This document shows positions 1 through 64,000 of a DNA stretch of 64,000 nucleotides, in pieces. The DNA comes from Plotosus lineatus (taxonomy: Eukaryota; Chordata; Actinopteri; Siluriformes; Plotosidae): contig CM045745.1 of NCBI GenBank assembly GCA_024760905.1, forward strand, positions 19,452,782 to 19,516,781, written 5' to 3'. The stretch's first letter is position 1, and the number at the start of each line of letters is the position of its first letter. The notes beneath the pieces are model-generated. The model was not told the origin of the DNA. It ran no database searches and was given only the letters and a program-made list of their open reading frames with translations. A program made the position numbers and the translations under genes.

Positions 1-45
1 GATCAGCGATCCAGTGCCCTATACCACTAGACCAACACTGCCCCC
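1..45 (-). mobile_element. SINE-A head fragment cut by window edge
   Basis: The first 45 bases are the reverse complement of the tRNA-like head of the SINE-A family found repeatedly in this window. The A-box (GGTCTAGTGGTATAGG) is visible on the minus strand. The rest of the copy lies outside the window. Confidence 0.75.
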
Positions 46-988
46 TATTTTAAATTAAATTTTAAAAATGTATGAAAGTACAGAAATGTATAAGACTTCC
101 TAGAGGAACTCCTATACCATTAACCATTAATAGCCATAGTCTTACAGCCATTTCATCCCAGGGTCTGTGGCGGAATTCCAATACGAGTACTGTACACCCT
201 ATTTTACCGAACAAAGTACCAATTAGTGATCACGTAAACCAAATCTTAGTGAATAAAAAATACATCAATTACTGCTGTGGTCATTACTATTCTCTATCAC
301 CAATTTGGATAGGGGGGGGGGGACATTGTTATAAGTTCCCTAAAATTTAATTTCAATGCAAAAGTACAGTTTATTCATCATGCCATAAAACTTAAAATTA
401 ATAAAAAGTGAGAAAAGGGTTCAATTCTGGCTTTACTGACAACAAAATGCATTGAGAATCGGGTTGCTTCCATTCTTAAAATTTCAGATAGCAATTCATA
501 AGTACAAGGTCTAGTAACAGACATTGGGGACAACAAATGTACAGGCTGGCAGATTAGCAAAAGCTATTCACCACTGATCGGGATGTTCATCAACACCTTT
601 GAATGGCACTCAAGAGACACAGGATAATATCAACCGGCCTACCAAAAATGGTGAAAGGTCTGCGCAAGCATGATTCGAAACGGGATGCTACAGGCAGGAT
701 TGAAGTCATAAAAAGCGAGAAAAAGCCCTTCATTAAAGAGAAGCAAAGAATAACCATTATGAGGTTTGCATGAAACGTGAGGTCTTTGCTTACAGACGAC
801 TGTAGAAAGATCATGTTCTTCAGAGTACTCCATTTTTAGCTTTTTTCAAACAACATGTAATGTAATGGTTAAACTAAAACTTGGACACTCCTACAAGCTA
901 CAATGTCTCAAACTCTTTGTAAAATTTGTTGAAGCAGGGGAGATGATCTGGGGTATTTCAAGAAAGCTGAAAGAGGTCATATTGATTT
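46..988. other. Unannotated AT-rich stretch, probably pcolce intron
   Basis: No exon, RNA gene or transposon end could be recognised here on either strand. Short open frames exist but show no family motif. Since pcolce is on the plus strand and enters the window mid-gene, this is most simply intron sequence. A G-run near 310 is the only low-complexity patch. Confidence 0.4.
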
Positions 989-1005
989 GGTAAAGGGTAC
1001 ATGAT

Positions 1006-1369
1006 GTCTGTCTGTCTGTCTTCCTTTCGGCTTTTTCCCTTTTACTCGGGAGTCGCCACAGCGAATCATCTGATTCGCACGTTTGATTTGGCAGAGGTTT
1101 TTATGTCGGATGCCCTTCCTGTCACAACTCTTTTTAGCAAGGGACAGAAACACGCTGACGACTTTGCAGCTACTCTTTACGAAAGTCAGCAATGGTTCTT
1201 TTACATGCCTCTCACCATAGACAGTGAGAGACATGGCCCGCCTTTGATAACCCAGTTAGCTGCACTGGAGGGGACAGTGACAACCTTGTGGGGAGTGGGA
1301 CTCGAACCCCCAACCTTTTGGATCAGCGACCCAGCGCCCTATACCACTAGACCACCACTGCCCCCTAAA
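1006..1369 (-). mobile_element. Full-length SINE-A with tail 1 (LINE-like tail)
   Basis: On the minus strand this reads: tRNA-like head with A-box and B-box (GGTTGGGGGTTCGAGTCC), body, then a tail that includes GCTGTGGCGACTCCCG and AAAAAGCCGAAAGGAAG and ends in GACA repeats. It is flanked by a perfect 17-bp target-site duplication, GGTAAAGGGTACATGAT, at 989-1005 and 1370-1386. The perfect duplication implies a recent insertion. Confidence 0.9.
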
Positions 1370-1382
1370 GGTAAAGGGTACA

Positions 1383-1384
<2 letters not shown>

Positions 1385-1477
<93 letters not shown>
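1385..1477. repeat. (TA)n microsatellite
   Basis: About 46 uninterrupted AT dinucleotides directly follow the right target duplication of the preceding SINE. Confidence 0.97.
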
Positions 1478-1481
<4 letters not shown>

Positions 1482-1574
1482 CACTTCGCCAACTTAGACC
1501 ACATAACACTCCATCACATAAAATTCAGATTAAAAATATTTAAAATAATTTTATAGAAAATAAATAATAAAATT

Positions 1575-1668
1575 ATATTTATTTAAAAATTGTATTTATA
1601 GGTTGTAATGCAACAAAATAAGTCAAAAGCAAAGGGGGTGAATACTTTTGCAAAGCACTTTCCATATA
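1575..1668. mobile_element. Possible Tc1-like transposon terminus
   Basis: The segment containing GTGAATACTTTTGCAAAGCA resembles the terminal repeat of a common fish Tc1-type element. The partner terminus was not found, so this is a lone end or a chance likeness. Confidence 0.3.
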
Positions 1669-1959
1669 CTGTATTCGCACCTAGGGGTAAATTCAAATAC
1701 TAATTCAAATACTATCATGTTTTTGGTAGGAAAATTCAGAAGCCAGAGGAAATTTATGGACACATATGAGCAAGTAATAACATATACATATATCAATTAT
1801 ACTTATACACTGCTTCTAACAAGTACAAGGTTGACTTGCATGGGGAAAATAAAAATGAAATCGAGTAAGGGGTAAAAGTAAATGGACAAACTCGAGCTGG
1901 ATACTGCTGAGTTATGAGTGGCAATGCATGTTAAATTTTAATTGATTTTAAACACCACT

Positions 1960-2300
1960 GGGCAGTGGTGACTTGGTGGTGGAATGCTGGATGACTGAGT
2001 CCAAGGTGACGGGTTCAAGCCCCACTATCAAGGGTTGTCACTGCTGTCCACCCAGTGCAGCTAACTGAGTTATCAAAGGCCGGCCATTTCTCTCACTGTT
2101 TACGGTGAGAGACATGTAAAAGAAACATTGCTGACTGTTGTCAAGAGTAGCTCCATAGCCTGTACATGTTCAGGCGTGTTCATCCCCTGCGATGACCTTG
2201 CGAGCTGGTGTAGTCTGCCTTCGCCAAGAGTCGACTGAGATTGGCGCCAGCCTTCCCGCAACCCTAATCAGCATTAAGCAGAATGAAAGAATGTATGAAT
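1960..2300 (+). mobile_element. SINE-A with tail 2, old copy
   Basis: The head starts GGGCAGTGGTGACTTGG, with B-box GACGGGTTCAAGCCCC. The body carries the family signature TATCAAAGGCCGGCCAT. After TTCATCCCCTGCGATGACCT it switches to tail 2 (accctaatca...gcattaagca, then ATGA-like repeats). It is divergent from the other copies, with no clear target duplication. Confidence 0.8.
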
Positions 2301-2478
2301 AAATACCATTGACTGAAAATGTATAAAGAGTTTCTCAAAAAAATTCATTTGGAAAAATGTACATTGAGAATTGAGATAATCCAGCAGCTGGCCTTTCATA
2401 CGCAATAGATAGACTTGCAGTAAAAAAAAACAAAAAAACAAACAAAAAAAAAACAACCTACACACATCGTATAATTAT

Positions 2479-2824
2479 GAGGCAGTGGTGGCCAGGTGAT
2501 AAGGTGCTGGATTATCGATCCTAAGGTTGGGGGTTCAAACCCTACTGCCAATGGTTGTCACTGGGGTCCCCCCTGGTGGAGCTAAATGGGTTATCAAAGG
2601 CCAGCCGTGTCTCTCACTCTCTATGGTGTCAGGCATGGAAAAGAACCATTGCTGACTTTCACCAAGAGAATACTGCATAGCTGTCAGCATGTTTCTGCCC
2701 TGCGATGGCCTGGCGAGCTGTCTGGGGTGTAATCTGCCCTCACCCAGAGTTGGCTGGAATGGGCACCAACATCCCTGTGACCCTAAATAGGATTACTTGT
2801 TGCAGAAAATGAAGGAATGAGTCA
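2479..2824 (+). mobile_element. SINE-A with tail 2 next to a pcolce splice acceptor
   Basis: Head, body and tail 2 are all present. The target duplication TATAATTAT lies at 2470-2478 and 2825-2833. The right copy ends 15 bases before the pcolce exon that starts at 2849, so the insertion sits against the polypyrimidine tract of that exon, and any branch point must lie in or beside SINE sequence. Confidence 0.85.
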
Positions 2825-2848
2825 TATAATTATTTTTTTCTATTATAG

Positions 2849-3957
2849 GCCAATTGTGAGCAGAGGAAATGAGCTGTTGGTGCAGTTTGTATCTGACCTC
2901 AGTTTGACAGGGGCAGGATTCATGGCACATTATAAGAGTATCCCCCGTGGTTCTCGAGTTGTAACACCATCCCTGGACACTGTGTCTGGACCAAGAATTG
3001 ACTCTAATCTTCCTAACTCAATTCCCATACCTAGACCAACATCTAAAGCCACAGTTAGAACTAAACCCAAATCTACACCTAAGCCTAAAACCATTGTTAA
3101 ACCATCAGTCAGGCCACAGAAGCCTAAGCCTGCCAAACCAACTCCTAAGCCAATCAAGCCTAAAGCAGCAAAACCTTCAGTGAAACCCAAGCCTAAGCCA
3201 TCTCAAAAAGCTATCAATAGGGTTACACCAAAACCTGCAGTAAAACCAACTGTAAAGCCTAAAGCTAAACCGACTCCAAAGCCTAAAGTGAAGCCAAATA
3301 CAAAGCCAAGTGTTAAAGCCACAGCCAAACCAAGCACCAAGCCAGTGAAACCTACACCTGCAACCAAGCCCAAGCCCAAGACCAAACCTAAGCCTAGTGT
3401 GAAAACTACCCCAAAACCAAAGACCAAACACGCCACCAACACAAGCACCAAGATCACGACAACAGGAAATAAGAAGTGTGAGTAGATCAGCACATGAGCA
3501 TTTTCTTCGATTTTTGTATGTGTTTGTGTAAGACTATCTTTTTGAGAATTATTTTCCACACAGCACTACAAAATCCACAGTGTGCACAGCCATGTAAGAG
3601 GACAGGTACTCTTCTGACCAGCTTCTGCCCCAGCGACTTTGGTAAACTCCTTTCTTTTGACCCCTTACTTCCACTTATTTCTGTTGTGTATAGAACAGTG
3701 GTTCTTAACCTTGTTGGAGGTCCTGAACCCCACCAGTTTCATAGTCACCGAGCCCTTCTTTATTGGAAAATAAAATATGATTTTTTTTTTTTTTTCAAAT
3801 TCAAGACATAGGTATATGTTTTTACTGGGGCACCAAAATGAACCGTGCATTAACATCACTGTGTTCAAAGAACAAAACCAATAGAATGCATGAACTCCGC
3901 CCATCAAAATTACTTACATTTTTATGTGAGGTGCACATCTGTGTGTGCACGCGCACA

Positions 3958-4000
<43 letters not shown>

Positions 4001-6449
4001 ATTTTTTATTTACATCTTATGGATTATTTTTGAATGTTTAATTGTTATTATAAGCATTTATAGCGCTGAATATGTATTTATTGATATTATATACACATAT
4101 ACATGTACATATACGTCAATCAGCGGGAGGTTGATCCTACTTTGCAAATCATGCAGATAGGACGCTGACTAGCATCACATTCCGTTATGTATGTGAAACC
4201 ATCTTCGTCCGACCACTTTCTTTTTTGCTCAACATACTACGTATGGATTAACACATTAAGAAAGAAATCACATGACGTACCATCACAACAGTCACAATTC
4301 AACTACCGAGCACACCAAATTTCCTGCTGCACAGATGGGCCAAGCAATGTAGCGTGATCACCTGCAGCCAATGATGGCCAAGCGGGACATGTTGTCATGA
4401 ATATGAGTTGGGTGTGTGTCTTGACCTCCGTCGAACCCCTGAGACTGACTCACCAAACCCCTAGGGTTTCCATCGAACCCAGGTTAAGAACCACTGGTAT
4501 AGAAATATAATTCATTGCATTTGAAGAAGAAGACCTTGAAAATTTTTATTTAAGGTTTTCAAGCTGGTTCTCTAAACTGATGCCTATTAGTAATTTAATA
4601 CAAAACTGATGAAGATTTTAAACAAAAGAAATTCATTTGCAGCATTATTTGTTTATTTATTTTTTACTTTTCCCACACAAAAAAATACTATTTAAAAGGT
4701 TGTTGGTTTTTATTCTTTTTTTAAGCCTGCAAAATCTTTAGTGCTCTTGCAAATTTCCAAGTACTGTATAATAATAAGTAAAATTTCCATAATAATATTA
4801 CAAACTTTGTAGAACCATGTAAAGTTGCTATCTGGAAATTACTATTATAAAACAATGCAATAAAATTCTCATGTCCCTGTTTGTCTCAAACCCCCCCACC
4901 CAGTCCTGACAGGAAAAGTGACATCAGTGAAATCAAATCCACGTGGCAGTGTTGAAGTGGACGTGTATATAATGAAGATGTTTAAAAGAGGCAAACTTAA
5001 CGTCACCAAGAGAGGCCCAGTTATGTCCGTCATTCTTTCTGCTTCCTGCTCAAAATGTCCTGCACTGCGTAAAGGTACAGTCTTCATGGCTCACATCTTG
5101 TGTATACATGTTTTAAGGTTGTTTCTTATTATAGGTATTTGAGAATTGTGTTCACACCTAGGCTACTCTAGCCTCTCAAGCGAACAAAGCTCTTCTGGCT
5201 TTCCATAGATATCAAAAGAGAGCAGGGGTTTTGGCTTTTGTAGATCTTTTTAAAATATTCGATGTTTTGGAGACAAAGTCAGAGAGGCTAGATTGAGATG
5301 GTTTGGACATGTACAGAGGAGGGATAGTGAGTATATTGGTAGTAGGATGCTGAGGTTGGAACTACCAGGCAGAAGGCCCAGAGGAAGACCAAAGAGAAGA
5401 TTTATGGATGTGGTGAAGGCGGACATGAAGGTCGTTGGAGTAAGAGTAGAAGATGCAGAGGGTGAGATGGAGGCAGATCATTTGCTGTGGCGACCCCTGA
5501 AGGGAACAGCCGAAAGAAAAAGAAGAAGAAGAAGAAGAAGATGCTATGGTTAAACCCATATGATGTTATGGTTCAGAAATTTGGGGTACCACTTATTGTA
5601 AAATTAATTGAGCAAATACAAATAAAAACTTGTAAATATTTCTTGAAAGTTGGAAAAAATTGTTGTAGTAATATGGTTCTAGGTGAATGTGGCAGGTTCC
5701 CCCTACAAATTACTTCTATGACAAGGGCCGTTAAATTTTGGTGTAGACTTTTAAGACTTCCAAGTTCTAGATGACCTCACCAGTTCTATTTAATGCTGAA
5801 GGCATTAGATGAGTCTGGACGCACAACATGGGCATCGTATATTAAAAATATTTTGTTTAGACTGGGGTTTGGTTTCACTTGGGTATCACAGGATATTGGT
5901 GATGTTGATATTTTTATTTCAGTTTTTAAGCAGAGGTTATCTGATCATCTCTTCCAAAATTGGCATTCATCATTACAGAACACATCCAAGCCCTCTAGTT
6001 ATTTACTGTTCAAGTCCCTTCTAAATGTTGAAACATACATTAACTCAGATATAGCACCTTATTTGAGAATCTATTTCGCAAATTTTCGATGTGGTACTTT
6101 CAAACTTTGCACTGAGACCGGTAGATATAAAATTGTTCCTTATAATTTTAGATTTTGTCCTTTATGTGTGAAAAACAATATCTATGAAATTGAAGATGAA
6201 ATCCATGTAATACTTTATTGCAAAGGCTACACGGGTATAACAAATACATGATTAAGTAAATATTTGAAGTCCCCCTTATCACAACACAGTTTTATTAATA
6301 TTATGTCATCAACTGATATTAATGCAATCCGTAACCTATGCTTATTTCTTATCCATCTTAAGAAAATCAGAAATTCAACTGGTCTACAACAATAGTTCAT
6401 GCTTTCATTTATTCATTTTGTCTGTATTTTGGGCTAATGGCCTTTTAAA

Positions 6450-6480
<31 letters not shown>

Positions 6481-6723
6481 ATACATGTTTTATCTATACT
6501 GTTATCATAATAAAGAAACATCATTTTATTCACTCATATATATTTTTCAATACTGTATTAAGGATTAATTCTGTAACTCTTTTGTGTCTCAGGAGTAAAC
6601 TATGTGCTGATGGGCCAGGTAGATGAAGCAGGACATGGCATTCTGAACCCTTCTGACTTTGTTCTACTCCATAAGCAGGTTCATGATAAAGCACTGGCCA
6701 TGTTATCGAAGAAAGGATGCTAA
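2849..6723 (+). CDS. pcolce: Procollagen C-endopeptidase enhancer, last four coding exons
   Basis: Secreted glycoprotein that binds procollagen and stimulates C-propeptide removal by BMP-1/tolloid proteinases. Exons: 2849-3477, 3564-3641, 4904-5074 and 6593-6723 (TAA stop). The three introns inside the window are phase 1 with GT-AG ends, which supports the model; the first exon has a phase 2 acceptor. Exon 1 here holds the end of CUB2 (GNELLVQFVSDLSLTGAGF...YKSIPRGS), followed by about 150 residues of Lys/Pro repeats. The next exons give the NTR domain, with cysteines in QCAQPCKRTGTL, SFCPSDF, SCSKC and the terminal KKGC, plus the GVNYVLMGQV motif. CUB1 and most of CUB2 lie left of the window. 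The YK-PRG, VLLHK and LSKK residues fit PCPE-1 better than PCPE-2. The linker is far longer than in mammals. Introns contain a hAT element and two LINE 3' ends. No clear poly(A) signal was identified. Confidence 0.9.
3696..4496. mobile_element. Non-autonomous hAT element in a pcolce intron
   Basis: The 801-bp element starts CAGTGGTTCTTAACC and ends GGTTAAGAACCACTG, so the termini are inverted repeats of hAT type. It is flanked by a perfect 8-bp duplication, GTATAGAA, at 3688-3695 and 4497-4504, as expected for hAT. A TG microsatellite lies inside (3960-3998). No transposase motif is visible. Its middle (about 3896-4150) is similar, inverted, to 28400-28645. Confidence 0.92.
3960..3998. repeat. 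(TG)n microsatellite
   Basis: Uninterrupted TG run inside the hAT element. Confidence 0.95.
5256..5540 (+). mobile_element. LINE 3' fragment, source of SINE tail 1
   Basis: A 5'-truncated non-LTR retrotransposon. The frame from 5293 reads MRWFGHVQRRDSEYIG, then a GRRPRGRPKRRFMD block typical of reverse transcriptase C-termini. It ends with GCTGTGGCGACCCCTGAAGG, CAGCCGAAAG and an AAG-rich tail. The clade may be RTE-like, but this is not settled. The 3' end is shared with SINE-A tail 1. Confidence 0.8.
5555..6490 (+). mobile_element. LINE ORF2 C-terminus and 3' tail
   Basis: A 5'-truncated non-LTR element inserted beside the previous LINE. Two frames (5606-5774 and 5793-6251) together encode a reverse-transcriptase C-terminal region, with VLGECGRFPL, then a zinc-knuckle-like CPLC...DEIHVILYC. 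The 3' end carries (TGTC)n at 6452-6480. The 3' segment from about 6208 matches 60507-60766, so both belong to the same family. The reading frame is broken. Confidence 0.75.
6452..6480. repeat. (TGTC)n tail repeat
   Basis: Tetranucleotide run at the LINE 3' end. Confidence 0.9.
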
Positions 6724-7028
6724 CCACGCCTTCGCTCCCCCCCACCCACAATTTTGGAAAGCAATGTTAATCTCTGGGACAATTACGAATCAACCATGAA
6801 CTGTAATTAAAAAAATGACTTCTGATTTATTAATTTTAAGCAGAATGTCAGTGCATCCTGTTGCCACTACTACAACTGAAGTGTGTATACACCTTTAGAA
6901 TAGTATTCACCTCAACGTGTATGACAGAAGCTATGGTCAGCAAACATGCGACAAATATATGAAGCAGATTTATCACCCTGCTAAACATGCTCTAGTATTA
7001 TCTAGAATTATCTGGTATCTGTTTAAAG

Positions 7029-7030
<2 letters not shown>

Positions 7031-7068
<38 letters not shown>

Positions 7069-7070
7069 TT
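7031..7070. repeat. (ATT)n microsatellite
   Basis: Trinucleotide run downstream of the pcolce stop. Confidence 0.95.
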
Positions 7071-7233
7071 TGCTCTTAAATTATATGAAGTTCTTGGATT
7101 TTAAGTACATTCTGGAGTGTATTCTTTTATGTCACATCAATTTTTCAGCTTCAGAAATTAAAAGAGAATTGGAAAACATATTGAATAATTGTGTAGATAA
7201 TGAGTTAAAATCTTACTTAAATAAAATTAAAAG

Positions 7234-7276
<43 letters not shown>

Positions 7277-8167
7277 TATCCGCTATGTCCAGGGTCGGGT
7301 CGTGGTGGCAGCAACCTAAGCAAAGAGGTCCAGATGTCCCTCTCCCAAGCCACTTCCTCCAACTCTCCCGGGGGGGGGACACCGAGGCGGTCCCAGACAA
7401 GTCGAGAGACATAGTCCCCCCAGCAAGTTCTAGGTCAACCCCGAAGTCTCTCATCTGGGAGGCATTCTGACCAGATGCCTGACCAACCTCAACTGGTCCC
7501 TCTCAATGCGGAGGAGCAGTGTATCTACTCCGAGCTCTCCACGGATGGTAGAGCTTCTTACCTTATCACTAAGGGGGAGCCCCACCACCCGGCGAAGGCC
7601 CATTTCAGCAGCTTGTATCTGCAATCTTGTTCTTTCAGTCATTACCCAAAGCTCATGACGATAGGTGAGGGTTGGAACGTAGATCGACTGATAAATTGAG
7701 AGCTTTGCATTGCGGCTCAGCTCCTTCTTCTCCATGACGGACCGGTACAGGCTCCACTTAACAACAGAGGCTGCAGCGATCCGTCAGTCGATCTCCAGCT
7801 CCATCCTTCCCTCACTCGTGAACAAGACCCCAAGATACTTAAACTCCTCCACTTGGGGCAGGACCTCATTCCCGACCCGGAGGGTGCATTCCACCCTTGT
7901 CAGACTGAGAACCATGGCCTTGGACTTGGAGGTACTGATCCTCATCCCGACTGCTCCGCACTCGGCTGCGAATCGCTGCAATGAAAGCTGGAGGTCCCGA
8001 CTTGATGAAGCCAAAAGGAAAACATCATCCGTAAAAAACAGAGACGAAATCCAATGGCCACCAAACCCGAACCCCTCAACACCTCGACTGCGCCTAGAAA
8101 TTCTGTCCATAAAAATTATGAACAGAATCTGTGTCAAAGGACAGCCTTGGCAGACTCCAACTCCCAC
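7234..8167 (-). mobile_element. LINE reverse transcriptase fragment, possibly Rex1/CR1-like
   Basis: The minus strand encodes reverse-transcriptase palm motifs: GCPLTQILFIIFMDRISRRS, then LFFTDDVFLLASSS, in which the usual FADD box reads FTDD. It continues with the thumb block VEEFKYLGVLFTSEGRM. After a frameshift near 7740-7780 the C-terminus follows (LSIYQSIYVPTLTYRHELWV). The element ends in an (ATC)n tract at 7234-7276. The 5' end is cut at about 8168, where it abuts mariner sequence. It is a decayed, non-functional copy. Confidence 0.8.
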
Positions 8168-8430
8168 CGGAAAAACTCTTTTTTTTGGGACTCAAGAAAC
8201 CCCTGAACTGCAGCTATGACATCATCGTCACTGGCAAAATGGCGACCAGCCAAGGCTTTTTTTAGTTGGGTAAAAAGATGGAAGTCGGAGGGGGCCAGGT
8301 CTGGCGTATAAGGTGGATGGGGAACAAGTTCGAATCCACAATCGTGAATTGTTGCCATGGCAGCCACTGAGGTGTGGGCTGGTGCATTGTCTTGGTGGAA
8401 GAGGATTCCTCTTGTGAGCATTCCTGGCCT
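8168..8430 (-). pseudogene. Mariner transposase C-terminal fragment
   Basis: The minus frame reads ILFHQDNAPAHTS followed by PPYTPDLAPSDFHLFTQLKK, the second and third catalytic aspartate regions of mariner-type (D34D) DDE transposases. The N-terminal half is absent. The open frame runs without a stop across the junction into LINE sequence, which must be fortuitous. The element is dead. Confidence 0.85.
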
Positions 8431-8499
8431 TTTTTTTTTTAATCGAATTTCGAATTTCTGATTTCTGAACGAATTTCTGGTTTCTACAATTTTCACTGA

Positions 8500-9330
8500 A
8501 TCCTTGACCCTTGCTTATTCAAAAATCTGCAAAAACTATAAAAAGCAAGTTAGAATCTTAAAATTTGGCAGGAATACTTACAAAAGGTTGAACTTTCAAA
8601 AAAAAAAAACATAGGTTTGGCCATGCATCAGTGCTTCTTATACACGACACTTAAAACTTTTCATACGCCCCTCGTATATATAATGGTATCATTAAGTAAA
8701 ATATTGGTCATTAATGTTTGCGACTGGAATTAGCAAAGAAAACGTGTTAACTTGGAAAATATACGAACATTATTGAAATAGCAACTCAACTCAAACTCAA
8801 CTTTATCATCATTCATTACATACAGAGCATGCAGTAGAACAAAATGTAATTTTGTGCAAGCGCCATGTACCATAGACAACGTTTACCTGAACACATTTGT
8901 TTGAATTAGCTGAACCTTGTGCTTTCAAAGAAGACAAAATACATACTTCATTTTGTATGAATATTTGCTTCCTGCTGCACACATAAATATTTTACTGAGG
9001 TAGGGCTGAGACACTTATCCCTGCAGAGTACAAATAGATATGATTCATGATAGTTTTTGAAAATTTGAAAACATTTTGAAAACCTTTAACCTGAAATGTA
9101 TCGCAGTGATATTGATATAAAGCATACAGTCGCTGGTTAGATGAGCAAAAGCACCTTTGAAGCATAAAACCATTTCTTAAAATCTAAGGAATAAAAAAAT
9201 ACACTTATTTTCTTCAAAATGTAAAAGCAGGAACACAAGCATTTCAATTTGAATAGTGCTCAAGTATGAATATGCTATTGTACATTTATACAAATGTATA
9301 ATAAGGCACAATTACATAGGCGTTCCTCAA
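8500..9330. other. Stretch without recognised features
   Basis: AT-rich sequence with no exon, RNA gene or transposon terminus that I could recognise. A short A-run lies near 8600. Confidence 0.4.
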
Positions 9331-9344
9331 CCTCGGGAAATTCA

Positions 9345-9589
9345 TTCATTTTCTGTAACAGCTTAATAATAATTAGGGTCACGGGGAGGCTGGCGCGCAT
9401 CCTGGCCGACTCTGGGCGAGGGCAGAGTACACCCTGGACAGCTCGCCAGGCCATCGTAGGGGAGAAACATGCTGATGGCTATGCAGCCTACTTTTGTTGA
9501 AAGTCAGCAATGGTTCTTTTACAGCCTCACACCATAGACAGTGAGAGACATGGCAGGCCTTTGATAACCCAGTTAGCTGCGCTTGGGGG
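9345..9589 (-). mobile_element. SINE-A with tail 2, 5'-truncated
   Basis: On the minus strand the body and tail 2 are present, ending with the ATGA-rich 3' terminus, but the tRNA head is missing. The duplication CCT(C/T)GGGAAATTCA at 9331-9344 and 9590-9603 shows that the copy integrated in truncated form. Confidence 0.85.
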
Positions 9590-9645
9590 CCTTGGGAAAT
9601 TCAACAATTAATTAACTTAAGGCTTCCACTATAAAATGCCTCATT

Positions 9646-10005
9646 GTGGTGGTCTAGTGGTATAGGGTGCTGGATCGCTGATCCAAAAGGTTGGGGGTTC
9701 GAGTGCCACTCTCCACAAGGTTGTCACTGCCCCCCCCCCCCCTTCCAGTGCAGCTAACTGGGTTATCAAAGGCGGGCCATGTCTGTCACTGTCTATGGTG
9801 AGAGGCATGAAAAAGAACCATTGCTGACTTTCGTAAAGAGTAGCTGCAAAGTCGTCAGCGTGTTTCTGTCCCTTGCTAAAAAGGGTTGTGACACGAAGGG
9901 CATCCGACGTAAAAACCTCTGCCAAATCAAACGTGCGAATCAGATGATTCGCTGTGGCGACTCCCGAGTAAAAGGGAAAAAGCCGAAAGGAAGACAGACA
10001 GACAG
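9646..10005 (+). mobile_element. Full-length SINE-A with tail 1, young
   Basis: Complete head, body and tail 1, ending in GACA repeats. Perfect 18-bp target duplication ACTATAAAATGCCTCATT at 9628-9645 and 10006-10023. A-box and B-box match the Pol III consensus. Confidence 0.93.
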
Positions 10006-10253
10006 ACTATAAAATGCCTCATTCTCTCTTGCTCAGCATCAAATTGCAACTAAATGTCTCCCCCTGTATACAATTCCAGCACCATCTTACCATGTCCATT
10101 TTTGAAATAAGAACAAAAAAGTAATGGAAGATGAATATGTCTCCAGCTTGTACTTCTGTTCATTCTCTGTTTTCCCACAGCCTTGTCTATTTTTGACATT
10201 TCAGAATTCTACTCTACTCTAACATCCAGCAGTGTCATGTTACTGATGGAGAA

Positions 10254-10255
<2 letters not shown>

Positions 10256-10313
<58 letters not shown>
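10256..10313. repeat. (TG)n microsatellite
   Basis: Uninterrupted TG run. Confidence 0.97.
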
Positions 10314-10314
<1 letters not shown>

Positions 10315-10407
10315 TATGAGATAGAGAGCGAGAGAGAGGTAGTGTGTAGGAGATTGCTAGGGTATAATGCCTACCTTCCAGCTGTTCCTGTAACTCAGCC
10401 AAGCTAC

Positions 10408-10435
10408 ATACACACACACACACCACACATACACA

Positions 10436-10501
<66 letters not shown>
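10408..10501. repeat. (CA)n microsatellite
   Basis: CA run with small interruptions at its left end. Confidence 0.97.
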
Positions 10502-10503
<2 letters not shown>

Positions 10504-10507
10504 TTTT

Positions 10508-10680
10508 CTAATCATTCATTATCCTCAGTAGCCACTTTGATCTGGTCAGGGTCATTGAGGATTTGGAGTATATCATATCCCCTGGGAACACCATGTGCAA
10601 GGCAGGAGTATGGGCCGTCTGGGCACCATGTGTAGGCATACACACATTCACACACTCAGTGGACATTATCCACATCTTAA
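10508..10680 (-). mobile_element. Diverged V-SINE tail fragment
   Basis: ATCATTCATTATCCTCAGTA followed by TGGTCAGGGTC resembles the reverse complement of the tail-2 end. Strongly decayed. Confidence 0.4.
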
Positions 10681-10699
10681 ATGCAAATACAGTTCAACA

Positions 10700-11550
10700 A
10701 GATGTCATCCCCCAAAATATGAAGAATGCTACATAATATGGCCTTTATATTTTTCAACATTTGAAAGAAAATCTTTTTCAAACATTTTTTAAAAAATGCC
10801 ATAATGGAGTATATGACTGTTGTTATACTTTGAAAATTGAAAAATAAATACCGTAAATTTTCTGATCTTCAAATGTCGCAAATACTTAAACCTCAGGCTC
10901 AGCAGATTTCGATGAGTAGCCCCTGAGATAGAACATTGAACCTTGCTGTCAGCAAATAATTGTTCACACACACACTGTCGAATGGAAATACGTATGCAAA
11001 TGTGCACCTGCAAAGTGAAATATACTGAAATTTGAATTATTCAAAATGACTTTGTCTTACTGCAGATTCGTGGAACGTCTGTTCATGAACCACATATTTT
11101 TTTTTTTCAGAGTCTGATACAAACACTCGGACAGACTTTGTTAATCCAGCAAGTTAAATTTATTCATTTCTAATCATATTCCATAATACGGTGAAAAGAA
11201 ATTGCAATCTACTCTATACAATTATGGTAACTCTATATTCAGTCTATCAGTTGAATAACAACACAGTATCTCATTCATTAATAGAAATCCACAATGCTCT
11301 ACATATCTAAATCATAAATAAGATTGAATCAAAATCAGTCATTAAACCTAGCATGTCCCGGAACATCAGATCACAAACCTGCTTCATTGTTTAACCCTGA
11401 GAACTAGAACTTTTAAAGTTGACCTGTTCTGAAACTGCATCTGTCGAGTTGATTCACTTTCCATCAGACAACTTTATAAATAATTATTACACAGCTATAA
11501 TTGTCTAATATGATGTACATGATACACTATGTAGATTCTCTATATAATAT
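10700..11550. other. Stretch without recognised features
   Basis: AT-rich intergenic-like sequence. No coding frame with a family motif and no transposon terminus was seen. Confidence 0.4.
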
Positions 11551-11552
11551 TA

Positions 11553-12086
11553 CAGTAAGCCCTCATTATTCGCGGGGGTCCCGTTCCTCCCTTACTCACA
11601 AATCCCGAAAATCTGTGAATTATTGATGCGGTTTTAAAACCCTATGTATGATATTGAGTGGCATCATAGGGCTGAAATAATGAATAAAAATACACTAAAA
11701 AAAAAAAAACTTGAATTCGCAATTCAAGCAATCACGTTGGTAACTTGTGCACGAATCAGAAAGAAAGAGGTGTACACATCATCTGCAACCAATCAGCAGG
11801 CGGGAGAAAAAAAAGCTCTCAGCCATTGGCTAAATTTGAATTACGTGGCAGTAATGTTGTGATGATGCATATGTATTATATCGTATATTTTGTACTGTAC
11901 AGGACAATAATTTACTCAAAAAAATTACTGGATCATCTTTCCCTCTTTACTATTTTTTAAATTTTATATTATATTTGCCAGGGCTGCAGCTAATTTAAAA
12001 ACATTAGGGAAAAAAGCCTTTGAGAACAAAATCCGCGAGTATGTGGGGCAGTGAACGGTGAATTGCGAATGGTCAAGGGCTTACTG
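11553..12086. mobile_element. Tigger/pogo-type MITE
   Basis: Inverted termini CAGTAAGCCCTCATTATTCG on the left and, reverse-complemented, CAGTAAGCCCTTGACCATTC on the right. Flanked by TA on both sides (11551-11552, 12087-12088), the Tc1/mariner-superfamily target. 534 bp, no transposase frame. Confidence 0.8.
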
Positions 12087-12089
12087 TAT

Positions 12090-13110
12090 ATAATGTATGT
12101 CTGTAGGAATTACATATTAATATTAATTCTATTCAGTTTCAGCTGCATTGTTTTCACAATTTAGCAATGAGGTCTTTCTGTCATGTTACAAAGATTGCAG
12201 AACGAGGGCAAAGAAGTAATCTCAACATTGAACATGATTGCACGCGCATTCATACAGGAAAATAAACGATATTTGTGAAACGAATGAAATTAAATAATAT
12301 ATACAGTTATATATTAACTATCAATATTATTGCAGTAATGGACAGAAGTTATTCTAAGTGGAAGTATATGGTTAAAAAGTCAGCAGAATCGAGCCTATGC
12401 ACAAAAGTACTGCTACCACACATGTTACGAAACACAACAGATTTTTGTTTATCATGTCAGATCATCATAGTACAGATATACACGCAAAAATAGCTATAAA
12501 TGTACTTCAATTACCATCAAATTCATGAATATGGAAAAACCTAAACTAGGAGGTATGAAATGTGTACTGTTATATAATATCACTTATACCCAATACTGTT
12601 GAATTCTCGAATCTAACTGGTCAGGATGATTATTATTTTACCTGGCAACACGGCTCTAACAATAGCACCGACTGTAATTCAGATGATGGGCTCATATTAC
12701 TGTGCTTGTTCTAAGATTTTGTCTTTTCTATAGCAGCAGCTCTTTCAGAGGATCTTCTTTAGTGGATACTGTGGTATCCTAGAAGTCATAACAGGAAATA
12801 ACTTTTCTGGAAGATGTTCCACGATGCTACATCTATCTAGAAACAGTGACTATTTAAAGTGCCATTCATTAATAACTTAATAAATTAAATTGTAATCGTT
12901 GGACATTTGCTGTGGGGTAAGAGGTATAAAACACATTGGAATGTGCTTCATTGGAAATTAAGCAAATGCTCAACGGTGTTGATTATTTTCCTACAACTTC
13001 CAGCCCTGATATGATTTATTCATTGCAGGATATACTGTACAAAGAAAATCCCAGTTGGTAAATGTTCATTTATCCAGCACTCACAACTAATGCATACAGT
13101 ATATGCATAT
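12090..13110. other. Stretch without recognised features
   Basis: No recognisable exon or transposon end. AT-rich, with only short uninformative open frames. Confidence 0.4.
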
Positions 13111-13116
13111 TTTTTA

Positions 13117-13119
<3 letters not shown>

Positions 13120-13183
<64 letters not shown>
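13120..13183. repeat. (TA)n microsatellite left of the palindrome
   Basis: Uninterrupted TA run. Confidence 0.97.
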
Positions 13184-13186
<3 letters not shown>

Positions 13187-13223
13187 AAAAATAAAAGGAC
13201 AGGACAAAGACTTTCTATTGAAA

Positions 13224-13294
13224 CTCCATTTATCACTACAGATCTGTTTCGAGGGGTGGTGAAACCATCCTCTCTCTTCAGGTGATTATAGAAG
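13224..13294 (-). ncRNA. Hammerhead ribozyme candidate, minus strand
   Basis: Mirror copy of the plus-strand motif in the left arm. On the minus strand CTGAAGA lies at 13281-13275 and GAAA at 13250-13247. Cleavage is predicted between 13237 and 13236. All core and stem positions are identical to the other arm; the only arm mismatch lies outside the core, in the outer part of stem I. Confidence 0.8.
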
Positions 13295-13318
13295 AGTCTT
13301 CTATAGTTCAATAGTATT

Positions 13319-13389
13319 CTTCTATAATCACCTGAAGAGAGAGGATGGTTTCACCACCCCTCGAAACAGATCTGTAGTGATAAATAGAG
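13319..13389 (+). ncRNA. Hammerhead ribozyme candidate, plus strand
   Basis: All conserved core positions are present in order. Stem I 5' strand ATCAC (13327-13331). Core CTGAAGA (13332-13338), fitting CUGANGA. Stem II GAGAGG (13339-13344) pairs with CCCCTC (13357-13362), with one A-C mismatch; above it TGGT pairs with ACCA. Core GAAA (13363-13366). Stem III is the palindrome ACAGATCTGT (13366-13375). The cleavage triplet GTA would be cut after 13376. Stem I 3' strand is GTGAT (13377-13381), perfectly paired, with outer pairing CTAT/ATAG beyond a small internal loop. Short stem III with a 2-nt loop is the form known from Penelope-like element ribozymes. Activity is inferred, not shown. Confidence 0.8.
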
Positions 13390-13465
13390 TTTCAATAGAA
13401 AGTTTTTGTTATTTGCTCTACCAAAAAGTATTGAGCACTCTCCTACGGAAGGATCTACTCAGAAA

Positions 13466-13468
<3 letters not shown>

Positions 13469-13523
<55 letters not shown>
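13469..13523. repeat. (TA)n microsatellite right of the palindrome
   Basis: Uninterrupted TA run about 65 bp beyond the right arm. Confidence 0.97.
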
Positions 13524-13526
<3 letters not shown>

Positions 13527-13611
13527 GTAGAAATACAATATTCCATTGCCCAACAGAATTTTTTCACATAAATGAATGATACACATATTAATTGATTTTT
13601 GATTGATTAAC

Positions 13612-13912
13612 TGCTCGGGTTTTTACACCCGAGCCTAGCGGCTCATCAGGCTGGTGCTTATCCCCAGTTTCCGTAGCGTGAAGCAATCGGGAGTTGAACT
13701 CCTCCTGGATGGGACGCTAGTCCATCGCAGGTTACCTTCCCAGTATATTTTTACTGGTACCCATTTATACTGCTGGGTGAACAGAGGCACACTTGTGGTT
13801 GAGACCTTGCCCAGGGGTCTTAGCACAGTGAGGGTCTCAATGGGATTTCAACTCACAACCTCCCGATCATGAGCCCAACACTCTAACCACTACACCACCG
13901 GCTCCACCTACA
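13612..13912 (-). mobile_element. tRNA-derived SINE of a second family (SINE-C)
   Basis: On the minus strand the head reads GGAGCCGGTGGTGTAGTGG (A-box) and GGTTGTGAGTTGAAATCC (B-box-like). A body follows with CTGGGCAAGGTCTCAACCAC and a tail with GATGGACTAGCGTCCCATCC. It finishes with a GC-rich hairpin, CTCGGGTG...CACCCGAG-type pairing around AAAAA. Not related to SINE-A beyond the tRNA head. Confidence 0.75.
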
Positions 13913-13914
13913 TG

Positions 13915-15455
13915 ATACACATATAACAGGCACATACAGAACTGAAATTTATAAACATTGCTTACTAAAAAGTCTTTCCTGCCATTACTGGCAAGGATTC
14001 TCACCACCATCTGTCATAAAGCTATCACTGATTGTTTAGTTAGACATAACATTAGATTATATTAGACTGTGAATAACAGACCTATTATGGACTGTTTAAC
14101 ATGCAGTAATTGTGTGCCAATTTTGTTAGGGATAATATACACCAGTGTCTTCATTCAAAATGTACCTCACCACATCCCAAATCTTTTTTTGTAAAATATT
14201 CAGTACAACTCATGGATATTGTGGATTTGTTTTTTTTAAACAAACTTGAAAATCAAACATTTCACTCTTTTTAATATACAGTCTGCAATTAAATTAAGAT
14301 ACCCCATTGTTATGTTATGACAACCAACATTGTGTGGAAGAACGAACCAATTTATGTGGATTGTTTTTAAGTTTCTGGCAACCAAAATATTGGTTTATCA
14401 TCCAGAATTCTCAGGACTAGTTTCAAATTTAACCAATCTGCATTGTAGTGGAGCTCCTGAGCTGCGCATGGAACATGACTTATAATAATGGCTGTCTGCT
14501 GTCACTGACTTGATGCTGATTGGCTGTTAAGCTAGCTCATCATTTCTGAAAACGTTTAGTGCAAGTCCAATAAAATTGGAATCATGTGTTACAGATTAGG
14601 TGCCATTTGAATATAACCTCTTTCAGATGGAACCTGTTTTATATAAACCTAAAACGTCAGGTGTTGGTGTTTGTTTTGGTGTTGTGGCTATTGGTCTTGT
14701 AGGTGTTGGTCCTGCTGTGGAGGTGGGGGATGATTCATAGAGAGGTCTCGCACAAGCCTTTCTGGTGTTGTTATTTTCAAGCGTATTACCGTTATCTCTC
14801 AGCACTGTATTCAAAGAGTGAGAAATGTTCGCTTGGTTAAGCAGATAGGGAAAAAATTAATAATTTTCATGGGATGTACTTATTATTCTGCATGACCATA
14901 CACGCACTCACTTAAATCAGAATGTTAGATGTGTTGTCTTGCCCTGGAATTATCACTGTACACAGGTAGAAACAAGTCAAGCACTAACATCTAAGCACTT
15001 CGTTGTCACAGTGGATCTTCTTGGGTTTTTTTTTTTACATTTCAAGTACTATTACGAACCAGCTGCAAGAGTTAAGTGATAAAAAGAAGGGCAGAGGGGA
15101 TTATAAAAACTAAGGAGACTGTTGTTTACAAAGGATTAAATTGAACATTATGAACTGCAAATCCACTTTTAAAGTAAACAACAGGCATAGCATTCATAAT
15201 CACTGAAATGCCCTTGAATGCACCACTTCCTGAAAGCATCTGGTTGATTCTGTGCAAATTCAGCGTATTAGTGGGAAACCCTGCTAGAACTCATGATGAT
15301 ATGTCTAAGAAATAATGTTATGGCTTCTATTTCATTTGATATTGAATAATAAACCGCTATACACTCGTCCCATCCTTTCTTTTTTCCAATAATGCACCTA
15401 CATGTACAATCAAAAGCCATGCATAGGTTTCATTATTATATAAGTTGTTGTATTG
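13915..15455. other. Stretch without recognised features
   Basis: Downstream (3') flank of the PAQR gene. No exon or transposon end was recognised. AATAAA-like hexamers occur on the plus strand but serve no identified gene. Confidence 0.35.
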
Positions 15456-15456
15456 T

Positions 15457-15461
<5 letters not shown>

Positions 15462-15532
<71 letters not shown>
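15462..15532. repeat. (TA)n microsatellite
   Basis: Uninterrupted TA run. Confidence 0.97.
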
Positions 15533-15535
<3 letters not shown>

Positions 15536-15822
15536 TACAGTATTATAGTTAGTGGTATTAAATGTTTATGTTTATCCTGAACTATATATTGTCTGATAGC
15601 ATAAGAACAATAGCATCTGTTAATATTAGTTTGTATTTTTTAAGGATTATTCAGCTTTTTGTTTTAATGCGAAAACAAAAGGCTACAGTAAATTTGCTTT
15701 AAAGCCATGAGTTAAAAGTGTGCGCTGTGAAAGTACATTTCTTAGTATAGACACAGCAATCTTATTTCCTCTATGCTAAAGGACTGTGGCTAAAGCTTAA
15801 CTTCCTGTTTACAGGGGGGAGG

Positions 15823-15826
<4 letters not shown>

Positions 15827-15878
<52 letters not shown>
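15827..15878. repeat. (TG)n microsatellite
   Basis: Uninterrupted TG run, 3' of the PAQR gene. Confidence 0.97.
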
Positions 15879-15880
<2 letters not shown>

Positions 15881-16203
15881 ACTAGCAAAGAGTATTAGAA
15901 AGCACCCCTGGTAGATTCAGAAAGCCTGACATGCTTGTTTATGCTAGTGAATCCCCATAGGACTGAATTATCTGCTGAGTCTTTACGGCACTTTATGTAC
16001 AGTACTATCAAATTAGCCTTGAAAAGACAAAAAAAAATAGCCACACCACCCTATGTCAGATTATGTCTACTGGCATTAGCTTGCCACACTGAAAAAGGAA
16101 AAAAGATTAAGATTGATTTCATCAATATTTCAATATTCCTAAATCACTTATTTGGAAACTCCAACATAGCTCAATTATCATGGAGTCTCGAGCTTAATGC
16201 TGC

Positions 16204-17334
16204 TCAGTGTGCCTTCAGGCTTTTCTGGACAGGACCATAAATCTGGTATGCACACCACCCAAAATATGCAATAATGGAAGCTATACACCCTTGTAGCAGG
16301 AGCAGCAGCCCAAATGTGGAATAGATTGTCGGGCCGGGGAGCTGGGAAACTGTGGTGGTTACTACAACCAAGGAAGGCTGAAGCAACAGGGCTCGGATCT
16401 CTACCTTGATCATATGGAGCTCATCAAGGATGGAGAGGAAGGTGCAGCAGTGGAACCACTGATGACTGTGCCCCCAGATGTCAAACTGTCCTGGAGACAA
16501 ACGTTCTGGGATCTTGCTAATATTAAAGGCTGCAGACACCACCAGCCAGAAGCAGTGACGATAGAAAAATGTGGCCATTGTAGGTGATGAGTAAGAAGAA
16601 GGCATCTGAGAAGAGGGTGGATATGGTGATGGGCTGAGGAGACGGTAGAAGATTGGCGTGGATGAAATGAAGAAGGGCAGAAGGAAAACAAGAGTCCGTA
16701 CAGCATAGCGGTACTTCCTCCACTGCTGTCTGGTGTTACAACAGGTTAATACACAGATAATGGCTACCAGGCAGGAACAAGGAATGTACATGTTATCCAA
16801 AAATTGGTGGAAATGCTGGAGAGATGAGGATGGAGTAGAAGGAGGAGCATCTTCACTCTCTGACTTTGTCTCTGATATGTTCGGTGTCCCAAGCCCAACC
16901 TTTGGTATCCCTGCCTGTGGGTGAATGTAGTAATAATAAGCCAGAGATGAACCAACAGTATAAGCACTGATGGTTCCATAATCCACAAAGAAGCAGATCT
17001 CTCTGATGATCAGTGACATGGAGTTGAGGAGATGAGCCATACTACTGGCCAGCAGCAGGTACAAAACCCCGAAGAAATAGGTCCAGGCTGGGTAGAAGAA
17101 GGGATCTCCAAAAGCTGGGGCTCCATCCCACTTGAATATCTCGATAAAGTGAAATGTGAAAATAAATATTGGCAGGAAGTGTGTCCAGAAATTTCCAGTC
17201 TCGTTGGTAGGCCGGAAAGCCGAGACCAGGCACTGTATGAGGCTGTAGTCAGGGAAACGGTAACCTGACAAAATGAAGTTCTCTGTCACTCTTGGTGGAA
17301 CATCTGTGTGACGAAGGAGAGGTAGAGACCACAT
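16204..17334 (-). CDS. paqr9: Membrane progestin receptor of the PAQR family, PAQR9-like
   Basis: Complete single-exon frame of 376 residues, almost the length of human PAQR9 (377), which is also intronless. Multi-pass plasma-membrane protein; mPR-class PAQRs are proposed steroid receptors signalling through G proteins, and PAQR9 is called mPR epsilon. Seen in order: ENFILSGYR (19-26), NETGNFWTHFLP (44-55), SSMAH (97-101), FFVDYG (116-120), a serine-rich loop (about 150-175), a hydrophobic segment ending in TCCNTRQQW, YRHCFWLVVSAAFNISKIPERL (258-279) and GHSHQWFH (288-295). His101, Asp118, His291 and His295 match the metal-site residues of PAQR proteins. At least seven hydrophobic segments are present. 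ATG at 17334-17332 is the first Met of the frame. The FWLVV-FN-SKIPER block is PAQR9-like rather than PAQR5-8-like. The frame is intact with no sign of decay. Confidence 0.92.
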   Translation of the reverse strand: MWSLPLLRHTDVPPRVTENFILSGYRFPDYSLIQCLVSAFRPTNETGNFWTHFLPIFIFTFHFIEIFKWDGAPAFGDPFFYPAWTYFFGVLYLLLASSMAHLLNSMSLIIREICFFVDYGTISAYTVGSSLAYYYYIHPQAGIPKVGLGTPNISETKSESEDAPPSTPSSSLQHFHQFLDNMYIPCSCLVAIICVLTCCNTRQQWRKYRYAVRTLVFLLPFFISSTPIFYRLLSPSPYPPSSQMPSSYSSPTMATFFYRHCFWLVVSAAFNISKIPERLSPGQFDIWGHSHQWFHCCTFLSILDELHMIKVEIRALLLQPSLVVVTTTVSQLPGPTIYSTFGLLLLLQGCIASIIAYFGWCAYQIYGPVQKSLKAH

Positions 17335-17419
17335 GGCTGAACGCTGAACTTGGTACTAACTAGTCAACTAACTCAATACTCAGATTAAAACAAAAGCAAC
17401 CAAAGTCCAAAAAAAATAT

Positions 17420-17447
17420 AAAAATAAATAATAATAATAATAATCCA
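17420..17447. repeat. (AAT)n-rich run
   Basis: Short ATA/AAT run upstream of the PAQR start codon. Confidence 0.7.
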
Positions 17448-17597
17448 GTTCTTACTTTACCATTCTACTCAAGTGAAACAGGGAGCCAATTAAACCAATC
17501 AATAAAATGTCACTCAGTCATGTAGCACAGTTATAATCCACTCAAAGATGATCGGAATACCTGGTAATAATTCTGATCATTAATAATCCTCTGTGCA

Positions 17598-17606
17598 GAA
17601 AAAAAG

Positions 17607-17638
<32 letters not shown>
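17598..17638. repeat. Poly(A) run
   Basis: About 40 consecutive A residues; on the PAQR strand it is a T-run 260 bp before the ATG. Confidence 0.95.
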
Positions 17639-17642
<4 letters not shown>

Positions 17643-18009
17643 TTACTGAAAAGTCTGCTGAATTCAGTGAATTAATGTTTTGGAAGTGATCCTTGGCAGC
17701 AAGTCTTCACAATCTCCCCCAGAAGGTGAAAGGTTTATCTGTTCAGAGCACATGCGTGCTTATCAGTGTTAGATCAACTCTGCCCTGGTCTGGACAGTCA
17801 CATGTCGGTGTGTATGAAAATGAGCAGCTTCAAGCCGGTTCTCCTGGTACTGTATCCGTATTTATGTAGTGAAGCTCCTCATGGCCTCATCAGGAACTGG
17901 CTGTTCTGCATCTGTCCTTCAGCAGCTCGTGCAGGATACACCCTGGACAAATACACCACATCTTCATGCTCCGTTGTGCATAATACATGATCAGCAGGTC
18001 ACTCCAGCT

Positions 18010-18104
18010 CCAGAAGAGACGCGATGGCACGTGAGGTGCTGATGGGTTCTATCATATTACACTCAGATACCCTGCATGCATCCATCAGAACCATGATCCA
18101 TGAT

Positions 18105-18178
<74 letters not shown>

Positions 18179-18475
18179 TTCTCCAGCATCGGGTCTTTAT
18201 GGCGCTCCCGGATCGTGTCCTTGGCGCGTGTACACACACTACTGTCACGCAGCGCCGCTTAATCCCCGATCATCTGCTTTCCATGCGAGAAATCGAGCCC
18301 ACCTTCAAAGCAACCGAGAGGCTCATTTGAGGATCACGAGCTCGTATTCACACTCTGTCCTTGACTGAATGCGCGAAGGCGGAAAGAAGCCGGTTCGCCC
18401 CCGAGCGTGAGCAGAATGCCGGTTGGCTGCTGGAAACCATGCGCAGTGTAGGGCCGCCCCCCCCATCACCGCTAT
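18010..18475 (-). promoter_or_regulatory. CpG-rich region upstream of the PAQR gene
   Basis: In an otherwise AT-rich neighbourhood this stretch has many CG dinucleotides (GGCGCGTG, CGCAGCGCCG, GCGCGAAGGCGG, GCCGGTTCGCCCCCGAGCG). It lies 0.7-1.1 kb before the PAQR ATG. It could be its promoter with an untranslated first exon, since a T-rich tract lies just before the ATG, or the start of an unrecognised gene. No start site is visible directly. Confidence 0.4.
18106..18177. repeat. (TC)n then (TG)n compound microsatellite
   Basis: TC run followed directly by a TG run, inside the CpG-rich region. Confidence 0.95.
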
Positions 18476-18569
18476 CCCAACAAGTCTCAGGCCTTCTCTC
18501 ACCCACACCTTACTGAACATTATGGAAGCCCGTTTCCATAACTTAATAATTATCATTACTATTATTATA

Positions 18570-18572
<3 letters not shown>

Positions 18573-18606
<34 letters not shown>
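18573..18606. repeat. (CA)n microsatellite
   Basis: Uninterrupted CA run. Confidence 0.95.
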
Positions 18607-18608
<2 letters not shown>

Positions 18609-18718
18609 TTATATATGTATCATTCATTTATGGCTTGATTATGAGTCGCTGAGTGAAGAATTTCTAGTGTGCAATGCAATGGGATATTGTATTTCTACCA
18701 TCTTGTACATATATATGT

Positions 18719-19059
18719 CTTCCATCTGCTTTTTCCCTTTTAGGAGTCGCCATAGCGAATCATCTGATTCGCACGTTTGATTTGGCAGAGGTTTTTACAT
18801 CGGATGCCCTTCCTGTCACAACCCTTTTAGCAAGGGACAGAAACACGCTGACGACTTTGCAGCTACTCTTTACGAAAGTCAGCAATGGTTCTTTTACATG
18901 CTTCTCACCATAGACAGTGCGAGACATGGCCCGCCTTTGATAACCCAGTGAGCTGCACTGGGGGGGGGACAGTGACAACCTTGTGGAGAGTGGGACTTGA
19001 ACCCCCAACCTTTGGATCAGCGATCCAGCACCATATACCACTAGACCACCACTGCCCTC
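18719..19059 (-). mobile_element. SINE-A with tail 1
   Basis: Full head, body and tail 1 on the minus strand. The tail end is somewhat shortened. CATATATAT-like sequence on both sides may be the target duplication, but it merges into the TA run on the right. Confidence 0.88.
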
Positions 19060-19210
<151 letters not shown>

Positions 19211-19498
19211 ATTAAAAAATAATGAGTTATGATGTCATGATAGTTCTAATAATTAATTCCTTTTCTTTGGCACTTAATCCTAATCCAGTGATTCTCAAAT
19301 AGTGGGGCATGCCCCCCTTGGGTATGATGCAAGGGGGGGGCTGTGTGATGCTGGGGGGAGCGCATATAACCCTGGGGAACATGCTTATCTGGAATAGTGT
19401 ACGAGGATTAAGTGTAATTGCACCTCCACTCCAGTAGTTGGCAGTGGTGCTCCCATTGTAGAAATATGGTGTAGCGGTTTTTCACACGAGCAAACGAT

Positions 19499-19560
19499 TT
19501 CTTCTATCCTTTTGGCTTTTTCCCTTTCTCATTGGTCGCCACAGCGAATCATCAGATTCG
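19499..19560 (-). mobile_element. 62-bp tail-only SINE/LINE insertion
   Basis: Contains only the tail-1 terminus (CTTTTGGCTTTTTCCCTTTC, GTCGCCACAGCGAATCAT). Flanked by CGAT at 19495-19498 and 19561-19564. The related hAT copy at 45610-46214 lacks it, which defines the insertion cleanly. Confidence 0.75.
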
Positions 19561-19937
19561 CGATATGAAGCGCAGTAAACAACCCCTCACTAAACAAATT
19601 TCTAACAGGAACAAAGAGGAAGGTGGAGAGAGACAGAGATATTAAGACATAAATAAGGTGAATGAGTTTAAATAAGGATGTATTTTTTATTTCATGCACA
19701 TTGGTGCACTTTAAATCTTTTCAATTACAGATTAAAAAACAATGTTCATGAAATTTTTCTTTGTTTTAAGTTGAACTATACTTCTTTCTTTTTGTTTTTA
19801 ATGTTAATAAAGATATAATGTTATGCAGAGGTGTACTAATAACAATTTTATAGACAAATAATACTATTTATAGTCGGTTGGGGGGGTTAAATGTTTTTTT
19901 CTTCCTAAAGGGGGCGCCACAGAAAATAGTTGAGAAG

Positions 19938-20326
19938 TCTGTCTTCCTTTTGGCTTTTTCCCTTTTTACTTGGGAGTCGCCACAGCAAATCATCTGATTC
20001 GCACATTTTCATTTGGCAGAGGTTTTTACGGATGCCCTTCCTGTCACAACCCTTTTTAGCAAGGGACAGAAACACGCTGACGACTTTGCAGCTACTCTTT
20101 ACGAAAGTCAGCAATGGTTCTTTTACATGCCTCTCACCATAGACAGTGAGAGACATGGCCCGCCTTTGATAACCCAGTTAGCTGCACTGGGGGGGCAGTG
20201 ACAACCTTATGGAGAGTGGGACTCGAACCCCCAACCTTTGGATCAGCGATCCAGCACCCTATAATATAGGGTATATATAATATATATATATTATAAAATA
20301 TAAAATATATAATATAATATATAATA
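19938..20326 (-). mobile_element. SINE-A with tail 1 inside a hAT terminus, head degraded
   Basis: Tail 1, body and B-box are present. The A-box end is lost at about 20263 and followed by an AT-rich run. Target duplication AAATA(G/A)TTGAGAAG at 19924-19937 and 20327-20340 lies within the hAT right terminus, so the SINE arrived after the hAT. Confidence 0.88.
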
Positions 20327-20345
20327 AAATAATTGAGAAGCACTG

Positions 20346-20555
20346 TCCGAATTAAGAATTAAGATCGAGGAGAGGTTGGCACCCTGAACAGCTCGCCAGG
20401 CCAACACAGAGCCAACACTCACACAGCCATTCACACTCACACTCTCACCTAGGGGTGATTTGGAACTGCCAATTAACTTACTGTGCATGTTTTTGAACTG
20501 TGGTACAAAACTGTAGTATCCGGAGGAAACTCATGCAGATACAGGGAGAACATGC

Positions 20556-20560
<5 letters not shown>
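20346..20560 (-). mobile_element. V-SINE fragment
   Basis: The minus strand shows the conserved V-SINE central segment (GCATGTTCTCCCTGTATCTG, GTTTCCTCC) and the GTTAATTGGCAGTTCC body, ending at an AAT run. Head missing. Confidence 0.75.
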
Positions 20561-20561
<1 letters not shown>

Positions 20562-20586
<25 letters not shown>

Positions 20587-20587
20587 C

Positions 20588-20632
<45 letters not shown>
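20562..20632. repeat. (AAT)n microsatellite
   Basis: AAT run with one interruption. Confidence 0.95.
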
Positions 20633-20634
<2 letters not shown>

Positions 20635-21129
20635 GGCATATGGCAGGTTAAGTTATAAAATGAGGACCAGTCGCCCCAAAGTTAAAACTCCAGTTTGTTC
20701 AATACCAGTGAAAAGTGTAATTATAAATAAATGTTGATATACTATGTTCCTTGTGAGACATAGAATTCTGGGAATTCTCCTAGGGATTCCCAAGAAAGCA
20801 CATTGGCACAAAATCCATGATGCTATAGTTTTATAAAATAAATTGGGGATAAAGTGGACTTGGGCGATTAAATTTTTATGACTGGTTATGGAGAAGTCAA
20901 ATGATCCACCCTTATTGGAATTCTCCCAACCAGTCCTGGGTACAGGCCTGAAAAACGTTGATGCAATTACAATACTATAGCTCTCAATGGAAGGGTGTTA
21001 AAAATGTAAATCAGTTAGATAAAGGTACTTATCACCCATTGAACCCTAACTCCTCGTCGCAAAATTCCAGATCCGCCCCAGAGAACATCATAAATTATGA
21101 CATAAGATGTCATAATTATGAGAAATAGC

Positions 21130-21262
21130 ATTTATATGAGCATGCTATGGTGCTATAGGACTGAACAGAACTTCATTAAGGAAAACCACAGAAGTGGAAC
21201 ATGTGGGGACTGTGATGAAAGTGAAACTGTTAAACATGTATTAATGAAGTGAAACAATATGA
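21130..21262 (+). pseudogene. Possible LINE C-terminal remnant
   Basis: One frame reads TGCTATAGG onward as CYRTEQNFIKENHRSGTCGD and then CDESETVKHVLMK, followed by a stop where a cysteine would be expected. The C-x2-C...H-x4-C pattern with 'ETVKHVL' is typical of the region after the reverse transcriptase in several LINEs. Too short for assignment. Confidence 0.4.
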
Positions 21263-21264
21263 AA

Positions 21265-21935
21265 ATAATAGTACAAAACAAAAATGACAAATTGAAAATA
21301 TAGGAATGAATATAGTTTTAGTTTTATGAGTATCTAATTAATAAATGTTAATATCAATATAATGAATGTATAAATATTATGAGTATGTTAGTGTGCTGTA
21401 AATGGTAACACATGGTATTACTCAGCTGTTTTTGGGTCACAGTTGTTTTGCCTGCATAGTCTAATTGGGTCTAGAACTTTCCCGCATATTATGGAAACTT
21501 CGAGATTGACCTAGTTGTGAATGTGCCCTGAGACTGGTCATGTGATTAGAACATTTGAGAAAAGGAACATTGCCGAACTTTAGAAAATCTATGTAAGGAC
21601 CAGTTGTCTATCGGCTTAGCGTGGATCATCCAAGGGGGCATCATCCAACGCACATCATCCTCTGAATTCAACCTTCAAGATCATCATTCAAGTCCATCAT
21701 CTGCGTTCATCAATATAATTGTCACATGGATTATCATCATTCAAGACTTTTGACGCGTGTGATTCCATACTTTTGACCACCAGCGATCGCGCCGTCTCTA
21801 AGTTTACCATACTGAAGCAGCTTGGTGACTATCTTTATTTTGTGACCCTTGTTCTATTTGTGTTTTTTTAGCTCTAAACTGTAAGCTATTATTTTGCCTT
21901 ATTTTGTTAATACTGTATTATAAAATTTCATTTAT
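21265..21935. other. Unassigned stretch with repeated CATCATC-type words
   Basis: Between 21640 and 21750 the words ATCATCC, ATCATCA and CATCATC recur irregularly. No exon or transposon end was recognised. Confidence 0.35.
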
Positions 21936-21939
21936 TGTA

Positions 21940-22733
21940 CAGTAGGCCCTTGACTATTTGCGGTTTGCACTCACGGTTTGAGTATTTGCGGACTGCCAAG
22001 CAACTGACACGTCACTCAAATTCAGCCAATGGCTGTCCTCCTTTCTGCTGATTGGTTGAGATGATGTAACGCCCCTTTTTCTTCATTTGCTCATAAGTTG
22101 TCAATGAGAGTCTTTTTTTAGTGTTTTAAGTCCCAGTTAAGCAGTATGATGCCACTCAAATGCTGTGCGTAGCTGTAGTAGGGTCGACCGGTCATACAAA
22201 ACATGAACAAATAAAACAACAAATAAAACATATTAAAATGAACAAAGAAACAATTTGCCCTCTAGGCAATGTAAAAGGACATGAAGCGTAATAAAGTTTA
22301 TCCTTTTGGTATTGTTTGTTAAACATGCTACAGAACATAAAATCTCACACACAAACATTGTAAACATTAACTTAGGTACTGTATTGGAATAATAATTGAA
22401 AAAGACTTTAATACTAGTGCTTTACAACAGTATATGCTGTATAATGTTTATATTTTATCATCAATAAATATTACAGTAAAAATTGAAAAGTTTTTCTTAA
22501 TCATTACTATATTTTACTACATTAATACTGTATTAATGAGTAAGACTGTCAAAAGAATGTGTTTAAGAAGCATATTTTAGCACATGTAATAGATACACAG
22601 TATTTTACTTCCGATTGCTGATTCGTGCATGTAATGATACATGGGGTTTTACTTCCAGGTATAGAACTCGTGGATTATCTTCATTCGCAGGAGGGGCTGG
22701 AACCAAACCCCCGCGAACATCGAGGGCCTACTG
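21940..22733. mobile_element. Tigger/pogo-type MITE
   Basis: Inverted termini CAGTAGGCCCTTGACTATTT and, reverse-complemented from the right, CAGTAGGCCCTCGATGTTCG. TA lies at the left (21938-21939); the right TA is mutated to TG. Related in terminus style to 11553-12086. Confidence 0.78.
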
Positions 22734-23084
22734 TGTCATTGTTTGTCTTGTTTTGCTGGTTTCATGGGGACTTTTCCTATTCTAAATTGCCATATGTACC
22801 ATAAGAGGAATGCTGCGCAGTCCAAAGGATGATAAAGCCATCATGTCCCTACTTGTGTTTTGGAAGTGACAGGACTGGGAAAAAAAAGAATCTTTAAGGG
22901 TCTTTTTTCCCCTGTAAACCATAAATTAGTGTGTAAACCAAAGCAGAGAACTTCAAACCAAAAAGTGATGATAATGTGTTCGTACAAACTGCAGTTTGCC
23001 ATTAAAAACCAATTAACAACAACAAAAGTGGTTAGTACATACACCTCAGACCAAGCAGGTCCTACGTTTGGGTTGGGGCTCATT

Positions 23085-23345
23085 GATGGTGTTTTTGTGT
23101 GGAGTTTGATTGTTATCCTCATGCTTGTGTGGGTTTCATTTGGGTACTCTGGTTTCCTCCCACAATACAAAAACATGTACATAAAGTTAAGAGGCCATTC
23201 CAAATTGCCCCTCGATTCGATGGTTCTGTGTGTATGCATACTGCAAAAGACTGCAGAGCTATTCAGGCAGTATCCCGCCTTCACCCAGAGTTGGCTGAGA
23301 TAGGCTTCAGCCTTCGTATATGTAATCGAATCAAGCACATTGATG
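23085..23345 (+). mobile_element. V-SINE, 5'-truncated
   Basis: Central domain (TGTGGAGTTTGATTGTTATC, then TTTCCTCCCACAATAC), CAAATTGCCCC body and GAGATAGGCTTCAGCC tail. The terminal ATGA repeat is degraded. Confidence 0.75.
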
Positions 23346-23349
23346 AAAG

Positions 23350-24740
23350 AACGAATGAACTTTGTGTCAATTTTTTTCTTTCAAATGTCTTTTTATTATG
23401 AAATTTTAAATAATTATTATTCCACTTTACATCACATTAATTATTATTATGGAAATAGGCTTCCATAGGACAGAGCTCATCATCTACACAAAATCTGTGC
23501 AGAGTCATACGTGTGTGTGTGTGTGTGTGTGTCCCTTGTCCCCAGTGCAAGCACTCCATGTTATATCTTGCCCTGCAGCTCCGCTTAACAGGCTTTAATG
23601 CGTCCTATGCTAAAAACATTCTATTCATGGTGAAGCATGTATTATTTACAACATATGAGGTATTTCTGGAACATAATTCCTGTAATAACGTGTAGCATAC
23701 TTTTTTTATGTATCGATGACTTCCTTCCAATGCTTTCACTGATGTAAATACTCGTTTCTCATTAAGAGTGGTAATAATATTAATAAAGCATATAAGACTA
23801 CATAAACGGGCAGTGGCATGCTTGTACCCTGATTTGCACACTGAAGTTACACAATCTTGCCCCACACACAGGCAAGAAGTAAGCTGCGCTACTTGTACTA
23901 AGGATGGGTTTTACTCCAAAGACACGCCTCTAGGTTTTTTTTTTTTGGAGCATTGACCACATGACAGGTGGCCCTGCAGTGGGTTGTCAAACAGCACTAC
24001 CATTAGCAAAGCCCCAGGCTACACTTGCTGCTCCATTAGTCAACTGCTCCATGCATTACAGTGTCACACTGCAGGATTCTGGCTCACTAACTTGTCAGTG
24101 CAACTGTTTTCTTCCCCGAAAAATGCTCTATTCGGCTGTACTACATTTTAACTCAAACATTAATCCTTTCTACTCTGTATTGCGACATTGCTTACATTTC
24201 TAGGCTACGGTTGATTACTTCATTTGATACTTATTTGGTGATTGTGGTTAATACAATTGGCTCATTTTTGTACTTTTTTAAGACACTATACTCGAAGCCA
24301 ATTGAAGCTAAAATTGTGGTTAATGTGTGTTTTCTACACATATACTATCACATTGTTCTTCAGGATGTCAATAGATCTAAATGTACATATGTTGCACCAA
24401 GTACTGTGAAGGTACTTTATTGTATCAGCCAGTGTGTAATTTCATTCAACACCGATATTTATACAAGTACAGTAATAATTGATAGCTTTAGATACTCTGT
24501 ATATATATGTGCATGTACTTGCACATATATATCATACATTATCGATCTACATACACAGAACATAGCACCAATTACCACCTCAGGATAATTTTGGTTCTAT
24601 TCTGGGCCCCCTTCTTTTCTTAGTCTTCATTGAAAACCGAGAGAAATACAGGGCAAATGAGCTAGGCCGGTATAACAAAGCCATGAAAGATGAGATGTAA
24701 CATTACCAGACACAAATATCAGCAGATTATTGCTTCCCAT
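23350..24740. other. Stretch without recognised features
   Basis: Apart from a short TG run near 23511-23532 no exon, RNA gene or transposon terminus was recognised. Confidence 0.4.
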
Positions 24741-24745
24741 TGGGT

Positions 24746-25036
24746 CAGTGGTGGTCTAGTGGTATAGGGCGCAGGATCGTTGATCCTAAGGTTGGAGGTT
24801 TGAGTCCCACTCTCCACAAGGTTGTCACTGTCCCCCAGTGCAGCTAACTGGGTTATCAAAGGCCGTGTCTCTCACTGTCTATGGTGTGAGGGATGTAAAA
24901 GAACCATTGCTGGCTTTCGACAAGAGTAGCTGCAAAGCCGTCAGCATGTTTCTGCCCTGCGATGGCCTGGCGAGCTGTCCAGGGTGTACTCTGCCCTTGC
25001 CCAGAGATGGCTTGGATGGGCGCCAGCCTCCCTGAA
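24746..25036 (+). mobile_element. SINE-A with tail 2, tail end lost
   Basis: Head with clean A-box (GTGGTCTAGTGGTATAGG) and B-box-like GGTTTGAGTCCCAC. The body is intact to the point where tail 2 starts (GTTTCTGCCCTGCGATGGCC). The copy stops in GCCAGCCTCCCTG, before the usual CCTAATTAGG. Confidence 0.88.
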
Positions 25037-25805
25037 AATATGGGCTTTTATACATGAAAGTCCAAATGGGAAGCAAGGCTTTTGTCAATGACTGTGTATA
25101 TCTACACACACGTACACACACAAAATATTGGGAATAATACACTGAATGCAAAATATACATAAAATGGTTACAGCCATCCACTCAAAATACTAATTAGGAT
25201 AAAAGACAATGTTTAATTAAAAATAATGATTTAAAGGACATGAGAAAGTTTCACTTCTCTTTGACAGAAAAGACAGAGGGAGATTCCTGCCCATATTATA
25301 CTGATACCACATGGAGATCCACTTTCTCACAATGATCAAGTGCACACTCTGTGCTCCTACCATAAAATCCATCAGTTGTATGTTCTATGTGCCATTTTGT
25401 TCTTCAAACCTCGACTCAATCTGGGGCAGTTTCAACTGTATCCTAGTGTTTACCAAAATATAAGATTATGTACAGTATGATCGAGGCCTTCATGGTTTAA
25501 AGGGTAAATTATAAAAGCTGAGAGAGTCACCTGTGACATAACTTATCACCTGGACTTGCAGCTCAATCTGCTGAGTTCATGGAAATATGCTGGAACACTG
25601 GAAGACTAATAGTCAAAGGACAGAGGGCAATGCTTTGTTTAACACCAGCCTTAGTAAATAATCAATACGTAACATAACACTTAGCAAATGCTGGAGATAG
25701 TGTGTGCTACCTGAAGCTGGGGTAGAGTGCAGCTATATGAGTCATACAGATGGTTCACCTGTGTGAATCCCATCATGAAACAACACGCACTCACAAACAC
25801 ACACT

Positions 25806-25840
<35 letters not shown>

Positions 25841-25853
25841 GCACAACAACACG

Positions 25854-25922
<69 letters not shown>
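25806..25922. repeat. (CA)n microsatellite, interrupted
   Basis: Two CA runs separated by a CG-rich interruption near 25838-25862. Confidence 0.97.
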
Positions 25923-25923
<1 letters not shown>

Positions 25924-26148
25924 AAAAGTATGCTGTCAAGAGTGTTGTTTAGTTCTGTATTGGGAATTTGTGCACATATAAAAAGATCACTTCCTTTCCA
26001 CTATTCAAATGTTGTGTTAAATCCTCTCTCTCACACAATACACACACCAAGCTATTTCCCAGGTTTGGGCCCCAGAAGGATGTACACTCTTTTGTATCCT
26101 TTGCTTTGAATACACTCCTTGTCAATTCAATTTTCCCTTTGGTTTAGG

Positions 26149-26151
<3 letters not shown>

Positions 26152-26211
<60 letters not shown>
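26152..26211. repeat. (AC)n microsatellite
   Basis: Uninterrupted AC run. Confidence 0.97.
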
Positions 26212-26214
<3 letters not shown>

Positions 26215-26447
26215 TTTTTATTTTATAGCTTTAAGCATGTCCGAACATGAGGGCAGTGTGTATGTAACTGTGAGTGTGTGAGGCTGGTTTTTTTGGGGGC
26301 ATTTTAACATTCTATAAACGGTATTGTTGTTTGTTCCACTTTGTGCAAAGCCTTGCACTAGGAATGAAAGTTTAAAAGTCATGTGAGTAAGAAGTTCTTT
26401 TTTCCAAAAGTAAAACAAACTTTTTCAATTATTTAATCAAGAAAAGG

Positions 26448-26790
26448 GGTAGTGGTGGCCTTGCGATAGGTTGCTGGCTTATACTGAACTGAAGGTCGAG
26501 GGCTCAAGCCCGACTATTACTAATTTGCCCCCTCGCCCTCCCCATGCAGGTAACTGGGTCATGAAAGAGCAATCTCTCACTGTCTGTGGTGAAAGGCATG
26601 TAAAAGACCCATTGTTGTCTTTCAAAAAGAGTAGGACATTAGATTGCTTTCATTGTGTTTTTGTCCTGTGATGGCCTGGCAGTCTGTCCAGGGTGTACTC
26701 CGCCCTCGCCTAGAATCGATCGTGTTGGGTGTAAGCCTCCCCATGACCCTAATTAGGATTAACCGGTGCATAACCAAGAAAAATATCAAT
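26448..26790 (+). mobile_element. SINE-A with tail 2, old copy
   Basis: Head, body and tail 2 are recognisable (TCCTGTGATGGCCTGGCAG, CCCTAATTAGGATTAACCGG) but with many substitutions. Confidence 0.8.
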
Positions 26791-26841
26791 GGATGTTATG
26801 TGAATACTCTGTGGGGTCTTGGAAGCTAACTTTGTCCCATT

Positions 26842-27085
26842 TTAACAGAAACAAAAAATCTTCAGCTGTTGATGTTTTGATGTGCTCTTCAAATTTCGTG
26901 TGCCAAAACATTTGAGTGGGGTCACATCAAGGTTTTCCATAACCAAATTTATTGGATTTTTTTTTTTTCTTTTTGTCAGCCATGCTTTGCTGGAAATACT
27001 AGTGTGTTTAGTATCATTATCCTGTTGAAAAGTCCACCCTGGTTGAAGTTCAGATTTCACAAAGATGGCCACACATTATCTTCCA
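26842..27085 (-). pseudogene. Tc1-type transposase fragment
   Basis: The minus frame contains GWTFQQDNDTKHTS followed by a KAWL block, the second-aspartate region of Tc1 DDE transposases. The third catalytic region is decayed and the rest is missing. Confidence 0.75.
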
Positions 27086-27100
27086 TAAGCCCTTTTTGAT

Positions 27101-27490
27101 ATAGTCATTTCTCACCTTATGAAAGACCCAACTCACAAATAATCCAAGTTCCGAAATGCCTTTACGTAAAATTTTCATCTCTGAATACGAAAGCAAATTC
27201 AAGTTACGAAATCGCCCTTTCTTATCTTGGGCATAGTTTCCCAACCCCAATGACAAATGATTTGCATGTCTTATTCATTTTAATGGTTTAATAAATAATT
27301 TTCTTTTACTTTTAACACGTATTTCATACAAAATTGATATACTTTTATAATTTTTAAAGGGTTTAGGGGGTAGTATTGGGGGCCCTGGAACAAATCTGGC
27401 TGAAATGCGACTCTACTTACAAAAAAAAAAAAAATCACGTTACGAAACCACTTCTGGAACGAATTAATTTCGTAAGATGAGGTATGACTG
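27101..27490. mobile_element. Tigger-type MITE
   Basis: Left TAGTCATTTCTCACCTTATG and right CATAAGG-type complement (GTAAGATGAGGTATGACTG, followed by TA). The inner block with GGGGGTAGTATTGGGGGCC also occurs, reverse-complemented, in the Tigger copy at 52797-53474. Confidence 0.65.
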
Positions 27491-27578
27491 TAGTACAGAT
27501 TTCATCTTTTTAATTCTGTTCGACAGTATTAATCCCATAATGGAAATTATTTCCTCTGCATTTAAACCATTCAAAGAG

Positions 27579-27632
<54 letters not shown>
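27579..27632. repeat. (CA)n microsatellite
   Basis: Uninterrupted CA run. Confidence 0.97.
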
Positions 27633-27638
<6 letters not shown>

Positions 27639-27664
27639 CTTGGAGTCGTGTTGGAGGTGCCTGA

Positions 27665-27812
27665 AGAGCAGTTGTAGGTTATCTAGAGGAAGGGAAGCTG
27701 CTGCTCACCCACCCCAGCGCCACACATTTTTCCTGCTGGTTCATAAATCGAAGCAGTGACCATTCAGTCCCAAAGCCACTTCTCTAACCATGAGGCTATG
27801 GCTGCCCCCATA
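27665..27812 (-). mobile_element. tRNA-like SINE head of a further family
   Basis: The minus strand begins GGGGGCAGCCATAGCCTCAT GGTTAGAG, A-box-like, with GGTCACTGCTTCGATTT at the B-box position. No tail was recognised. Confidence 0.45.
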
Positions 27813-27890
27813 ATAAATAAGTACAGATTTTCCAGTTGAACGACTGAAAACATCACAGGACCTCGAGCAGCAAAGCTACCCAAAACCACT

Positions 27891-27995
27891 TCACAGTTGG
27901 TATGAGGTTCTCCTTTTGTTTACTAGTACATTGTGTACTGTAGCTGTGAACGTGTAAACAAGAGGAGAACCTCATACCAATTGTGGAGTGGTTTT
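27891..27995. repeat. 42-bp inverted repeat
   Basis: Arms 27891-27932 and 27954-27995 (CAAAACCACT...TTGTTTA and its complement) pair with about three mismatches around a 21-bp spacer. It may be a fold-back or MITE remnant. Confidence 0.85.
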
Positions 27996-28331
27996 GTGAT
28001 TTAATGATGATTTTTGTTGTAAGGTTTTTTGGGGTTTTTTGATCAACCAAATATTTCCAAGCACTTTTTATTCATGTTGGTAGATTTATGTGCTTTTACA
28101 CCAACATATACAAGAGTTACATACAGCTCTCATGTTGAAATTTTGCTGGTTTTGTGCAATGCATATGCATGCACAATTGATGAACTTCCTGGTGCTTAAC
28201 CAATTAGGTTCACTTCAGACCAAAAGAAGCAAATATCAACCAGTGCTTCATGAAAGGATGAAATTCTGTGTGGTGCTCAATAATGTGGATCTACAATGAC
28301 TGCATTTTCAGAATGTCCTATGAATAAAGTA

Positions 28332-28645
28332 CAGGGATCCCTCACTTTTCACAGTTAATTGGGACCGAGAGCCCCCCGCGACCGTTGAATTCCGTGAAGT
28401 AGGATCAAACCCCCCCCCGACTGATGTATACATACATGTATAAGTGTATATAATATCCATAAATACACAGTCAACGCTATAAATGCTTATAATAACAATT
28501 AAACATTCAAAAATAATGCATGAGATGTAAACAAAATATAAATACACACACATACAGAAGTGCGCGCACACACAGATGCGCGTGCACATGCACGCACTCA
28601 GATGCGCACCTCACGTAAAAATTGTAAATAGTTTTGATGGAGGGT
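28332..28645. mobile_element. Pogo/Tigger-like element end
   Basis: Starts after TA with CAGGGATCCCTCACTTTTCA. The inner sequence from about 28400 is similar, inverted, to the middle of the hAT element at 3896-4150. The other terminus was not found. Confidence 0.5.
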
Positions 28646-28787
28646 TTTGGGTTGTGTTTTGTTTTTGTTTGTTTGGAGGGTTTGTTGTGTTTTTTTTTTG
28701 TTTGTTTGTTTTTTTGCATAATTGGCCTTTTTTTCTGGCACTTTCCTTAACTTTTCCCCCTGTCCTTCCTTAATTTCCTTATTTTTT

Positions 28788-28810
28788 AATAATAATAATA
28801 ATAATAATAA
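28788..28810. repeat. (AAT)n run
   Basis: Short AAT run immediately before a V-SINE. Confidence 0.9.
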
Positions 28811-29138
28811 TTGGAGGCACGGTGGCGTAGTGGTTAGCACGTCCGCCTCACAGCAAGAAGGCCCGGGTTCGATTCCCGACCTGGGCGTTTCTGTGTGGAG
28901 TTTGCATGTTCTCCCCGTGCTTGTGTGGGTTTCCTCCGGGTGCTCCGGTTTCCTCCCACAATTCAAAGACATGCACTGTAGGTTAATTGGCCATTCTAAA
29001 TTAGGGACTACAGATGGAAGCTAGTTATAAGATGTATGATGTAATGATGTAAGATGTATGATATATGATGTGAGGCGACCTTGAGTGCTGAGAAAGGCGC
29101 CATATAAATAAAATGTATTATTATTATTATTATTATTA
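28811..29138 (+). mobile_element. V-SINE head and core joined to a different LINE-type tail
   Basis: The head GGAGGCACGGTGGCGTAGTG and B-box GGGTTCGATTCCCGACC are close to consensus. The core (GTTTGCATGTTCTCCCCGTG to TTTCCTCCCACA) is very well conserved. After CATTCTAAATTAG it changes to a tail with GAGAAAGGCGCCATATAAAT and (ATT)n, unlike tail 2 of the other V-SINEs here. It resembles L2-type LINE 3' ends. Confidence 0.85.
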
Positions 29139-29806
29139 TAACCGTTGCAATGGTGTTACCCCAAATTCCATTTTGTTTGTAGTCATGCTGGATTGGACAG
29201 TGAAGTCTGAATTATTTCTCACTATTGAGTCTAACTATGGCTCTTTTAGTGAGCAAATTGAGAAAAGAGCTTAAATTTTATTAATGCTAATTTTGCACAG
29301 TCCAACCACCATCATGGTTGTTTTGCCAACTGGTATGGTTCTGACAGGGCTGCTGCCACTTCCGAAGAAGGTAAGATGAGAAAAAACACATAACACAGCA
29401 GCATAAATAATTAACCTGGAAACAATTTTACACAAACACACATAACGGTGTTATGAAAGGGAATTAATTATTTTATTGATAATGTGGAGCTGAGGAGAGG
29501 AGACGGGTGATGGCAGATTTAGTCCTCTTTAAATGAGACATGGACTGCAGGCTGCATGTACCAGGAAAGAAAAGAGATTTTGAATAACCTCTAATATTTA
29601 ACAAACAATTATTCAGCAAAGGCAAAGTGGATGTCGGAGAATAGTCCCTGGGAGGTAGAACATCACAATATAACTCGGGGACATTCACCCAGCCTGAGAC
29701 TAATAATTGTTTTAGCACTGTACATAAAAACATAAAAATGAAACTAAATTGAACTTTTTTATAGTTTATGTTTATATATTTCAACTCTGAGAGAGTCATG
29801 TGCTCT

Positions 29807-30157
29807 TCTTCTTCTTTCTTCTTCTTTTCCTTTCGGCTGTTCCCTTCAGGGGTCGCCACAGCAAATGATCTGCCTCCATCTCTCCCGATCCTCTGCATCT
29901 TCTACTCTTACTCCAACGACCTTCATGTCCGCCTTCACCGCATCCATAAATCTTCTCTTTGGTCTTCCTCTGGGCCTTCTGCCTGGTAGTTCCAACCTCA
30001 GCATCCTACGACCAATATACTCACTATCCCTCCTCTGTACATGTCCAAACCATCTCAATCTAGCCTCTCTGACTTTGTCTCCAAAACATCTAACGTGTGC
30101 TGTCCCTCTGATGTACTCATTTCTGATCCTATCCAACTCATTTCTGATCCTATCCAA
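29807..30157 (-). mobile_element. 5'-truncated LINE, same family as 5256-5540
   Basis: Minus-strand frame: EYIRGTAHVRCFGDKVREAR, LRWFGHVQRRDSEYIG, then GRRPRGRPKRRFMD and RWRQIICCGDP to a stop, followed by the shared 3' end (GCTGTGGCGACCCC, CAGCCGAAAGG) and an AAG-rich tail. Perfect 13-bp target duplication AGTCATGTGCTCT at 29794-29806 and 30158-30170. It is the best-preserved copy of the LINE whose tail SINE-A tail 1 resembles. Confidence 0.9.
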
Positions 30158-30840
30158 GTCATGTGCTCTGTGAACTGAAAATAATGACTTTGTAATTCAT
30201 ATTTTAAAACTAAACTCTATAAACTCTTAATCTCTCTTTTAATGTGTGGTATATTATAATGAGACATTGCATTCAGTATATATAGATGGCTAGTTATAAA
30301 ATATTTAGTCGATATTGAGCCTTGTGTATTGGACACGTGGGTGCTAGTTTATGGATGTAATCTGCACATTAGTCCTTGCTGAAACAATTGATTTGTCGTG
30401 TACCATGTGATGTGGCCCTGCATTGTAAACCTCAGTGGTACATATACCTCAATTAGACATCTGAATACGGGTCTTGTATGTTTTTTATATATATATGTAG
30501 AAATGAGCTCACAGACGGCCATAATTGGTTGGCAATCATTGTGAGTGACAGGGAAATGAGCATATGCTGTCCCTCCTTCCCGTGAAAGCTCAACTAATTA
30601 GTTCCCGTGGACTCTGTAGCATCAAACCAGATTTGAACTTGAGATCATTCACCTTGTCAATGAACTACTTGGGAGCCAGATTCAAGGTTTTAGAAAATAT
30701 TGACACATACAGACATGCACCTACATATACTACTACTACAACCACAACTACTTCTACTACTTATAAGAATAACAGTAATAATAATGATCATCATAATTAG
30801 TGTTGTTATTGTTACTAATACTGTATTATGATTGTTTTTC

Positions 30841-31345
30841 ATTCAGTCAGTCATCTTCTAAGATGCTTAATCCTAATTAGAATCACGAGGAGGCTGGCGC
30901 CCAGCCCATCTCAGCCGACTGTGAGCAAGGGCAGGAATCACCCTGGATAGCTTGCCAGGTCTTAAAGGGCCAACACACAGGGCAGTCGTGGCTTAGACGA
31001 TAAGGCGGTGGGTTGCTGATCTGTAGGTCAGCAGTTCAAGTCCCACTATCACTGCTGTTGGGCGCTTGAGCAAGGCCCTTCATCCTCAATTGCTCAGCTG
31101 AATTAAAAAAAGATAAGTGTAAGTCGCTCTGGATAAGAGCGTCTGCCAAATGCTGTAATGTAATATACTGTAACACACACACACACACACATAACTATTC
31201 ACACCCACCTAGAAGTGATTTGGAACAGCCAATTACTGTAGCCTACTGTGCATGTTTTTGGACTCTTAGAGTAAACCGGAGTACCTGCAAGTATGGGGAG
31301 AACATGCAAACCCCATACAGAAACACCCTGCGTCTAGGAACAACA
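30841..31345 (-). mobile_element. V-SINE split by another SINE
   Basis: Minus-strand V-SINE: tail (TTAATCCTAATTAGAATCAC complement), body and core (GCATGTTCTCCCCATACTTG). Interrupted at 30980-31170 by SINE-B. Confidence 0.82.
30980..31170 (+). mobile_element. SINE-B (tRNA-derived, GTCGCTCTGGATAAGAGCG tail)
   Basis: Head GGGCAGTCGTGGCTTAGACG, B-box-like GCAGTTCAAGTCCC, body GGGCGCTTGAGCAAGGCCCT, tail AAGTCGCTCTGGATAAGAGC with CTGCCAAATGCTGTAATGTA. AACACACAC on both sides may be the target duplication. This tail is common in fish SINEs. Confidence 0.85.
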
Positions 31346-32519
31346 TAACATTCACCCTTTTTGAGCCTGTTTGGATCACCAGGAAAAGATGCAAATTCCC
31401 ACACAAGACAGCAAACCAAGCTCAGACTCAAACAATAGACCATGGAGCTGGTCTCCATGTCACTTCCTGTGATTCATTTTAGGTGTGAAATATTTTATAG
31501 TCATTACATGGGCTGTAAGTCACTTGCCCCATTTTTGTCTGGAATGTTGCACTCTTAAATGCATATCCTTTTTCCCCCTAGTAAGCACTTATTTTAAAAA
31601 ATCGGATATTTTGGAACTACAACACAGTAATTCCTTCCTCCGCCCTGTCTTTTACATCTCATTCTTTTCTTTTCTTTCTTTAGTCCTCTCCGGATATCCT
31701 TCCCTCTATTTGCCTTCGTATGGCTTTTGTTGGTTCAGTAAGGAGTATTTCTTACAAGCATGACAATGGAATGTGCGTGACCGATGCATGCTAAACAGTT
31801 CTGGGCCTGGTTTTCCTCACTCTGAATTCCCATCAGTGGCCCCTGGTGCTGCCATTATGCCAGTTTCCAAAGTGCCACCTTCAGGAAAGAGAATAGCTTT
31901 TTCTCAGCAGCTCAAGTCCTGTCCTGGGGGAATGGAGTGCGAGAAAGAGAAATGTGGAAGGGCATGGACACCGTAATTTTGGAAGAGTAAATGGATCCTT
32001 TGCATTATAGCCATTGCAATATAGCCTTATTGTCATCTCTATCTGCTTCTCATCTCCCCAGTGAACCTTCAGCAACAAACACAACTCCTAAAAACAAACC
32101 AGAAGATTAAAGGAGATTAAATACGTTCTCTTTTTATCAGCACATCCTGCAGGAAGTGACACAGACAATCTCATTTTAAAAGATCAATAAGTCGGTCTGG
32201 GTCTGGTCACATCTGTTCACCCTCATTGTGTTTCTGTTAGATGGAACTAGATGCAGTGTTTCTGGATAACTGTTTTTCAGATGAATGTTTCAGTGAAGCT
32301 CTGGAAATAATTGAACTTTAAAAGCCACTTTTTAAGCTGCATCAACCAAAGAAGTCTATTTTCTTTCTGTCTCGTGAGTGTTTTGCTGTTTAATATTTCT
32401 TCTACCACTCATCCACTTCCACTCTTAGAGTCAGAGAGACTTCTATTTATTTCATTTTATAAACCACTTTGTCCTTTAATAGAGTCAGAAAGAGGGAGCC
32501 CATGCCAGCAATCTCCAGA

Positions 32520-32665
32520 TGAAGATAGGGACACCCTGAACAGCTCAACAGAGACCACATTGACACTATTCACTCTCACATTTACACCTAAGGACCGCTA
32601 ACTAGCCTAACGTACGGCACCACGGCATAGTAGTTAGCACGTCCGGCCCAAAGAAAGAATGTCCT
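32520..32665. mobile_element. Two V-SINE pieces in opposite orientation
   Basis: 32520-32608 is a minus-strand body fragment (CACCCTGAACAGCTCAACAG). 32612-32665 is a plus-strand head (GGCACCACGGCATAGTAGTT). Both are short and diverged. Confidence 0.55.
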
Positions 32666-33383
32666 TGTACAACATGTTACAAGGCAACAAAAAAACTCAG
32701 TTGTGGCAAGGTTAAATATTTCATTCCGCTTGTAAAATGCATCCCAGTGGATTAGAGTTTTAAAGTTTCACCATCAGGATTTTCCTCTCCCACATTACAT
32801 ACCTGCTCGCATTTGTTTCAACCTGGCACAGGCAGAAGGGGGTGCTGCTCTGTACTCCAAATACAGTAAATAATATGGACCTATGTGGTCTGAGGGTAGA
32901 TTCGGTTAAATGTATTTACAATATACTGTATAACACGTTTTAAGAATGGACATGATCACAAAGCAACTTTACAGATATCTGGATATAGCTCGAAGAGACC
33001 TGGAGATGACGGGAAAAGAACATGCCAGCTTTAAGTCCATGTCACCCAGATGATACTATATACAGCATGATAAATAATACTTGAACGTATTTTTAAAAAT
33101 AATACTAATTCAAATGAAAAGAACTCCAATTACCCCCAAAAAGCACCCCAAAAACACAGACTTTGTATAAAATGTAAATAAAAGCAGAATGCAATGATTT
33201 GCAAATGTCATAAGCCTAGATTTTATTCACAACAGAACACAGAAAACAGATTGTACTGCATTAAAAAATATATGTTCTGTCAAGGAAATCACTGCATAGG
33301 CTCAGGAGCACCTCCGTAAATCATTGTCTGTGAACACAGCAGAAAGAGATTTTAAACTGGTCTCTCTCTTCATTGGTTTAGAG

Positions 33384-34150
33384 CAGGGGTTTCCAAACTT
33401 TTTCCTGCGAGGGCCACATAACTTTTCCCTTCTCTGATGGGGGGCCAAGGTCAGTTTGTAACATAAAAAGTGTGACGATCGCAGGGCTGCCTAAACGTAA
33501 ACATTTATTGTTTTCCAGTAAGCCATGCATAACCAAATATGAGTAACCCTTTCCGGGACCTGCACAGAAAAAAGTCAGGAAATAAATAATTTTTTTAAAA
33601 AATGCTTGCTATCAGTTCAGCAAACCGAAAGCTGCTCGAACAGACAACTGGTTCAGCCGAGCGTGGTGTACAAATGTATTCTCCCAAGCTAACATTCCAC
33701 TTTTTAGCTTTGAGAGTTTGTCTACTCACATTTGTCCTTGCAAGCGATCGTACTCGTCTTTGTGACGGGATTCAGAGTGTCGGCGCAGATTGTATTCTTT
33801 GAATACCGTCACTGCCTTTTCACAGACGATACAAACAACCTTTACTTTGCATTTAACAAACAAAAAAATAATAATCATTTGTCCACTGCAGGTTAAATTC
33901 CCTGCATTCTGAATCAATTTTTTCCCCCCTCCATTATTCCGTTCTATTTGACAGGGAAGAGTCTAGGATTTTTGTTTCGGGAGGGGTCAGATGGGGACAC
34001 AGACAGCAAAAGGGTGGAATAGAATGCCATGTTCTAGGTGTGTCTTAGTCTTGATCACGTAGCCAGACTAAAAAAAAATAATCATAATGTGTCTATGGTA
34101 TTTCTCAGGGGGCCGTACCCGGCCCGCGGGCCGTAGTTTGGGGACCATTG
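33384..34150 (-). mobile_element. hAT element with zinc-finger transposase remnant
   Basis: Termini CAGGGGTTTCCAAACTTTTT and, complemented from the right, CAATGGTCCCCAAACTACGG. Imperfect 8-bp duplication GTTTAGAG / GTTTGTAG. The minus frame around 33850-33730 encodes VVCIVCEKAVTVFKEYNLRR followed by HSESRH, a BED/C2H2-like finger as in hAT transposases of the GTF2IRD2/ZBED kind. The rest of the transposase is lost. Confidence 0.8.
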
Positions 34151-34513
34151 GTTTGTAGAATGCAGCATTAATGTTGTCCCAAAAAATAATTTCAGACTTC
34201 GATTTGTCGGACCACAGAACAGTTTTCCACTTTGTTGTGGTCCATTTTAAATTAACTTTGGCACAGAGAGGACAGCTGCATTTCTGGATCATGTTCATAT
34301 GTGGCTTCATCCTTGCAAATAGAGTGTTAACCTGCATTGTGGATGATACAGCAAACTGTGTTCACAGATGATAATTTGTGGATGTATTCCTGTGAACATG
34401 CAGCAATTTCCATAAAGAATCATGCCTGTTTGTAATACAATGCTGCCCGAGGATCCAAAGATCATGGGAATCCAATACTGATGTGCAGTCTTTTTCCATT
34501 TTTTATATTCCCT

Positions 34514-34762
34514 TGAGGTGGCATGGTGGTGCAGTGGTTAGCATGTCCGCTTCACAGCAAGAAGGCCTGGGTTCAATTCCCAGCTTGTGTGTTTCTGTGT
34601 GAAGTTTGCATTTTCTTCCCAGGCTTGCATTAGTTGTGTGAATGTTGGCAATGCGATGACCTGGCGAGCTGTCCTGGGTGTGCCCAGAGTCGGCTGAGAT
34701 CGGCACCAGACTCCCTGTGACCCTAATTAGAATTAAGTGGTTCAGAAAAAGAATGGATGATA
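34514..34762 (+). mobile_element. V-SINE with internal deletion
   Basis: Head GGTGGCATGGTGGTGCAGTG, B-box GGGTTCAATTCCCAGC and tail CCCTAATTAGAATTAAGTGG are present. Most of the conserved core is deleted. Confidence 0.85.
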
Positions 34763-35608
34763 ATATTTCCATGTTCTTCATCCCTTAACTTTAGTTGTAT
34801 CCAGTTCCCACTTGGCAAGTGTTGCCTTCTGTTGCCTTCCTATCACACACAACTACAACCAACCAGGGAGAGGCGTAAGCATGCACATGCCCTCTCTGTG
34901 ACATGCGATACTGCCACCTGCCTCTTTACGGACTGCTGAGCATGTGCATTTGGAGCTGGCTTAACACACTTTGGAGGGAATGTCCTATCCACCGCTTTTT
35001 GTACGAATGAGCTCACACATGCCAATGGATTGGCTGATGATTGCTGTGAGTAACAGGAGAGTATACCATTGCGCCCTCCCTTGAGAGCTTGGCCATGGAG
35101 AGCTCCATGGACTCCTGGTTTCAGATGGCTATACTGTAACATCAACTTGGATTCAAACTTGGTCTCTGCATGCTGATAGTCGTGAACCTTGATGATATGT
35201 CACTTGGGAAATTTAGTCTTGTCCCTTGCATAAAGAGATTTCTCTAGATTCTCTGAATTTTATAGTTGAGATATTCAAAGTCTTTGCAATTTTACACTAA
35301 GTAAAATTATTCTGAAATTGTTGCACACGTTGTAGAGGCAGGATTTTTTTTCATGACAAATTGGGGAATCACATTCAGAAGCTGGTTTTATGCCCAATCA
35401 TGTTACTGTCCTGTTGCAAATTATTCAAATTAGTTGCAAAATATTTTCCTCAGTCATTTCTATATTGTACCACTTATTTTTCCAGCTTTTATTTGTCCAG
35501 TGCCAACTTTTTTTTTTTAGATGTGTAGATGCCATCAAATCAAAAACGAGCTAATATTTTTCATCAACAAGTGAAATGTCTTATTTTCAACATTTTATGT
35601 TTTCTATG

Positions 35609-35955
35609 GGGCCGTGGTGGCCCATTGGTAAAATCTTCTGGATCACTGATCTTAAGGTTGGGGGCTCAAACCCCACTCTCCACGGGTCGTCCCTGACCCC
35701 CCAGTGCAGCTAACTGGGTTATCAAAGGCTGGCCATGTCTCTCACTGTCTATGGTGTGAGATTGTAAAAAAAAAAAACAATGCTGACTTTCAACAAGAGT
35801 AGGCTGCAAAGTCGTCAGCGTGTTTCTGCCCTGCGATGGCCTGGTGAGCTGTCCAGGGTGTACTCTGCCCTTGCCCGGAGTTGGCTTGGATGGGTGCCAG
35901 CCTCCCCATAAACCCTAATTAGGATTAAGCAGTTACAGAAAATGAATGAATGAAT
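35609..35955 (+). mobile_element. SINE-A with tail 2
   Basis: Complete head, body and tail 2, ending with CCCTAATTAGGATTAAGCAG and ATGA repeats. B-box GGGGGCTCAAACCCC is altered from consensus. Confidence 0.88.
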
Positions 35956-35959
35956 TGTA

Positions 35960-37690
35960 TATCAACATTTCAATTTTTTTTCCTACACTCAGTGATAGCG
36001 TTGTTTAAAAATATAGCCCGACCCAATCAGCTAACACAGCCTGAACTGGTTAAACTTATAGATCATCTTTTCAATTAAATGAATGATTTTTCAGGTTTCT
36101 TTTGATTTTATTAAATTCATCAACAAATATTTGAGGTTGGGTGCCCAGTGTTGTTAACACTATCACCTCACAGCAAAAAAGTTCTAAATTCAAGCCTGTT
36201 TGTCACCCGAACTCCTATTAGCAACTGGTAAAGATGGTCTACCGGTTTCTTCCACTAAAGTTATATTTACAAATATGTGAAGAAAATATATTTTAGAGAT
36301 AGGCACAGCGTTGCTGACAACATCCTATGTGCATTTAACACGAATATATTCAGATAAATGAAGTCATTAGTACAATCAATAACGCTCAATAACACTTATA
36401 ACAGCACCAATTATGTACAACTTACAATATCCATAAAATATTAATTTATCAATTAGTCATGTCACATGTCCACCAGGCTCATGGGGGAGTTCATTTTTTT
36501 GTTTGTTTGTTTGTTTGTTTTAGGTTGAGCTTTTTATATGTACTTTCATTATAGCTTCTAATTTTACTATTACCTATTATTATGATGATGATGATGATGA
36601 TTATTATTATTATTATTATTATTACTGTAGTGGCAAAACTGGCAAAATCGCCGGTAGATGGCGACATTTACCAATTCTATTGATGAGCAAAGTGATTTTT
36701 TTTTTTTCACTGATAATTAATGAATTACGTATTATTAGTTTAATAGACCAAAATATTCATGTGTTACATTAATACTGTGGCATGTGCTGTGATGCTGTCA
36801 GATTAAAATTAGAATGGTGTGAATCCCCTGTGAAATCTTTACTCTCTTTTCTTGTATGTTATTGAATAGGCATATATTTAGGTCTTTTATTACTCACTCT
36901 ACTTGCATGGAGCAACTCTGTGCCTACAGTTTCCTCAGGCGTCAATAAAGTTTTCTGATTCTGATATATAGTGATGTGCGGAGGAGTGAACAAGTCATAT
37001 TACATTTTATTTACAGATAATTCACATAATACACAAAACCCACCAAATGCACTGTTTCTGTTAGCATTACTTGTGTCCATTTGGTGTTAAAAATTATTTA
37101 AAGTACAAAACCACTAGCATGTTGTTCTACAAATAGCGGTTGTAACCATGGTAACACACAACATATACATCAAATCAGCTGATTCTGATTGATTTGATGA
37201 AACATAATATTGATGATAAATGAGCTGGTGATTAATGTGGCAAAAGCTATTGTAGCTATTAAAGGATTTACTGGAATTGACAGTTGATTACTACCATCTT
37301 GTCTCCTTCAAGGCTTTCTCTAATTTAATGTTTACATAACTCTATTTTACAAAGGCTACAATGGCATGAGGGTTTCTCACGCTCTTTTAGGCCTCCCTCT
37401 CTTCCTTTGTGCTCTCTCAGAACTTCAGTTCCTCATTCAGTTTTCCCTGTGGAGTAAAGCGTGCATTAGTTTTTGAACCATTCTCACTTGATATCTTCAT
37501 GACTGAGTCAATCGGATGAGCATAAACTAAAGCCGTGGTGACTTGTTCCTATCACTCTCCTCAAAGGAACACACTAAATATTCCTTTCACCATTATTTTA
37601 TTAAAAAAGACAATGTACTGATGGAAAACATAATGATATAACACTTACACTGGCTAGTACATCTACATTGAGAACATTATTAACATTTTG
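35960..37690. other. Stretch without recognised genes
   Basis: Contains a GTTT run (36499-36522), GAT/ATT runs (36582-36624) and near 36930-36965 a LINE-like 3' end (CGTCAATAAAGTTTTCTGAT). No exon was recognised. Confidence 0.4.
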
Positions 37691-37708
37691 CATTTCCCAT
37701 GCAACAGT

Positions 37709-37972
37709 TCAGTTCAGTTCATTTTCTGTAACCGCTTCATCCTATTTAGGGTCGCGGGGAGGCTGGTGCCCATCCCAGCCAACTCAGGGCGAGGGCAGAG
37801 TACACCCTGGACAGCTCGCCAGGCCATCGCAGGGCGGAAACACACTGACGGCTTTGCAGCCTACTCTTGTCCAAAGTCAGCAATGGTTCTTTTACATGCC
37901 TCGCACCATAGACAGTGACAGACATGGCCGGCCTTTGATAACCCAGTTAGCTGCACTGGGAGATGCAACAGT
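37709..37972 (-). mobile_element. SINE-A with tail 2, head missing
   Basis: Tail 2 and body on the minus strand. Duplication ATGCAACAGT at 37699-37708 and 37973-37982 shows 5'-truncated integration. Confidence 0.85.
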
Positions 37973-38240
37973 AATATTGTAATTCAAACCATAATGAGAC
38001 TGCTTAGCATGACTTAAAACAATAGCCCAAGCCTTCAGGTTACAGTCACCTCTGTATCTTTTATCACTCTTGAAGAGGGTGTCCTAATTACTTCATTCAA
38101 TTTGCATATCTTTAATAAGCACTTTATCCTTTTCACAGTTATACTGGATCTGGAGCTTATCCCCGACACTTTGATCCAGGCTCCATGCACACTCACCTGC
38201 TTATTCATACCTGGTTGTAATTTAGAGCACATATTGTACA

Positions 38241-38838
38241 ACAAGTGCCTACTGGTATAGGGCGCTGGATTGCTGATCCTAAGGTTGGGGGATTGAATCC
38301 CACTTTCCACAAGGTTGTCACTGTCTATAAAGTTGCTGCAGTCTATAAAGTTGCTCCAGTCTATAAAGTTGCTCCATTCTTTTCTTTTATTGTTTAGTAA
38401 TTTATACTATTTATGTATCTATTTATTTATTTACTTATATAATATATATGTATGTGTGTATGTTTGTACTTGTATCTATTTTTGCACCCCCTACTGATAG
38501 TACCTCGAGAGCCTGTAACAGTGAATTTCTCCATTGTGAGATTAATAAAGCTGTATCTTATCTTATCTTATCTTATCTTATCTGTCCCAAACCAGTGCAA
38601 CTAACTGGGTTATCAAAGGCCGGCCATGTCTCTCACTGTCTGTGGTGTGAGGTTCATGTAAAAGAACCATTGCTGACTTTCGAGAAAAGTAGGCTGCAAA
38701 GCCATCAGTGTGTTTCTGCCCTGCGATGGCCTGGTGAGCTGTCCAGGGTGTACTCTGCCCTCGCCCAGAATCGGCTGGGCTGGGCACCAGCCTCCCCGTG
38801 ACCCTAATTAGGATTAAGCGGTTACAGAAAATGAACTG
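38241..38838 (+). mobile_element. SINE-A with tail 2 split by a LINE-like insert
   Basis: The head (38241-38324) and body plus tail 2 (38584-38838) are separated by 38325-38583. The tail end CCCTAATTAGGATTAAGCGG is intact. Confidence 0.8.
38325..38583 (+). mobile_element. LINE-like 3' end inserted in SINE-A
   Basis: Three near-copies of TCTATAAAGTTGCT(G/C)CA, then sequence ending GAGATTAATAAAGCTGTATC and (TTATC)n. This resembles LINE 3' ends. Short repeated CTGTC flanks. Confidence 0.6.
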
Positions 38839-38894
38839 ATATTATACATTTGCATCTGGTTAGCATCTGACTGCTTTTAATACAGTCTCACTCA

Positions 38895-39009
38895 CTCATT
38901 GCCTAATAATTTAATCCTACAAGGATTGCATGGAGGCTGGAGCCTATCTCAGCCAACACTGGGCAAAGTCATTGTGCACTCTAAAAACCTCTCCAGACTA
39001 TTACAGGGC

Positions 39010-39106
<97 letters not shown>

Positions 39107-39123
39107 AGTCAATTTAGAACAGC
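38895..39123 (-). mobile_element. V-SINE fragment expanded by a (CA)n run
   Basis: Tail and body of a minus-strand V-SINE (AGCCTATCTCAGCCAACACT). A CA run fills 39010-39102. The copy ends where the next SINE-A inserted. Confidence 0.7.
39010..39102. repeat. (CA)n microsatellite
   Basis: Uninterrupted CA run of over 90 bp. Confidence 0.97.
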
Positions 39124-39142
39124 CAGTTAACAAAATACTACT

Positions 39143-39497
39143 GGGCAGTGGTGGTCTAGTGGTATAGGGTGCTGGATTGCCAATCCAAAGGTTGGGGGTT
39201 CGAGTCCCACTCTCCACAAGGTTGTCACTGTCCCCCCCAGTGCAGCTAACTGGGTTATCAAAGGTGGACCATGTCTCTCACTGTCTATGGTGAGAGGCAT
39301 GTAAAAGAACCATTGCTGACTTTCTGTAAAGAGCAGCTGCAAAGCCGTCAGCGTGTTTCTGTCCCTTGCGAAAAAGGATTGTGACGGGAAGGGCATCCAA
39401 CATAAAAAAAAAAACCTCTGCCAAATCAAACGTGCGAATCAAATGATTTGCTGTGGCGACTTCCGAGGAAAAGGGAAAAAGCCGAAAGGAAGACAGA
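39143..39497 (+). mobile_element. Full-length SINE-A with tail 1, young
   Basis: Complete copy with intact A- and B-boxes. Perfect 19-bp target duplication CAGTTAACAAAATACTACT at 39124-39142 and 39498-39516. It inserted into the preceding V-SINE. Confidence 0.94.
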
Positions 39498-39785
39498 CAG
39501 TTAACAAAATACTACTATTCAAATTTTACTATTACTAATTTATGCAGAGAAGCACCCACTGACAAGCTACAATGCACCTCTGCCTGCCATAGATATATTA
39601 TGGTGACAAGAGCACTGATTAATCTAAAAATATGTGCATGAGGCCGCTGGTTTCTGTCACTTGGCATAATTATAATGAAATGTCTTCCCCTAGTGGATGT
39701 CAATGATTTTGTCCCACGTGTAAACAAGAGAGATTGTTTAGGATTTTTGGATTTTTTTTTAATCATGTACTGTAATCCCGTACAG

Positions 39786-40131
39786 GGGCTCAGGGGCAGT
39801 GGTGGTCTGGTGCTATAAGGCGCTGGATTGCTGATCCTAAGGTTGGGGGTTCGAGTCCAACTCTCCACAGGGTTGTCACTGTCCCCCAGTGCAGCTAACT
39901 GGGTTATCAAAGGCTGGCCATGTCTCTCAGAGTCTATGGTGAGAAGTTCATGTTAAAGAACCATTTCTAACTTTTGACAAGAATAGCTGCAAAGCCGTCA
40001 GCGTGTTTCTGTCCCTTGCTAAAGGGTTGTGTCAGGAACGGCATCCGACGTAAAAACCTATGCCAAATCAAACGTGTGAATCATTCGCTGTGGCGACCCC
40101 TGAGAAAGGGAAAAAGCCGGAAGGAAATCTC
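39786..40131 (+). mobile_element. SINE-A with tail 1
   Basis: Complete copy, B-box GGTTCGAGTCCAAC, slightly changed. Perfect 20-bp target duplication TGTACTGTAATCCCGTACAG at 39766-39785 and 40132-40151. Confidence 0.93.
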
Positions 40132-40297
40132 TGTACTGTAATCCCGTACAGATCATCGCTAAAAATTTAATGGGTTGTTAATTGAACCACACCCTACTCC
40201 ACACCCTACTCTAGAAAAAAGATCCACTCAAATCTTGGCACAACTTTTAGAATTATTTCGCACACAAACAGACAGACTGATAAACAAACCAACCAAT

Positions 40298-40434
40298 ACA
40301 GGGTGTAGTAGTTATCACGAAAGCCCTGAGTTTGAGTCCCAGCTTGGGCTTTTCTTGTGGAGTTTGCATGTTCCCCCCGTGCTTGTTTGGGTTTCCCCTG
40401 GGTTCCTCTTCTTCTTTTCCTTTCTGCTGTTCCC

Positions 40435-40465
<31 letters not shown>

Positions 40466-40945
40466 GGGGTCGCCACAGCGAATCATCTGATTCGCATGTT
40501 TGATTTGGAATCGGTTTTTACGTCGGATGCCCTTCCTGACACAACCCTTTAGCAAGAGGCAGAAATACGCTGACGGCTATGCAGCTTCTCTTTACAAAAG
40601 TTAGCAATGGTTCTTTTATAATTTTTATGAACCTCTCACCATAGACAGAGAGAGACATGGCCAGTCTTTGATAACCCAGTTAGCTGTACTGGGAAGACAG
40701 TGACAACCTTGTGGAGAGGGCGACTTGAACCTCCAACCTTAGGATCAGCGATCCAGCACCTTTTACCACCAGAAAACCACTGCCCTGGGTACTCCAGTTT
40801 CCTTCCACAGTCCAAAAACATGCACAGTAGGCTAACAGGGTGGTCTAAATCTCAACTAGGTGTGAGTGTGAACGGTCACGTGAGTGTTGGCCCTGTGATG
40901 GCCTGGCGAGCTGTCCAGGGTGTACCCCACCCTCACCTCAGGGCA
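40298..40945 (+). mobile_element. V-SINE interrupted by SINE-A
   Basis: The head with GAGTTTGAGTCCCAGC and the left half of the core lie before 40404. The rest of the core (ACTCCAGTTTCCTTCCACAG) and the body lie after 40782. Confidence 0.8.
40404..40782 (-). mobile_element. SINE-A with tail 1 nested in a V-SINE
   Basis: Minus-strand copy. The target duplication CCCTGGGT flanks it (40396-40403, 40783-40790). A T-rich expansion (about 40434-40464) interrupts the tail, and GTGTCAGG replaces part of the usual tail sequence. Confidence 0.88.
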
Positions 40946-41012
40946 CTCTGATTTCTTCTCACAGTCAAAAGACATTCACATTCGGGTAACTGGCTGTTAC
41001 AAATTCCCACTT

Positions 41013-41074
<62 letters not shown>

Positions 41075-41358
41075 TGTCTTGCAATGGACTGATTAGATTT
41101 TCAGAATGTATCCTGCTTTTGCCCAGAGTTGGCTGAGATAGGCACCAGCCTCTCTGTGACCCTAATTAGGTTTATACGTTTCAGGAAATTAATGAATGAA
41201 GGAATGAATGAATGCTCTAAAAGAAGTGTTAATTCATTCATTCATTTGCCAAACCATTTAATCCTAACTAGTGCCATGGCAATCCTGGGGCCTATCTCAG
41301 CCAACTCTGGGCAAAAAGCGGGATACATCCTGAAAATCTAATCAGTCCATTGCAAGAC

Positions 41359-41399
<41 letters not shown>

Positions 41400-41518
41400 T
41401 CATACTAAGGGGCAATTTGTAACATCCAGTTACCCTAATGTGAATATCTTTTGAATGTGAGAAGAAATCAGAGTGCCCTGAGGCGAGGGCAGGGTACACC
41501 CTGAACAGCTCACCAGGC
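40901..41518. repeat. About 300-bp imperfect inverted duplication
   Basis: 40901-41217 and 41223-41518 are reverse complements over most of their length, including unusual words such as AGGGCACTCTGATTTCTTCT and GCAATGGACTGATTAGATTT. Both arms contain V-SINE-type sequence and a TG/CA run (41018-41066; 41363-41398). The shared non-consensus words show a duplication and inversion of one copy, not two independent insertions. Confidence 0.85.
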
Positions 41519-41645
41519 CTGAGGAAACTCACGTAAAAAAAGGTAGAACATGCAAACTCCACAGAGAAACCCCATTCGCTGAGCCTGAGATTCAAACTCA
41601 GGACCTTCATACTGTGATGAGGACATGCTGACCACTACTTCCCCA
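41519..41645 (-). mobile_element. V-SINE core and head remnant
   Basis: The minus strand has GTTTGCATGTTCTACC and CTCAGGCTCAGCGAATGG. It continues outward from the right arm of the inverted duplication. Confidence 0.65.
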
Positions 41646-42469
41646 TATGACACTAATACTGTATTTATTATAACAAACACAAATTAACTGGAGGCCTTAA
41701 GATGGTGTTTTTTTTTAATAGCACTCTATTAGTTTAATCTCGAGAGAACTCAACTGCTGCCCTGGAGGGTTTCCTTTTTGTTGTTGTTTTTTTAATCGAT
41801 GCATCCTCAGATAAAAGCACCATAAGTCACAGGCAGGGCTATAGTAAAAATTTCAAAAGTCTGAAATACTTACAAATACAAGTCCCGAATGACATGATAG
41901 CCTCTGATGACAGCTGATGATAGCATCCTGAAATGTTAACTAGTTAGTAGACACCAATTGAATGTCACCCGGGTTCGACAAAACTACAGTCAGTGTCATG
42001 TGCCATGGTCTAATGACCCTGAATACCACCAGCATGTTTGATGTCTGCTGTTACAGAGAAAACCACCTGATAACTCCTATAATATATGGTGGGGGACCAC
42101 CGATGCCTTGAAGTTGATAATTGGTGAGTGATCCAGGGTCTCTAGTGAAGATGGTATCAGCGCTGCTACTTCACCACTCTGGGGTCTGTGGTTCGATCCT
42201 GAGCTCGAATTACTTTCACTATGTTTTTGCTTTAGTCTGTGTGGATGGGTTTCATACATGCTCTAAAGTTCCATACCACAACATGATGATGGATGGATTA
42301 GCTCTGCGAATTTGCCCCAAGTTATTAAAATGTGTGTGTAGTAACACAGTGGCGTGTCACAGGAGGTGCATTTCCATATCACGCCAAGTGTTCCAAATAT
42401 AGTTTCTGGACTGTCTATGACTATCACCAAGATAAAGCAGTTACTGTACAATAAATAAAAAATCCATCC

Positions 42470-42652
42470 ATCTATTAATCTGCTAAACTGCTTTATCCTA
42501 CTCGGCCATGAGGAGACTGGAGCCTATCTCAGTCGATACTAAGTGAAGGTGGGTCTATCACAGGCCAGTCCATCAGAGGACCAAGACACAGCCATACACA
42601 TTCACACCCAGGGGCAATATGGAACAGCTAATTCGCCTACTGTGCAGATGTT
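42470..42652 (-). mobile_element. V-SINE fragment
   Basis: Minus-strand tail and body (AGCCTATCTCAGTCGATACT, GGGGCAATATGGAACAGCTA), core missing. Confidence 0.7.
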
Positions 42653-42877
42653 CATCTGACCCCTACTAGAGGGAGACATATCATTACAAAGATGCCAAGT
42701 TATAATAATTTACTTGTGTCTGGTGGTTCATTGTATTCCATACGTTCTCTATGAGTTTTCTGTCTAATTATTTTCTGCCACTTACTCCATTTTTGGGTTA
42801 ATAAAGTCCTGTAATGTGCTGTGTTCATCTCCCACAACTACTGACAGTAAGATTGCAATAAAAGACCTCTCTCCCTG

Positions 42878-43245
42878 TCAATCATTTTCTGAATTGCTTC
42901 CATCTACTAGAATCGCAGGGAGGCTATGTTGATCTCAGCTGAATCTGGGCGCAAGCCATCACTGGGAGTGGGTGGGGTACACCGTGAACAGCCTGCCAAT
43001 CTATTTCAGGGCCAACATAAGCACAGCCATTCACTCTAGTCACAGCTAGGGGCAATTTGGAACAGACAACCAGCCTAACGTGCATATAACTGTGGAAGGA
43101 AACCGGAGTACCTGGCGGTAACCCATGCAAGCATGTGGTGAATATGAAAAAAATCACAAAAAACACCTTCAATGAGCATGGAACTTGGCACCAAGACCTT
43201 CGTGCTGTGGGACAAGTGACCATTATGCAACTGTGCCACCCAAAG
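42878..43245 (-). mobile_element. Near full-length V-SINE
   Basis: Tail, body, core and tRNA-like head (minus strand GGGTGGCACAGTTGCATAAT) can all be followed, with many substitutions. Confidence 0.78.
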
Positions 43246-43375
43246 CAAAAAGAATTAAGAGGAAAATAAACACAGATTAATATAAATGTTGAAAACATCA
43301 ATTGCTTTATTTATGTATACTGCATTTGTAGTTGGTTAAAGAATGCTGAGTTAATACCTACTATAGTCTAAATAA

Positions 43376-43579
43376 GGCAGCACAGTGGTGCAGCGGTTAG
43401 CATGCCATTCTCACAATAACAAGAAAACCCTAAATTCGATTCCCAAGCTCAAGCTTTTCTGTGTGAGGTTTGCATTTTCTCCCCATCCTTGTATGAGTTT
43501 TATCTGGGTACTCCTGTTTCCTCCCACAGTCCAAAAACATGCACAGTGAGATAACTGGCTGCTTCAATTTGCCCCTAGG
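43376..43579 (+). mobile_element. V-SINE, tail missing
   Basis: Head GGCAGCACAGTGGTGCAGCG, core TTTCCTCCCACAGTCCAAAA and body to GCCCCTAGG. Directly followed by an oppositely oriented V-SINE. Confidence 0.8.
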
Positions 43580-44020
43580 TAATCCTAATTAGGGTTGTAG
43601 GGAGGCTAGTGCCATTGGCAGACGATCTTATCCGGAGCGGCTTACAATTATCATTTTTATACAACTGAGCAACTGAGGGTTAAGGGCCTTGCTCAAGGGC
43701 CCAACAGTGGTGATAGTGAGGATTGAACCACTAACCTTTGCATCGGTACCCCATTAACCACTAAGCCACCACTACCCTGTGCACTCTGGATAGTCCATCA
43801 GACCATTGCAGGGAAACACACTTACACCTTGGGGCAATTTAGAACAGCCAATTAGCCAAGTGTGCATGTCTTTGGACTGTAGAAGGAAACCAGTGACGCC
43901 AGAAGAAACCCCATGCAAGCATGGAGAGAACAGAGAAGCACCCTTATTGAGAGAAGTCCACACAGAAGCACCCTTATTGAGCCCGAGACTCGAAACCAAT
44001 ACCTGTGTGGATGACGTGCT
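43580..44020 (-). mobile_element. V-SINE split by SINE-B
   Basis: The tail (TAATCCTAATTAGGGTTGTA) lies left of 43612, and body, core and head lie right of 43780. The segment ACAGAAGCACCCTTATTGAG is tandemly duplicated at 43933-43980. Confidence 0.8.
43612..43779 (-). mobile_element. SINE-B, minus strand
   Basis: On the minus strand: CAGGGTAGTGGTGGCTTAGT (A-box), GGTTAGTGGTTCAATCC (B-box), TGAGCAAGGCCCTTAACCCT and a tail with GCCGCTCCGGATAAGATCG. Same family as 30980-31170. Confidence 0.87.
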
Positions 44021-44279
44021 ATCGGTGACGTTAAAAAGCAATTTTAACAGAACTTCTGGGTACAGTATCCTCTCTGAGCTGGACCATGCCGCACATCCTC
44101 GTTTTAGTGTACTGTACTGTACTGTACTGTATTCTCAGAGAGAGTCATTTGAGATGAATACTCAATAGCTCTTCCCTCCTTATATAAGTGCTCTAGGTGA
44201 CATATTCAGGTTTCTACGCCCTATATAGTGCACTTTGAAATCAAATCCGGAGTGGTTTGAGATGCCTTGCAGGCTCCTC

Positions 44280-44740
44280 TTCCTCTTGTTTTGGCCACGC
44301 CTCTTTTCCGCTCGCGCTGCCCCTCCCCTCCTCTCACTCTCCAGATTGACAGTTAACTCTGCGCGCGTCGTTTTACTCAGCGAACTTTCACGAGCTGGCG
44401 TTTTTTTTTTAAAAAAAAACCATCACTTCCGGATAAACTGAAGAAGGTCGTCGCAGACTGGAAAGTAAGACGTGAGGAAATGAACGTTTAGGAGGGTGGG
44501 TAAGCGAAGTGAAGCGAGCCGAGTCGAGGGGGTTTTGTGTTGTGTTCATGGCTGCCGGGGATGGGGCGCAGCTGCCGGCGACACTCGCGGCCAGCAGGAG
44601 CGTGGAGAAAGCGCTGGAGGAGGCAGCGGCCAGCGGAGCGCTCGTGCTTTCCAGTCGTAAACTCAAAGAGTTTCCCCGGACAGCCAGGAATTACGATTTG
44701 TCCGACGTTACACATGCGGGTGAGTCATTTATATTGAGTA
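44280..44740 (+). promoter_or_regulatory. lrch4: CpG-rich promoter and 5' untranslated region of lrch4
   Basis: CG dinucleotides are dense here (CTCGCGCTGCC, CTGCGCGCGTCG, GGTCGTCGC, GCGGCCAGCGGAGCGC) compared with the surrounding AT-rich DNA. The region ends in the first coding exon. No convincing TATA box was seen, as is usual for CpG promoters. The exact start site is not visible. Confidence 0.65.
44548..44719 (+). CDS. lrch4: LRCH-family protein, first coding exon (LRCH4-like)
   Basis: Encodes 57 residues plus one base, starting MAAGDGAQLP and ending with RKLKEFPRTARNYDLSDVTH A. LRCH proteins carry leucine-rich repeats, then a calponin homology domain. The block S-EKALEEAAASGALVLSSRKL is the conserved N-terminus just before the first LRR, and ARNYDLSDVTHA is closest to LRCH4. 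The exon ends at a GTGAGT donor after the first base of a codon (phase 1), so the next exon would complete the Asp of the family's A-D-L-S motif. ATG at 44548 was chosen because it begins the conserved N-terminus; upstream sequence in frame has no ATG. Later exons were not found in the remaining 19 kb. Confidence 0.85.
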
Positions 44741-44844
44741 GAAAAGAAGAGGAAGAAGTAAAAAGGAAATCAAAACACAAAGCGGATGTATTAGTTGAGG
44801 AGGAGGGGGGATAATTAGCTAACTTCCTTTGTTTCACCTGCTCT

Positions 44845-44866
44845 CTCTCTCTCTCTCTCTCTCTCC
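44845..44866. repeat. (TC)n microsatellite
   Basis: TC run just inside lrch4 intron 1. Confidence 0.9.
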
Positions 44867-44869
44867 CCC

Positions 44870-45600
44870 CTATAATAAACTGGCCACCCCATGCTGACTT
44901 GTTTTTGTGAACTCCTGTAGCTTGTATAAGAAGCTCAGTGGTTTGTTCTGCAGCTGAAGGAGATTTAAATTGATCTGATCATCTCTGTCCGGGCCACACT
45001 GAACACCCTGGATTTACCGAGGCTGTTTTCTCTGCTCAGTTTTATTTAAAGTCCATAAAACTGACTTCATTTCCCTTTCTGTGCTTTGAGAAGTCTTCAT
45101 CCCAGACAAAATCATACTGCACAAGTTTTCCCATCCTCCCTGGACCTGGGAGTGGTGCATCGACCGTCCAGTCCAACTTTAACTGTAGGCAGATCCATTT
45201 GGACTTCTAGCTTTAAATAATAATAATTGTAGGTTTGGGGTAATTTTGCACTCTTACGCCCAACAAGGCCTGATTTACATTCCCAGAAAAATTCCAACCC
45301 AATTATTTTCCTCAATTGTCCTGTCACGTCCATGTAAACACCCCCAGTCAGATTCTTGCTCCATCTGGTATGGGTCACATGGGACTTTCTAAAACTACAT
45401 TTGTGGTACTTGGCAGATGCCCTCATCCAATAGTGAATTATGTTTCTATCACATTTATACAAAGAGCATTGGTATAGGTCATCCTTGCAGCATAATTCAT
45501 GTATATGTAACACATTTAAATGAAACAAGCATTTATTTTTTAACATAAATGACCATAAAAGGAATAAAACCGCATCAGTTTATTCCATTATTTGCTAGTG
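44870..45600. other. lrch4 intron 1, no further feature recognised
   Basis: No exon-like frame with a leucine-rich repeat (L-x2-L-x-L-x2-N) was found here on the plus strand. Confidence 0.4.
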
Positions 45601-45609
45601 GGGTTAAAC

Positions 45610-46214
45610 CAGTGCTTCTCAATTACTGTATTTTCTGTGGCGCCCCCACTAGGAAGAAAAAAAAAAAACATTGCACGCCTCCGGCCCTCAAGCGACTATA
45701 AGTACAGTAAAAAAGTAGTATTATTTGTCTATAAAATTACTAGCACACCTTTGCATAACATTGTATCTTTATTAACTTAAAAACAAAAAAGAAAAATATA
45801 GTTCCACTTGCAATAAAGAAAAACTTAATTAAAATTGTTTTTAATAAAGATACAATGTTATGCAACTGAGTGTGTACACTAATGTGCCTGAAATAAAAAA
45901 ACACATCATTATTTAAACTCATTTAACTTATTTATGTCGTGATATCTCCATCTCTCTCTCCACATTTCTGTTTGTTTCTGTTAGAAAATTTTCAAAGTTG
46001 TTTATTGAAGGGTTGTTTACTGCGCTTCCTATCGTGTGCTCTTGTGAAAAACCGCTACACCATAGCACGACAATGAGAGCGTCACTGCCAACTATTGGAG
46101 TGGAGGTGCAATTACACTTAATTCTCAGACACAATTCCAGAAAAGCATGTTCACCTGGGTCATATGCGCCCCCCTGGCATCATATTGCGCGCCCCACTAT
46201 TTTGAGAAGCACTG
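45610..46214. mobile_element. Non-autonomous hAT, same family as 19286-20345
   Basis: Left CAGTGCTTCTCAATTACTG and right ATTTTGAGAAGCACTG. Duplication GGTTAAAC / GATTAAAC (7 of 8). Opposite orientation to the other copy and without its retroposon inserts. Confidence 0.87.
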
Positions 46215-46309
46215 GATTAAACACATGGTCAGCAGTTGTTTTTTCCTAGGGTGATGTGACATATTGGACCAAGTTATGAAGTGCAAGTAAACAATCAGAT
46301 CTATGCAAT

Positions 46310-46480
46310 GAGTTCCAAATTGCCTCTAGATATGGCGGCGAGTGTGAACAGTTGTGAGTGTTGGACCTGCAATGACCTGGAGAGCTGTCCAGGGTGTACC
46401 CCTCCCAGAGTCAGCTGAGATGGGTGCCAGGCTCACTGTGACCCTAATAAGGAATAATCAGCTTAGAGAATGGATGGATC
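46310..46480 (+). mobile_element. V-SINE 3' fragment
   Basis: Body CAAATTGCCTCTAGATATGG and tail with GAGAGCTGTCCAGGGTGTAC and CCCTAATAAGGAATAATCAG, ending in ATGGATGG. Confidence 0.72.
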
Positions 46481-46489
46481 TATGCATCA

Positions 46490-48257
46490 AGTGACATTTA
46501 ATGAGATTAAAAAGTGTTCAAGAAGCAACTATGGCTAGCAGTTTTCTTGTGGGGATATTGAAACATCACTGAGGATGAGAGTGTTTCCAGAGACCTGTGT
46601 GTTGGTAGATCCAAAATGTTTAATGCCGCTAATGTTTTGCCAACTCGGATTTGTTGTCTTCAATTGGTTTAGGAAAACAAAATAAATGTTTTCCATGATT
46701 TATTGTTTGTGCAGTTTAGCACTGACTCAGTGATGCAGGTCAGCCAATCCAACCAGTTTGCGTCACTACCCGGCTGGAACAGCTAATGAGGACGGCAACA
46801 TGTCTCTGAGCATGCCCAGTGTTGAATTATTTTGTTTCTAATAATCTTGAAAGTTCTTACGGAGTCTGGGCCCGTCGACAGCGACTCCGCATCTCAGACT
46901 GTGAGAGAGAAGGGCATGGTCAGACATCACTTCAGGGTCTGGGGAAAATTAAAGACAAAATACACTGGGTATAAAGGCCACAATGATCACAATACAGACT
47001 ACTGGATCACTTCTTCCTTTCTACAACCACAGTCATGTGACTGGTTAAAGGAGTTCGCTTTCAGTGTTGCTCATTTTTCTAGGAGGGTGATGTGATAATG
47101 CTGGTTGAAGGATCCTAATGCAAAAACACCCCACACCATGTCAACACTGTTTACTAAGAGCTTCTTTTGACGCAGAAGAGATTGTTGAAACCGGGTTTGA
47201 TGCCTTGGAACCGGCACAAAGTGTGATCTGAAGCACACACATCTGCCACATGTGTGTAGGCCTGCAGTGAAAAAGGAAGTGCTTTCGTAAGACTGCGAAG
47301 TCTTCCTGCTTGAGTACATAAATGTGTACGGATGTGAAAGAGTCAAACATGATGAATCAAACCCGTAAAAGTCTCTGGTGTTCTGTTCTGTGGATCCGGT
47401 GTTAATCGGTAGTACAGTGTTCTGAGTTCATGTCTGTGTTTGTTTATTCCTGTGAGTGTTTCATTTGTGTACCTTTCTGTTAATCTGAATCATGTATATG
47501 ATGCAAAAGCCTAAAATGCACGCACATCCACACCTTTTTTGGGATACAGCATGACTAAGCAACAGTATGGAATGTGTAATCCATTTTTTCCCTCCTTGGA
47601 TTAAACTGTATCCAGACCATGACTAAATGGACTAATGAGTAAAGCATGAACAAGGTTCAGCTTGTCAGGTTTTGTTAGTCTCAGGACCAGCCGTGTTAAA
47701 TATTTAACTATACGCTTTACTGTATCTCTAGCGACAGCGTAAACACTGGTGCTGAGGTTTACACGTTGCTGTAGCAGCGCCACCCACAATCAAGATCAAG
47801 GGGCCACTTTGGGGCGGTTTAGGATCCAAACGTACAGTAATGTAACCCGAGAACGCTTATCAGAACTCGGAGTCCTAATGTATTTCACTGATTTGAGCTG
47901 CTTTTTTATGCATTACTACTTTTGCTTGGTTGGATTAAAAGTAGATGTGTTTTCATTAACCTACTTCATGTTCAGTTTGAAATGGTGAACCAAAAAATGA
48001 TTAACATGTGACAACCTCTTGAATATCACAAATATTTTTACCTTCAGGTGTTTTTTTTAGGCCATCCGATAAAGACACAGTTTTGCAAAAATAATTGAAA
48101 ACGAAAGAGATTTGAGTTAAGTCACATGACGTGGCATGAATGAAGACACAATTGGAAAACGCTGCCTTTTTGAAACATTGAGAAGAAAAAACAAATTTAA
48201 TCACATAACGCCACTTAATAGAAATATTGATCACTCAGATTTGTGTTTGCTTTGTTG

Positions 48258-48291
<34 letters not shown>

Positions 48292-48440
48292 CTTTTTATA
48301 AATAAATAAAGCCTGAGTGATGTTTGGTAGATCCGCGGAGGTAGGTCTTGGATTGCTTGCTACTCATTGGTCAGAAATATAGTGACCAAAGATCTTGAAG
48401 GGATTGTACACATTGCAGAAATCTAATAATCTCAAATAGA
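46490..48440. other. Intron-like stretch without recognised features
   Basis: No family motif in any frame. A poly(T) run at 48260-48291 is the only simple repeat. Confidence 0.4.
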
Positions 48441-48497
48441 GAATATTGGAAAGGAAATTTGGCTAAGCTCAGGTGACCTTCTTTGCCTTTACTCCCC

Positions 48498-48600
48498 AAG
48501 TGGGTTTCCTCTGGGTTCTCTGGTTTCTTCCCACCTCTAGAGACCAAGCTGATTGGTGAATTGGCTGTGTGGTGCAGACACTTGGTGCCCAAATATTTTT
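48498..48600 (+). mobile_element. Short V-SINE core fragment
   Basis: GTGGGTTTCCTCTGGGTTCT followed by CTGGTTTCTTCCCACC matches the V-SINE core. Flanks are not recognisable. Confidence 0.5.
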
Positions 48601-49109
48601 AGTAATTTGTTCTTCAGTTCCATCCCACTTTCAACAAAGGCACTTCAGGCTTTGTTGCTGATCACACTCATCCACCTGCAAATCCCAGAATGAATCTCGC
48701 ATGCGTCAATTAAAATCAACTTGATTCTCTCTGTGTGAAAGTGCTTGTACTTATTTCTTCTTATTCTTCACATGCTTGGAGTTTAGATACACATGGCGTT
48801 GTGTGTCTCCTGAAGTAAATGTGCATAATTCCTCAGCATGGACGTAATTACTGGCTTCTGGTTGGCTTTTGGAAGGTGATTATTAAAAAGGAGCCGTCTT
48901 TTGTGTCCAGTAGTCATGTCCTGCTGGAGTGATTTCACCACTCGTCCTCAGCTGAGCTGGGGCAGAGCAATAATATGGATTGTCTTTGGTGTTTATAAAG
49001 ATGGTTGAAAAAGACTGGAAAGAGCAAGCATGTCCAGCTTGTCTTCGTCTGTTCGGTTTTTCCTCAAAGTTTTCTGATTGTGCATCATGAAGCTAGTGAA
49101 AGTGAGCGT

Positions 49110-49162
49110 GATAATTGTGAGTCAGTCTGGATAAGAGTGTCTACTAAATGCTGTACATGTAA
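49110..49162 (+). mobile_element. SINE-B tail fragment
   Basis: GTCTGGATAAGAGTGTCTAC followed by TAAATGCTGTACATGTAA corresponds to the SINE-B 3' tail. Confidence 0.6.
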
Positions 49163-50346
49163 GACTTTGCCACTGAGATTAGGTTTGGATTCTGGGATAT
49201 TTTAGAGCCTCGTGCAGACCGACTGAAGCCTTTAGACCCACGTGTCTTGTAGCATATACTGCAAGGATGATGGGGCCGTGTTTTTGTTTTTTGACTGAAC
49301 ATGTATACACGTACTGAGACATGCACACGTGCCACTCCCTGTCTCTTGCTCACTCCCTTTTCTCTGCCTTTCTCTCCGTCTCAACTAGCTTCCCCCAGAA
49401 GGTCAGGGGTTCCCATGTATGTGTACGTGTGTGCTTTTCTGGAGAACAAAGCTTTCGTTCATAAGATTCAATCTCTACAGACCCCTGTGGCCTTTGAGGA
49501 AAACCCGGCTGCAATTGGACATTAATAATAAAGCTACTGGGGATTTTTTTTTTTGCTTGCAGCAGCAAGAAATGCTAACCTTGGTGGAGGATGACACAGA
49601 AACACAACTGAAATTTTGTGTGTGTGTGTGTGTGTGTAAGGGGAGGGTCGATAAACATATTTGTGCCTGTCTAGATCTAATATATCAGCCATGCCTTGTG
49701 CATGAGTGTACAGCCTGACACAGTAGAACACTGAGAATATGATGAGAGATGTAGACACACATACTACAGATAATCTCAGCAGCAGATGACTGAGGGGACA
49801 GAAGAGGAGAAGGATCAGATAGGGTTGAAAAGGGTTATATAGTGAAGTGAATGGTGGGCTGCTATCATTTTGTAGTCCCACCCGATCTTAAAGGATCATG
49901 CACAAAGACCCGAAAGTGGTATGTGCGTCAATGCTATTAACTCTCAGCCTTGTTTGTTTTTGTTGAACAATTATTCATACATACAGTAGCAATCAGAAGT
50001 TTTTACATACCCACACTCATTTATATGAATGAGTAGGTGTATCCAAACTTTTGACTGGTCCTATGCATCTTGATCAGTGAGCTGGTTAGGGTTGTAGGGA
50101 GTGGGATGGAGCCTATCCTAGAAACTCTGTGTGCAAAATGGAGTGTAATTCCTGCAAACACATACACCCCTACTGGCAATTTATCTTGATTAAAAGCTAT
50201 TAGCATAGACTGTAACCTGTTTTCCAGCATATTTTTTGCTGGTAGGATGTATTTAGAGAAGATGGTGGAGACTCACTTGAGTTCAGACTAGATCCAAGAA
50301 CTGTGAGGCTGGAACGCACTACCTGCTGTACCAATGCCTCTTTTTA

Positions 50347-50706
50347 TTAATTAATAATTTTTTTAAACTGTTTAATTCTAATTAGGGTCGCGGAGAGGCT
50401 GGTGCCCATCTTGGCCGACTCTGGGTGAGGGCTGGGTACACCCTGGACAGCTCACTAGGCACTCGCAGTTGCAACACTCACACAAACATTCATACTCACA
50501 GTCACATCTCGTGGCAATTTGGAACAGTCAATTAACCTATGGTGCATGTTTTTGGACTGAAAGGAAAAACGGAGGACCCGGAGGAAACCCACGCAACCAC
50601 GGGGAGAACATGAAAACTCCACACAGAAATGCCTGTGCTGGAAATCAATTACAGGACCTTCTTGCTGTGAGGCTGGTGTGTTAAACACTATGCCACTGTG
50701 CCACCC
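50347..50706 (-). mobile_element. Near full-length V-SINE
   Basis: Tail, body, well-conserved core (complement of ACCCGGAGGAAACCCACGCA) and head ending CCACTGTGCCACCC. Flanks TGCCTCTTTTTA / TGCCTCTTTTA at 50335-50346 and 50709-50719 are the probable target duplication. Confidence 0.85.
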
Positions 50707-50786
50707 AGTGCCTCTTTTAATTTCAGTTTACTTTTGGTAAAGCATACTTTAATGTTTAAGTGGGAGTCGGGGATTTGAATACATCT

Positions 50787-51138
50787 GTCTGTCTGTCTTC
50801 CTTTCGGCTTTTTCTCTTTTACTCGGGAGTCGCCACAGCGAGTCATCTGATTCGCACGTTTGATTTGGCATAGGTTTTTACGTCGGATGCCCTTCCTGTC
50901 ACAACCCTTTTAGCAAGGGACAGAAACGCGCTGACGACTTTGCAGCTACTCTTTATGAAAGTCAGCAATGGTTCTTTTACATGCCTCTCACCATAGACCG
51001 TGAGAGACATGGCCCGCCTTTGATAACCCAGTTAGCCTCACTGGGGGGGGGGGACAGTGACAACCTTGTGGAGAGTGGGACTCGAACCCCCAAACTTTGG
51101 ATCAGCGATCCAGCACCCTATACCACTAGACCACCATT
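50787..51138 (-). mobile_element. Full-length SINE-A with tail 1, young
   Basis: Complete minus-strand copy. Perfect 18-bp target duplication GGGGATTTGAATACATCT at 50769-50786 and 51139-51156. Intact A- and B-boxes. Confidence 0.94.
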
Positions 51139-51177
51139 GGGGATTTGAATACATCTCTGTGAAGTTTATACTTTAGC

Positions 51178-51178
<1 letters not shown>

Positions 51179-51208
<30 letters not shown>
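51179..51208. repeat. (TG)n microsatellite
   Basis: TG run. Confidence 0.95.
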
Positions 51209-51210
<2 letters not shown>

Positions 51211-51594
51211 TGAGTGAGGAAAAATAAAAGTGTAAAGAAGTAAAAAAGTAGGATAAATAGATATTTCACATGTCACTCAGAGCCGGTCTGAAATGAAATA
51301 TTCTCTGATACTCTTTTGAGGTGGACAGCTAACAGAAAATCTGCTTCAGAGACGTCTTCAGCAGTGACCCGAGGATCAGTCTTCTTATTAGTATGTTTCT
51401 GTTGTGGTTGTCTTCATAATACTGCACATCAGAACATTCTATTACAAAACATGACCTTTTCATTTTTATAGCCTTTTAACATGCGAGTGTGGCGCAAACG
51501 CTGAGCCTTCCGTGGAATATTACGCCTAGACTTCTAAAGTTATATTCACATCAAAATGCATGTATATTACAGGCTGAGTTAGTTTCGTGGTTAG

Positions 51595-51595
51595 C

Positions 51596-51640
<45 letters not shown>
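51595..51640. repeat. (TG)n microsatellite
   Basis: TG run. Confidence 0.95.
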
Positions 51641-52796
51641 CCTTTTGGATTTTGATGTTGTGTCCTGTTCAGATTAAAGCATGACATTTTTATAAATTTA
51701 CTACTACTACAGATGCTGGACTTCTGAAAAACCACAGTTAGAAATACTAACCACAATTTCTTGGCCAAAGTCTTCAACTTCTTCTTTTCACATAATCAAG
51801 GACATGGTTCTTCATAGGCCCAAATTTTTTACCAAAACACAACTTTACACATTACACAAATAATTTTAATGCAAAATTTTACTACTTTTGTCATACTCGG
51901 GTATTGACCTGTAAACGTTAAAGGAATGTGCACAAAAGTGAAAGTTGCCAAAATAAGCAACGTCCATAATGCCAATGTAAATTCCCAATCGTGAGGGCTT
52001 ACAGAGGTAAACTGAGCTGAACATTTAAGGCTATTTGATGCGATTTAAACAATCGATTACTAAAGATGCCGCTGATTGACAGATGCCACCAAACTCTGAG
52101 TTACCCAAAAATATTTTCAGCCCAAGTTTCACAAGAATAATAACAGGATGTATGGCTTTTTTTTTTTTTTTTTTTGGACACAATCTTTGTGCGTGTGCGC
52201 GTGTGTTTGGTGAGATTTGCTATATGCAGCTATACACAGAGTATATTATGTAAGTTAGTTCATCCTGTGTCTCTGTATTTGCTGGGTGATAATAACAATG
52301 ATGTGGTGTTTTTTTTATTATATAATGAATGGGTTCCATCTGTCCGTTACACTTTAGTTTCCACTTTAGTTTTTAGTTTAGACTCTTACTTGATGCGTGC
52401 TGAATCTGAGGCTTTAAAGCTTGGTCTGCTGGTTCACTACTATGAGTGCTAGGATGAGTTTGTGTGCAAATGACCTCGACTTACTTTTTATGATAACAGA
52501 TGCTAAACTGTACATTAGGTTTCCAGACATTTGCCTGCGGCGTGCTGAAGCTGGGGCCTTCAAACTTGTGAATTAGCTATGTCCATTTTACCTGTTTTTG
52601 CGGTGAACAAGCTCGATCCTGTTCATGCTTGTACTCAAGAACAACTAGAAATTGGAAAAATGCAGGAGGCGAGCATCCCTGTGACATTTTTCAGTGGCAT
52701 TGTCACTTCGTGTTCCCTATGTTTAAGCAGTGTGTACGAGTCGAAAATAGTCCAAACAGCAGAATATTTACATTATTTTAAATATTAATATAAATG

Positions 52797-53474
52797 CAGT
52801 GGTACAAAATTAATCCGTTCTACAAGTGGTTTTGTCACCTGATTTTTTTCGTAAGTTGAGTGGCATTTTACATGTAAAAGGCCTGATTCATTCCAAGGCC
52901 CCCAATACTACCCCCTAAACCTTTTAAAAATTATAAAAGTACTGTATACCTTTTAAGGCCTCCTTCTGCTTCAATATCGTACCGATGGTAGATGGGTTTC
53001 GGCCATATTCCTTTGTGCTATCACTCAACTGCATGCCACAAGCCCGCTTCTTTTCACTCGCACTGGAAATTACTTTCTTGGGGCCCATGATGAATGACGA
53101 AAAATAAAGCTGTAATGAGCACACTCGGAAAAATTCGCGAAACAACGGTAACTCTGTCCTTTACGCGTGTTAGAACTCCGTGACGAACAATGGGTCGAAG
53201 GCACACAAAAAGCATCATGGGTATCATGGAGATGCAGCTCCCTCCTAGCCAATGGGAGGCCAGCGGGGCGAGTGTTGGGAGATAGTCAATGGGAGAGCAA
53301 CTCTATCGCGCCAATTTCAAAAACAAAAGCAGAGCACGCATTGTTTGAATTTTTGAGATGTCGCATTTCGTAACGTGAATTTTTTTCATATCCAGAGACG
53401 GAAACTTTAGGTAAATGCGTTTCATAACCTGGATTTTTTGTATGTTGGGTCTTTCGTAAGGTGAGGTACCACTG
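52797..53474 (-). mobile_element. Tigger/pogo element with transposase N-terminus remnant
   Basis: Termini CAGTGGTAC on the left and, complemented from the right, CAGTGGTACCTCACCTTACG. The right side is followed by TA. The minus frame from 53088 reads MGPKKVISSASEKKRA and YGRNPSTIGTILKQKEAL, the CENP-B-like helix-turn-helix of Tigger/pogo transposases, with an internal deletion. The catalytic domain is absent. Confidence 0.85.
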
Positions 53475-54470
53475 TATTTTAATTACAAATGTGTACAGCC
53501 ATGGACAAATTACGACTATCCAACATCCACGTATGAGTACGACATTCTTTATGCTAACATTGGGACCGAGATAATCATTTCATTAACAGATAATTACAGA
53601 AAAAGATCCTCACTGTTTTCCAGAACTCATTTCCTTTTTTTTTTTTTTTCATTCCAATAAGTTTGATAGCAACTTTGGAAATGAGAATGCCTTTCACTTG
53701 CCAATTCTACTGTCATCTGTACACACAGACCTGTCACAATAGTCAGTCACCCCATGGTATAATTAATGCAAATAATTGTGATCACTTTCGTGACCAATTA
53801 ATTCAATGCCATAATTAATGTGTGTTTATGTATGTACAAACACACACACACACACAAATGCCAAATCCATAGTAAACGAGTGCTCACTGTCCACGCGTGC
53901 TTGCATGCTGTGCCTGCACTTTCATGCAGTTCACCAGTTGGCTAATTGCATGGTAGTGGTGCAATGCAATTAAGTTAAATGGTGATTTTTGGCTGGTGGT
54001 GCCAGGCAGACTGATTTGATAATTTGTGAAACTGCTTCATCTGATATTTCCACACGTGGCATTGTCTTGACTTTGCATAGAATAGTGATTGTTCCGGTGG
54101 GTGACACTTCTGTGAGTGGAAAATGACCAGGCTGGTTTGATTTAACATAGCACGGTTACAGAAACTGCTGATTTTTTAAGCACGAAGGCCCAAAATGCAC
54201 AACCTACCAAACCTTTAGTTGAATGGCATACATCAGCAAAAGACCATGCTGATTTCCTCTACTGTCAGCCAGGAGTCAGTAATTGATGCTATGGCAAACT
54301 GGATAGATGGGAAAAACATGCTCACGGTCTCTTCCTTATCAATATCAGTCAGCTTGTGCCCACTGTATCTACACAGTTTAACACTGTGCTACTTACACAT
54401 GATTGGCTGATTGGGAATTTTGTATGAAAGAGCAGGTATACTTCATGTGTGAATCAAATTCTGGTCAGTT

Positions 54471-54484
<14 letters not shown>

Positions 54485-54551
<67 letters not shown>
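54485..54551. repeat. (TA)n microsatellite
   Basis: TG run turning into a long TA run. Confidence 0.97.
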
Positions 54552-54553
<2 letters not shown>

Positions 54554-54554
54554 C

Positions 54555-54890
54555 AGAGCTAGATCGGTGGCATAGCATAGAAGGTCCTGAGTTTAACTCC
54601 CTGGCTCAGGTGTTTGTGTGATGTTTGCATGTTCCCTCTGTGCTTGTATGGGTTTCCTCTGTGTAGTCTGGATTCCTTCCATGCAATGACATGCACATTA
54701 GGCTAATTGGCTGCCCCAAATTGCCCCTTGGTGTGACTGTGAATGATTGTGTTTGTGTGTCTATCTCCAATGGTCTAGCAAGTTGTTTGGAGTGTGCTCC
54801 ATGTTCACCCAGCGTCTGCTGAGATAAACTGCTGCTTTCCTATGACCCGGCCAGCAGGATTAAGAGGCTTGACAAAGGAGTGATGAGTGT
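54555..54890 (+). mobile_element. V-SINE, diverged
   Basis: Head with CGGTGGCATAGCATAG, core TGATGTTTGCATGTTCCCTC, body CCCCAAATTGCCCCTTGGTG and a degraded tail. Confidence 0.72.
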
Positions 54891-54894
54891 TCAT

Positions 54895-56502
54895 AGCTTA
54901 AAATTTTGTTTGTCTTGCAGCCAGGAAAATTTTAAAAGTCTATCCTTTATGTAATTGTGATGGGGGAGAATTGAGACACTACATGGGAAAATCATGGATA
55001 AGGGTCACAATTCAAAAAATGACTTTAATATTTGATATTAATATAATAGTATTTGAAAGAAGAGATCTGACTGAATAAGACAGGAAAAACAATTTTAATT
55101 ACCTTTTTTAGTTTTTGAGATACATGCATTTGAGTCTCCACATGAGCAGTGAGAAGTTTTTGAGAAGTTTGGAGTCCAATTTTTGTAAAAATTAAAACTG
55201 CTCTTTTTATTTATTTATTTTTTATTTTTTGGAATTTTTCCAAACATTAAACTTGCATTATAATGCCAAAAAACCCCCATGAAAATGTTGGGAAATCACA
55301 TTCAGTTACATTATACACTCAGTTACTACTTGAGAATCATTCAGGTATATGAAAAAGAAGAGGCAGCTTTGCATCTGGTATTGCAGCATTTGCACTGAAA
55401 CAGGCTGCTTTCTCCTCAGCATCACAGAGATCTGCTCTTAAAAAGACTTGAGGACGTATCATATAACCTACAGCCTCGTTAACAGAAACATAGAACGGAT
55501 ATTATGATTAATGAAAATATAAACGCTTGTTGGTCAAATGGTGGTTAGTGCTCCCATTAGGCTAAATTGTCACGAAAGTGGCACAAATTATTTGAGATTG
55601 GCACATGGAATTATTGGCGCTGTGCCAGTAATTTGATCACCTTTTTGTTTTAAGTTCCACAATCTACAACTTGTCTGTAAATCATGTTAGAAAGCTGTTA
55701 ATGTTTGGCATCTATCAGAATTACAGTCACTATCAGAGTTACGACCTAGATCAGTTCCGACCAACCAGTTGTAAATCGGATTGGTCGTAAGTCGGATATC
55801 TAACAGAACACTTACAAGATAAGCTAGTAGAAAAAGAATTCCCCATTCCAAATACGAAACAAATTATAAATCAATATTCTTAGCCTCCATCACTTTACGA
55901 GCCCACAGCACAAAACTATGGCTTGCGACTTATCCATGATCTCCCCCCCCATGCAGCGTCACAGTTGTTTTTGTTTTATTGCCGGAGTGGTGCATGTTTG
56001 ACCTGTTGGGCACCTTTTTCATGACCGCAGACTTGGAATTGATTCCCTTCTCTCCACCCGGCTTAAATGTTGAATCAAGTCATCTTTATCTGATTAAACC
56101 TTTTTTGAAAATTTGTTGTTGCTTTATTTGAAACTGTAAGAAACAACAATAACCACAGAAATTCTCCATGCTGTAGTTTTCAACCTACAGTACCCGCTTC
56201 TTGTGTGTGTGCGTCACAGAGAGTGAGACAGAGAGGGAGTGAGGGAGGTATTGTGCCACTGTGTGTGTGTTCCTTTAACTTGCATGTAAATCTCCAGTAC
56301 ACATATGTGCACAGTCTCAGCTGTCTGTGGCTGCGCCAGCTGCGATGAGTGTATAGTGGTATACGTGTTTGACACGCAGAGTTGCGCAGTGCATTTCTGC
56401 TGCTTCCCCTCACAGTTGCATTTTTTATAGCGCTACCGGATGTGGGCTCTCCCTTTTAAACTTCTGCTTTTTTCTTCTTGTTATATTGTCAAACTTTCCT
56501 CT

Positions 56503-56540
<38 letters not shown>

Positions 56541-57175
56541 GCATAACAGATGTTGTCCAAAATAACCAAAATAAGTTCCAGTTTCAAGACTTTATATATA
56601 ATAGGCCGTATTCGATGTAATAAATGCTACTCCAATACACTCCTCCCCAAATGTTTTTGATCTTGTGTTGAATAACCGCCCATGTGTACTGGGAGCAAAA
56701 TGGTAGATCAAACTTACCAATTTTATTCGATCAGTCTTTGTAACCGTAAAATGAGGCATTGACTGCCTGTAAAAGTGAGTTTACACGGTATTTCAAGACC
56801 CCCTGCCGCTGGGGAATGTCCATAATGTTAATCAGTAACAACACGTTTGTTCCGCCGTGTTTTAAAAAAACAGGAAAAATATTTTGCTGTTCTCTTGGTA
56901 AATGTCCAACAACAGATGAACACTTAGAAACTGCTACAGCAAAACTATGGGATGCTCTGAATGAATGGAGCGATGAGCCAGATATGGCCCGAAGATATGG
57001 ACCAGAAAGTGATGAGTATTTTTCACCTGCTCCTATGATTCTGCACCTATGATTCTCCTGCTCACTAACTTCATAAATTTAAGGACTTTCCTGGACATGT
57101 GCTTTTGTTTATGCTCATGTTGATTGGTTCAACGTGCCATGTGTTGATTGGCTCGATTTTACTTCCTGGAAAATG
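54895..57175. other. Intron-like stretch, one unrecognised open frame
   Basis: Contains TC run 56507-56537. The plus frame 56759-57052 (97 residues, with KCPTTDEHLETATAKLWDAL and DMARRYGPESDEYF) is open and compositionally protein-like, but I recognise no family. It has no clear splice sites and may be a transposon remnant. Near 55735-55800 GTAAATCGGATTGGTCGTAA looks like a Tigger terminus piece. Confidence 0.35.
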
Positions 57176-57227
57176 TTTTAGGGAACAGCCGAAAGGAAAG
57201 GAAGACAGGGAGGGGAAAAGTAAGGGG

Positions 57228-57402
57228 TCTTTTTCTTTTCCTTTTGGCTGCTCCCTTCAGGGGTCGCCACAGCGAATCATCTGTCTCCATTTCACCCCAT
57301 CCTGTGCATCTTCTTCTTTTACACCTACTACTTTCATGTCTTCCTTCACCACATCCATAAATCTTCTCTTTGGTCTTCCTCTAGGCCTTCTGCCTGGCCT
57401 AG
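57228..57402 (-). mobile_element. LINE 3' fragment, same family as 29807-30157
   Basis: The minus strand encodes the GRPKRRFMD-type block and ends with the shared GTGGCGACCCCTGAAGG and AGCCAAAAGG terminus. A 30-bp plus-strand piece of the same terminus (GGGAACAGCCGAAAGG, 57180-57207) lies just to its left, forming a small inverted pair. Confidence 0.75.
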
Positions 57403-57696
57403 ACTTACATGGTTCTTGACTGACGGCGTTTCGACTTTACAATGCTACTAAATATATGTATGTAAGAAAATAGAGAAGGACTTGAAGTTATGCCAGATGG
57501 ACATCTTGAAATACTTCACTTAGGTTGAAAGGCCACTAGAACCCATACCATCACTTGCTAACCCTACCACCTCATAGTTATAGAGTAGTTATTTAGAGAT
57601 TTAGGGGGTATTTAGGGATAAAAATCTGACTTGCGCGGAATTCCAGGTTATGATGCTACATAGGAACGGAACTCGTCCGTAACTCGAGGACCGCCT

Positions 57697-57738
57697 GTGT
57701 GTGTGTGTGTGTGTGTGTGTTTATTTATATATAAATAA

Positions 57739-57774
<36 letters not shown>

Positions 57775-57775
57775 T
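57697..57775. repeat. (TG)n-(TA)n-(CA)n compound microsatellite
   Basis: Self-complementary arrangement of TG, TA and CA runs. Confidence 0.92.
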
Positions 57776-58483
57776 GCTACTCCTCCTCTGTTACGAACCA
57801 CCTCCTGCCTTCCCACGTGACATCTTCGCCGCAGTCGATGATCAGAAGGGTTAGTTGACTTATTCTTGTTTTATTAATTATTATTAATGTTAATGTACAT
57901 GTATTATTATTAAATTATTTATTGTTTTTACATGTTTATCTTTAATATATTAGGTCAAATATACGTGTTTGTGGCAGGTTATATGAGTTTGGGAGGAGGT
58001 TGGAATGGATTAATTTGTTTTCTGTTATTTGTCATTGGAATAATTGTTTCATCTCATGAACTTTCTGAGTTATGAGCCTGCCCTCAGAACGGATTTAATT
58101 CATTAGACAAGGTACCTCATATATAAAATGCTTATAGTGGAACCCTAATTGTTCCATAAACCTGAGGGCATCACTGGTTTTTCTAAGCTGCTCATATTAC
58201 ATGCCTCTGGATACTGATGCTTTTGCAGTTATACCCTAATTACTTAAATCATGCTTCATGTATGTTACTGACCGAGTAACCAATGAATAGCTGTCCATGT
58301 GTTGTCAGTATTCTTCTTTAGAAATATCAAATCTGTTCATAACCTTAACAAATGTGTTCGTTCTTTGTTTCATGTCTTATAACTTTTCCATGACGTGTTT
58401 AAGCATGAGGTGTCTGCATGTTAAAAACTGGACTTGACACTATTTCTGTTTCAGGAGTATTTATACATACATGTTCCTTATCG

Positions 58484-59420
58484 GGAAACAGGTTGGGTAT
58501 GTGTTGGGAAATATAGTTCCGGTGCATCATGTTCAGCACAATTCATACCAAGTTGCTCGATATTCAAGGAACCATGTAGAGGAAAATTGACAGAGACATC
58601 ACAAGTACCAACTCTAAAATCCTTAACTCATGGAAACAACAAGGTTGATGCTATCATATAGTCGACTAAACTTGCTCCGTTATGTGTAGCACAAGTAAAC
58701 TGGCCCGCTTTATCCCTAAATAACCTGCCATTCATGATATGGATTCCAAAAGTACAACACAATTCTACTAACTTTTTACCAAAATTATTATGGTTAAGAT
58801 TATCTCGGCTTGAACGAGGCATTTCAAAATTATCAAAAGGATAGTCATCAATATCGTTTTGGATAAAATCCATATCATCAGAAATAAAGTCTAGAAAGTC
58901 TTTTGTCCTTGAAGTCTTTTGTCCTTGCATTTAGGTCACCAGCTAATAGTAATTGTTTATCTCTCGATCAGCAACTATAATGTTAATATAATGTACTAGG
59001 ATGTCAATACCATCATCACCATTCTCATTGTTGTCATAAACTGGGGACCCCTCTGGTGAAATATAGGTAAACACAAGTCTGGTGTCTTTATCCCAGTTAA
59101 AATATTTGGATCTCAGCAATAAAACAACCGTGTTTTGAAACTGTTCATACAGTCTGACAACAATATTATTCTGCATCCACATCTCTCTTATGAAAACAAT
59201 CACACCTCCGCTGTATCGACTTAGCTGCTTTATTTTATCCCTGACCGAATTAAGTGATCGAAAACCAGACATGAACGTCGAGAATTCATTCTGAGCTCGC
59301 ACAAATGATTCACAAAAACACACTATCAAATTTGCAGCTCAAATGCTTCACCTGTGAAGATTCATTGTCATGTTTATGTAGACCGCCGATATTCCATGTC
59401 AAGATGTCAAACGTAGGGCC
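58484..59420 (-). pseudogene. LINE ORF2 endonuclease domain, broken
   Basis: Minus strand. Starts near 59405 with FDILTWNIGGLHKHD, the usual first motif of apurinic-type LINE endonucleases. Then RYSGGVIVFIRE, a GDLNARTKDF region at about 58950-58920 and GASLVDYMIAS, followed by DFRV. Stops and frameshifts separate the segments. Cut at the insertion boundary before the reverse transcriptase. Confidence 0.82.
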
Positions 59421-59432
59421 GTGGCCGCACCT

Positions 59433-60452
59433 TCAGTCCCCAGTTTGTTTACTCTCTCTGTGTGTTTGTCCTTGTCCTTGACCTTGCTTGTCAGTTTCAT
59501 TTCCGGGTACAAACAAATCGGCCCATGTGGGTATGTTTATGTTGAGTGATGACTGTTCTACGTGCGATACTTTTTCTCTTGCAATGCTTTTGGAGTCTCT
59601 ATCGTACACAAACACTTGTCCTTTCACGATCAACTGATTTCGGGTTGTGTTCTGCATCTCGGGCCCTGACAAACCAGGGGGAGAGCGCCTGTCCTCTCGT
59701 ATCTTCAGGAGAAAGTCTTTGGTGACGCGCTTCTGTTGTGATCCTTGCGTTCTATCTGCCCGTGATGCCTTGTAAATATCACTCTTGCTCTTAGATGTAA
59801 GTAATTTAGCGATGATTGGGGAGCCTGCCTTCGTTGGATTTAGTCGGTGAGCCCTTGTAATGACAATTGATTCTGTGTTTTGCATTTTCAAGTCTTGAGA
59901 CAGAAACTCACGAACTTTCCCCTCCGATGACTCCCACGGCTCGCCTTTCTCACCCGGTATACTATGAAAGATGAGATTTTCTCTTCTGCTTCTGGATTCA
60001 ACATCTTGGATCTTATCTTCCATTGCTAATAGTTTTGTTTTTAACTCTTTGTTTTCATTTTGCAGTTGGAGTAGCTTGTCATTGAAATTTGATGCCATTT
60101 TGTCAACTTTATTGTTGAGGGTTTCAAAGTTCTTGTTCATCGATTTAATATCAGTTTTCATTTCGAGCAGTAATTTCAAGATATCGATATCCGTTTCCTG
60201 ATTTTCACTTACATTGATACCAAGCAAACCCGACTCATCAATAGCTAGAGTCTGCTGTCATATGGTAGGTCCCGAGTTGGTCTCCACATTACCGCAGGTG
60301 ACAAGTAGAGCAGTTATCAGGCACATCAAATGCAATCCCAGCGAAAAATAACACTTCGAAAGTTTTCTTCCATGTATATTTCGGCTCTTGCTTTTGTCAG
60401 ATTGACAAAACATACCTATTTTGGCTCTATATTGAGCTAAAGAAATGCCCAT
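59433..60452 (-). pseudogene. LINE ORF1 with N-terminal 2A-like motif and one in-frame stop
   Basis: From the ATG at 60452 one frame runs to the stop at 59433, interrupted only by TGA at 60260-60258. N-terminus: a hydrophobic stretch (LGLHLMCLITALLVT) followed by CGNVETNSGPT (60296-60264), which resembles 2A ribosome-skipping motifs (D-V-E-x-N-P-G-P) with Asp changed to Asn and the first Pro to Ser. Then a coiled coil (LLEMKTDIKSMNKNFETLNN...) and an L1-like RNA-binding block (RSRRENLIFHSIPGEKGEPW). ORF1 proteins of LINEs are nucleic-acid chaperones. 2A motifs at this position are known in some animal LINEs. Confidence 0.82.
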
Positions 60453-60779
60453 TTTTTTTAGAGCTCGTGATTAACACGTCTACACAGTAGCTCACGCATG
60501 CTTATGAATACTTTATTGTAAAGGCTCCACGGGTATAAGAAATACATTTATTAAGTAAATATTTGAAGTATCCCTTATCACAACACAGTTTTATTAATAT
60601 TATGTCATCAACTGATGTTAATGTAATCTGTAACCTATGCTTATTTCTTATCCATGTTAAGAAAATCAGAAATTTAACTGGTCTATAACAATAGCTTTAA
60701 TCTATTTATTCTGTCTGTATTTTGGGCTAACGGCCTATTACTGAATAAAATGTCAGTCTGTCTGTCTGTTCCTTATCGT

Positions 60780-62300
60780 ATTATCATAGTGCTACAGAAT
60801 GAGTACAAATTTCAGTACAGCATTGCAGCACTTTCACCTTCATGATGCATAAAAGACATAAAAAATTCCAAATGAAAGCTTTTCCTTCATTGGATGATGA
60901 ATAGCCAAGACACATAATCAGTTTGTTATGGATTCCCTGATGAGCTGTCAACCCATGAAGACGGTATAGTTGACAATTATTTACTGAAGGCAAGGATGTC
61001 TTGGAATAGAGTGAAGAATTGTTTATACACTCCCTTTTAGTATTTGAGTCAAAGCATACGAAACAGATATTTTGTTGAACCACTGCCAAGAATTGCTTGT
61101 ATTTCATCAATTGTCAGGAAATTGTGTATCTTTTTGAATAAATGTTGGTTATTGAATACAGAGTCCACATGGGCAGTATAAATTAGATTTGTTGATTAAT
61201 TTTCTTTATAGGTGAAATGAAAGTTGAAAAAGTACCTGGCTTTGAGGTTTGATTTTGTAACATCCGAGATATATCTCTATTGAATTTCTAAATACACCAA
61301 GAGTAACAGCCAAGAGCAAAAAAAAAAAAAAAGTGTTGCAGGGTAAAATACAAGAATAGATATTTCAAAAAGGTGGAAAGTATATTTACAATAAGGCCTA
61401 ATTGTCAGAGAAATTTATTTCAAATTTCCCCATGTGTACCTAGGATGTTTGTCAAACTTGTGTGGAAATGTTATCACTGACTTTTTATGGCGAGATTATA
61501 GGTCAGAAAGAAGTGAGGTTCTTGGGTTTTTTTTTTTTTTTTTTTTTTTGAAGCATGATTATGATGCCTGCGTGACTGTGATGCACTCTGGACATCCATT
61601 TTGATTCAAGCATTATGCACTCAGGACAATGTTCTTTAATCCCTTGATAGTGGACCAGTTATATCGCATCACTGTGTAGTAAACACTAATGTTCTATACA
61701 GCCTACATGTGAAATATTAAACTAAACTTGTAATGTTATACATTTGTCAGACTGGTCAACTACAAAATAAACAAAAAAAAAAACAGATGTTACGTTCTCT
61801 CTACATAAGAACTGCGACAGGTGAAAAACCTAATGCAACTTTCAATTCCTCCAAAAATGTATGCTCTTGGTACTAAAGCGTCACTTAATTAGATGTGGTA
61901 GGTTTTTTCCACGTTTGAATAAGGAAGAATGTTTTTCACCAGTAAACTTTTGATATTAATCACACCGCTACATCTTGCTGAAGTGGTGTTTCAAGTTCAG
62001 CTTATTGTCAATGGAGAACTATTTTAGGAAATATAATTGACAAAGGCGAGCTTTCAGTTTGTTGTATGCAGCATAGACTTCTCTACTATACATAGGCATG
62101 GTTGGGGTTTGCTTGTATGAGTTACCCCGCATGGTGCTATCATACCCTCATAAAGCAAGCCATTTCAAGTATTTCAAATTTAAAGTGTTTCATACATGAA
62201 GAAAACTGACATCATTGTTATTTACAGGTGATGTATAAAATATCTCTCATCGAACCTCATAATATCCACCACTTCTGACACTAAATGGCAGCATTTTGAC
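60780..62300. other. Stretch without recognised features
   Basis: AT-rich, with poly(T) at 61527-61550 and A-runs near 61318 and 61771. No exon or transposon terminus was recognised. Confidence 0.4.
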
Positions 62301-62308
62301 TTGGATTA

Positions 62309-62634
62309 ATTCTTCTTCTTTTCCTTTCAACTTTTTTCAGGGGTCGCCACAGCGAATCATCTGATTCACATGTTTGATTTGGCATAGGTTTTTACGTCGG
62401 ATGCCCTTCCTTACACAACTATTTAGCAAGGGGCAGAAACACACTGACGGGTATGCAGCTACTCTTTACAAAAGTCAGCAATGGTTCTTTTACATGCCTC
62501 TCACCATAGACAGTGAGAGACATGGCTGGCCTTTGATAACCCAGTCAGCTGCACTGGGGGACAGTGACAATCCTGTGGAGAGTGGGACTCGAACTCCCGA
62601 CCCTAGGATCAGTGATCCAGGCCACCACTGCCCT
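62309..62634 (-). mobile_element. SINE-A with tail 1, partial head
   Basis: Tail 1 and body are clear. In the head the A-box segment is deleted (GATCCAGGCCACCACTGCCC joins directly). Flanking duplication unclear. Confidence 0.87.
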
Positions 62635-62759
62635 TACTTTGATTCATGATTAGCTGGGAGATGATGTATGTACTGTCTATGTACTTTACTGGAAATTAAT
62701 GCCTTAATTGATGATTGGCCTTGATGTTCTCATATATTAGAAACATATTTTAGTGTGGG

Positions 62760-64000
62760 TAAGGGGCAAGAGGTACATGATGAAGTGCCTGGGTTGCTGG
62801 GTCCAAGTACACCAAACAACATTAACAAACCATTTGCCGAATACGGAGTAGGTTCTTCTTGTACCACCAGAACAACTCCTCAATTCCTTAATGGACTCCA
62901 AAACATGGGAAGGTGTGCTGTGGTATCTGGCACCAAGACTTTAGCAGCAAATCCTTTAAGCTTTCGAAGTTGCTAGGTGGGGCCTGTGTGGATTGGATTT
63001 GTTTGTCCAGCCCATGTTGGAATTTGTAGGGCAAGTCAACACCTTGAACTCCTTTTGCCATTCCTGAACAATGTTTGCAGTGCAGCAGGGTGTATTGTCC
63101 TGTTGAAAGAGGCCTCTGCAGTTTTGTAGAATGGTTGCCATGAAGGGTTGTACTGGCTTTGTAACAATGTTTAGGTGGATGATACGAGTTAAATTAACAT
63201 CAACAAAAATGCCAGGAATTGAGGCTTTGCTGAGAGTTTAGGTTCTTTGCATACTGCATCACTTATAGGACTTTCTGTGGATGATGGTTAGCATACTGAC
63301 TGGTCTGTACCTAGGTAGCCTTATTTGCAGAAAGCTGGAATGCATTGTGTGTTCTGACACCTTTTTATTATGGGAAGTGTTTACATTTAAACATTTACAT
63401 TAAATAACATTTTAAAGACCATTTGGGGGTGAGGAGCCCTAGGCTCATTGATGCCATTTCTATGTGGAGTTTGCATGTTTTTCCCCTGTGATTGTATGGG
63501 TTTCCTAAAGGTACTCTGATTCCCTCCCACAGTATGAAGACATGCACAGTAGACTAAATTATTGTTCCAAATTCACCCTGATATGTGTATATTGGCCCTG
63601 CAATAGATTGCCGAGTTGTTCATAATGCAACCCAACTTTGCCAAAAGTTGCCTCAGCCCTAATAATAAGTTGTTTGGTGTAAAGAATACCAGGTATTCAT
63701 TCATTTGCCAAGTTAGCCATGAGATTCAACACTGTCTGATTGGTTTATCGTTAGGCAATACAGTTTTCTGTCATAGCCAGCATAAACAGTTTCAACAGTT
63801 CGTGCTAGTGTAGCTCTCCTGTGGGATCAGAACAGCTCGTAATCACTCCCCACACACTTCAGTGAACCTTCGACACTCTTGACACTTGGCAGTCCATTGG
63901 TTGACTTTCCTTGGACCTTTCTGGACTGCATACTGGTATCAGTCCACAAGATCTGCTGCTCTAGAGACGAATAGATCTGGTGGTTCATTTATGTAGCCCT
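62760..64000 (-). mobile_element. Tc1-type transposon remnant running to the window end
   Basis: The minus frame around 63141-62960 reads MATILQNCRGLFQQDNTPCC TANIVQEW and KEFKVLT, matching the second-aspartate region of a common fish Tc1 transposase. The sequence on both sides (for example GTGTGTTCTGACACCTTTTT, CTGTGGGATCAGAACAGCTC) continues the same element. A V-SINE interrupts it at about 63430-63680. Highly decayed. Confidence 0.75.
63430..63680 (+). mobile_element. V-SINE fragment nested in the Tc1 remnant
   Basis: Core TGTGGAGTTTGCATGTTTTT to CCCTCCCACAGTATGAAGAC, body and a weak tail with CCCTAATAATAAG. Head lost. Confidence 0.75.

Follow-up and report, generated by a model that had tools for sequence, protein, structure and literature searches.

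Head-to-head hammerhead motifs in Plotosus lineatus: a probable copy of a short, non-coding Penelope-like retroelement

Head-to-head terminal repeats are known from Penelope-like elements (PLEs). The Pen families of Adineta vaga comprise head-to-head inverted terminal repeats (pLTRs) as well as solo pLTRs, carry a short "tail" on one of the two pLTRs and lie in AT-rich simple targets (PMC3846280). Self-priming was proposed for these inverted pLTRs, there on an antisense template, and Arkhipova et al., who hypothesised it for endonuclease-containing PLEs, wanted experiments that would discriminate between models (PMC3846280). In vitro, the Poseidon protein PAc of Anolis carolinensis cleaves AT-rich DNA on both strands and extends each of them, and it initiates reverse transcription (RT) at two internal positions that delimit the tail (PMC11167929). 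PAc RNA carries a hammerhead (HHR); according to that paper, HHR mutants left insertion in vitro unaffected, cleavage needed the protein, and no RNA-seq reads started or ended at the HHR cleavage site (PMC11167929). A term search of its main text returned no mention of head-to-head products. The hammerheads of PLEs are described as minimal forms of type I in which helix III is very short or missing (PMC6155905, PMC7761336), and type I hammerheads are also found in metazoan retrozymes, which are small non-autonomous elements whose direct repeats give RNA circles (PMC7229834, PMC7761336).

The palindrome described here lies in a 64,000-nt stretch of the genome of Plotosus lineatus, which is called the window in what follows. 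An initial annotation of this stretch had described two hammerhead ribozymes facing each other in one palindrome, with arms of 86 nt that differ at one base. The inverted repeat is real and slightly longer, with two arms of 92 nt each (13204-13295 and 13318-13409) that contain 2 mismatches and are separated by a 22-nt spacer; inside the narrower limits of the annotation, exactly 1 mismatch is found. The parts are given in Table 1, where unit positions refer to the repeat unit of the family described below. The right arm of the window copy carries a 19-nt deletion at about unit 86-104.

Table 1. Features of the palindrome and its flanks, in window coordinates
Feature	Position	Strand	Remarks
Left (TA)n flank	13120..13183		Putative insertion target or priming end, judged from sequence
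Left arm, short, without tail (unit 1-112)	13184..13295	-	100% identical to the unit over 112 nt
Minus-strand hammerhead, predicted (unit 1-72)	13224..13295	-	Core 13238-13281; fold; predicted cleavage between 13237 and 13236
Central spacer	13296..13317		Unique among the copies read; holds the arm-end scrap TCTTCTATA
Right arm, long, with tail (unit 1-170)	13318..13468	+	151 nt aligned to 170
Plus-strand hammerhead, predicted (unit 1-72)	13318..13389	+	Core 13332-13375; predicted cleavage between 13376 and 13377
58-nt tail (unit 113-170)	13411..13468	+	Present at one end of the pair, comparable to the optional "tail" of PLEs
Right (TA)n flank	13469..13523		Judged from sequence

Elsewhere in the window, an open frame of 376 aa on the minus strand (16204-17334) contains an HlyIII domain (E 1.1e-32) and is perhaps an intron-poor PAQR receptor gene. 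A UnaL2-type LINE 3' hairpin is found at 31106-31159 on the plus strand (61.6 bits); at other positions there are several families of interspersed repeats and two matches that resemble tRNAs.

As the annotation had stated, both arms hold a complete hammerhead core. The pattern CTGANGA-N-GAAACANNNNTGT has 2 matches in the 64 kb, one per arm and on opposite strands, against a mean of 0.01 and a maximum of 1 in 100 dinucleotide shuffles of the window. Around the elements CUGANGA, GAAA and NUH three stems can be drawn, as in type I hammerheads, and the core is intact in 70 of the 80 arms of the first 40 copies of the family. The assignment of the plus-strand hammerhead is based on the core match, a hand-drawn fold and a weak alignment to RF00163 (13326-13381); the structure that can be drawn for this arm has a stem I of 5+6 bp, a stem II of 9 bp and a stem III of 3 bp with the loop GATC. 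This three-stem fold has an energy of -15.2 kcal/mol, and a better alternative fold reaches -18.9 kcal/mol. In the left arm, stems I and II are contained in the minimum free energy structure, and the folding energies of the isolated arms are unremarkable (z -1.94 and -0.82). The type I topology and the very short helix III are shared with the minimal hammerheads of PLEs, which usually are without helix III (PMC6155905, PMC7761336), whereas the arms described here can form a helix III of 3 bp and a stem I of 11 bp.

The covariance-model search that had been put forward as a check gave a negative result: no hammerhead in the window reaches Rfam gathering scores, and the 601-nt stretch 13000-13600 gives no Rfam hammerhead match up to E 10. 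The right arm alone, which aligns to RF00163 throughout the core, scores 10.7 bits (gathering score 34, E 7), a low value that may be due to the minimal form of PLE hammerheads, with their small or missing helix III. For RNA that spans the entire palindrome, folding predicts a single long hairpin (-166.1 kcal/mol); if the prediction is right, this structure would mask the ribozyme. Matches to miRNA precursors on the palindrome (up to 53.3 bits) lie below their own gathering scores and were discarded; they would reflect any long hairpin.

The ribozymes had been said to stand alone, which is wrong, since the palindrome is one copy of an interspersed family. The genome (1.33 Gb, 30 contigs) was searched with the 286-bp element as the first query, and the best 40 of 416 candidates were scored. 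Besides the window's own place, this set contains 39 places that re-align at 83.7-92.8% identity, and a head-to-head pair is present in 40 of 40 copies, a set that is biased towards pairs because the query itself was a pair. The second set, obtained with an arm-only query of 96 bp, consists of the best 40 of 203 candidates, of which 7 were already in the first set and 33 are new; it is unbiased towards pairs but favours arms whose first 90 nt are intact. Each set covers the top scores of a longer list of candidates. The 33 arm-only loci comprise 25 head-to-head pairs, 7 solo units and 1 direct tandem (a stricter count, which misses the 19-nt second arm of L067, gives 24 pairs in this set). Metazoan retrozymes are likewise small non-autonomous elements with type I hammerheads, but they are built of direct repeats that give RNA circles (PMC7229834, PMC7761336), whereas here the head-to-head arrangement prevails; an assignment to retrozymes was rejected on the single direct tandem among these 33 loci. 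The arms of the first set differ on average by 1.05% from the majority line over the columns used, and 36 of the 80 show no difference, which indicates that the copies sampled are young.

The repeated unit, which recurs usually in (TA)n, is about 170 nt long and non-coding, with the hammerhead at its 5' end (unit 1-72). The short arm ends at about unit 86-116, and the long arm continues as the tail to unit 170, where it is often followed by (CT)n and then by (TA)n. On visual inspection, nearly all of the 40 first-set copies have (TA)n or TA-rich sequence next to their left end, the exceptions being L040 and L047; target-site duplications are unreadable in (TA)n flanks. At the sites where RT starts, the stuttered motifs TTTTTGTTTTTG and GTGTGTGTG were seen among L009, L036, L045 and L038. 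These motifs and the succession of (CT)n and (TA)n past the tail are reminiscent of reiterative, telomerase-like copying.

The junction between the arms appears to be made anew in each copy. The spacers are all different, in 40 of 40 first-set copies and in 64 of the 64 head-to-head pairs of both sets, with the proviso that 5 of the 64 measure 3 nt or less and their distinctness says little. They range in length from 0 to 363 nt, and those of L073 and L075 hold unrelated sequence. In the first set, 126 of 437 spacer six-mers also occur in arm ends (shuffles: mean 2.9%, maximum 5.7%), and a stretch of at least 8 nt is common to spacer and arm end in 20 of the 40 spacers (shuffles: mean 0.7, maximum 5). 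A private variant of the arms of L041 is also present in the spacer of that copy. In their composition, the spacers look like templated filler, which may come from end joining or from a template-jumping RT.

The two arms of a pair differ in length in a regular way. One long and one short arm are combined in 59 of the 64 pairs of both sets; the exceptions are L040, L044, L046, L053 and L075, of which L046 and L075 reflect limits of scoring, L046 being scored as short/short although the tail has begun in its right arm when a run of N sets in, and L075 being cut by the locus edge and omitted from the arm-only tally. In that tally, 22 of the 23 readable pairs are long and short (binomial versus 0.5, 5.7e-6). 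Independent choice of start sites predicts about half, so the two cDNAs seem to be coupled and asymmetric. The inner ends of the arms are at least 10 nt apart in 8 of 64 pairs, and in six pairs (L060, L061, L069, L071, L076 and L083) each arm has sequence that is missing from its partner, which argues that these pairs are not a product of fold-back copying; the mutual non-containment amounts to only 16 nt in L060 and L083 and to at least 39 nt in the other four. The arms of L061 have little in common beyond TTTTTGT, and those of L076 little or nothing.

Variants within the arms bear on the number of templates. The right arms of L028 and L046 share the 19-nt deletion of the window copy, and the truncated right arm of L044 is consistent with it; the left arms of all four copies pass the deletion point undeleted, that of L046 stopping near unit 105. 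Judged by this deletion, the window copy, L028 and L046 each derive from two different templates, and L044 probably does. Subtypes are mixed between the arms in L029, L037 and L040. In most copies, both arms belong to the same subtype (classes assigned by hand; Fisher p 1.3e-5, 5.3e-5 and 7.8e-4, the first test omitting 4 copies with odd left ends), which suggests that the templates often come from the same source. Such concordance would equally be expected if the palindrome were copied whole, whereas the unique spacers and the independent truncations would not. The distance between arms is uninformative (0.0194 within copies versus 0.0204 between, permutation fraction 0.089). Two variants that had been considered as proof of two templates were set aside as weakened: the one at column 94 is partly an alignment effect of the 19-nt deletion, and the one at column 76 looks recurrent, being discordant in L041 despite three private variants that its arms share.

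The cleavage sites predicted in the annotation, 13377 on the plus strand and 13236 on the minus strand, both correspond to unit 60, where various other copies begin; the predicted cut falls between unit 59 (A) and unit 60 (G). Exact matches to unit 60-85 that are preceded by a base other than A number 339 genome-wide, and the reversed control gives 0. Among the first 20 listed of these 339 (L093-L112, all on one contig, with L102/L103, L106/L107 and L109/L110 as shared loci), 10 start at unit 60, and the other 10 are longer arms with a base change; L094, a solo unit, starts at unit 60 and adjoins (TA)n. Head-to-head copies of unit 60-72 with no more than 20 nt between them occur at 137 loci, compared with 25 at the single control position, unit 75. 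Hand counts among 50 listed of the 137 junctions give 16 with 0-3 nt between the ends, compared with 1 of 25 in the unit-75 control, and 11 that are centred on the palindromic stem III, which could be deletions between the two copies of that stem. Unit 61 preceded by a base other than G has 217 matches, mostly with A among those listed, in which starts and substitutions are counted together and which do not form a clean control. Starts at unit 57-61 are seen in only 1 of 142 arms of a sample that was selected for similarity to pairs or to arms of full length. This indirect genomic footprint makes hammerhead cleavage in vivo likely in the family, which differs from the report on Anolis, where the HHR was dispensable for insertion in vitro, its cleavage depended on protein and RNA-seq ends were not found at the site (PMC11167929). 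Among the same 50 junctions, 9 have a lone A or T between the two unit-60 ends, as if one untemplated base had been added by RT, and 6 centre exactly on TACAGATCTGTA.

With a probability of roughly 0.7, the palindrome is an insertion product of a Penelope-like retroelement that is short and non-coding, in which two cDNAs were joined head-to-head. A break in AT-rich DNA would allow both target strands to prime reverse transcription of separate templates, which to judge from the copies would usually be of one subtype. One cDNA would start at the end of the tail (unit 170) and the other at an internal site at about unit 112. The 3' ends of the cDNAs, which correspond to the 5' ends of the templates, would be joined with short, partly templated filler, a step to which the junctions point strongly and which would yield a head-to-head pair with a fresh spacer. 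Less surely, some templates may have been uncleaved, as in arms that start at unit 1-6, and others may have been cut by their own hammerhead, as in arms whose first position is unit 60, where the cleavage product is predicted to begin. The enzyme would probably be supplied in trans by a Penelope-like protein. Both target strands also prime cDNA in the twin priming of LINE-1, where the cDNAs are joined in inverted orientation and share one RNA; unlike this, the copies described here point to two template molecules, most of them transcribed as far as the 5' end.

The distinct spacers, the long and short pairing and the independent truncation together argue for two separately copied cDNAs that were joined, and against self-priming. 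Taken with the structure of the junctions, from which the pairing and joining are deduced, the biochemistry of the Anolis protein suggests two primed strands, two templates and joined cDNAs. The two systems would share internal RT starts at sites bounding the tail, the use of both target strands and AT-rich sites, but PAc is autonomous (PMC11167929), unlike the unit described here. The Pen families of A. vaga resemble the present family in their inverted and solo pLTRs, one-sided tail and, apparently, simple AT-rich targets (PMC3846280); unlike them, the pairs read here have no ORF between the arms and their filler spacers are unique to each copy, and their arm structure argues for two templates instead of self-priming. 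We hold it somewhat better than an even chance that two-sided TPRT, near-obligatory long and short starts, joining at template 5' ends and templates that are often cut by the hammerhead together describe how the family inserts. If true, the family would provide in vivo evidence for hammerhead cleavage in PLEs, would explain inverted terminal repeats in head-to-head order with no need of self-priming, and would record the insertion chemistry of PLEs in hundreds of natural junctions of one genome. A young family with junctions particular to each insertion would amount to a natural sequencing experiment on two points raised in print; in the literature searched, a link between such junctions and these points was not found.

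Several other origins of the palindrome were weighed. In self-priming, or snap-back, a single cDNA would fold on its own 3' end and copy itself, which would suit arms that are mostly of one subtype, the private variants that L041 and L030 each have in both arms, and filler that is rich in arm scraps. The short arm, however, ends at a near-fixed internal site, and as a general model self-priming was rejected, being contradicted by the six pairs whose arms could not have been copied whole, one from the other, and by the two-template copies (window, L028, L046, L029, L037 and L040); we consider it decidedly improbable. It is improbable, too, that the palindrome itself replicates and has its centre rewritten at each copying or later. 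Revision of palindromic DNA by breakage at its centre is a known concept, and both the concordant subtypes of the arms and the odd left ends common to L009 and L036, to L029 and L042, and to L028 and L031 would be expected from it, but a replicating palindrome does not readily give 64 distinct spacers in 64 pairs, one-sided truncations of arms whose outer ends are intact, or solo units whose 5' end is the inner end of an arm (7 of 33 loci, and also L034). The insertion of two joined cDNAs would also leave little room for the stand-alone pair of sense and antisense ribozymes, evolved for regulation, that goes back to the annotation, since a palindrome that arises from insertion steps is not a designed device of this kind. 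The core is intact on both strands and a long hairpin is predicted, as such a device would have it, yet the pair belongs to a repeated family with target flanks, insertion-type junctions and, at 7 of 33 loci, solo copies without an antisense arm, and this reading was rejected; its chance of being right is very small. Least credible is an inverted-repeat DNA transposon (MITE) inserted at TA, which the size of the palindrome, about 290 bp, and its position among TA repeats would call to mind; it was rejected because the outer ends are not inverted repeats, as 59 of 64 pairs carry the tail at a single end, and the differing spacers and the solo units also speak against it.

A further alternative concerns the cleavage step only and leaves the joining of two cDNAs untouched. 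The starts at unit 60 could stem from deletion at the DNA level or from RT stops at a folded hammerhead and not from cleavage of RNA, which is unlikely. Direct-repeat deletion is possible for the 11 junctions that centre on stem III, but the junctions with 0-3 nt show no such repeat by eye, the solo unit L094 starts at unit 60 directly beside (TA)n, and RT halted by the fold should stop ahead of the 3' strand of stem I and not beyond it.

The annotation had drawn a connection with the terminal repeats of Penelope-like elements, which holds for the architecture, since a pLTR with a hammerhead, a one-sided tail and inverted pLTRs are found as expected of a non-autonomous PLE derivative; it does not extend to a reverse transcriptase, as none sharing the unit was found in the 8 of 25 GIY-YIG loci read, and membership is therefore a matter of inference. 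No protein with RT and GIY-YIG domains is contained within the element, whose 170-nt unit is too short to encode one. With a PLE-like architecture but no encoded protein, the element is filed as a probable non-autonomous Penelope-like derivative. A GIY-YIG search of the genome gave 25 matches from 73 candidates, of which 8 loci of about 3.2 kb each were read. By their reading frames, 7 of the 8 look like RT/GIY-YIG elements, and a Pfam scan of two of them placed GIY-YIG above and RVT_1 below the cut-off. The unit is absent from these 8 of 25 loci within the roughly 3.2 kb of each, beyond which 5' repeats may lie, and its best similarity to them is 16 nt (E 1.7).

The GIY-YIG family itself crowds the ends of chromosomes, with 17 of the 25 matches no more than 70 kb from a contig end (4 others lie on contigs without a known length). 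Telomere-type runs, short or long, are present in 4 of the 8 loci read (L089-L092, the loci of interest being L086-L092). From its domains and reading frames, this family looks like an RT-bearing Penelope-like element, and an endonuclease-bearing PLE at telomeres would merit separate study.
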